A DNA stretch of 39,074 nucleotides from an uncultured Lachnospiraceae bacterium (GTDB lineage Bacteria; Bacillota; Clostridia; Lachnospirales; Lachnospiraceae). This document shows, in pieces, positions 1-39,074 of the stretch (position 1 is its first letter; each line of letters starts with the position of its first letter). The stretch is from contig CANPZR010000003.1 in assembly GCA_947589175.1 (NCBI GenBank), positions 1 through 39,074 of the forward strand. Direction: 5' to 3'. The notes below the pieces were generated by a model, which saw only the letters and a list, made by a program, of their open reading frames with translations, ran no database searches and was not told the origin of the DNA. The position numbers and the translations under genes were made by a program.

Positions 1-930
1 ACAGATAAGAAAAGGAAAAAAATGCTGTCAGACATGGCGGAATTTCTGGCAGAGGGGAACCCGCTCTCCGGCGCGATTCGGGAGAGCGGGCGTTTCCCGG
101 CTTACGTGGGGGACATGATCGAGACCGGCGAGCAGTCCGGGCGTCTGGAGCAGTCCTTCCAGTCTCTGTCCGCTTATTACGACCGGCAGATGCAGCTGAA
201 CAATCAGATTCGGAGCGCTCTTTTATATCCGGCCATTCTGATGATTTTGATGCTGGTGATCATCGTGGTGCTGTTGGTGAAGGTGCTTCCAATCTTTAAC
301 CAAGTATATGAGCAGTTGGGCGGTACTATGAGCGGCACGGCCAAGCTGCTGCTGCAGTTCGGCAATATTCTTGGCAACTTTATGCCCGTGCTCTGCGGAG
401 TTCTGGGCGTTATTGTGCTGCTCGCCATTATTTTCGGCAGCAGCAGCGCGGCCAGAGGGGCAGTGGTCCGGTTCTACAAGAAGCTGTTCGGCGGTCGGGG
501 CATTACCAAGAGGATGGGTGAGGCCCGTTTTGCTTCCGCCATGGCGATGGGCATGATGAGCGGCCTCAACACGGAGGAGGCCTTCCGCACGGCTATGATG
601 TTTCAGGACGGCGGCGCCAAGACGAAGAAGCGTTACGAGAAATGTCTGGAGATGCTGGAGCAGGGCGAGCCTATGGCGGACTGCTTTAAGCAGAATCAGA
701 TTCTGGAAGCGGCCTACTGCCGGATTCTGGATCTGGGCGCTAAGAGCGGTACATCGGATACAGCTATGGAAGAGATTGCGCGCCGCATGGACGACAATGT
801 CCAGATGGAGCTGGAGAGGAAAGTGGGTCGCATTGAGCCCACGATCGTTGTGATCACCTCTCTGCTTGTGGGCGTGATTCTCATCGCCGTCATGCTGCCG
901 CTGATCAATATTATGTCTTCCATTGGGTAG
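1..930 (+). CDS. Type II secretion/type IV pilus inner-membrane platform protein (GspF/PilC-like), 5' truncated by the window edge
   Basis: Frame is open from base 1; 'GNPLSGAIRESGRFPAYVGDMIETGEQSGRLEQSFQSLSAYYDRQ' and C-terminal 'RIEPTIVVITSLLVGVILIAVMLPLINIMSSIG' are typical of the GspF family; three hydrophobic segments. Confidence 0.88.
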   Translation, partial: TDKKRKKMLSDMAEFLAEGNPLSGAIRESGRFPAYVGDMIETGEQSGRLEQSFQSLSAYYDRQMQLNNQIRSALLYPAILMILMLVIIVVLLVKVLPIFNQVYEQLGGTMSGTAKLLLQFGNILGNFMPVLCGVLGVIVLLAIIFGSSSAARGAVVRFYKKLFGGRGITKRMGEARFASAMAMGMMSGLNTEEAFRTAMMFQDGGAKTKKRYEKCLEMLEQGEPMADCFKQNQILEAAYCRILDLGAKSGTSDTAMEEIARRMDDNVQMELERKVGRIEPTIVVITSLLVGVILIAVMLPLINIMSSIG

Positions 931-951
931 CGAGGAGGCCGGGATATAGTT

Positions 952-1269
952 ATGATAAGACGTATATTAGGTTCCAATGCAGTAAAGACAATCCTTCTTT
1001 TTGCCGTCCTGGGTCTGGCAGTTTTCTGCCTGTGCAAAGGGGTTGACAAGATGGGGAGCGGGCAGGAGGCCGAGAGCCTCAAACAGCTGGATTCTTCCAT
1101 TCGGAAGGCCACCGTTACCTGTTACGCGGCGGAGGGCGTATACCCCCCGGACATAGACTATTTGAAGGACAATTACGGTGTTCAGATCGATGAAGACCGT
1201 TTTACTGTTTTTTATGAAATACAGGGCAGCAATCTCATGCCAAATATTACAGTTATGGAGCGGCAGTGA
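952..1269 (+). CDS. Small pseudopilin-like membrane-anchored protein
   Basis: N-terminal hydrophobic helix, then a short soluble domain with 'YAAEGVYPPDIDYLKDNYG'; lies between GspF-like and PilT-like genes, co-directional. Confidence 0.6.
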   Translation: MIRRILGSNAVKTILLFAVLGLAVFCLCKGVDKMGSGQEAESLKQLDSSIRKATVTCYAAEGVYPPDIDYLKDNYGVQIDEDRFTVFYEIQGSNLMPNITVMERQ

Positions 1270-1279
1270 GCATGCCTGA

Positions 1280-1804
1280 ATGGAGGAAGATATGGCAAGA
1301 CTGAAATCTCCCAAACATAATATAGAGAGCGCTTTTGTGATCGTGCTTTTTGCTGTCTTTGCCGTGACGGTGGTGGCCGTGCTGGCGCTGGGCGCCAACG
1401 GCTATAAGACGTTAGTGGACCGGGATCAGAAAGCATACAACCAGAGAATTATTACATCCTATGTGCAGGCGAAGATCCGCAACAACGACAGCGAGGGGAG
1501 GCTTTCCGTGGGGGGCTTCAGCAAGGCGGATACCCCGGACGGCATAGACACCCTGCACATGTATGAGACGATTGAAGGGGACGTCTATGACACGCGCATC
1601 TATTATTATGACAATCATATTTATGAACTGTTTACTTTGGCCGACATCCAGCTGGATCCTGAAGCCGGAAATCCCATTATGGAGGCGCAGGGGCTTTCGT
1701 TTCAGCAGAACGGCAACGTCATTGAGATTACGGCAGTAGACGCGGATGGCGCGAAGGGAACGGCCTCCGTGGCGCTCCGGAGCGGAAGCGGGGTGGCGTC
1801 ATGA
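1280..1804 (+). CDS. Pilus-operon protein with N-terminal TM (possibly DUF4860-type)
   Basis: Single N-terminal TM 'AFVIVLFAVFAVTVVAVLALGA', operon position; overlaps next ORF start (ATGA). Confidence 0.55.
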   Translation: MEEDMARLKSPKHNIESAFVIVLFAVFAVTVVAVLALGANGYKTLVDRDQKAYNQRIITSYVQAKIRNNDSEGRLSVGGFSKADTPDGIDTLHMYETIEGDVYDTRIYYYDNHIYELFTLADIQLDPEAGNPIMEAQGLSFQQNGNVIEITAVDADGAKGTASVALRSGSGVAS

Positions 1805-2211
1805 TCGGATATGAGAGAAGCAAGGCGCCGCTGGCCCTGATGGAGCAGATTATTATGATTCTCGTTTTCGCGCTCGCCTCGGCGGTCTGTCTGCAGGCAT
1901 TTGTCTACGCGGACAATCTGTCCCGGAAGGGCATGGACAAAGAGACGGCGCTGAATCTGGCGGGCCAGGTGACGGAATACTGCAAGGACAATCATGGGGA
2001 CATGGACGCAGTGTGCGGGCTGCTCTCCGCCGAGAAGACAGACGGCGGACTGCGGGCGGAGTACTCGGAGGAGGAGATGACCGTTCTCGTGACGGTGAGC
2101 GAGAACGATGGATATATGGAAAAAGCGAAGGTCACGGTGCTTGACAGCGAGGGCGGAGAGATTTATTCTATGGACGCCGCCTGGCAGGTGACGACGAAGA
2201 AGGAGGAGTGA
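1801..2211 (+). CDS. Pilin-like protein, single TM
   Basis: ATGA overlap with upstream gene; 'APLALMEQIIMILVFALASAVCLQAFVYAD' hydrophobic N-terminus. Confidence 0.5.
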   Translation: MIGYERSKAPLALMEQIIMILVFALASAVCLQAFVYADNLSRKGMDKETALNLAGQVTEYCKDNHGDMDAVCGLLSAEKTDGGLRAEYSEEEMTVLVTVSENDGYMEKAKVTVLDSEGGEIYSMDAAWQVTTKKEE

Positions 2212-2214
2212 CCA

Positions 2215-2763
2215 GTGGAAAAAAAGCGTAAAATGTCCTTTACTTCTGTCGGCGGAAGCTCTATACTGACTATATTTGCGGTGCTGTGCTTTATTGTGTT
2301 CGCTCTCCTGTCCCTGTCTACGGCCAAGGCGGACAGGATTCTGGCGGACAAGACGGTGCAGGCCGCGGAAAGCTATTACGAGGCGGATCTGAAGGCGGAG
2401 GAGATTCTGGCGGAGCTGCGCGGGGGCGAGATAAAGGAAGTGAGGCCGATCTGGCTGACAGAGCTGGAGGATTACCCCTGGATCGGCAAAGAAAGTATCG
2501 GGGAATTGAATCCGATTTCAGCGACAGCGCTGAAGATTGTGACGGATTCGGGCGCGGAAGTAATTTCAGTGGTTGGGAAAGATGGGAGCGTTTATTCGTA
2601 TGCCTGCCCCATTGACGAGAATCAGGAGCTTCAGGTCAGGGTTCGGATTACGGGCCTGACGCCCGATGATTATGAAATCATGGACTGGAAAAAGGTGTAC
2701 ACCGGCGAGTGGGAAGCGGATGACTCCATAGAGGTGTTCAGCGGTATTGAGATTGATGAGTAA
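2215..2763 (+). CDS. Hypothetical pilus-operon protein with N-terminal TM
   Basis: N-terminal TM 'GGSSILTIFAVLCFIVFALLSLSTAKAD'; tightly spaced in the same operon. Confidence 0.5.
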   Translation: MEKKRKMSFTSVGGSSILTIFAVLCFIVFALLSLSTAKADRILADKTVQAAESYYEADLKAEEILAELRGGEIKEVRPIWLTELEDYPWIGKESIGELNPISATALKIVTDSGAEVISVVGKDGSVYSYACPIDENQELQVRVRITGLTPDDYEIMDWKKVYTGEWEADDSIEVFSGIEIDE

Positions 2764-2813
2764 GAATAAAAAAGAGTAGTGTGGAAACGCTCTGGAATGG
2801 AGGTTTATGAGAA

Positions 2814-3881
2814 ATGACGGGATTGGAAGAGGTTTTGCGGAAAGCGGTAAATGACGGCGCTTCGGATATTTTTATAATTGCCGGAGGATTTTTGAGTTAC
2901 AAGGTGGACGGCGAGATTCGGCCGATGGACGATTCGGTGAAGCTGACGCCTACGGAGACGGCATATTTTATCGACGAGATCTACAGCTATGCCAAGCGCT
3001 CCAAGCAGCATTTTCTGGAGAAGGGCGACGACGACTTCTCCTTTGCCGTGGGGAATCTGGCCCGTTTCCGCGTAAACAGCTATTTTCAGAGAGGATCTCA
3101 GGCTACGGTAATCCGTATCGTGGCATTCAGCATTCCGGATTACGCATCCATGGGCATTCCCAAGGATGTTGTGGATCTGTCCAAGCTGCAGCACGGTATG
3201 ATTATTATATCAGGTACGGCGGGCAGTGGAAAGTCCACCACCCAGGCCTGCATCATCGACGCCATCAACGAGAGCCGGGAAGCACATATTATTACACTGG
3301 AAGACCCGATTGAGTATTTACATAGAAATAAAAAATCCATTGTCAGCCAGAGGGAGATCGCCATTGATACGGAGAATTACCTGACCGGCCTGCGCGCCTG
3401 CCTGCGCCAGGCGCCGGACGTCATTCTGCTCGGCGAGATGCGCGACGCGGAGACAATCCGCACGGCCATGACGGCGGCGGAGACCGGGCATCTGGTCATC
3501 GCGACCCTGCACACAAAGGGCGCGGTCAATACCATCGACCGTATCGTGGATTCTTTCCCGGCCGACCAGCAGGATCAGATTAAGATTCAGCTGTCACTTG
3601 TGTTAGACTGCATCGTTTCTCAGCAGCTCCTTCCCAAAAAGAGCGGGGGCATGATTCCGGCGGTGGAGATTATGAAAACCGTGCCGGCGATCAGCAATAT
3701 GATCCGTGACAGCAAGAATTATCAGATTGACAACGTGATCCAGACTTCCGGCAACCTGGGAATGATTTCCATGGATCAATACATTGCCAATCTGTATCAG
3801 AAGGGACTGATTTCCGAGGAGACGGCCGTGATGTCCGCCATCAACCCGGATCAGGTGAAGAGAAAGCTGGGAATCCGGTAA
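2814..3881 (+). CDS. pilT: PilT-like twitching/retraction ATPase (GspE/PilT family)
   Basis: Walker A 'GTAGSGKSTT', Asp box 'ITLEDPIEYLH', Walker B 'DVILLGEMRD', His box 'TGHLVIATLHT'. Confidence 0.9.
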   Translation: MTGLEEVLRKAVNDGASDIFIIAGGFLSYKVDGEIRPMDDSVKLTPTETAYFIDEIYSYAKRSKQHFLEKGDDDFSFAVGNLARFRVNSYFQRGSQATVIRIVAFSIPDYASMGIPKDVVDLSKLQHGMIIISGTAGSGKSTTQACIIDAINESREAHIITLEDPIEYLHRNKKSIVSQREIAIDTENYLTGLRACLRQAPDVILLGEMRDAETIRTAMTAAETGHLVIATLHTKGAVNTIDRIVDSFPADQQDQIKIQLSLVLDCIVSQQLLPKKSGGMIPAVEIMKTVPAISNMIRDSKNYQIDNVIQTSGNLGMISMDQYIANLYQKGLISEETAVMSAINPDQVKRKLGIR

Positions 3882-3977
3882 TTCGGATTGTGTCCGGGAG
3901 GGCGCGGCGGGATGAATCCCAGGAAGAAAAGCTGCCCGGATGGAGAGAAAAGTGATGAGGGGGCGGAGGGAAAAGCG

Positions 3978-4580
3978 ATGAGGGAATATTATGTGGAAAA
4001 CATCGCAAAATGGCCCGATCCCGCCGAGGACGCCCGCGCGCTGAACGGTATTCCGGATTGGCGTCGGGAGTACATTCTGAGATATCGGTTCGCGGCGGAC
4101 CGGAAGCGGAGCCTGGGAGTGTGGCGGCTGCTGGAGCAGGTTCTTGCCGGGCGGGGGCTCTCTGCGGAGGCGGTTACGCTGGGCGAGCATGGCAAGCCGG
4201 AGCACCCGGAGATTTTTTTCAGCCTCTCCCACTCGGCGGATCTGGTGATGTGCGCCGTGGCGGACGTCCCGGTGGGCTGTGATATTGAAAAAATAGTCCG
4301 CGCGCCTGACGGTGTGGCGGACCGCTATTTTACCGCGGGAGAGAGGGAGTATCTGTCAAACGCTTTGGATTTCCGGGAACGGGACCGGCGTTTTTTTCAG
4401 CTTTGGACGATGAAGGAGAGCTATCTTAAGATGACCGGCGAGGGGATTTTGGCGCCCCTTGAGAGCCTGGAGATGAATCCGGAAACCGGTGAGGTCCGGC
4501 GGGCGGGGGAGCGGCAGACCTGCCTTGTGGAGCGTATCCCGCGGGATGGGTATGAGATGGCGGTGTGTGTAGGATTGTAA
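3978..4580 (+). CDS. 4'-phosphopantetheinyl transferase, Sfp type
   Basis: 'ISLSHSADLVMCAVADVPVGCDIEKI' and 'FFQLWTMKESYLKMTGEGI' motifs; ATG at 3978 gives a better N-terminus than the TTG at 3888. Confidence 0.85.
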   Translation: MREYYVENIAKWPDPAEDARALNGIPDWRREYILRYRFAADRKRSLGVWRLLEQVLAGRGLSAEAVTLGEHGKPEHPEIFFSLSHSADLVMCAVADVPVGCDIEKIVRAPDGVADRYFTAGEREYLSNALDFRERDRRFFQLWTMKESYLKMTGEGILAPLESLEMNPETGEVRRAGERQTCLVERIPRDGYEMAVCVGL

Positions 4581-4669
4581 GGCGAAATTATAGATAAGCG
4601 AAAGAGAAGATGGTTCGCTCAGAAATAAAGATTAGTGTGTGGAATCACGAGGAAGGGGGAAATTTTACT

Positions 4670-5644
4670 ATGTGTACAGCAGTTAATTACAAAACGAAGG
4701 ATCACTATTTTGGGCGCAGTCTGGATTATGAGTATTCCTATCATGAGACAGTGACGATAACGCCGAGGAATTATCCGTTTCATTTCCGCAAGGCCGGAAA
4801 AATGGATAATCATTACGCCATGATTGGGATGGCGTTTGTGGTGGAGGATTATCCGCTCTATTACGACGCGGTAAACGAAAAGGGCCTGGCCATGGCGGGA
4901 CTTAATTTTCCGGGCAACGCGGATTACAAGGAGGAAGAAGAAGGAAAGGACAACGTGGCCTCTTTTGAATTTATCCCGTGGGTGCTGGGACAGTGTGCCG
5001 ATCTGGATGAGGCGCGCCGCCTTTTGACCCGCATGAACCTTGTGAATATCGGGTTCAGCAGTGAGCTCCCTCCGTCTCCGCTGCACTGGATTATCTCGGA
5101 CAGAGAGGGTTCCCTGACGGTGGAATCCGTAAAAGAGGGGCTGAATGTCTATGAAAATCCGGTGGGCGTCCTCACCAACAACCCGCCCTTTGATATGCAG
5201 ATGTTCCATCTGAACCACTATATGGGCCTCTCCACGGAGCCGATGGAAAATCATTTCAGCAAAGAGCTTCCGATGGAGGCGTACAGTCGCGGCATGGGCG
5301 CTCTGGGGCTGCCGGGCGATCTCTCCTCCGCTTCCCGTTTTGTAAAGGTGGCTTTTACAAAAATGAATGCCATCTCCGGGGATTCGGAATCCGAGAGCAT
5401 TAGCCAGTTCTTTCATATTTTGGGGTCCGTGGCCCAGCAGAGAGGCTGCGTGCATCTGGGAGAGGGACAGTATGAGATCACCATCTACAGTTCCTGCTGC
5501 AATACGGACAAGGGAGTTTATTATTACACCACTTATGAGAACAGCCAGATTACGGCGGTGGACATGCACCATGAGGATCTGGATGGCAGCGGACTGACGA
5601 ATTATCCGCTGGTGGAAGGGCAGCATATTTTCATGCAGAATTAA
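4670..5644 (+). CDS. bsh: Choloylglycine hydrolase / bile salt hydrolase (Ntn hydrolase)
   Basis: ATG at 4670 puts Cys at position 2 ('MCTAVNYKTKDHYFGRSLDYEYSY'); 'NEKGLAMAGLNFPGNADY', 'VGVLTNNPPFDMQMFHLNHYMGLS', 'AYSRGMGALGLPGDLSSASRFVKVAFTK' match BSH landmarks; about 324 aa. Confidence 0.92.
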   Translation: MCTAVNYKTKDHYFGRSLDYEYSYHETVTITPRNYPFHFRKAGKMDNHYAMIGMAFVVEDYPLYYDAVNEKGLAMAGLNFPGNADYKEEEEGKDNVASFEFIPWVLGQCADLDEARRLLTRMNLVNIGFSSELPPSPLHWIISDREGSLTVESVKEGLNVYENPVGVLTNNPPFDMQMFHLNHYMGLSTEPMENHFSKELPMEAYSRGMGALGLPGDLSSASRFVKVAFTKMNAISGDSESESISQFFHILGSVAQQRGCVHLGEGQYEITIYSSCCNTDKGVYYYTTYENSQITAVDMHHEDLDGSGLTNYPLVEGQHIFMQN

Positions 5645-5685
5645 ACAGATTATGTAGAGAAGAAAAATATTTGTAAAAAGCAAAG

Positions 5686-5720
5686 ATCCTATTGTAGAGA
5701 TACGGTAGGATTTTTTGTTT
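5686..5720 (+). terminator. Intrinsic terminator after the bile salt hydrolase gene
   Basis: ATCCTA...TAGGAT stem (extendable by AAAG/TTTT pairing) followed by TTTTTTGTTTT. Confidence 0.75.
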
Positions 5721-5796
5721 TGGGAAGGGATGTTGAAGATGGAAAAAATAAACAACACATTTTCGACACAATTTCAACAGGATTTTCCAAAAATTA

Positions 5797-5825
5797 TTGC
5801 CTTTATCAACAAAAAATGGTAAAAT
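5797..5825 (+). promoter_or_regulatory. Putative sigma-70-type promoter for the secreted-protein cluster
   Basis: TTGCCT-17 bp-TAAAAT upstream of the 5885 ORF. Confidence 0.4.
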
Positions 5826-5884
5826 GTTGCGTGTATGGTTGTATAGTATAGAATGCAGAGTCTTAAGAAAGGAATGACAGTGCT

Positions 5885-8668
5885 ATGAAAAAGAGGAAAA
5901 GAATACTAGCCGGTTTATTGATGGTTGCCATGATCCTGTCAGGTATAGTTACGCCGGATCATTATAGTTCCGCCGCAAAAAAACTGACAATGCAGAAAAA
6001 ACTGACATTGAAGGTCGGGGCGACGAAAAAATTAAAGGTGAGAGGAAAGAAGAAAAGCCAGAAGGTCACCTGGAAATCCAGCAAGAAAAGGGTTGCCTCA
6101 GTTTCCAAAAAGGGAAAGGTAAAGGCGTTAAAGGCCGGGACGACCACGATTACCGCGAAGGTAAAGGGCAAGAAGCTGAAATGCAAGGTGACGGTGAAAA
6201 AGAAATCTAAGGGATCATCATCTTCACCATCCTCACCATCGTCGCCGGATATGCCTACATCCGATCCGTCGTATGATGATGACGCATCGTCAGGCGACTC
6301 GGGTACGCCGACGGCTACGCCCGCACCGATTTCTCCGGGACCGGATTCATCGTCGGAGGGAGAGGTCACAAAATCGCAATGGGTTGCGAAAGTGATGAAA
6401 GCGACCGGATACGATGTGCAGGAAGAATTGTTTGACTACGATGAAAAGGGAGCGATTCAGTATACATACAAGGACATAGCCAGCGACGCCAACGCGGATA
6501 TCATTGAAACCGCCGCCCGATATGGGATTACATCGGAAACCGGTACAAGGTTTTCTCCGAATGACAGCGCGACGAGAGAGTTCTTAGCATATACATCTAT
6601 AAGGGCTGCCGGTTTTGCGGCGGAAGGCGAGACGCTGAGGTCGCTGGACAGAAACAAATGCTCCTATGAGGAAGAAGACGCCCTTGCCGTGCAGATGGGA
6701 CTGATTAGCTTATCCAACAACAACTTTAAGCCGGATCAGGAGGTAACGAGCGATGAAGCGGACAACGCCGAAAAGATTTTGGCAGATATTATAGATAGCC
6801 GCAACATTGATAAAAACCATGAAGATGTTATTGAATACAGCAGTGACGTCACGGAAGAGACGAGCATAAAAAATTATTCGCTGAATGAAGCGAATGGCAT
6901 TTACACGGTCGAAGTGCCGACGGGATTTTCCCTTGACAGGGTTTCCGAGGGGGACAAGATTGTATTGCCGGCGACGCAGACATACGAGGACGGAGTCGCT
7001 CTGGTAGTGGAGTCCAACCGGATTTCTGACAATGGACTGTACCGGATCATCACTGGAAAAGCGCCGGAAAATGTTCTTGATTTTGTAGACAAGGTGGATC
7101 TCGAGGGAACGGCGGAGGCCGACTACTCGGATATTACCGGCGTTACCGGCGTATCGACTGTTGAGGTGACGGCGGGCAGTACGCTGGGCAAGAACAGCAT
7201 TTCCCCGAGAAAGGGCGCAAATATTGACGGATCCTTTGATTTGACGGATAAGACCAGGATAGAGTATAAAATCGACGAGCTTGACACGACGGTTTCATTT
7301 TACATATCTGCTTTGAATTACAAAATAGCGTTTGACAAAAAGGGCGTTGATGAGATTTATCTGGATCTGCCCAATGTGCTTTCTCTTGAAACGGACAGCC
7401 AGGTCAGCCGGGATTATGAAAGACAGATCGGAGACATACCGGTCAATATCGGCGGCGGCTTTTCCATCAACCTCGAAGTATTTTTTGAGGCAAGCGTAAG
7501 CGGAAAGGTAAATCTGGATGTGCGTCTGTCGAATGATATCGGAGTACAGTACGTTGCAGGCGTCTTTCGTCCGATCAAGCAGTGCACGCCGAGTTTTCAT
7601 CTGGTTGTGGACGCGGATCTGGAAGCGGGAACCAAAGTGCAGCTGAGCCTGTACTGGATGCAGAAGCTGCAGGAGATTTTTGGAAAGGACGATCCGGTTC
7701 CTCTTTACAATATAAATTTAAGAGTGGGCGTGCACGGCGACGCCACAGCGCAGACACGGATTGATCAATACACCGCATATAAAACGCTGCTATGCGTGGA
7801 TCTGGGATATTATCTGTACACGGATATAAACGTGGGCGACGGAACTTTCCTGGGCGATGAATTTGACCTGAAAAAGAAATGGGTTATTTTTGACGAAAAA
7901 AACAGCCCGGTGAAGGGGAAAATCCATATTGAAAATGAAGAGATTGTTCCCGAGTGTACATACCGCCAGGAGAGCAGCGACGACAAAGATAAGGATGAGG
8001 ATAAGGATAACAGCAGCATAAGCGGGAATTTCAAGGACTATCTGTCCCGCTATAAGGAAATGTTCGAGAAAGGAAATTACAACGTGTATGCCCATTATCG
8101 CGAAGAGGATAATTCTTTCTGGGCATATAATACAACGGATAATCTGTCGAGCACATTTCCGGCGGGAGCCATATCAGTGGAAACGCCGACGTCGGACGAC
8201 GTGATATTCTCTTATGACATAGCGGATTACGACGCGGACGGCGATCTGGAGATGCTGGTTGCCAGTCAGTCCGGAAGCGGCTCCCAGACAAATTACCTGA
8301 GGCTTCAGATGTTCGAGGATGAGGGAGGAAGCGTGCAGATGCAGGATGAAGAGACGACCAGTATCTGTGCCTATGATTTCTTCCAGAATGGAAGCACGAC
8401 GCTTTCTAAATATGACTACAATGACGACTGCATCATAGCGCTGGAGAGAACGGGCGAGGCCAACGAGTACCGAAATCCGGTTTCCCTGTCCATGGCCGTA
8501 AGATACGATGGAAGCGAATTTGTGAGCAGCACGAATTACGCTCAGAGCGACGCAGTGATTATTGGCAAAACACAAAACACATTGCTGACCAGCTATGACT
8601 TTAAAGATCTGATGGACAGCCCGAATATGTACTTTAAATGGAGTAAATTCAGCTTCTCAAAAGACTGA
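5885..8668 (+). CDS. Secreted surface protein: signal peptide, Big_2-like Ig domain, low-complexity Ser/Pro linker, SLH-like region, large C-terminal part
   Basis: 'MKKRKRILAGLLMVAMILSGIV' signal; 'VTWKSSKKRVASVSKKGKVKALKAGTTTITAKVKGKKLKCKVTV' Big_2-like; 'YKDIASDANADIIETAARYGITSETGTRFSPNDSATREFLAY' SLH-like. Confidence 0.75.
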   Translation: MKKRKRILAGLLMVAMILSGIVTPDHYSSAAKKLTMQKKLTLKVGATKKLKVRGKKKSQKVTWKSSKKRVASVSKKGKVKALKAGTTTITAKVKGKKLKCKVTVKKKSKGSSSSPSSPSSPDMPTSDPSYDDDASSGDSGTPTATPAPISPGPDSSSEGEVTKSQWVAKVMKATGYDVQEELFDYDEKGAIQYTYKDIASDANADIIETAARYGITSETGTRFSPNDSATREFLAYTSIRAAGFAAEGETLRSLDRNKCSYEEEDALAVQMGLISLSNNNFKPDQEVTSDEADNAEKILADIIDSRNIDKNHEDVIEYSSDVTEETSIKNYSLNEANGIYTVEVPTGFSLDRVSEGDKIVLPATQTYEDGVALVVESNRISDNGLYRIITGKAPENVLDFVDKVDLEGTAEADYSDITGVTGVSTVEVTAGSTLGKNSISPRKGANIDGSFDLTDKTRIEYKIDELDTTVSFYISALNYKIAFDKKGVDEIYLDLPNVLSLETDSQVSRDYERQIGDIPVNIGGGFSINLEVFFEASVSGKVNLDVRLSNDIGVQYVAGVFRPIKQCTPSFHLVVDADLEAGTKVQLSLYWMQKLQEIFGKDDPVPLYNINLRVGVHGDATAQTRIDQYTAYKTLLCVDLGYYLYTDINVGDGTFLGDEFDLKKKWVIFDEKNSPVKGKIHIENEEIVPECTYRQESSDDKDKDEDKDNSSISGNFKDYLSRYKEMFEKGNYNVYAHYREEDNSFWAYNTTDNLSSTFPAGAISVETPTSDDVIFSYDIADYDADGDLEMLVASQSGSGSQTNYLRLQMFEDEGGSVQMQDEETTSICAYDFFQNGSTTLSKYDYNDDCIIALERTGEANEYRNPVSLSMAVRYDGSEFVSSTNYAQSDAVIIGKTQNTLLTSYDFKDLMDSPNMYFKWSKFSFSKD

Positions 8669-8753
8669 TATTCAGGCGGAAATAATAGGGTGGGAACTTA
8701 TTAAAAGCATATGCAGCAGTAAATTGGCAAAGTAAAAAAGAATGGAGATTGAC

Positions 8754-10391
8754 ATGAAAAAAGTAAAATATGTATTTCGTTTTTTGATGGTACTCAGCAT
8801 AGTGTGCGCGGCAGCGGTTTTCTCTGGGGAAAAGGCTGACGCAAGAACGGTTTTCGATACGGAGGCGGATGATTCGTTTGACACAGCTACAGCAATTAAT
8901 TTGGGTGATTCCATAAACGGAGGGATTACGGAGACAGATGATCTGGATAACTATAGGTTTCAGCTCACGAGTGCTGGCAAGGTGTCGCTGGATATAACGT
9001 CTTACATGAGATATTATTGCATTAAAGTTTTTGATTCAGCAGGAGAGGAAGTCTGGTACACAGATAATAATTATTGGAATGACTCGGTAAAATATCGCAG
9101 TGATTCGTATGAAATGTATCTGGAAAAAGGCATCTATTATATGGAGATAAATGGGTATAGGAAAAGCGATTATGATAAATCAACCGGAACCTATGAGTGC
9201 AGTACGGCGTTTGAGTCCTCCCGGACAACCAATAAGGAAAATGATAATTCCTTTACATCTGCTAATGATATTGTTTTTGGCAATAGTTTTACCGGACAGA
9301 TTTCCATTAATGACAATTATGATACATATAAGTTTATTTTACCTGAGACAGGAAACATTGCAGTCGATATGACTTCCTATATGCCATATTACTGTATTAA
9401 AGTTTTTGATTCAGCAGGAGAGGAAGTCTGGTACACGGATAATAATTATTGGAATGATTCGGTAAAATATCGAAGTGATTCCTATGAAATGTATTTGGAA
9501 AAAGGCACCTATTATGTGGAGATAAATGGGTATAGGAAGAGCGATTATGATAAATCAACCGGTAAATATGATTGTAGTCTATCCTTTGCTTCATCCGATA
9601 CATCTTTTGAGGGCGACGACAATTCATTTGATACGGCTAAAAATTTATCGTGGAATAGATCCTATACCGGACAGATTTCCATCAATGATAATTACGACAA
9701 TTATAAATTCTCTGTGCCGGCAAATAAGAGCATAGCTATTGATATAACGTCTTATATGCGATATTACTGCATAATCATTCGCGATTCTGACGGCAAGGAT
9801 GTTTGGTATACAGATAATAATGAATGGAACAGCAATGTAAATTATAGAAAGGACGTCCATAATATTACGCTGAGCGCTGGCACCTATTATATGGAGATAA
9901 ATGGATATAGAAAGAGTGATTATGATAAATCAACCGGCAAATACATATTTTCGATAAGCGAGCTGAATCAATCCAATTGCGTTCACGATTACAAGGAAAC
10001 AACGGTGGATCCTACTTATTTAAAGAAAGGCTATACCATTTTCCAATGTGAAAAGTGCGGCGATACTTACAAAGGCAATTATGTGGCTAAGTTAAAATTG
10101 GGACAGAGCAGTATTGACACATACTATTCTTATACAGAAAAAAGAGTAATCCGGCTGCGCTGGAGTACCGTGAGCGATGCTTCCGGGTATCAGGTTCGGT
10201 GGTGCCGCAAGAAGGCCATGAAGAAGAATGTTAAGTCGGGAAAATTGAAAGGACAGGATACTTACAGCGGCGTTATTTCGCATCTTTCAAGAAAGAAAAA
10301 TTATTATGTGCAGGTTCGCGCCTACAAAAAAATCGGTAAAAAGGTAGTTTATGGGGACTGGTCTGAAAAAGTGAAATTCAGGACAAAATAG
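8754..10391 (+). CDS. Secreted repeat protein: three tandem PPC-like beta domains plus C-terminal fibronectin type III-like domain
   Basis: Signal peptide; three copies of 'DITSYM.YYCI...DS.G..VWYTDNN.WN..V.YR.D......G.YY.EINGYRKSDYDKSTG'; terminal 'IRLRWSTVSDASGYQVRW...YYVQVRAYKKIGKKVVYGDWSEKVKFRTK'. Confidence 0.75.
   Translation: MKKVKYVFRFLMVLSIVCAAAVFSGEKADARTVFDTEADDSFDTATAINLGDSINGGITETDDLDNYRFQLTSAGKVSLDITSYMRYYCIKVFDSAGEEVWYTDNNYWNDSVKYRSDSYEMYLEKGIYYMEINGYRKSDYDKSTGTYECSTAFESSRTTNKENDNSFTSANDIVFGNSFTGQISINDNYDTYKFILPETGNIAVDMTSYMPYYCIKVFDSAGEEVWYTDNNYWNDSVKYRSDSYEMYLEKGTYYVEINGYRKSDYDKSTGKYDCSLSFASSDTSFEGDDNSFDTAKNLSWNRSYTGQISINDNYDNYKFSVPANKSIAIDITSYMRYYCIIIRDSDGKDVWYTDNNEWNSNVNYRKDVHNITLSAGTYYMEINGYRKSDYDKSTGKYIFSISELNQSNCVHDYKETTVDPTYLKKGYTIFQCEKCGDTYKGNYVAKLKLGQSSIDTYYSYTEKRVIRLRWSTVSDASGYQVRWCRKKAMKKNVKSGKLKGQDTYSGVISHLSRKKNYYVQVRAYKKIGKKVVYGDWSEKVKFRTK
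9035..9575 (+). repeat. Intragenic near-identical tandem domain repeat (units around 9035-9195 and 9410-9570)
   Basis: Blocks such as 'gttttgattcagcaggagaggaagtctggtacac.gataataattattggaatga.tcggtaaaatatcg.agtgattc.tatgaaatgtat.tggaaaaaggca' occur twice almost unchanged. Confidence 0.85.
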
Positions 10392-10458
10392 TCTTGCGTA
10401 AACGCGGCATTGTAATTTATGGATTTTATGAAAGTATATTTTTAAAGGAGAGAGATCT

Positions 10459-12141
10459 ATGAAGAGCATTGTGAAGACTTTAGTGTTTGCATTTATGCTG
10501 TGCGCGTTTTCTTTTGTGGGAGCTAAGGAAGCAAAAGCATTTGATTATAACATAAGCATGACTCCTGTTACGGACAGCCAGGGAAATGTCGGGACAGGTT
10601 ATGGGTATTCAGGGCAGAAGACATATTTTAATATATGGGATGAAACAGAAAGCGATGAAATAGAGGAAGTCACCTTAAATATTTATAAGGATGATGTACT
10701 TTATTATGATGAATCTGTGAAGATTATATCTTATACGAATTATGCCAATATTGAATTTGTCCTCTATGAAACGGGTGAATATACATATACTGTTTATGGT
10801 GAATATACAGATGGCAGTACATTTAACAGATATGGCAGTTTTTATATTTACACCGATGACTATAGCAGCGACTATGACAGCAGCCAGGATCAAGATCAGG
10901 ACCAGAATCAGGATAATGATAAAGAAGAAGCTTCCATCATATCTTCGCCCGATGCAAGAAGCGTGGAGGTGGGCTCACCTACTACTTTTACGGTAGAAGC
11001 AACAGGATCCGGTCTGACTTATCAATGGTGGTATAACAACGACGGCTCTACTACTTCGGGGCAAAAGATTGACGGAGCGACAAGCAGCAGCTATACTATA
11101 TCGGCTTCGGATATGACAGCCGAGTGTAATGGGAGGTATTACCTGTGTACTATATCGACGGATGAGGGAGAGTTTTTGAGGTCGGTTCCCGCCAAGCTGA
11201 CGGTTTACAGGACAATTACCTACGATGCAAATGGCGGAACCGGCGCGCCGTCGAGTCAGAGTGAGGAATGCGGCCAGTATATTATAATAAGTACAATAAA
11301 ACCTGTAAGATTGGGATATACCTTTTTGGGGTGGTCCACAAGCAGCACGGCTCTCACGGCGGATTCTGATTACAGGATTGGTTACGGGTATGGCGGAGAT
11401 GAGAGTGTGACGTTGTACGCTGTGTGGAGCTATAACTCCTCGTATGACAATTCGGATGATTATGATAATTCGGATAACTCGAATAATTCAGATAACTCGG
11501 ATAGCTCAGATAATTATGACGATTATGATGATTATGACGATTACGATGATTATGATGATTCGGATACAGATGAAGCGTTGAAGGCTAGCATTTATGTTAC
11601 AAATGGCGGGAAAAAAGGTCTCACCAAAACATTGGGTACAAAGAAATTTGATTTGAATGCCAGCACAGACAGTGACGGCACAATGACATATTCATCCTCT
11701 AACAGCAAAGTAGCTACAGTAGACAAGTACGGAACTGTTAAGATAAAAGGATATGGCAAAGCAACGATTACGATTAAAGTTTCAGCTACCGGGTCATATA
11801 AGGCAGTGACAAAAAAAGTAAAGTTGAATATCCTGCCGGACAAAGTGCAGAGCTTTAATGTAAAATCAAAGAAGGTCGGAAGAGCAACATGTACATGGAA
11901 GAAAAAATCAATATCGGGGGCAAACTGTCAAATCCAGATATCACCATCTTCCCGTTTTCCTAAACCATATAGAGTAACAAAGCATAAAAAAAATCCATTG
12001 TTAAAAATGGGAGGCGTTAAAGATATAGATGTAAAAAAATTATCTAAGAAAACGGTATATTTTCGAGCCAGAGTGGTAGTAAAAAAGGCAGGTAAAACAT
12101 ACAAGAGCGAGTGGGTTGTAAAAAAGATAAGAATAAAATAA
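10459..12141 (+). CDS. Secreted surface protein with Ig-like domain, InlB-type (Listeria-Bacteroides) repeat, Asp/Tyr/Ser/Asn-rich linker, Big_2-like domain
   Basis: Signal peptide; 'TYDANGGTGAPSSQSEECGQYIIISTIKPVRLGYTFLGWSTSS...VTLYAVW'; 'SSNSKVATVDKYGTVKIKGYGKATITIKVSATGSYK'. Confidence 0.78.
   Translation: MKSIVKTLVFAFMLCAFSFVGAKEAKAFDYNISMTPVTDSQGNVGTGYGYSGQKTYFNIWDETESDEIEEVTLNIYKDDVLYYDESVKIISYTNYANIEFVLYETGEYTYTVYGEYTDGSTFNRYGSFYIYTDDYSSDYDSSQDQDQDQNQDNDKEEASIISSPDARSVEVGSPTTFTVEATGSGLTYQWWYNNDGSTTSGQKIDGATSSSYTISASDMTAECNGRYYLCTISTDEGEFLRSVPAKLTVYRTITYDANGGTGAPSSQSEECGQYIIISTIKPVRLGYTFLGWSTSSTALTADSDYRIGYGYGGDESVTLYAVWSYNSSYDNSDDYDNSDNSNNSDNSDSSDNYDDYDDYDDYDDYDDSDTDEALKASIYVTNGGKKGLTKTLGTKKFDLNASTDSDGTMTYSSSNSKVATVDKYGTVKIKGYGKATITIKVSATGSYKAVTKKVKLNILPDKVQSFNVKSKKVGRATCTWKKKSISGANCQIQISPSSRFPKPYRVTKHKKNPLLKMGGVKDIDVKKLSKKTVYFRARVVVKKAGKTYKSEWVVKKIRIK
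11442..11571 (+). repeat. Low-complexity coding repeat encoding (S/N)D and YDD tracts
   Basis: Reiterated 'tcggataa'/'gattatgac' units; peptide 'YDNSDDYDNSDNSNNSDNSDSSDNYDDYDDYDDYDDYDDSD'. Confidence 0.8.
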
Positions 12142-12159
12142 TAAAGGAAACCGATTATT

Positions 12160-12927
12160 ATGAAAATATCTATAGCGGCTGTTACCAACAAGGGAAATGT
12201 GCGAGAAAATAATGAAGACACCTATTGTATTTCGAATCGGTCGCTGTCCTGCGGAGAAGAAGCCAAATCTGACTACTATGAAGCATTAGATACGGGCAGT
12301 GGTATTCAGATTGGCGTTTTTGACGGCATGGGTGGTCTGAATGGCAGTGAGGTAGCGTCTTCTATTGCTGCCAACCGGCTATACGAATTATCGGCAGATG
12401 AAAAATTTCAAAAACCGGCGGATCTTATTGTTGATATTAATAACAGGGTCTGCCGGGAAATGATGAGCAGAAAAAATCAGTTTGGAAGCACGGCAACGGT
12501 AGTCTCTATTGGGGATGGATTTTTAGAAATAGCGAACGTGGGCGACAGTCGGTGCTTCCTGCTGAGAAATGAAAAAATGACTCAGATTTCTGAGGATCAT
12601 ACGGAGGCTGAGTTGCTCAGAAGGATAGGTATGGAAGCAGAGCTGGGCAGCAAGAAGACAAACAGCGAGAATGTATTGACTCAATATCTGGGTGTACCGG
12701 CGGACGAATTTGAAATTGAGCCCCATGAAGAAAGAATGAGTATTGTAGCGCAGGATATCATACTGATTAGCAGCGACGGTCTGACGGGGATGGTTGCGGA
12801 AGAGGAGATCCGACAGATATTATCCGATACGGGTTTGCTTGTGGAAAAAAGAGACCAGTTATTAGAGGAAGCGCTTGCAAACGGCGGAAGAGATAATGTG
12901 ACCATTGTTCTTATAGAGATTTTATAA
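12160..12927 (+). CDS. PP2C-family Ser/Thr protein phosphatase (PrpC/Stp-like)
   Basis: 'VRENNEDTY', 'IGVFDGMGG', 'ANVGDSRCFLLR', 'ISEDHTEAE', 'GGRDNVTIVLIEI'. Confidence 0.9.
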   Translation: MKISIAAVTNKGNVRENNEDTYCISNRSLSCGEEAKSDYYEALDTGSGIQIGVFDGMGGLNGSEVASSIAANRLYELSADEKFQKPADLIVDINNRVCREMMSRKNQFGSTATVVSIGDGFLEIANVGDSRCFLLRNEKMTQISEDHTEAELLRRIGMEAELGSKKTNSENVLTQYLGVPADEFEIEPHEERMSIVAQDIILISSDGLTGMVAEEEIRQILSDTGLLVEKRDQLLEEALANGGRDNVTIVLIEIL

Positions 12928-12950
12928 TCACAAAAAAGGACTGAAAATAT

Positions 12951-15095
12951 ATGATAGGTGAAAATTTTCAAGGGTGGACAGTTAAGGAGCTGATTGGCGA
13001 GGGTTCCTTTGGAAAAGTCTACCGAATTGAAAAGGAAGAGTTTGGATATACATATAAGTCTGCGCTTAAAATAATAGACGTCCCACAGAGCCAGTCGGAC
13101 GTGAAATTCATAAAAAACGAGGGAATGTCCGCGGAAAATGTCACAAGCTATTTTCAGGGAATGGTCGAAAAGATTGTGGAAGAGTTTGCGCTGATGTCCC
13201 AGCTGAGAGGGAACTCTAATATTGTAAGTTATGAAGACCATGTGGTAGAAAAGAAGGACAATGAGTTCGGATGGCGTATTTATATCCGCATGGAGCTGCT
13301 TACACCTTTGTATGAATATGTAAATCAGCATGGATTAACACAGAAAGAAATAGTTAAGCTGGGAATCGATATCTGCAAGGGACTGGAAGTATGCAAAAAA
13401 CTAAATATTATTCACCGGGATATTAAACCGGAGAATATATTTATTTCGCCAGTTGGCGACTTTAAATTGGGCGATTTTGGAATTGCCCGCGAGCTGGAAC
13501 ATACGGCTGCCGGATTATCCCGAGTGGGAACGAAGAATTACATGGCGCCGGAAGTGTCAAAAGGAGACGAATATAATTCGACAGTAGATATTTATTCCCT
13601 GGGGATTGTGCTGTACCGCTTTTTGAATGATAACCGGCTTCCGTTCATGCCTCCTGCTCCCCAGCCCATTAAATATTCGGATCAGGATCAGGCTTTTGCT
13701 ATGCGTTTTTCAGGGCAGACGATGCCTGCTCCATCAAGGGCTAACAGAGAACTGGCAGATATTATTTTAAAGGCGTGTGCTTACCTGCCTTCTGATCGAT
13801 ATGCGCTGCCCGGAGATATGCGCGAAGCGTTAGAGCAGTTAAAGATGGGTGAGGATATGTCGAGGGTGGTTCTCATGCCGGAAAAGGATGGGGAGGAAGT
13901 GCCTTTAGGGAGTGGAACGACGGAAGGCTCGTCTGATGAGACGGAAGATAAGACTAGAGGGCTCTTTCATTCCGGGAATCAGGTGACAGATAAGGATGAT
14001 ACAGATCAGACAGTGGCGGTTCCTCATGAAATAGGAGTAACGAATGGTGAGGACAGTACAGAAATTATCAAACATAAAGCACCGCCAGAAGAAAAACCGT
14101 TGCCGCCGAAAAAAACAAAAAGTCCTACAGGAAAAAAAATAAAAAAATTTTACATTGCGGGGGCTGCCTGTCTGGGAGCTATATGTCTGTTGGTTGTTGG
14201 TCTTTTTGTCATGAATTCCAGTAATAAAAAGGAAGAGACAACTCAAACAGGCAATGCCGCAAATGCTTCACCTGCTGCTGTTTCATCAGGATCTGTTGAT
14301 GAAGTGAAACAGGATGACTATTTTGCCAGAATTGAAAAGCAACCAGTGTTAAAGTATACATTTGATGATGCTTCTGAAGTGGATCTTACAGGGAGTAAGG
14401 CGACAGTGAAGAATGGTGTTTTGAATTTGGCTAAAAAAGAAGGAATCAGTCAACAATATTATGCAAAAATAGGGGATTTGACTAAGTATAATTTTGCCCA
14501 GGGATTTACTTGGACAGCGAATATAAAGGTAGACGATTTTCCATCTGATTCAACGTATATTATCAGTTTTGGCAATGTTAAATTAGGAGAAGATTTTTGG
14601 AGTAAAAATGAATGTTTTGAGTTCCATTATACAACTAGCTTCGATTCTATAATGAACCATTATAAAAGAAAAGGAGAGGTAAATTCTTATGGCTATTTAG
14701 GAGATGGCGGCTTGTGCTATGTAATAAATGACAATTCAAAAATAATACCCAATGGAGCTCTAATGGATGCGCCTTATGATGAAAAATGGTATGAGAATAT
14801 AATGAATCAGAAGAGATGGGACACAATTACAGTAACAGTTGATGCTAATAATAAGATGACTACCTATGTAAATGGCATAGAGGTTCAGAGGTGTACAAAT
14901 GACTCTTTTGCAGGAATTTTTTTGGCGTTAAATAGTGCAAAGAATAATTATCTTGGAAGCAGTTATTGGAATCTTGCCGACGATTTTATCGGCGCTATTG
15001 ACAATGTAGGCATTTACAATATAGCTCTCAGCGCCGAGGAAGTTAAGACCCTTGCTTCCGAATCTCCTAACGGGGATGAAGTCGGTGGTGAATAG
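12951..15095 (+). CDS. Membrane Ser/Thr protein kinase with extracellular LamG/concanavalin A-like domain
   Basis: Gly loop 'GEGSFGKVYRI', 'IIHRDIKPENIFIS', 'KLGDFGIAREL', 'NYMAPEVSKG'; TM 'FYIAGAACLGAICLLVVGLFVM'; C-terminal 'YTFDDASEVDLTGSKATVKNGVLNL...WDTITVTVDANNKMTTYVNGIEVQR...AIDNVGIYNIALSAEEV'. Confidence 0.88.
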   Translation: MIGENFQGWTVKELIGEGSFGKVYRIEKEEFGYTYKSALKIIDVPQSQSDVKFIKNEGMSAENVTSYFQGMVEKIVEEFALMSQLRGNSNIVSYEDHVVEKKDNEFGWRIYIRMELLTPLYEYVNQHGLTQKEIVKLGIDICKGLEVCKKLNIIHRDIKPENIFISPVGDFKLGDFGIARELEHTAAGLSRVGTKNYMAPEVSKGDEYNSTVDIYSLGIVLYRFLNDNRLPFMPPAPQPIKYSDQDQAFAMRFSGQTMPAPSRANRELADIILKACAYLPSDRYALPGDMREALEQLKMGEDMSRVVLMPEKDGEEVPLGSGTTEGSSDETEDKTRGLFHSGNQVTDKDDTDQTVAVPHEIGVTNGEDSTEIIKHKAPPEEKPLPPKKTKSPTGKKIKKFYIAGAACLGAICLLVVGLFVMNSSNKKEETTQTGNAANASPAAVSSGSVDEVKQDDYFARIEKQPVLKYTFDDASEVDLTGSKATVKNGVLNLAKKEGISQQYYAKIGDLTKYNFAQGFTWTANIKVDDFPSDSTYIISFGNVKLGEDFWSKNECFEFHYTTSFDSIMNHYKRKGEVNSYGYLGDGGLCYVINDNSKIIPNGALMDAPYDEKWYENIMNQKRWDTITVTVDANNKMTTYVNGIEVQRCTNDSFAGIFLALNSAKNNYLGSSYWNLADDFIGAIDNVGIYNIALSAEEVKTLASESPNGDEVGGE

Positions 15096-15164
15096 GAGGA
15101 AACCATTATAGATAAAAAATTTAAAAATAAAGGATTATACTAAAAAAGGAATGAAAAGTAGGAT

Positions 15165-16157
15165 ATGATTGGCGAAAATTTTCAAAGATGGACAGTTAAG
15201 GAGTTGATTGGCACAGGATCCTTTGGGAAGGTCTATAGAATTGAGAGGGAAGAGTTTGGTAACATCTACGAGGCGGCTCTGAAAGTAATAAACATCCCAC
15301 AGAATCAGTCGGAAGTAGATTCATATGTGAAGGAGGGAATGTCGGAAGAAGATGTCACGATTTATTTTCATGGAATGGTTGAAAAAATCGTTGAAGAGTT
15401 TGCCTTGATGTCCAAATTGAATGGGAACTCTTATAATATCGTAAGCTATGAGGATTGCATGGTAGAAGAGAAGAAAAACGAGTTTGGATGGCGCATCTAT
15501 ATTCGTATGGAGTTGCTTACGCCTATGTATAAATATATAAATCAGCATGGACTAACACAGAAGGAAGTAGTCAAGCTGGGAATCGATATTTGCAAGGGAT
15601 TGGAATTGTGCAAGAAATTTAATATCGTTCACCGAGACATTAAACCGGACAATATATTTATCTCATCGTCTGGAGATTTCAAACTGGGAGATTTTGGGGT
15701 TGCCCGCGAGCTGGAACGGACGGCTGTCGGATTATCCCGAGTAGGAACGCAGAATTATATGGCGCCGGAAGTGTCTAAGGGGCTGGAATACAATTCAACG
15801 GTGGATATTTATTCTCTGGGAATTGTACTGTATCGCTTTTTAAATGACAACCGACTTCCATTTATGCCGCCTGCGCCCCAGCCTATCAAGTATTCAGATC
15901 AGGGTAGGGCTTTTACTATGCGGCTTTCAGGACAGATAATGCCTGCTCCGGCCAAGGCCAGCAAGGAACTGTCGGATATCATTTTAAAGGCGTGCGCCTA
16001 TTTGCCTTCCGACCGATATGCGTTACCTGGAGATATGCGCGAAGCGTTAGAGCAGTTAAAGATGGGTGAGAAGGAATATGAAATGGTATGGGAGGCATGG
16101 GAAATATTATGGGAGGATCCACCAATAATAATAGATGGGAGATTTGAGCATCTATGA
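15165..16157 (+). pseudogene. Second Ser/Thr kinase copy: kinase domain intact, TM/linker deleted and LamG-like domain left as out-of-frame remnant (to about 16392)
   Basis: Kinase motifs present ('GTGSFGKVYRI', 'VHRDIKPDNIFIS', 'DFGVARE', 'MAPEVSKG'); ORF stops at 16157; another frame (16135-16377) encodes 'GDLSIYDFSKGFTWTAEVRADD...KKWNTIIVTVDSDNKMVTYVNGIEIQRYTD', matching the LamG part of the upstream kinase. Confidence 0.75.
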
Positions 16158-16461
16158 TTTTTCTAAGGGATTCACGTGGACGGCAGAGGTGAGAGCAGAT
16201 GACGTTTCCGCGGATGAACCATATGGTGGCTCTTGGCTTAGCGATGAGAAGAATTTGAAGAAATGGAATACGATTATAGTGACAGTTGATTCTGATAATA
16301 AAATGGTAACCTATGTTAACGGGATAGAAATTCAGAGATACACAGACGCTTGTTTCCGAATCTCCCAACAGGGATGAAGCTAGCGAAAAATAAGTGAAAA
16401 CAGAAATAGAGAAAAACCATAAGATAAAGGATTATAATTATAAAAAAGGAATGAAAAGGAT

Positions 16462-18222
16462 ATGATAGGAAAAATTTTTCAGGGGTGGACAGTTAAGGCT
16501 CAGATTGGCGAGGGAGCCTTTGGGAAGATCTATAGGATTGAGAGGAAAGATGAGTTCGGTCACACCTACACGGCGGCGCTGAAAGTAATAGACGTCCCAA
16601 AGGAACAGTCGGAAGTGACTGCATTTAAAAATGAGGGCATGACGGATGATAATGTCACAGTCTATTTTAAGGGAATGGTCGAAAAGATTGTGGAAGAGTT
16701 TGTTCTGATGTCCAAATTGAAGGGAAACTCCAATATTGTAAGCTATGAGGACCATGCGGTAGAAGAGAAGAAAGATGAGTTCGGATGGCGTATTTATATC
16801 CGCATGGAACTTCTCACACCTTTACTTGCATATGTGAAGCAGAATAACGGTTTGTCGGAACAAGAGATAATCAAGCTGGGAATCGACATCTGCAAGGGAC
16901 TGGAATTGTGCAAAAAATTTAATATCATTCACCGAGATATCAAGCCGGCTAATATGTTTATTTCCGAGTCTGGAGATTTTAAATTGGGCGACTTCGGAAT
17001 TGCCCGCGAGCTGGAGCGGACGTCTGCCGGACTCACCAAGGTGGGAACGGAGAATTATATGGCTCCAGAGGTGTTTAAAGGACAAGAATACAATGCAACG
17101 GTGGACATTTATTCCCTGGGAATTGTGCTGTACCGTTTTTTAAATGACAACTGTTTTCCATTTATGCCTAAGGACTACAATCATTCAAATTTGATTGAGG
17201 CTTCTAGAATGCGGTTTTCCGGACAGACGATGCCTGCCCCGGTCAAGGCCAGCAAGGAACTGGCGGATATCATTTTAAAGGCATGCGCCTATATGCCTTC
17301 TGATCGGTATGCGCTGCCCGGAGATATGCGCAGGGAACTGGAAAAATTGCAAGTGAGTGATAATGCAGAGATAAAAATTTTTAAACTGGATGATTCGAAA
17401 AAGGAGAAGGATAGGAAGACCATAAGCCTTTTTCCCACGCACCCGCCTGATGATACTGCTAACCCGCCAGCAGAGCCTCCGGAGGAAGATAATCCAGAAG
17501 ATAATCCGGAAGATAATGGGGGTACGATAATCATAAATCCTCCGCCTATTATTGATATCGATCCGGGGAATGACAGGGGACTGCCGCCGAACGGAGGAGA
17601 GGATCCACCGGAGGACGAAGAGGATAAAAAATTAAAAAAAATAATAATTATATTAGCAGGCTGTCTGGGAGTTGTCTGCCTGGTGCTCGCTGGTATTTTT
17701 CTTGTAAAATACAGAGGCAATAGTGAGGAGCAGACAACGGAGACGACGGAAAAGGCAGATACGACGAAAAAAACTAAGACGGCGAAGGAAACAGAGAAAC
17801 CGAAAAAGACCAAAGAGCCGGTTGAGAAGATTAAAACGCCGGATTTGAAAAATATGACAAAGCAGGAGGCGAAGTCCAAGCTTTCCGAGTATAAGCTGGA
17901 TGTAACATATGAATCCTCAAAATATTCCGATAAGGTAGATAAAGGACTGGTATTGTCGCAGAGTCCGGCTGCCGGAAAAGATGTTGAGATTGGCTCTGAG
18001 GTTAAAGTGACATTGAGCAAGGGGGCGAAGCCTACTCCGACGCCAAAGCCGACAAAAAAACCAACACCGACGCCGAAGCCAACGCCGCGCCCGACCCCGC
18101 GTCCGACACCGAAGCCGACACCCCGGCCGACAGCGACGCCGAAAAAATCCAATGATAGTGGCTGGACAATAAGTAAAGGAAAGAAAAAATCTGATGATAG
18201 TGGTTGGACAATAAGTAAATAA
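16462..18222 (+). CDS. Membrane Ser/Thr protein kinase (PknB-like) with one PASTA domain and Pro/Thr/Lys-rich C-terminal stalk
   Basis: 'GEGAFGKIYRI', 'IIHRDIKPANMFIS', 'DFGIARE'; TM 'IIIILAGCLGVVCLVLAGIFLV'; PASTA 'KTPDLKNMTKQEAKSKLSEYKLDVTYESSKYSDKVDKGLVLSQSPAAGKDVEIGSEVKVTLSKG'; 'KPTPTPKPT...' stalk. Confidence 0.9.
   Translation: MIGKIFQGWTVKAQIGEGAFGKIYRIERKDEFGHTYTAALKVIDVPKEQSEVTAFKNEGMTDDNVTVYFKGMVEKIVEEFVLMSKLKGNSNIVSYEDHAVEEKKDEFGWRIYIRMELLTPLLAYVKQNNGLSEQEIIKLGIDICKGLELCKKFNIIHRDIKPANMFISESGDFKLGDFGIARELERTSAGLTKVGTENYMAPEVFKGQEYNATVDIYSLGIVLYRFLNDNCFPFMPKDYNHSNLIEASRMRFSGQTMPAPVKASKELADIILKACAYMPSDRYALPGDMRRELEKLQVSDNAEIKIFKLDDSKKEKDRKTISLFPTHPPDDTANPPAEPPEEDNPEDNPEDNGGTIIINPPPIIDIDPGNDRGLPPNGGEDPPEDEEDKKLKKIIIILAGCLGVVCLVLAGIFLVKYRGNSEEQTTETTEKADTTKKTKTAKETEKPKKTKEPVEKIKTPDLKNMTKQEAKSKLSEYKLDVTYESSKYSDKVDKGLVLSQSPAAGKDVEIGSEVKVTLSKGAKPTPTPKPTKKPTPTPKPTPRPTPRPTPKPTPRPTATPKKSNDSGWTISKGKKKSDDSGWTISK
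18025..18219 (+). repeat. Proline-rich coding repeat plus duplicated C-terminal peptide (N/D)DSGWTISK
   Basis: 'TPTPKPTKKPTPTPKPTPRPTPRPTPKPTPRPTATPKK' then 'NDSGWTISKGKKKSDDSGWTISK*'. Confidence 0.8.
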
Positions 18223-18240
18223 AAAACAGGAGTGATTGCC

Positions 18241-18438
18241 ATGGAGACATTTATAAAAATAGCCTTATCGGACTATGCCATAATCGGTTACGAATTGGCG
18301 GCGATTATCGCCTTGATTGTAGTCGGGAAAATATTCGGCAAAAAAATAAAGGCAATCAACAACGCTGCCGCAGAGGAAAAGGATAATCAGATGTATTCCG
18401 ATCTGGATCAGGCTCTGGGAAATGCGAAGAGGAGGTAG
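18241..18438 (+). CDS. Small single-TM protein
   Basis: 'MIGYELAAIIALIVVGKIFGKKI'-like TM; ATG at 18241; sits between kinase and FHA genes. Confidence 0.55.
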   Translation: METFIKIALSDYAIIGYELAAIIALIVVGKIFGKKIKAINNAAAEEKDNQMYSDLDQALGNAKRR

Positions 18439-18441
18439 ACT

Positions 18442-19197
18442 GTGGGGTATATAGTATCGTGTTATTCACAGGCCGCTTTTAAGGAATTTATATTGCCGTC
18501 GGAGAAGAACGCCGACTACAGTATTACCATAAGGTCGAATTATTTTGGAATAAAGGATGATATTAAAGTTCAGCTGGAGGTACTGGACGGGAAGTGGAAG
18601 ATAAAAAGAACCCGACAGTATTCCATCGTTCAGGACAACCATCAGAAGGAGAGCGCTGCCCTGGACGACCAGGTGGCTCTGACATTAAATACGGTACATC
18701 AGGACGAAATCTTTATGTTCGTCCGGCGGTCGGCTTCGTCAATCCATCCCTTTAACAAATATATTTTGTCCGGGGTAAATGAGATCCGCATTGGAAAAAA
18801 TGACTCCAACGATATCTGCTATGATTTCAGAAATATGGTATCGAGGGAGCATGCGCGGATCGGGAGATCTGGCGATCGGTATATACTGAAAAATTACAGT
18901 CAGAACGGGGTTTATGTCAATTCGACGCTGATAATGGATGAGATTGAGCTTGATTTTGGAGCTTATATCAATATTCTGGGACTGCATATTGTATATCTCG
19001 GAGAGATTATCGCCGTGGATACGGACGGGATTGAGGTCAGCATCAATGAAAATATTTTAAAGCCCATCACATCCAATGAAGATGTGACGGTTTATATGGA
19101 CAACCGGGAAAAGAAGGGCATTACAGGGGGGATAACCTACCACAGGGCTCCCAGAAATTATGAGAAGCTTGACTCGGATACTGTTGAGATTGAATAG
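18442..19197 (+). CDS. FHA-domain protein
   Basis: 'EIRIGKNDSNDICYDFRNMVSREHARIGRSGDRYILKNYSQNGVYVNSTLI' is a canonical FHA core; GTG start. Confidence 0.85.
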   Translation: MGYIVSCYSQAAFKEFILPSEKNADYSITIRSNYFGIKDDIKVQLEVLDGKWKIKRTRQYSIVQDNHQKESAALDDQVALTLNTVHQDEIFMFVRRSASSIHPFNKYILSGVNEIRIGKNDSNDICYDFRNMVSREHARIGRSGDRYILKNYSQNGVYVNSTLIMDEIELDFGAYINILGLHIVYLGEIIAVDTDGIEVSINENILKPITSNEDVTVYMDNREKKGITGGITYHRAPRNYEKLDSDTVEIE

Positions 19198-19208
19198 TAG
19201 CCACAAGT

Positions 19209-19251
19209 CTTGGAACCCGCTAAACAAGCGGTTTCCAAGGCTTTTCTTTTT
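19209..19251 (+). terminator. Intrinsic terminator after the FHA gene
   Basis: CTTGGAAcCCGCT / AGCGGtTTCCAAG stem followed by CTTTTCTTTTTA. Confidence 0.7.
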
Positions 19252-19253
19252 AC

Positions 19254-19274
19254 TTTGCTACTATTTTGCTACTA
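19254..19274. repeat. Two perfect 10-bp direct repeats TTTGCTACTA at 11-bp pitch, next to the integrase gene
   Basis: TTTGCTACTA at 19254-19263 and 19265-19274. Confidence 0.7.
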
Positions 19275-19308
19275 ACCGCAACTACTCTATTTCACACCGT
19301 TTTGTTTC

Positions 19309-20592
19309 TTAGATGGCTTTTCTTTGAGGCATCGGGATTACTTTTCCTGATGCTGTTTCTTTTGGCATAGGACCATATGGAGGTCCTGCATTGGTGTATG
19401 CTGTATCCGAAGCAACTGAACCACTTGCCATGTTACCATCATAGGAAATTCCCATAGTTTCGAGCAATGGATTTCCTATCGGCGGATCCGGTGTCGATAT
19501 AACACTAACGGTTGCCGCAAGCTGTTCCAGATTGCTGACAAGCTCCTGCTGTTTGTGTGGAAACAGATGAGAGTAAGTATTCAGTGTTGTGGATACTTTT
19601 TCATGTCCAAGTCTGTCAGCGAGGATAAGTGCGTCACACCCCTGATTGATAAGTAAACTGGCGTGACTGTGGCGGATATCATGGATTCGTATCCGTTTTA
19701 CACCGGTTTTCTTACAGCCTCTTTCCATCTCATGGGAGAGAAAAGATTTTGTAATGGGAAAGAGCCTCTCGTTTGGAGCAAGCATATAGCGGGAATCCAT
19801 ATACTCCTGCAGTTCCTGACACAGAAAATCCGGAATGGGAACTTTTCTCTTACTTTTCCTTGTCTTTGGAGTGGTAATGATATCCTCTCCGTGAAGACGC
19901 TGATAGGTTTTGTTGATATCAATCTGTTTTGCAACAAGGTCAATATCAGCAGCAGTCAGTGCCAAAAGTTCTCCTTCACGCATTCCGGTCCAATACAGTA
20001 CCTGAAAGCAGATATAGGATAGAGGCTTGTCCTTAATGCCTTCACGAAAAGCAATATACTCATCGTAAGTCCAGTAATCCATTTCCTCTGCCTTTGCCTG
20101 TCCGATACTTCCAGCCTGACCACATGGGTTTGTGTTTAAATCGTAGAAACGTTTGGCATAGTTGATCATGCAGGTAAGCTGATTGTTGATGGTTTTTAGG
20201 TACGTTTTTGAATATCCTTTTGGGGAATTCATTAATTGATTCTGCCATCTTCTAACATCCGAAGCCTTGATTTCGTTGATTGGCTTCTTGCCAAAGAAAG
20301 GCAGGATGTGAGTTTCACAAATATGCTTCTTGGTCAGGATGGTTGACTGCTTCAGGCGGGCGGTCATATCTTCCATATAAAGTTCGTAGAGATTTTGGAA
20401 AGTCATATCCGGGTTGGCAGACTGCTTTTCAAGAAAATCTCTTTCATAAGCCAAAGCTTCCTTTTTGGTGGCGAAGCCTCTTTTCCACTTTTGTCGGTTG
20501 TTGCCCTGCCAGTCCGTATAATAGAACTTGCAGAACCATTTACCAGTCTTTTTATCTTTGTAAGCTGGCATAAACATCATCTCCTTTATCAA
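19309..20592 (-). CDS. int: Tyrosine recombinase/integrase (Tn916-Int-like)
   Basis: AP2-like N-terminus 'YKDKKTGKWFCKFYYTDWQGNNRQKWKRGFATKKEALAYE'; catalytic 'TGMREGELLAL', 'HDIRHSHASLLINQG', 'LGHEKVSTTLNTYSHL'. Confidence 0.93.
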   Translation of the reverse strand: MIKEMMFMPAYKDKKTGKWFCKFYYTDWQGNNRQKWKRGFATKKEALAYERDFLEKQSANPDMTFQNLYELYMEDMTARLKQSTILTKKHICETHILPFFGKKPINEIKASDVRRWQNQLMNSPKGYSKTYLKTINNQLTCMINYAKRFYDLNTNPCGQAGSIGQAKAEEMDYWTYDEYIAFREGIKDKPLSYICFQVLYWTGMREGELLALTAADIDLVAKQIDINKTYQRLHGEDIITTPKTRKSKRKVPIPDFLCQELQEYMDSRYMLAPNERLFPITKSFLSHEMERGCKKTGVKRIRIHDIRHSHASLLINQGCDALILADRLGHEKVSTTLNTYSHLFPHKQQELVSNLEQLAATVSVISTPDPPIGNPLLETMGISYDGNMASGSVASDTAYTNAGPPYGPMPKETASGKVIPMPQRKAI

Positions 20593-20787
20593 AATGTTTG
20601 ACCATATAAATATGGTATGTGGGCACCCTGCACTGTGAAAAACTCAGATTTTTGGTGCATTTATCCAAAGGCTATGATATAATCTACTTGTCTAGGGTGA
20701 TTATAATAGCCGTTTAGGTTAGATCACTTACATATGCTCCGGCAGTTGTTCTTCTGCAAAAGAATGGTGTCGGGGTATTTTTATGCA

Positions 20788-21435
20788 TTAAATTATCTCT
20801 ATGGTAGAAATTTTCTTTTTGTTCTTTTGGCATTTTTCAGAGTCATTGACATTCTCATCAGGGGTGGCATCTGAAAAATAGCTTTCTGAATAATATTCCA
20901 GTGTTTCATTCTGCCATGATTCAAACTGTTCTTCACTAATTGTTCCATTTTGCAGTGCGGTAAGCTTATTCATCCAGTTTTCCATAAACAGACAGAAGTC
21001 TGCGTTATAAGAACCATTTCCTTTGCCATCAACCATAAGAGAAGAAGTCCAGTCGGAACTTTCCGGCGGCTTGCTGCAGGCAAGCTGGAATGTAATATCC
21101 TTTATCTTTGTTATGGTAAATAATGCTTTGATTACATCTGACAATGTGTGGAAACTGTAATCATGAGAATTATCTTCCATGGTGTCCTTAAGTTCAGTCT
21201 TTGCCTCTAACAGTTCCTGCCATGGTATATCCAGTTCGTCTGCTATCTGCTTGATAATTCCTGTCTTTATGATAATCTCACCGGATTCGTATTTTTGAAT
21301 AGTACGTTCAGATTTATCAAGTCTTTTAGCAAATTCCTTCTGTGTGATTTTTAATTCCCTACGTCTTTTTTTTATTGCTTTACCGATTTCTTGCGGCGTA
21401 TACATGGCAAGACGCTGGTCATCTGATAAACTCAT
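20788..21435 (-). CDS. XRE-family HTH transcriptional regulator
   Basis: 'EIGKAIKKRRRELKITQKEFAKRLDKSERTIQKYESGEIIIKTGIIKQIADELDI'. Confidence 0.85.
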   Translation of the reverse strand: MSLSDDQRLAMYTPQEIGKAIKKRRRELKITQKEFAKRLDKSERTIQKYESGEIIIKTGIIKQIADELDIPWQELLEAKTELKDTMEDNSHDYSFHTLSDVIKALFTITKIKDITFQLACSKPPESSDWTSSLMVDGKGNGSYNADFCLFMENWMNKLTALQNGTISEEQFESWQNETLEYYSESYFSDATPDENVNDSEKCQKNKKKISTIEII

Positions 21436-21467
21436 ATGTTCACCTTCCTTATATGTGATAAGTACGG

Positions 21468-21670
21468 ATTCGTGAAATAATAGTCATAATCCGTATTTTT
21501 AACAGCTGATTTACTATTATGTGAATACTATATCATGAAGTGATACGAATTGCAAGTGCGTATTTTGGAAAAGTTTATTGACAAATTATGTGGATGGTAT
21601 TATGATTAAACACGAATTATAAGTACGGATTATATTTCGATAAAGTTATTTGTTGAAACAAATCCGTACT
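21468..21670. repeat. Operator-like repeat cluster around the divergent promoter region
   Basis: ATAAGTACGGATT at 21468-21480 and 21619-21631; inverted AATCCGTA(CT) at 21488-21495 and 21661-21670; degenerate copy near 21553. Confidence 0.65.
21578..21606 (+). promoter_or_regulatory. Strong sigma-70-type promoter driving the HTH/parMR genes
   Basis: TTGACA-17 bp-TATGAT, flanked by the repeat cluster. Confidence 0.75.
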
Positions 21671-21702
21671 GATAATGAAGTTTATAGGAAAGGAGTGGTT
21701 GT

Positions 21703-21993
21703 ATGATAAGTACAAAGGACGCATTTATTGATGCAAAAGAAGTCAGTGAGATTCTTGGTATCGGGATGACAAAGGCATATGCGGTTATTAAGGCATACAA
21801 TGCCGAACTGGCTGCCCAGAATTATTTTACAATGAGGGGAAAATGTCCCAGAAAATATTTTGAGCAGAAGATATACGGATATGAAGACTGTTATTCCAAG
21901 TCGAATAATCCCGCATGGAAAGCAGACAGGGTAGCAGAAGAAAGCAGCTATCAGGCGGAAGAAAAAAGTCCCAACCAATCAGGTCAGGACTGA
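21703..21993 (+). CDS. Small HTH/excisionase-like DNA-binding protein
   Basis: 'FIDAKEVSEILGIGMTKAYAVIKAYNAELAAQNYFTMRGKCPRKYFEQKIYG' resembles MerR/excisionase-type HTH; position after the promoter. Confidence 0.6.
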   Translation: MISTKDAFIDAKEVSEILGIGMTKAYAVIKAYNAELAAQNYFTMRGKCPRKYFEQKIYGYEDCYSKSNNPAWKADRVAEESSYQAEEKSPNQSGQD

Positions 21994-22101
21994 TTACAGA
22001 GCCGAAGCCCTGCATATGTATCTCGCAAGTACAGTATAGCAGAGGCTTCCGGCTGTTGCAACGAAAACTCAATATAAGTCGTAACGACAGGAGGACAAAG
22101 T

Positions 22102-23034
22102 ATGTATTTTAAAGAAGAAAAAATATTACTCGCAGCGATAGACCATGGATTTTCCAGCATAAAAACACCACATTTTATATTTGATAATGGAGTAAGAAAG
22201 CTTGGAAGTGCCACAACACTTCAGGAAAACACGCTGGAGTATGGTAATGAATGTTACAAAACAGGAGAGGGAAGGATGCCTCTTAAGGATGATAAGACGG
22301 CAGATAAGGATTTTCTTCTTCTGACATTTGCAGCTATAGCAAAGGAAGCACAGTATTACGGACTGACGGATGGCAGGGACCTGGATGTGGTAATTGCAGC
22401 AGGACTTCCATTTACTAGATTCGGTAATGAAAAGAATACCTTTTATGATTATCTGCATCGGGGAAGGGAGACTTTCCGCTACGAAGGGCAGATATACCGC
22501 ATTAACATCGTGGAAGTGTTTTTATTTCCACAGTGTTATGCGGCAGTGGCAAATATCTTGGGAAAGCTGTCGCCAAACCAGTTGATTGTTGATATAGGTT
22601 CCAAGACCATAGATATCATCCAGACCAAGAATTATGTTCCGGTGGAGAGAAGCTGTACTACCATACCAGAGGCACTGATACACTGCATGGCAGAAATCAA
22701 CAATGCAGTATACCGCAGGTGTAATAAACGGATTTCAGAGGCAGATATCCAGCAGATGATGATGACAGGAAAATCTCTTCTTCCCGACAGCATTACAACA
22801 GTTATCAGGGATGAACTTAAGGTTTTTGCAGAAAATGTGGAAGCTCAGCTGAAAGAAAACGGATATGATCCGGAACTGACACCGACAGTCTATGTGGGTG
22901 GTGGAGCATCGGTTATGAGGCTTTTTGGAAATATTCGTGGTGTTCACATTTGTTATCAGGAAGATGTCAGGGCAAATGCCATAGGCTATGAATATCTGGC
23001 ACTCCAAAAGAAAGACAGGTGGCTCCATGAATAA
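22102..23034 (+). CDS. parM: ParM/StbA-like actin-family plasmid segregation protein
   Basis: 'LAAIDHGFSSIKT', 'DVVIAAGLPFTRFG', 'LIVDIGSKTIDII', 'TPTVYVGGGASVMRLFG' actin-fold nucleotide-binding motifs. Confidence 0.8.
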   Translation: MYFKEEKILLAAIDHGFSSIKTPHFIFDNGVRKLGSATTLQENTLEYGNECYKTGEGRMPLKDDKTADKDFLLLTFAAIAKEAQYYGLTDGRDLDVVIAAGLPFTRFGNEKNTFYDYLHRGRETFRYEGQIYRINIVEVFLFPQCYAAVANILGKLSPNQLIVDIGSKTIDIIQTKNYVPVERSCTTIPEALIHCMAEINNAVYRRCNKRISEADIQQMMMTGKSLLPDSITTVIRDELKVFAENVEAQLKENGYDPELTPTVYVGGGASVMRLFGNIRGVHICYQEDVRANAIGYEYLALQKKDRWLHE

Positions 23035-23557
23035 TAGGAAAATGTTCCAGACACTGACATTTCGGCTGAACTTAAATCATAAGGAAGATGCAGAGGTTTG
23101 GAAGATGATAAGGAATACGGAAGAAAACAGTACAGTATTTGAAAACAGAAGTGATTTTATCCGCTTTATATTGCTGACGGCAGCAGAAAATTTCAATGAG
23201 CTTAATAATGCAAAAGAAGATATTCGTTCACTGAAAGATGCCTTCGTGCAGGAAATCAATGAATACTGGATGGAAACAGTAAGAAAACTGATTGACGATA
23301 ATTTGGAGGAACTCGGAACAATTGTAGAGATTGCAGTGAATAAAGCCATGGTATCAGCATTATCAGGATTGATTGCTGGAGAAACTGTAACAGGAGACGT
23401 TACAGCAAATAGAATTATGACGGAAAAAGCAAATCATGAAAATGAGCAGAATGTGCAGACGATGGTGAAACCAGAGTCTGCTATGGGAGTTCTTCCGGAA
23501 TCTGATAAGAATGAGGGGCTTCCTGATGGAGCACTTGAATTTTTAGACAGCCTGTAA
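23027..23557 (+). CDS. ParR-like partition accessory protein
   Basis: ATG at 23027 overlaps the end of the parM-like ORF; 'FQTLTFRLNLNHKEDAEVWKMI...FENRSDFIRFILLTAAENF' RHH-like N-terminus. Confidence 0.6.
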   Translation: MNNRKMFQTLTFRLNLNHKEDAEVWKMIRNTEENSTVFENRSDFIRFILLTAAENFNELNNAKEDIRSLKDAFVQEINEYWMETVRKLIDDNLEELGTIVEIAVNKAMVSALSGLIAGETVTGDVTANRIMTEKANHENEQNVQTMVKPESAMGVLPESDKNEGLPDGALEFLDSL

Positions 23558-23601
23558 AAGCTTGAGGGGAGTAATACAGATTGTAATTAATTTTTCTATG
23601 C

Positions 23602-23687
23602 TTATTACAGTATGTGATATTTGAAATATTACTGGTATCACAGAATGTAATAAAAGCCAAGTTGATTATTACATTTTGTATGATACC
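23602..23687. repeat. Three copies of a ~20-bp repeat TTATTACA(n)TGTGATA(CC) in direct and inverted orientation
   Basis: Direct at 23602, inverted at 23634-23653 (GGTATCACAGAATGTAATAA), direct at 23666-23687 (TTATTACATTTTGTATGATACC). Confidence 0.75.
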
Positions 23688-23712
23688 AATATGGATATGA
23701 TAGCAGGGGTAT

Positions 23713-23734
23713 TAGGGGAGTTTTGGCTCCCCTA
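23713..23734. other. Perfect 8-bp inverted repeat TAGGGGAG-TTTTGG-CTCCCCTA
   Basis: Directly readable stem-loop. Confidence 0.75.
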
Positions 23735-23760
23735 ACCAGATTTTACGCGAGTAGCGATGA

Positions 23761-23852
23761 GAATGCTATGCTTGCATAAGCATTCGAGGAGCACCGCGAT
23801 AACCAGAAAATTGCATTCAATTTTCTGGTCTGTAAAACGCATGGCGTTTTAC
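23761..23852. promoter_or_regulatory. oriT: Candidate oriT region: three consecutive inverted repeats upstream of mobC/relaxase
   Basis: GAATGCT...AGCATTC (23761-23785), CCAGAAAATTG-CATT-CAATTTTCTGG (23803-23828), GTAAAACGC-ATG-GCGTTTTAC (23832-23852). Confidence 0.5.
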
Positions 23853-23988
23853 GTATCTGGCAAATTCTCTCCCCACAAGTTTGGAAAATAGGACATGTGG
23901 AAGGCAAATTATAATGACGGATAAAGAAAAAGAAACATAACAGGACAGATTCACAGGCTGAACTGTTACAAAGAAACGAAGGAAGGGA

Positions 23989-24336
23989 TTGCTTATAGGA
24001 CGAAGAGGACAATTGGTAGAACCAAGGAATAATTTTACCATCCGCTTGTCGGATGAGGAACGGGAGCAGGCAGAGTATGATGCCAAAGCCAACAACATGA
24101 AATTATCGGATTATGTAAGGTATCTGATTACTCATGGTGGAAGAGTAGATACAACGCTTGCTTACGACAGACGGAATCTAATCAGTCAGATTTCCGGTCT
24201 TTGCAACAATTACAATCAGATGACAAGAACTGCTAACGGGTGTGGCTATGTCTTTGACAGCACCATGCGGACGGGAAATCATCTGCTTGAACAGATAAAG
24301 GATTTATTACAGGAGGTGGTGAACAGGTGGCAATAA
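23989..24336 (+). CDS. mobC: MobC-like plasmid mobilization relaxosome protein
   Basis: 'FTIRLSDEEREQAEYDAKANNMKLSDYVRYLITHGG' RHH; 'LISQISGLCNNYNQMTRTAN' MobC motif; overlaps relaxase start. Confidence 0.85.
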   Translation: MLIGRRGQLVEPRNNFTIRLSDEEREQAEYDAKANNMKLSDYVRYLITHGGRVDTTLAYDRRNLISQISGLCNNYNQMTRTANGCGYVFDSTMRTGNHLLEQIKDLLQEVVNRWQ

Positions 24337-26516
24337 CCAAGATGATGCATATGAAGGCAAGCAGCAAGGCTCGAATAGATATTCATCTGGAGCATTCCAT
24401 CAACTATATTTTACAACCGAAAAAGCTTGGGGAAGCAAATCTGGCAGGCGGTATCAACTGCCTGCCGGAGATGGCTTACCGACAGATGAAGGCTACCAAG
24501 CAGATGTTTGGCAAAACCGGCGGAAGGCAGGGATATCATTTTGTTATATCCTTAAAACCGGGTGAAGGTACACCGGAGATTATGTATGATATTGCAATGC
24601 GGTTTGCCGAGGAGGCATTTGCAGGAGAATATGAGGGGGTGGTGGCTGTTCATACAGACAGGGAACATCTTCATGCCCACATCATAATAAACAGTGTAAA
24701 TATGGTAACAGGATACAAGTTTCAGTGCCGGGATGGTGACTGGAAATATAAATTCCAGCCCATTACCAATAAACTCTGTGAAGAATATGGACTGCATATC
24801 ACTCCGGCTGAATACAGCAAGGAACCGAAGAATATGGCAAGACCACAGTGGGAGCGTGAGCAAGCATTTTCCGAATGGATCAAGCAGGATGCCTTGTTTT
24901 GTGCCATCGGTGCAGAAAATATGGAGCATTTTATATTTCTTATGGAGAAGCTTGGATTTGAAGTAAAACAGGGAAGGCATATCGCTGTAAAGGTTCCGGG
25001 GATGAAGCGGTTTAAAAGACTGGATACCATTTCGGAGGATTTGAGCAGGGAGAGTCTGGAAACTATGTTTCGATATGGGGACGCAAGTCTTGCATCTCCT
25101 GTAAATCGAACTGTTTCATTGCTACCGGTAAGAAAAGCTGTTCTTACACCATACCAGAGAAAGTGCTATGCAAGGATGTATCGTTTGCGGCTGGCTGAGA
25201 AAAAGAGGTTTACTTATAAATCTGCTTATCTGTATGAGCAGATACGGAAAATGCATGAGCTACAGGAAGAGTATTTGGTGGCGGTTAAGTATGATGTGAA
25301 GTCATATGGAGATTTGTTCCGCTTGAAGTTGCGATTACAGCGGGTGGATGAGGAACTGTGCAAGGCGCAGCAGGAAATGTACCGGGACAGGGCGTTACAG
25401 AAAAGGTCTTGCAAGACGGCACAAGATTTGGATTTCTTTGAAGCATCCGAGGATGATTATCGGGAACGGTTGGAGCAGATTAAGCTTCAAAAGAAGGATA
25501 ATCGAAAGAAGTTGAAAGCGGTGGAGCGGTGTCTTGAGAGGGATGGAAGTCTGGCAGAGGCTGAATTGGAAATGCGGATACCGGTTGGAGATATGCAAGA
25601 TATTGAGGAAATTGCAAGGGATGAAATACCGGGGAATCCGTATCATATGCAGGAAAGTGTGGCAGTATCGAAAGAAAATATATCGTCGGTGTCAGAGGCA
25701 GTTTCAGATGGGATTGTGGAAGAAGATGTAATTATGGCATCGGAGGTTGAAGCAGTTGGAGAAGTGGATATACTTGCAGATGTTGCAGAAGTGACAGAAA
25801 AAAATGAGGATGATATCGATGGTATTTATGATGGTGTAATAGGAATGTCTGGTAAGGTGGAAGTTGTTCTTCCAAGGATGGAAACGATGAATGCTGGCAT
25901 GGAGATAACTGATGAACCCCAAACTATTACCTCTGTGGACGAGCCAATGGATGTTAGAGATGATGTGTTGAAATCAGCTACTATGAGTGATGAATCTGAT
26001 CTGGCGCAGGATGATGTTCAGCAACACAAAGAAGAGGCAAAATTACCACCCAATAAGGTAGATTATATGAAAATGAGTGTAGCTGAAAAAGTTCGCTGTT
26101 ATCCGTTTGATACAAGGGGAACAGACTCGGCGTTTGCGATGGTAAAGGCTTATTTTGAAACTGTGGGGCTAAGCACAGATTTTAGTTCTGTCTATGAGGA
26201 AGCCAAGCTTCTGACAGACTATTATGAGGAGCATAAGGCAGAAGAATTTATCCAAGAGCGAGCGGAACAGATAAAAGAAAAGATGAATATGTTGGGTATT
26301 GATGCGGGGAAGATTTCAGAGTGCCCAGTGGATGTGTTATCTAAGTTTTTTAATTTTGGAGATATAGAGTATTTTGCTGGGATTAAGTTGTTTAATCGGG
26401 TGATTGATAAGTTGGGAGTCAATATGACAAATCAGGAACGATATGAAGTGTTCGACAGGATATACGAGGCGGGAATGCAGGCAAAGAAGGATGAGTATAA
26501 AAGGAATAGTCGATGA
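24327..26516 (+). CDS. Relaxase/mobilization nuclease (MOBP-like)
   Basis: 'GYHFVISLKPGEGTPEIMYDIAMRFAEEAFAGEYEGVVAVHTDREHLHAHIIINSVN' with HxH motif. Confidence 0.9.
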   Translation: MAITKMMHMKASSKARIDIHLEHSINYILQPKKLGEANLAGGINCLPEMAYRQMKATKQMFGKTGGRQGYHFVISLKPGEGTPEIMYDIAMRFAEEAFAGEYEGVVAVHTDREHLHAHIIINSVNMVTGYKFQCRDGDWKYKFQPITNKLCEEYGLHITPAEYSKEPKNMARPQWEREQAFSEWIKQDALFCAIGAENMEHFIFLMEKLGFEVKQGRHIAVKVPGMKRFKRLDTISEDLSRESLETMFRYGDASLASPVNRTVSLLPVRKAVLTPYQRKCYARMYRLRLAEKKRFTYKSAYLYEQIRKMHELQEEYLVAVKYDVKSYGDLFRLKLRLQRVDEELCKAQQEMYRDRALQKRSCKTAQDLDFFEASEDDYRERLEQIKLQKKDNRKKLKAVERCLERDGSLAEAELEMRIPVGDMQDIEEIARDEIPGNPYHMQESVAVSKENISSVSEAVSDGIVEEDVIMASEVEAVGEVDILADVAEVTEKNEDDIDGIYDGVIGMSGKVEVVLPRMETMNAGMEITDEPQTITSVDEPMDVRDDVLKSATMSDESDLAQDDVQQHKEEAKLPPNKVDYMKMSVAEKVRCYPFDTRGTDSAFAMVKAYFETVGLSTDFSSVYEEAKLLTDYYEEHKAEEFIQERAEQIKEKMNMLGIDAGKISECPVDVLSKFFNFGDIEYFAGIKLFNRVIDKLGVNMTNQERYEVFDRIYEAGMQAKKDEYKRNSR

Positions 26517-26689
26517 GGTCAGATGATTTGGGTGCTATGGCAGATGCTGTAGCACCTGAATTATATTTGCCAAGGCATTGATTTGATAAAATTAGTTAAG
26601 AGACAATCGCAAGAATGTGAGAAAGTTAATTGATAAAACAGCGGTTTCGTGGTATTATTGAGGAAACATTTGTGAAAGTGGAGGTAAAA

Positions 26690-27241
26690 ATGAGAGTATT
26701 GGTGATAAATTGTAGTCCCGTTAGGAATGGAGCAACAGCGGAAATAGTTAAAATAGTTACTGATTGTTTGGAAAAGAGACATAATATAAAAAACATATGT
26801 ATTGACGATTATGATATAAATTTTTGCAAAGGATGTAGAACATGTCATACTACAGCAAAGTGTGTTCAAAAAGATGACGTTGATAGAATAATAGAACAAT
26901 ATGAATGGGCTGATGTTATTATTTCTGTGTCTCCCTCGTATTGGGCTGATATACCCGGACAATTTAAAGCTTTTATTGATAGATGTACTCCTTGGTGCAA
27001 CACGCATGAACCACATGCCAAAATAAGCAGTGGCAAGAAAGGATATGCCATAGCGTTAAGAACGGGTCCGAGCATGAAGGAATGTGAGAGAATTATTGAA
27101 AGCATTGAACATTTTTATGGACATATGGAAATTGAGTGTTGTGATAGGCTGGGATTGTGTTCGGTGGAATATAAGGAAGATTTGGAATGTAAAAAAGAAG
27201 AGCTTGTGGATTTTTGTGGCAAGATAGATCAAATGAACTGA
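26690..27241 (+). CDS. NADPH-dependent FMN reductase / flavodoxin-family oxidoreductase
   Basis: 'MRVLVINCSPVRNGATAEIVKIV', 'FCKGCRTCHTTAKCVQKDDVDRIIEQYEWADVIISVSPSYWADIPGQFKAFIDRC'. Confidence 0.85.
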   Translation: MRVLVINCSPVRNGATAEIVKIVTDCLEKRHNIKNICIDDYDINFCKGCRTCHTTAKCVQKDDVDRIIEQYEWADVIISVSPSYWADIPGQFKAFIDRCTPWCNTHEPHAKISSGKKGYAIALRTGPSMKECERIIESIEHFYGHMEIECCDRLGLCSVEYKEDLECKKEELVDFCGKIDQMN

Positions 27242-27296
27242 TTTGAGAAATTTTCTAAGATGATATTACTTTGCAAACGAAAGAATTGGTGAAAAG

Positions 27297-27938
27297 ATGC
27301 AAAAGGTTATTGTTTTTGATTTGGGTGGAACACTAATGGAATACAAAGGAATGCCATTAAATTGGTGTGATTATTATTATAAAGGATTTGGAAAGGTTAA
27401 GGATACATATGGGTTAGAATTATCTGAAATTGAATTACAAGAAGCAGTAGAAATATTAAAGTCATACAACCCACGTATTAGTGGAAGAAAACTCGAAATA
27501 GCACCTGAAATTATTTTTAGTGAGTGCATTGCGAACTGGAAGAATAAACCCAATGTTGAAAATGTAATTGATGCGTTTTTTAATGGATTAAGTTTAAGTG
27601 CAGAAGTTTTTGACTTTTCTGTAGCTTTGTTGCATAAATGCAAAAGTTATGGATGTAAAATTGCATGTCTAACTGATTTGCCCAATGGGATGCCTGACAG
27701 TATGTTTAAAAAAGCCATAGCGGAAATAATAGACTTATTTGATTTATATGTATCGTCTCAGAGTTGTGGAGTAAGAAAACCTAATAAAGAGGGATTGCTT
27801 TTGATAGCTAGAACATTTGATGTTGATGTGTCAGAGTTGTTATTCATAGGTGATGAAGAAAAGGATTATAAGACAGCTTTGAATGCGGGGTGCAACTTTA
27901 TGTTTATTAGTGATTTTTATAAATCTTTGTATAGGTAA
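27297..27938 (+). CDS. HAD-superfamily hydrolase
   Basis: 'VIVFDLGGTLMEY', 'ACLTDLPNG', 'GVRKPNKEGLLLIA', 'LLFIGDEEKDYKTALNAG'. Confidence 0.85.
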   Translation: MQKVIVFDLGGTLMEYKGMPLNWCDYYYKGFGKVKDTYGLELSEIELQEAVEILKSYNPRISGRKLEIAPEIIFSECIANWKNKPNVENVIDAFFNGLSLSAEVFDFSVALLHKCKSYGCKIACLTDLPNGMPDSMFKKAIAEIIDLFDLYVSSQSCGVRKPNKEGLLLIARTFDVDVSELLFIGDEEKDYKTALNAGCNFMFISDFYKSLYR

Positions 27939-28035
27939 ACCTTGATGATTCTATGAATATAAAGTTGTGAAATTGTACGGATAAGGATTGTGTTGTGAAA
28001 GGAGATATTGTGGTGAGAAATCGAATTAACAACCC

Positions 28036-28111
28036 GATGCAGTTCTAATACTGACAGCAGATTGTAGCGAGATTAATAATATAGTATAGCTGATGCTGTC
28101 AGAACTGCATC
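28036..28111. other. Large imperfect inverted repeat (18-bp arms, 5-nt bulge) upstream of the radical SAM gene
   Basis: GATGCAGTTCT[aatac]TGACAGCA (28036-28059) pairs with TGCTGTCAGAACTGCATC (28094-28111). Confidence 0.8.
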
Positions 28112-28159
28112 TTCAAAATGATAATTGAAAATTAGATTTTGAAAGGAATGTTGTTTATT

Positions 28160-28912
28160 ATGAATGAATATGTTAAGAATTTAAATCGAATTGAATTTGT
28201 TGTGACAATGGCTTGTACAGGAAGGTGTAAACATTGCTCAGAAGGAGAACATGTAAATTGCAAAGGTCATATTGACGCAGGTATTGCAGTAACATCAATT
28301 CGTGAAGTATGTAAGAATTATAAAATAGAGTCATTAATGACATTTGGTGGTGAACCATTGATTTATCCGGAGGTTGTTTGTGCTATTCATAGCACAGCGA
28401 CAGAAATGGGAATCGGTAAAAGGCAATTGATTACGAACGGTTTCTTCTCAAAGAAATATGAAAGGATAAAAGAAGTTGTTCAGAATCTTGAATATAGTGG
28501 AGTAAATGAATTGCTTTTATCTGTGGATGCATTTCATCAGGAAACAATTCCACTTGAGCCAGTAAAATATTTTGCTGAATGTGTTGCTAAATCAAAGATA
28601 CATATTAAGTTAAGTCCAGCATGGCTTGTTAGTAAAGAAGACAACAACCCATATAATAATCGAACAAGAGAAGTTATAGAAGAATTCGAAAGTTTGAATA
28701 TTCCAGTTGGGTCTGGCAATGTGATTTTTCCAAGTGGAAATGCATTGAAATATCTTAGTGAGTATTTCGATGAAAATGTAAATTATTTGTCACCATACGA
28801 TGAAGAGCCAAAAGATATCAGAGCTATAGGAATTTTGCCAAATGGTGATGTGCTGAATGGTAATGTTTATGAAAATGGTATTCTTGATATTCTAAATGCA
28901 TATCAACCTTAA
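28160..28912 (+). CDS. Radical SAM protein
   Basis: 'CTGRCKHCSEG' (CxxxCxxC), 'LMTFGGEPLIYPEV', 'LSVDAFHQETIP'; ATG at 28160. Confidence 0.8.
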   Translation: MNEYVKNLNRIEFVVTMACTGRCKHCSEGEHVNCKGHIDAGIAVTSIREVCKNYKIESLMTFGGEPLIYPEVVCAIHSTATEMGIGKRQLITNGFFSKKYERIKEVVQNLEYSGVNELLLSVDAFHQETIPLEPVKYFAECVAKSKIHIKLSPAWLVSKEDNNPYNNRTREVIEEFESLNIPVGSGNVIFPSGNALKYLSEYFDENVNYLSPYDEEPKDIRAIGILPNGDVLNGNVYENGILDILNAYQP

Positions 28913-28917
28913 ATTTG

Positions 28918-28983
28918 ATATTGAACTAAGTCACTGTCTCAATAACCTTAGTAGATAGTCGCGACAGCGACTTGGTTCAATAT
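28918..28983. other. Large inverted repeat (21-nt arms, 2 mismatches, 24-nt loop) downstream of the radical SAM gene
   Basis: ATATTGAACTAAGTCACTGTC (28918-28938) and GACAGCGACTTGGTTCAATAT (28963-28983). Confidence 0.8.
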
Positions 28984-29055
28984 TGTGAGCTGATTTATTT
29001 TCAGGAACAGTATTTTGATAGTGAGATAGTAATGTAAAGATTGGTGGTACTAGGA

Positions 29056-29508
29056 ATGGCAAGGATAGAAAATGTAACCATAACCAATATGTGTATGGTG
29101 TTTGATGGCAGCAAAGTATTGGTTCAAGACAAAAAAGACGACGATTATTCCGGAATAACCTTTCCGGGTGGACATGTCGAGAAAGGTGAATCACTTACAG
29201 ATGCAGTAATTCGTGAGGTTTTTGAAGAAACGGGATTGAAAATACAGTCACCACAGTTGTGTGGAATAAAGGATTGGATGAGGGAGGATGGCACAAGATA
29301 CATGGTGCTGTTTTATAAAACAGACAAGTTTGAAGGTACGGTAACATCCTCTGACGAAGGAGAAGTTTACTGGATTACATTAGAAGACATGAAGAATAAG
29401 AAACTTGCGTATGGTATGGATAAAATGCTGGAAGTATTTTTAGATGATAATATCAGCGAGTATTTTTTTTACAAGGAAGATGGAAAATGGGTAGAAGAAT
29501 TGAAATAG
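29056..29508 (+). CDS. NUDIX hydrolase (MutT-like)
   Basis: NUDIX box 'GGHVEKGESLTDAVIREVFEETGL'. Confidence 0.9.
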   Translation: MARIENVTITNMCMVFDGSKVLVQDKKDDDYSGITFPGGHVEKGESLTDAVIREVFEETGLKIQSPQLCGIKDWMREDGTRYMVLFYKTDKFEGTVTSSDEGEVYWITLEDMKNKKLAYGMDKMLEVFLDDNISEYFFYKEDGKWVEELK

Positions 29509-30230
29509 ATAAAGTATATGCACTCTTAGAAGCCTACAAATCAGGCAGACTTGGCGGTGAAAAAATGCCCGAAGATGAAAATCAAGCATTAGACAAATCA
29601 TCAAAGGAAAATTATTTACATTTCACATTGCCTATGGCACTTAATTATCAAAGAAATTCCTATATGTTGTGGGAATGTGCAAATAAGACATATAAAGATT
29701 CAGAAACCACAGATGTTTTTGATACGAAAGCAGTAATCAATATGGATGAGCAGCGATTAAGAGAGAAGTTAGTAAAGTATAAGGTTGCTTTGCAACCTAA
29801 CAAGCAGCCGATTATATGGAGAACTTTATGTGAAACCATAGAAAATGATTTTGCAGGGGATATTCGTAAGTTGTTTAATGATAATGGTTATTCCGTTCAG
29901 AAGATTAAAGAGTTCATTGCAAGGAATAAGAAGAAATTTCCATACTTGGGTGGCAATAAAATTTGCAATTATTGGTTATATGTAATGGAACAATATACAG
30001 ATGTGAAATTTGTTGAACGAGAGAATATCACGGTGGCTCCGGATACCCATGTAATTCAGGCAAGTGAGAGATTAGGGGGCATTTCTTCGGAAGAGGCAGG
30101 GCAAGGTAATGTGCAGAAACTTGTAGCACAAAGGTGGCAGGAGATATTGAAAGGTACAGATTTTGTTCCCATAGATATACATATGCTTATGTGGTTGTGG
30201 AGTAGAGGTAAATTCGTTGTAGAGATTTAA
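29487..30230 (+). CDS. Hypothetical protein, possibly HhH-GPD DNA glycosylase-like
   Basis: Overlaps NUDIX stop (translational coupling); 'FPYLGGNKICNYWLYVMEQYTDVKFVERENITVAPDTHVIQASERLGGIS' resembles the glycosylase '(V)DTHV.R.S.RLG' segment. Confidence 0.4.
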   Translation: MGRRIEIDKVYALLEAYKSGRLGGEKMPEDENQALDKSSKENYLHFTLPMALNYQRNSYMLWECANKTYKDSETTDVFDTKAVINMDEQRLREKLVKYKVALQPNKQPIIWRTLCETIENDFAGDIRKLFNDNGYSVQKIKEFIARNKKKFPYLGGNKICNYWLYVMEQYTDVKFVERENITVAPDTHVIQASERLGGISSEEAGQGNVQKLVAQRWQEILKGTDFVPIDIHMLMWLWSRGKFVVEI

Positions 30231-30254
30231 AATTAGTTTATCAGGAGTGGACAT

Positions 30255-30800
30255 ATGATATTAGCAGAAGAAAAATATATATTGAACGACAAAGAAGTAG
30301 TGCTTCGCAGCGCAAGAATGGATGAGGCACAGATGCTGATTGATTATCTAAAAACTGTAACAGGTGAGACCAGATTTTTAATGTGTGAGCCAAATGAAAT
30401 AGAATATACCAGGTCACAAGAGGAACAGTTTATTAAGTCGCATAATGAGGCGAAAGACGCTCTATTGATATTAGCATTTGTTGATGGGGAATATGCAGGA
30501 AATTGTTCTTTTGAAAGCAGGTCTGGAAGCAGAAGAGTAAGTCATAGAGCTGGAATCGGGATTGCACTTTATCAAAAATATACTGGTTTGGGTTTGGGAC
30601 GTATTATGCTTAATGTGCTTTTGCGTGAAATTAAGAAAAGTGGATTTTCACAAGCTGAATTGACGGTAGTTGACAACAATAAAAGAGCTCGCCATTTATA
30701 CGAAAGTCTAGGCTTTACAGAATGTGGACGAATTCCGAATGCTAACAGATACGATGATGGGGCATATTTGGATGATATATTGATGGTTTTGCAATTATAG
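30255..30800 (+). CDS. GNAT-family N-acetyltransferase
   Basis: 'RAGIGIALYQKYTGLGLGRIMLNVLLREIKKSGFSQAELTVVDNNKRARHLYESLGFTECGR'. Confidence 0.88.
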   Translation: MILAEEKYILNDKEVVLRSARMDEAQMLIDYLKTVTGETRFLMCEPNEIEYTRSQEEQFIKSHNEAKDALLILAFVDGEYAGNCSFESRSGSRRVSHRAGIGIALYQKYTGLGLGRIMLNVLLREIKKSGFSQAELTVVDNNKRARHLYESLGFTECGRIPNANRYDDGAYLDDILMVLQL

Positions 30801-30836
30801 GTGGAAACGTTAAGACAGAAAGTGAGAGTGTGGGTT

Positions 30837-31118
30837 ATGACAGGCAAGTTAAGAAATATGACGTCAATTTACTTATTAAAGGATGATAAAGTACTGCTCT
30901 TATTCAGAAAGGGCGGAAGAGTTGTAAGTAATGTATGGACAGGCTCCGCCGGAGGTCATTTTGAAGAATTTGAACTAAATGATGCAAAGGCATGTGTATT
31001 AAGAGAGATGAATGAGGAACTGGGACTTCGTGAAGATAATATTCGGAATCTTTCTCTTAGATATGTTACATTACGAAGAACGAAAGGGGAGATAAGACAA
31101 AATTACTATTTTTTCGGA
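30837..31118 (+). pseudogene. NUDIX hydrolase, 3' truncated by the ISL3-family insertion
   Basis: 'GSAGGHFEEFELNDAKACVLREMNEELGL' NUDIX box; ORF runs into the IS left end at about 31119 and ends at 31175 within IS sequence. Confidence 0.75.
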
Positions 31119-32649
31119 GGCTTCTGGCATGATGGTGGGTACACCGCCAGACCGCTAATGTATTTTTGCACTTGAAAAACCACCTGTGTTCCTTTAGAGT
31201 ATTAGTGACCAAACTATCACCCGAAAGGAGTACCCACAGATGGTTTCCACTAATACTTTATGCAAAAAACTGCTCAATGTCAAGAACGCCGTTGTTGAAA
31301 GATGCGATTTTTATTCTGATCAGGATGGCGTGAATCACATCCAGATCCACGCCAGGCCTAACGTATGGCACAAGGACGATTGCCCGATTTGTCATAAATG
31401 CTGCAGGCGCTACGACAGGAAGAACCCCCAGCCCCGCATTTGGAGAGGGCTTGACTGGGGAGGAACCCTCGTTGAGGTGTCCTATGACACGCACCGCATC
31501 GAATGCCCCGTACATGGTGTCCTCGTCGCTGATGTCCCATGGGCTTATCCCGGCAGTGGGTTTACCAAGGATTTTGATCTCACCGTCGGCTGGCTTGCCA
31601 CATACCTGCCAAGGAGCGCCGTCTCCGAATATATGCGTATCGACTGGGAGACTGTCGGCAGGTGTGTCCACCGCACCCTGAACGACATTGAGCCGGAACG
31701 CTCCAAACGGCTGGACGGTCTTGTAAATATCGGCATTGACGAGACCAGCTACAGGAAAGGGCACAAATACATCACCGTAATCGTCAACCATGACACCAAT
31801 ACCGTTGTATGGGCAGCGCAGGGGCACGGCAAAAGCGTCTTGGAGCAGTTTTACAGGCAGCTTACGCCAGCGCAGCTCTCATCCATCAAAGTCGTTACTG
31901 GCGATGGGGCGAAATGGATCACTGAATGCGTGAATGCATTCACCCCAGAATGCGAACGCTGCGTCGACCCGTTCCATGTGGTGGAATGGGCAATGGAGGC
32001 ACTTGATGAGGTGCGCCGTGAGGTATGGCGGGAGGCTTATAATGAGGCTGTGGAGATTGCAAAAGCACACCCCTGCAAAAAAGGACGCCCCAAGGCTGGT
32101 GATGCCGAAAACGCCATCATAAATGCTGCCAAAGCAAAGGCGGACGAGATCAAAAACTCTGCATACGCACTCGGCAAAGCTCCCGAACATTTGACGGAGA
32201 GCCAGCAGGCAAAAGTGGCGATGATCGCAGAGAACAACAACCGCCTTTACCGTGCCTACCGTATGAAAGAAACACTCCGTCTGATCCTGAAGATCAAAGA
32301 CGTTGATGAAGCAGAGTCAGAGCTGAAGCGCTGGCTCTGGTGGGCAAGCCACAGCAGGATCGCCGCTTTCAAAAATCTGTACCTGAAGATCAAGCGGCAT
32401 AAGGATCATATCCTGAACACAATACGGCTGGGAATGAGCAACGCCCGGATCGAAGCCACAAACAATAAGATCAAGCTGATCATTCGTAAGGCATATGGAT
32501 TTCGCAATATACAAAATATGTTGGATATGGTGTATCTGGTATGCTCGGATCTGAAGATCCCGCTCCCCAACCGAAAACCGAAATCCGTTTAATCAGCATA
32601 AACACTGGGGTTGTGGGTGTTTTTCACCCACCATTACCCCCGAAGAGCC
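31119..32649 (+). mobile_element. ISL3-family insertion sequence
   Basis: Imperfect terminal inverted repeats: left GGCTTCTGGCATGATGGTGGGT, right (reverse complement) GGCTCTTCGGGGGTAATGGTGGGT; encodes ISL3-type transposase. Confidence 0.75.
31240..32592 (+). CDS. ISL3-family transposase
   Basis: Zinc-ribbon N-terminus 'CPICHKCCRRYDRK', 'GLVNIGIDETSYRKGHKYITVIVNHDTNTVVW', 'VTGDGAKWI...CVDPFHVVEWAMEALDEVRRE', C-terminal 'SNARIEATNNKIKLIIRKAYGFRN'. Confidence 0.92.
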   Translation: MVSTNTLCKKLLNVKNAVVERCDFYSDQDGVNHIQIHARPNVWHKDDCPICHKCCRRYDRKNPQPRIWRGLDWGGTLVEVSYDTHRIECPVHGVLVADVPWAYPGSGFTKDFDLTVGWLATYLPRSAVSEYMRIDWETVGRCVHRTLNDIEPERSKRLDGLVNIGIDETSYRKGHKYITVIVNHDTNTVVWAAQGHGKSVLEQFYRQLTPAQLSSIKVVTGDGAKWITECVNAFTPECERCVDPFHVVEWAMEALDEVRREVWREAYNEAVEIAKAHPCKKGRPKAGDAENAIINAAKAKADEIKNSAYALGKAPEHLTESQQAKVAMIAENNNRLYRAYRMKETLRLILKIKDVDEAESELKRWLWWASHSRIAAFKNLYLKIKRHKDHILNTIRLGMSNARIEATNNKIKLIIRKAYGFRNIQNMLDMVYLVCSDLKIPLPNRKPKSV

Positions 32650-33317
32650 ATAAAAAAATGAGCAAATCGGACTTGCGTAAAAAGGCGGAAATCGCTCCTA
32701 ACACAATGACAAAGCTTCGTCGTGATGAAGAGGTGAGCCTTACAATTCTTAGCAAAATCTGCAAAACCTTACATGCAGACTTTGGGGATATTGTGGAGTA
32801 TGTGCCGGATGCAGAAATTTGGGATTTGTATAATGAGAATAGAGAACTCCTGGGAAAAGATCATGTAAGAGGAGAGCAACTACCGATAGATGGATATCAT
32901 CTGGTGGTGCATGTCTGGATTCGTAATTCTAAGGGAGAGTACCTTATCTCGCAGCGTTCAGCAAACAGACCAACACACCCTTTGATGTGGGAATGTGTAG
33001 GTGGTTCGGTTGTGAAGGGAGAAGACAGTTTACAGGGGGCAATTCGAGAGGCAAAGGAAGAGGTTGGCGTTGATTTGATGCCGGAAAATGGACAAGTTCT
33101 TTTTACAAAGACACGAAAAATCATTGAGGGAAAAATCTTTAATGATATTGTGGATGTTTGGCTATTTGAATATGATGGAGAGGTTGATTTAGGCAATGCC
33201 ACAACGGATGAAGTGGCACAGGTTGCTTGGATGAACAGGGAACAAATAAAAGAATTGTTTGATGCAAATATGTTTGTGGATACATTGAAATACTTCTTTA
33301 CGGAAGTGAATGTTTAA
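32650..33317 (+). pseudogene. XRE HTH-NUDIX hydrolase fusion, N-terminus truncated/replaced at the IS right end
   Basis: 'KKMSKSDLRKKAEIAPNTMTKLRRDEEVSLTILSKICKTLHADFGDIVEYV' lacks the first helix; NUDIX box 'GGSVVKGEDSLQGAIREAKEEVGV'. An internal ATG at about 32658 could still allow expression. Confidence 0.7.
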
Positions 33318-33348
33318 GGAAATTTAATGTTTTCTCAGGAGGAAGCAG

Positions 33349-35079
33349 ATGATAGATAAAAATGATGATATACAGCAAAGGAATATCGATTTATTAATAG
33401 CAGGATATTGGTATGAGGATTTACCACCAGTTATAGATATAGCAAACATGAAAGGAAAGATAAAGGGAATTATTGAAAAGATTGATAATGATATATATGA
33501 TGACTTTTATAAAACGGATGGAATAATAACTGAATATAAAAATACACAGGCACCATCATATATATTTAATGACGGGATAGAACCTATAACTTTTTTTGAA
33601 TTTAAGAAGAATGGTGCATTGAGAGAAATGCAGATTCCCAATTTGAAGTATTATTGTACATTTGTTTATAACACAATTGCTGTCTATGATGAACTGTTTA
33701 GTAAACTGTATAGTGAGCCGGAATTTGATAAATATGTTTGTAATTCAAACTCTTATATATTATTTAATGAACTGTTTCATATTTATAAATTGTATGATGG
33801 AAGTGAGGAAATTATTGAGAGTGGAATATTTGCTGTAAAGAATAATAAAACTACGGGGCAACTTGCACATGAAGAGAATAATGTAAGATACTTAAAAAAG
33901 CAAGGTGCTAAATTATATTCAGTTAAAGTTGATATAGAGTCATTTTATCCCAATGTGTATACGCATTATCTTAGTAAAATTAAAGATGCTGAGCCATATA
34001 AAGATAATATTTGCTGTGACACTTATTTTGACTTTTTGGATTATTACAATATGAAGATAAATAATAATCAGACAAAGGGAATTGTGACAGGAGTTTACTC
34101 TTCGACAATATCAGCGGAGTTGCTTATGTTATGTGTGGATTACGAGATTAATAATGTTATAGGTGATGAGGTGTCGTACATTCGATATGTTGATGATTTA
34201 ACTTTTTTTTCAGATTCTTTAGAGGAAATATATTCCAAATTGCCATTAGTACAAAGGGTTTTGAATAAATATAGGCTTAGAATAAATAACAATAAAACAG
34301 AGACACAAAAGAGCATATATAATATGTCATATGTTGATATGTATGAGTTGAAGAAGAGATTTGATTTTTTCGATTTTGATTCTACTGATATTATAAAATA
34401 TGATAAAGAGGTTTTTTACAATATTAAAGGATATGTGGCTAGAGCATATGACAATAATCTAAAATCTGAAATAAAAGCATTCTTATCAATGTTTAGAAGA
34501 GCTATTAGTTTGAAAAAACTTTGCTTTGATATAGATGAGAAAATTGACTTAAAAAAACATACTGTAGCATATATGGTACAGTTGGCTTGTTTGGAACCGA
34601 TATTTGCATCGCGTTGCTATAGGGTTATCATTTCTATATTGAATTTGATTGATGAAGAGAATAAAAAAGATGAAATAGTAAAATTGCTGAAATCAAAAAA
34701 TGATTTTATAAATGCAACATATCATGATTCGCTTTTGCAGATATGGCATTATTATGTTTTGAGTACGTATGACGCTAAATCCAATATTAAAGAGTTGATA
34801 GATAGTTTTGGAAGCGATGAAATAAATCCGATTATCTTAGCAGGATTTGTAAAAGAAAAAAATGCAGCTAATAAAGAATTGTTTGATTATATAAAAAAGA
34901 CTTATTCTTCAATTGTATATAAAGAAGGAGAGAGTTCTTATTGGATGCGAAGCATTATGTTTTCAAAATGGTGGTTACCATTGCTTGTTATATATTTAAA
35001 GGATGGTAAGGACTATTCTCAATTTTATGAAAGCCAACATTTTCATGAAATTTACAAGGAAATGAAAGAGGATAAATAA
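33349..35079 (+). CDS. Reverse transcriptase of the UG/Abi (defence-associated) type with C-terminal helical domain
   Basis: Motif A 'LYSVKVDIESFYPNVYTHYLSKI', motif B 'KGIVTGVYSSTISAELLM', motif C 'YIRYVDDLTFF', then 'LRINNNKTE'; about 230 aa helical C-terminus, no visible intron maturase or endonuclease domain. Confidence 0.8.
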   Translation: MIDKNDDIQQRNIDLLIAGYWYEDLPPVIDIANMKGKIKGIIEKIDNDIYDDFYKTDGIITEYKNTQAPSYIFNDGIEPITFFEFKKNGALREMQIPNLKYYCTFVYNTIAVYDELFSKLYSEPEFDKYVCNSNSYILFNELFHIYKLYDGSEEIIESGIFAVKNNKTTGQLAHEENNVRYLKKQGAKLYSVKVDIESFYPNVYTHYLSKIKDAEPYKDNICCDTYFDFLDYYNMKINNNQTKGIVTGVYSSTISAELLMLCVDYEINNVIGDEVSYIRYVDDLTFFSDSLEEIYSKLPLVQRVLNKYRLRINNNKTETQKSIYNMSYVDMYELKKRFDFFDFDSTDIIKYDKEVFYNIKGYVARAYDNNLKSEIKAFLSMFRRAISLKKLCFDIDEKIDLKKHTVAYMVQLACLEPIFASRCYRVIISILNLIDEENKKDEIVKLLKSKNDFINATYHDSLLQIWHYYVLSTYDAKSNIKELIDSFGSDEINPIILAGFVKEKNAANKELFDYIKKTYSSIVYKEGESSYWMRSIMFSKWWLPLLVIYLKDGKDYSQFYESQHFHEIYKEMKEDK

Positions 35080-35195
35080 TTTCTTTTTCATATAAAAGAG
35101 AATTGCTACAATATATTCAGGAAAATGAAGAACATGGAATGAAGCTCTAAGTAGAGTATTATAATAGTTAATTGATGTAAATTGGAGGCGATAGA

Positions 35196-36581
35196 ATGAC
35201 AATTGAATTTATGAGAGACTTGCTTTCAAAAGATGAAAAAATAACAGTAGAATACAAAACCTGTCAGCATGGTGTTCAGGAAGATGTGTATGAAACGGTG
35301 TGTTCTTTTTCTAACAGATATGGTGGTTATATCATCATGGGTGCGAAAGATGATGGAACGCCAATAGGCATTAACCGGAATATGGTTAAGGATATGAAGA
35401 AAAACTTTGTGAATCAACTCAATAATCCGGATAAGATGTCCCCAACACTATATCTTTCATTAGAGGAATTGGAATATGAAGGAGTGTTGCTTCTGTGGGT
35501 ATATGTGCCACCCACATCTACAGTAGAAAAATGTGCGAATAGGATTTATGACAGGAATGAAGATGGTGACATGGATATTACAGATTCGCCGATTCAGTTG
35601 CAAAATATGTATAACAGAAAAAGTAATACATATGCGGAGCATAAGATATTCCCATATGTTACAACGGAAGATCTACGCATGGATTTGATGGATAAAGTAA
35701 GAAATCTTGCAAAGAGTAAAAATCCGGATCATCCTTGGCTGAAAATGTCTGATGAGGAAATATTGAAGAGTGCAGGTTTATGGGAAAAAGATTTTTCATC
35801 AGGCATCCAGGGATATAATCTTGCCGGAGTACTTTTGTTTGGTAAGGATGAAGTAATACGTTCCTGTTGTCCGGGATATATTACAGATGCAATTTACAGA
35901 GTCGAAAATTTGGATAGATATGATGATAGATTGCAGGTAACAACAAATCTGACAGAGGCATATGAACTTCTGATGGATTTTGTGGCAAAGCATACTTCTG
36001 ATAAGTTTTGTCTGGTTGATAATGTAAATACAAGCATTAGAGGCATTATTTCCAGAGAAGTAATTGCAAATATTCTTGTGCATAGAGATTATTCCAGTGC
36101 TTTTCCGGCAAAGGTGATTATTGAAAAGGATTGGCTAAAAACGGAAAACTGGTGTATACCAAGACGTCATGGCAATATTATGAGTGATGAATTTACACCA
36201 TATCCTAAGAATCCATTGATACAGCAATTTTTTGCAAATATTGGTAGAACTGATACAATTGGTTCCGGTGTACGAAATCTATATAAATATACACCAATAT
36301 ATTCTGATGGTGGTAAGCCGGAATTGATTGAAGATGATGTGTTTAGAATAACCATTCCTTTGGACAAGGTGGCTGCCGACGAGGGAAGAGAACAGAAAAC
36401 TTTATCTGAAAGAGAACAAAAAATTTATAATATGATTTGTGAAAACCTGCACTTATCGGTTGAACAGGTAATGGCAGAACTTGATATATCAAGAGCAACG
36501 GTATTCAGAGACTATGCTAAAATCAAAAAAGTAACAGGTGCAATGTATGACAAAAAGACATCGACATGGACTTTGGATTGA
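35196..36581 (+). CDS. AlbA_2 (Schlafen-like) N-terminal domain, GHKL-like ATP-binding C-terminal region, terminal HTH
   Basis: 'VEYKTCQHGVQEDVYETVCSFSNRYGGYIIMGAKDDGTPIGI'; 'ISREVIANILVHRDYSSAFPAKVIIE', 'NPLIQQFFANIGRTDTIGSGVRNLYKYT'; HTH 'LSVEQVMAELDISRATVFRDYAKIK'. Confidence 0.85.
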   Translation: MTIEFMRDLLSKDEKITVEYKTCQHGVQEDVYETVCSFSNRYGGYIIMGAKDDGTPIGINRNMVKDMKKNFVNQLNNPDKMSPTLYLSLEELEYEGVLLLWVYVPPTSTVEKCANRIYDRNEDGDMDITDSPIQLQNMYNRKSNTYAEHKIFPYVTTEDLRMDLMDKVRNLAKSKNPDHPWLKMSDEEILKSAGLWEKDFSSGIQGYNLAGVLLFGKDEVIRSCCPGYITDAIYRVENLDRYDDRLQVTTNLTEAYELLMDFVAKHTSDKFCLVDNVNTSIRGIISREVIANILVHRDYSSAFPAKVIIEKDWLKTENWCIPRRHGNIMSDEFTPYPKNPLIQQFFANIGRTDTIGSGVRNLYKYTPIYSDGGKPELIEDDVFRITIPLDKVAADEGREQKTLSEREQKIYNMICENLHLSVEQVMAELDISRATVFRDYAKIKKVTGAMYDKKTSTWTLD

Positions 36582-36593
36582 TAGGATTGACTT

Positions 36594-36767
36594 AGTCTCA
36601 AGTTAGTCTCAACATAGTCTCATGAGATTTGATACCGGATGAGACCGAATAAAGCGGTAGAAATGTGATAAAATCGGCATTTTTTCAAAAAATAAGAGAT
36701 AATTAGTCTCAAGTTAGTCTCACGTAGTCTCATTTTGGAGATGAGATTTTGAGACTGAGTTGAGACT
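36594..36767. repeat. Array of AGTCTCA heptamers phased at about 11 bp: two direct triplets and one inverted doublet
   Basis: AGTCTCA at 36594, 36605, 36616, 36705, 36716, 36726; TGAGACT at 36750, 36761. Confidence 0.9.
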
Positions 36768-36820
36768 GGGGAAATTATCATAAGATAATTAGAAATATGC
36801 GATACAGGAAGGAAAAAGAG

Positions 36821-37591
36821 ATGTGGGCACAAATTGGTAATTGGCTATATCAAAATGCAATGGCTATTTTCATTTCTGCGATTGCATCATTGTTAATATC
36901 AAAAAGATATTACGACAAAGCAAATCGCGAAAGTGTATTTATGACGGTTATATTTCCAATCGTTAAATTGTTGAATCAAAGATATTATACACGTAAGGAC
37001 TATGAAGCACTTTTTGAAATCAATTCTTCTTATGCTGTTAAATATCTTCGAAAAAAGGAAAGAAATAAGCTACTAGAATTGTTAAGTGCTTATAGAGATG
37101 TATGTAGATATAGTAAAGAGGGTGCAGATACAAGTTGTATTATGGCATATTATAATTTTAAGTTGAAGGAGAATGGCGTTAATCCTAAACCATGTACAAT
37201 AAGAGATGATGACGGAGAAGTGGTAGCAGATGATTTTCCGCCTGATTATAATTATTTGCAAGATTATGTGTATGAAATAGTTTCCTCATATGATTTTATA
37301 GAGTCACCAGATGAATGTGCTGTGAAAATTGCGGATGCGTTTAAACGTTATACCAAAAAATATTATACTGATAAGAAAATAGTATATTTCGAAGATTATT
37401 CCATTGAGAAAGTGATTGAATTGTCAGAAGTTTCTAAGAAATGGAATGAAAAATTTAGGTTGGCAGATGCGAGCAAGGAGGAGTTTTTAAAATTACCTAT
37501 ATGTAAAAAAGTGAAAGATATTATTGATGAGTCAAGTGTTAATGAATATGTTAAAAGTAAGAAAGCAACAAGGTTGGAAAATAGCAATTGA
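36821..37591 (+). CDS. Hypothetical protein with N-terminal TM and cytosolic helical domain
   Basis: ATG at 36821 preceded by aggaagg; 'WLYQNAMAIFISAIASLLIS' TM; no recognised family. Confidence 0.65.
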   Translation: MWAQIGNWLYQNAMAIFISAIASLLISKRYYDKANRESVFMTVIFPIVKLLNQRYYTRKDYEALFEINSSYAVKYLRKKERNKLLELLSAYRDVCRYSKEGADTSCIMAYYNFKLKENGVNPKPCTIRDDDGEVVADDFPPDYNYLQDYVYEIVSSYDFIESPDECAVKIADAFKRYTKKYYTDKKIVYFEDYSIEKVIELSEVSKKWNEKFRLADASKEEFLKLPICKKVKDIIDESSVNEYVKSKKATRLENSN

Positions 37592-37615
37592 ACATTGTAG
37601 GAAGGATAAGTGGAT

Positions 37616-38440
37616 ATGCAGGATAAAGAAAACAAGGACATAATTGATAGTCAAGGAAATGTTTTGAAAAGTACAAAAGATAATAGGGTCAAACAATTTT
37701 TGAAAGATAATGTATGGAATATTTTGAGTACTGGTTTGGCTGCATGTATTACTTTAGCAGGAATGATGAATTTGGTGATTTCAAAAAGCTTTTCTATTTC
37801 ATGTTCGAATTTTTATGGAATAGATGAAAAATATTTTAGCGGAACAGAAATGTTTGAGAACAAATTGATTTTTGTTTTTTGTGCATTGCTTTTGTTTGCT
37901 TATCCGTTCATATTCTCATACATGAATAAAAAAATGAATAGCAAACTATATGTGGTATTGACATTTCTTTTAACGATATATATTTTATTTGCCCAAAATA
38001 TATTATATACGATTAACCTAATAGAAATTATTCCATGGGCATGGTTGAGACGATGTATAGACAATTATACAACGATTGGAGTGTTTTTATTTGTCGATAT
38101 AGTGATAGCATATTTTATAATAATAAGGAATTTCTTTTGGAAAAATAAGAAATACAATATGGGTGGAAAGATAATATTAGCAATAGCGCTGATACTATAT
38201 GTTTTGAATGTAGTTACAGGAATTGCAATTAAAATAGACTATGAAATTAGTGACAAGAAAGCATATGAGGTTATTGAACAGAATAGAGCTATAGTATCGA
38301 ATTATGATGGTAAATTTGTAGTTATGAATTGTGAAATACAAGGCGAAACTATTATTTTAAAAAAGGGTACATATAGTTTGGAGGAGATGACAGGGGTTTC
38401 AATTACATATCACAAATATGAGAAAGTAATTTGTGAGTAA
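37616..38440 (+). CDS. Hypothetical multi-TM protein (about 5 TM segments)
   Basis: Hydrophobic segments 'ILSTGLAACITLAGMMNLVI', 'LIFVFCALLLFAYPFIFSYM', 'LYVVLTFLLTIYILFA', 'IGVFLFVDIVIAYFIIIRNFF', 'IILAIALILYVLNVVTGIAI'. Confidence 0.65.
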   Translation: MQDKENKDIIDSQGNVLKSTKDNRVKQFLKDNVWNILSTGLAACITLAGMMNLVISKSFSISCSNFYGIDEKYFSGTEMFENKLIFVFCALLLFAYPFIFSYMNKKMNSKLYVVLTFLLTIYILFAQNILYTINLIEIIPWAWLRRCIDNYTTIGVFLFVDIVIAYFIIIRNFFWKNKKYNMGGKIILAIALILYVLNVVTGIAIKIDYEISDKKAYEVIEQNRAIVSNYDGKFVVMNCEIQGETIILKKGTYSLEEMTGVSITYHKYEKVICE

Positions 38441-38446
38441 AATAAC

Positions 38447-38478
38447 CAGTCCCAACAACGATGTATGAAAGGACTGGT
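38447..38478. terminator. Putative bidirectional terminator hairpin between convergent genes
   Basis: CCAGTCC...GGACTGG stem. Confidence 0.4.
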
Positions 38479-38492
38479 ATATAGGCGTTAAA

Positions 38493-38744
38493 TTAATTTA
38501 ATCCATCCATCGCATCCACATAATCCTGTAATCCGTTTTCTTTCAATGCCAGTTTGGCATACAGCAGAGGTGCCTCCTCTGCCAGCCGGTACAGATAGAC
38601 AATATCATTCGGATCATCAAAGATGACAGAGGAATTACATTCTTTACAATAGATAACAAGAATGGAGTTCTTTCCGGTATTGAAGAAAATGGAGTCTGTG
38701 GCTGGTTCGTACATACCGAATTGGAAATCAAGATTGTTGTTCAT
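38493..38744 (-). CDS. Small conserved mobile-element protein (possibly DUF6061)
   Basis: 'MNNNLDFQFGMYEPATDSIFFNTGKNSILVIYCKECNSSVIFDDPNDIVYLYRLAEEAPLLYAKLALKENGLQDYVDAMDGL'. Confidence 0.6.
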   Translation of the reverse strand: MNNNLDFQFGMYEPATDSIFFNTGKNSILVIYCKECNSSVIFDDPNDIVYLYRLAEEAPLLYAKLALKENGLQDYVDAMDGLN

Positions 38745-39074
38745 GGCGGTCTTCCTCCCACAAATATTTTGCACCATCTAGCAGGTCGATAATAGCCGTA
38801 AGCATATTGGTGTATTCGGTCTGTAATTCCTTAATGGCTTCCGAAGAAGGCAGTGTATTTGAAGTGTTGCCGGTTGCGGTAAAGGCCTTTTGCATTTCAA
38901 GTAATTGCAGATACAACGCATTTACAGTTTGCACCAGAGGATAGATGGTTTCTTTCTTGCCAACAACACAGATGCGGTTATAGATGCAGGAACGGATGAA
39001 GTAATCTTTCTTCATCATTCCGCTGGCAAGAATACGGGCTTCAATTTGTTTTCGTTCAGCGTCAGTAATTCTGA
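38728..39074 (-). CDS. MobC/RHH-type plasmid mobilization protein, 5' truncated by window edge
   Basis: Frame stays open to the edge: 'RITDAERKQIEARILASGMMKKDYFIRSCIYNRICVVGKKETIYPLV'. Confidence 0.65.
   Translation of the reverse strand, partial: RITDAERKQIEARILASGMMKKDYFIRSCIYNRICVVGKKETIYPLVQTVNALYLQLLEMQKAFTATGNTSNTLPSSEAIKELQTEYTNMLTAIIDLLDGAKYLWEEDRHEQQS

Follow-up and report, generated by a model that had tools for sequence, protein, structure and literature searches.

A Site Array Behind a Schlafen-Type Gene as the Probable Cognate Site Cluster of the Winged Helix-Turn-Helix Domain Encoded by That Gene

Introduction

The window, a stretch of DNA of 39,074 nucleotides, contains a compact array of the motif AGTCTCA and its inverse TGAGACT. 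The array lies between a Schlafen-type gene and a pair of genes for membrane proteins. Its position raises two questions, namely which of the adjacent genes the array belongs to and what recognizes it.

The array was compared with those of two sets of relatives. In 200 genomes of the same family (Lachnospiraceae), clustered pairs of AGTCTCA were sought. A further 80 loci were examined, which are the best matches and not a random sample. Many of the compared loci come from metagenome assemblies. The automatic array finder chose the wrong motif in two loci (L086 and L090), and both of these arrays were read by eye.

Results

The Array in the Window

All eight copies of AGTCTCA or TGAGACT in the window are packed into 174 bp, at exactly the positions listed in the first-pass annotation, and none occurs elsewhere in the 39 kb (Table 1). 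Whole-window shuffles contain a mean of 3.5 copies, dispersed over the 39 kb. The source assembly (2.72 Mb, 81.5% complete) has no tandem pair of the form AGTCTCA-N3..5-AGTCTCA outside the array. The first site is located 12 bp 3' of the stop codon of the Schlafen gene.

A 20-nucleotide sequence, TTAGTCTCAAGTTAGTCTCA, occurs twice in the array. The repeat is exact, as had been reported, and its copies begin at 36592 and 36703, one base before the starts given earlier (36593 and 36704). Once imperfect inverted copies are counted, each half of the array starts with direct sites and continues, after a short gap, with inverted sites. At the second inverted place of group 1, three relatives (L072, L073, and L074) have an exact TGAGACT. 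An Rfam search gave nothing beyond one match at chance level.

Table 1. Features of the Schlafen gene and its array, with positions in the window.
Feature	Position	Strand	Basis or remark
Cassette (ribosome-binding site, gene, and array)	35180..36767	+	blastn against G131, G135, and G086
Schlafen AlbA_2, GHKL-ATPase-like, winged-HTH gene, 461 aa	35196..36581	+	Pfam, AlphaFold2, Foldseek
Array group 1, three direct AGTCTCA sites (36594, 36605, 36616), spacing 11 bp	36594..36622	+	exact matches, window scan
Group 1 imperfect inverted sites, TGAGATT (36623-36629) and TGAGACC (36640-36646)	36623..36646	-	
Inter-group spacer, conserved core AAATGYGATAAAATCrGCATTT	36647..36702	no strand	core kept in 9 loci
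Array group 2, three direct AGTCTCA sites (36705, 36716, 36726)	36705..36732	+	exact matches, window scan
Group 2 inverted sites, TGAGATT (36742, imperfect) and TGAGACT (36750, 36761)	36742..36767	-	exact TGAGACT matches, window scan

The Schlafen-Type Protein

The protein encoded upstream of the array matches two Pfam families, SLFN_AlbA_2 (PF04326, E 8.7e-15) and HTH_DeoR (2.3e-5). An AlphaFold2 model of its 461 residues is confident, with a mean pLDDT of 86.7. The domain order given by Pfam and AlphaFold2 is AlbA_2, a GHKL/histidine-kinase-like ATPase region, and a DeoR-type winged helix-turn-helix (HTH), which corrects the earlier order of AlbA_2, HTH, and ATPase. In the model, the HTH is composed of helices at residues 405-416, 422-429, and 433-447, and a wing at 450-459. 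The last of the three helices (RATVFRDYAKIKKVT) is the recognition helix.

The best Foldseek match is 3LMM (E 2.6e-19), followed by the nuclease domains of SLFN14, SLFN13, and SAMD9. Matches to SLFN14, SLFN8/13, and SLFN5 chains place the N-terminal domain among AlbA_2 domains. The catalytic residues of rat SLFN13 are E205, E210, and D248 (PMC5862951). These align with E14, E19, and D52 of the window protein, in which the three-acid active site is therefore present. Across 52 homologues, E14, E19, and K21 are invariant, and position 52 is D or E in 49. The window protein is a putative Schlafen RNase.

Limits of the Conserved DNA and Neighboring Genes

In blastn comparisons with relatives that have other surroundings (G131, G135, and G086), DNA homology begins at approximately 35179-35190 and ends at 36758. 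The genes that flank this cassette vary between loci and are mostly defence genes. In the window, a gene for an RT_UG31 reverse transcriptase (33349-35079, E 1.5e-122) is located directly upstream of the Schlafen gene; it is of the DRT type (UG/DRT) and is a candidate for DRT-type defence. At other loci, the upstream neighbors are type I restriction, HerA, GajB, HamB, or NERD-helicase genes. There is no sign that the array takes part in the DRT system, as the array also accompanies the Schlafen gene beside other systems. A tie between the array and the RT_UG31 gene was rejected because the cassette follows other defence genes elsewhere.

The sequence between the reverse transcriptase and Schlafen genes (35085-35160) is a relic of another gene's 3' end, which closes with ...YIQENEEHGMKL. 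At locus L082, the ORF upstream still ends intact in this stretch, which suggests that one defence gene has taken the place of another upstream of the Schlafen gene.

Because the flanking genes vary and the conserved DNA spans the region from the ribosome-binding site to the array end, the array is assigned, on this comparison, to the Schlafen gene just upstream and not to the neighbors.

Arrays at Homologous Loci

Clustered AGTCTCA pairs are present in just a handful of the 200 family genomes, and in most of these they lie behind this Schlafen gene or its 3' remnant. Full-length relatives with the same architecture and an intact HTH number 18, and all 18 have an array directly after the stop codon. 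Ten of these arrays are spelled AGTCTCA, four AGTGACA, and four otherwise. Two genes with a premature stop (L083 and L080) still have the array. At two loci (L075 and L076), which are 84-85% identical, the recognition helix is degenerate (SRAAVFGIYGKI) and the array is absent. Two genes that end before the HTH (L157 and L158) have no array in the 260 bp 3' of the gene. The comparison of these loci shows that gene and array are linked and that predicted HTH function and the array are absent together.

The L075 and L076 genes adjoin pilin-like (prepilin-like) genes and appear to be recruited to another role. The window's own genome contains a distant paralogue (L007) that has a different array (AGTGGTCA/TGACCA) after its stop codon, on the reverse strand.

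Arrays without an intact gene also exist. Array-only loci came from searching for arrays, and in five genomes (G103, G120, G068, G188, and G112) the array is kept with a gene end that is truncated on the 5' side. At L207 and L208, the Schlafen gene is replaced and the AGTCTCA array stays, with related integrase or NUDIX-HTH genes present. In L207 (5049-5465) and L208 (4965-5336), the array is located directly 5' of a small gene (MDISKKDWKLFRE...), although no matching Schlafen gene is left. Further Schlafen genes, broken or intact and with arrays of their own, are upstream.

Arrays Inside or Before the Gene

In distant relatives (Firmicutes, spirochaetes, Bacteroidota, and Methanosarcina), the array is mostly in the linker between the ATPase and the HTH. 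Methanosarcina (L130 and L134) and Bacteroidota (L138) provide examples. Of 75 homologues, 58 have an array score above the highest value of the control from the same gene. The preferred spacing is 11 bp in non-coding arrays and 12 bp in coding arrays, as though the helical repeat had been adjusted to codon length. In 20 of the 45 in-gene arrays the spacing is no multiple of three, and a single DNA word is read in different frames, such as CAAGCGA in L105 (three frames) and TTGCCGA in L116. Selection therefore acts on the nucleic acid, and an explanation of the linkers as protein repeats was rejected on account of these frame-rotating spacings.

Three relatives (L098, L102, and L103) have the array directly 5' of the start codon. 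In the Streptococcus satellite phage Javan72 (L218, approximately 1240-1485), two groups of GTGTGCGAA repeats are directly 5' of a Schlafen-type gene that adjoins an integrase gene. An operator at the gene's own promoter is not the general arrangement, since the window array is 3' of the gene and upstream arrays are confined to L098, L102, L103, and Javan72.

In L114 (1351-1460), an in-gene array of 11-bp units is followed by a stop, with the HTH just behind it in another frame; a change in the copy number of the units would shift the frame and possibly switch the gene on or off. In a Mycoplasma prophage (L216, 2001-3737), a module of array and HTH is tandemly repeated at the C-terminus, and reading TGA as Trp would join the copies.

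Motif Spelling and the Recognition Helix

Homologous genes thus have, behind or inside them, arrays of the kind that the first-pass annotation had proposed seeking, with a spelling that tracks the recognition helix. With all pairs written on one strand, helix SRATVFRD accompanies motif TGAGACT, TRRTILRD accompanies TGTCACT, SRSTVQRE accompanies TGAAGCT, SKKTASRE accompanies a TGTCTCT-like motif, and SDRTIDRE accompanies GGCGACT. This co-variation of site and recognition helix is as in autoregulatory winged-HTH proteins with their own operator.

The same helix and motif are shared by distant loci. SRST[VI]QR with TGAAGCT is common to L088 and L089, where the array follows the stop codon, and to L113 and L117, where it is in the linker. 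RRGVEW with CTGTGGA is common to L123 (Treponema) and a gene in L139 (Elusimicrobia), and SEKTITRY with TGTCCCTC to L028 (a genome of the Lachnospiraceae family) and L216 (the Mycoplasma prophage). Over 63 loci, motif similarity has a partial r of 0.40 with HTH identity and 0.14 with core identity (permutation p 0.001), a Mantel correlation that is inflated because the array adjoins the HTH-coding sequence and helix and motif are inherited together. The distant pairs are stronger evidence than this correlation, part of which is shared descent. Recognition of the array by the predicted HTH of the Schlafen-type protein is strongly supported by the comparison.

Discussion

A Protein That May Assemble on Its Own Gene

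The reading that we favor, with a probability of roughly 0.6, is that the array is the cognate site cluster of the winged HTH and that the protein assembles on its own gene, most likely silencing or holding itself. Each 7-bp site would serve one HTH as a half-site. With sites spaced by a helical turn, several subunits would line up along the same face of the DNA, and a second row, facing the first, would occupy the inverted sites. The array would be encoded in cis within the transcription unit of the gene, after the stop codon in the window, in the linker in most relatives, and before the start codon in a few. Cooperative assembly of the protein on its own gene would keep expression of a potentially toxic RNase low, and the assembled pool would stay inactive until a signal related to infection acts through the ATPase domain.

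From the comparison we infer binding to DNA and not to RNA, cooperativity, silencing or holding, and a role in defence. DNA is favored over RNA because both orientations of the site occur, the helix with which the motif changes is one that reads DNA, and RNA structure is absent from the coding arrays. Blocking of a promoter alone does not account for every case, because the array may precede, interrupt, or follow the gene; cooperative assembly that either silences the gene or holds the protein would cover every position. Three observations speak against the favored reading. An array 3' of the stop codon cannot act as a simple roadblock to transcription of its own gene, and arrays that persist with a truncated or replaced gene may point to another use or to slow decay. 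In addition, the window's gene and array have no nearby promoter signal that rises above chance.

These persisting arrays, together with the lack of any intact gene that has a working HTH and no array, would fit a DNA safety catch. The nuclease would be inactive on its own array and freed when a phage degrades, replicates, or strips that DNA, and a short stretch of chromosome would be both the sensor and the antidote of a suicide enzyme. Such a catch is unlikely, though not far-fetched.

Alternative Explanations

A second possibility, and a doubtful one, is that the array is the operator of a promoter from which the membrane-protein pair (36797-38440) is expressed and that the Schlafen protein is its dedicated regulator. 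The next ORF begins 30 bp after the array end, and the spacer between the array groups is conserved, with two of the nine loci that keep its core lacking a Schlafen gene of the window type. At L192 and L203, the same array, without this Schlafen gene, is directly 5' of the same small gene (MDISKKDW...). Against this, the genes downstream of the array are unrelated between loci, begin 84 to approximately 1900 bp away, and are convergent in seven of the listed loci, so a conserved co-directional target is missing. DNA conservation ends with the array, the array is within the coding region in most relatives, and scans for promoters and terminators near the window's gene and array gave no signal above shuffles. 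A dedicated operator of the next gene was rejected because of this diversity of neighbors. The earlier proposal of a nucleoprotein assembly site for the HTH protein is well supported by the comparison, and the implied role as operator of the membrane-protein pair is not supported.

An RNA element is improbable. At the mRNA level, the array would provide hairpins or tandem repeats that the Schlafen RNase recognizes or cleaves, comparable to the repeat RNA of type III toxin-antitoxin systems. Positions in the 5' leader, the coding linker, and the 3' end could all be within the transcript of the gene. Folding of the window array as RNA is far stronger than that of its shuffles (z -5.55), and L087 forms a strong hairpin (z -6.67), in both cases because of the inverted sites. 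Folding is not unusual in five coding arrays (z -1.6 to +0.5), for which reason an RNA hairpin was rejected as the common principle. In addition, identical motifs occur in both orientations, direct and inverted sites are unequal in number, the spacers of the putative stem in the window pair inconsistently, and the motif tracks the HTH recognition helix, an element that reads DNA.

A site for recombination or mobility has similarly poor prospects. Gene and array would form a mobile cassette that ends in the array and is moved by the AlbA_2 nuclease or by repeat exchange. The extent of the DNA homology between loci, the intact arrays behind truncated gene ends, and the exchange of the gene at L207 and L208 beside related integrase or NUDIX-HTH genes are consistent with this. 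The truncations were found partly through a search based on arrays, the putative cassette has no demonstrated target duplication or insertion site, and arrays in coding regions are not at a cassette end. Integron gene cassettes have fixed boundaries, an attC site, and an IntI-type integrase; the edges here are near the gene start and the array end, and neither the left nor the right boundary falls on one fixed base.

Functionless repeats, kept by chance after slippage (to which short tandem repeats are prone) or as protein repeats in a tolerant linker, are scarcely credible, because one sequence is kept across genera, the reading frame rotates in coding arrays, and the motif is bound to the helix class and lost jointly with the HTH.

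Significance and Comparison with Known Systems

If the favored reading is correct, the putative antiviral nucleases of a widespread bacterial and archaeal family have the array that they bind encoded in cis. This array would often be hidden in the coding sequence as a 'repetitive linker', which would account for a peculiarity of these proteins. The DNA sequence bound would be known for many members without experiment, and the loci would provide a natural series of helix-to-site recognition for winged HTH domains, as well as a hint at how a potentially toxic immune effector is restrained. In the literature searched on AlbA_2, COG2865, and Schlafen-like bacterial proteins, which did not include a preprint about antiphage defence by bacterial Schlafens, no description was found of a self-array or of the apparent pattern of differently spelled cis arrays in or next to Schlafen-type genes across bacteria and archaea.

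Bacterial Schlafen RNases fused to a minimal histidine kinase and a winged HTH have been described next to BREX systems in at least 1017 taxa, as putative back-up RNases (PMC12839542). The window protein is like these in the order of AlbA_2, GHKL-like ATPase, and winged HTH, in the conserved catalytic acids, and in the adjacent defence genes. The difference is that the text of that paper is silent on direct or tandem repeats, operators, and autoregulation. Among solved structures, DIP2311 of Corynebacterium diphtheriae (PDB 3LMM) is nearest in fold along most of the protein, at 16% identity.

No ParM/ParR-type genes were found among the neighboring genes examined. The parC centromere of plasmid R1 is composed of 11-bp repeats in two direct-repeat groups, spaced at approximately one helical turn. 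The window array is alike in grouping and spacing, and the site and the protein are of another family.

In type III toxin-antitoxin systems such as ToxIN, a nuclease gene adjoins tandem repeats, as it does here. Unlike the structured antitoxin repeat RNA upstream of the gene in those systems, the array is 3' of the gene or inside it at nearly all loci. Most of the repeats come after the gene or split it, both orientations are seen, and the match is to the HTH and not to an RNA fold.

Lambda O and the RepA_N plasmid initiators have intragenic iterons, which are direct-repeat sites inside the gene of their own binder that give specificity in cis. The arrays described here share with them the direct-repeat sites in the putative binder's gene; the protein is a nuclease, ATPase, and winged HTH in place of a replication initiator.
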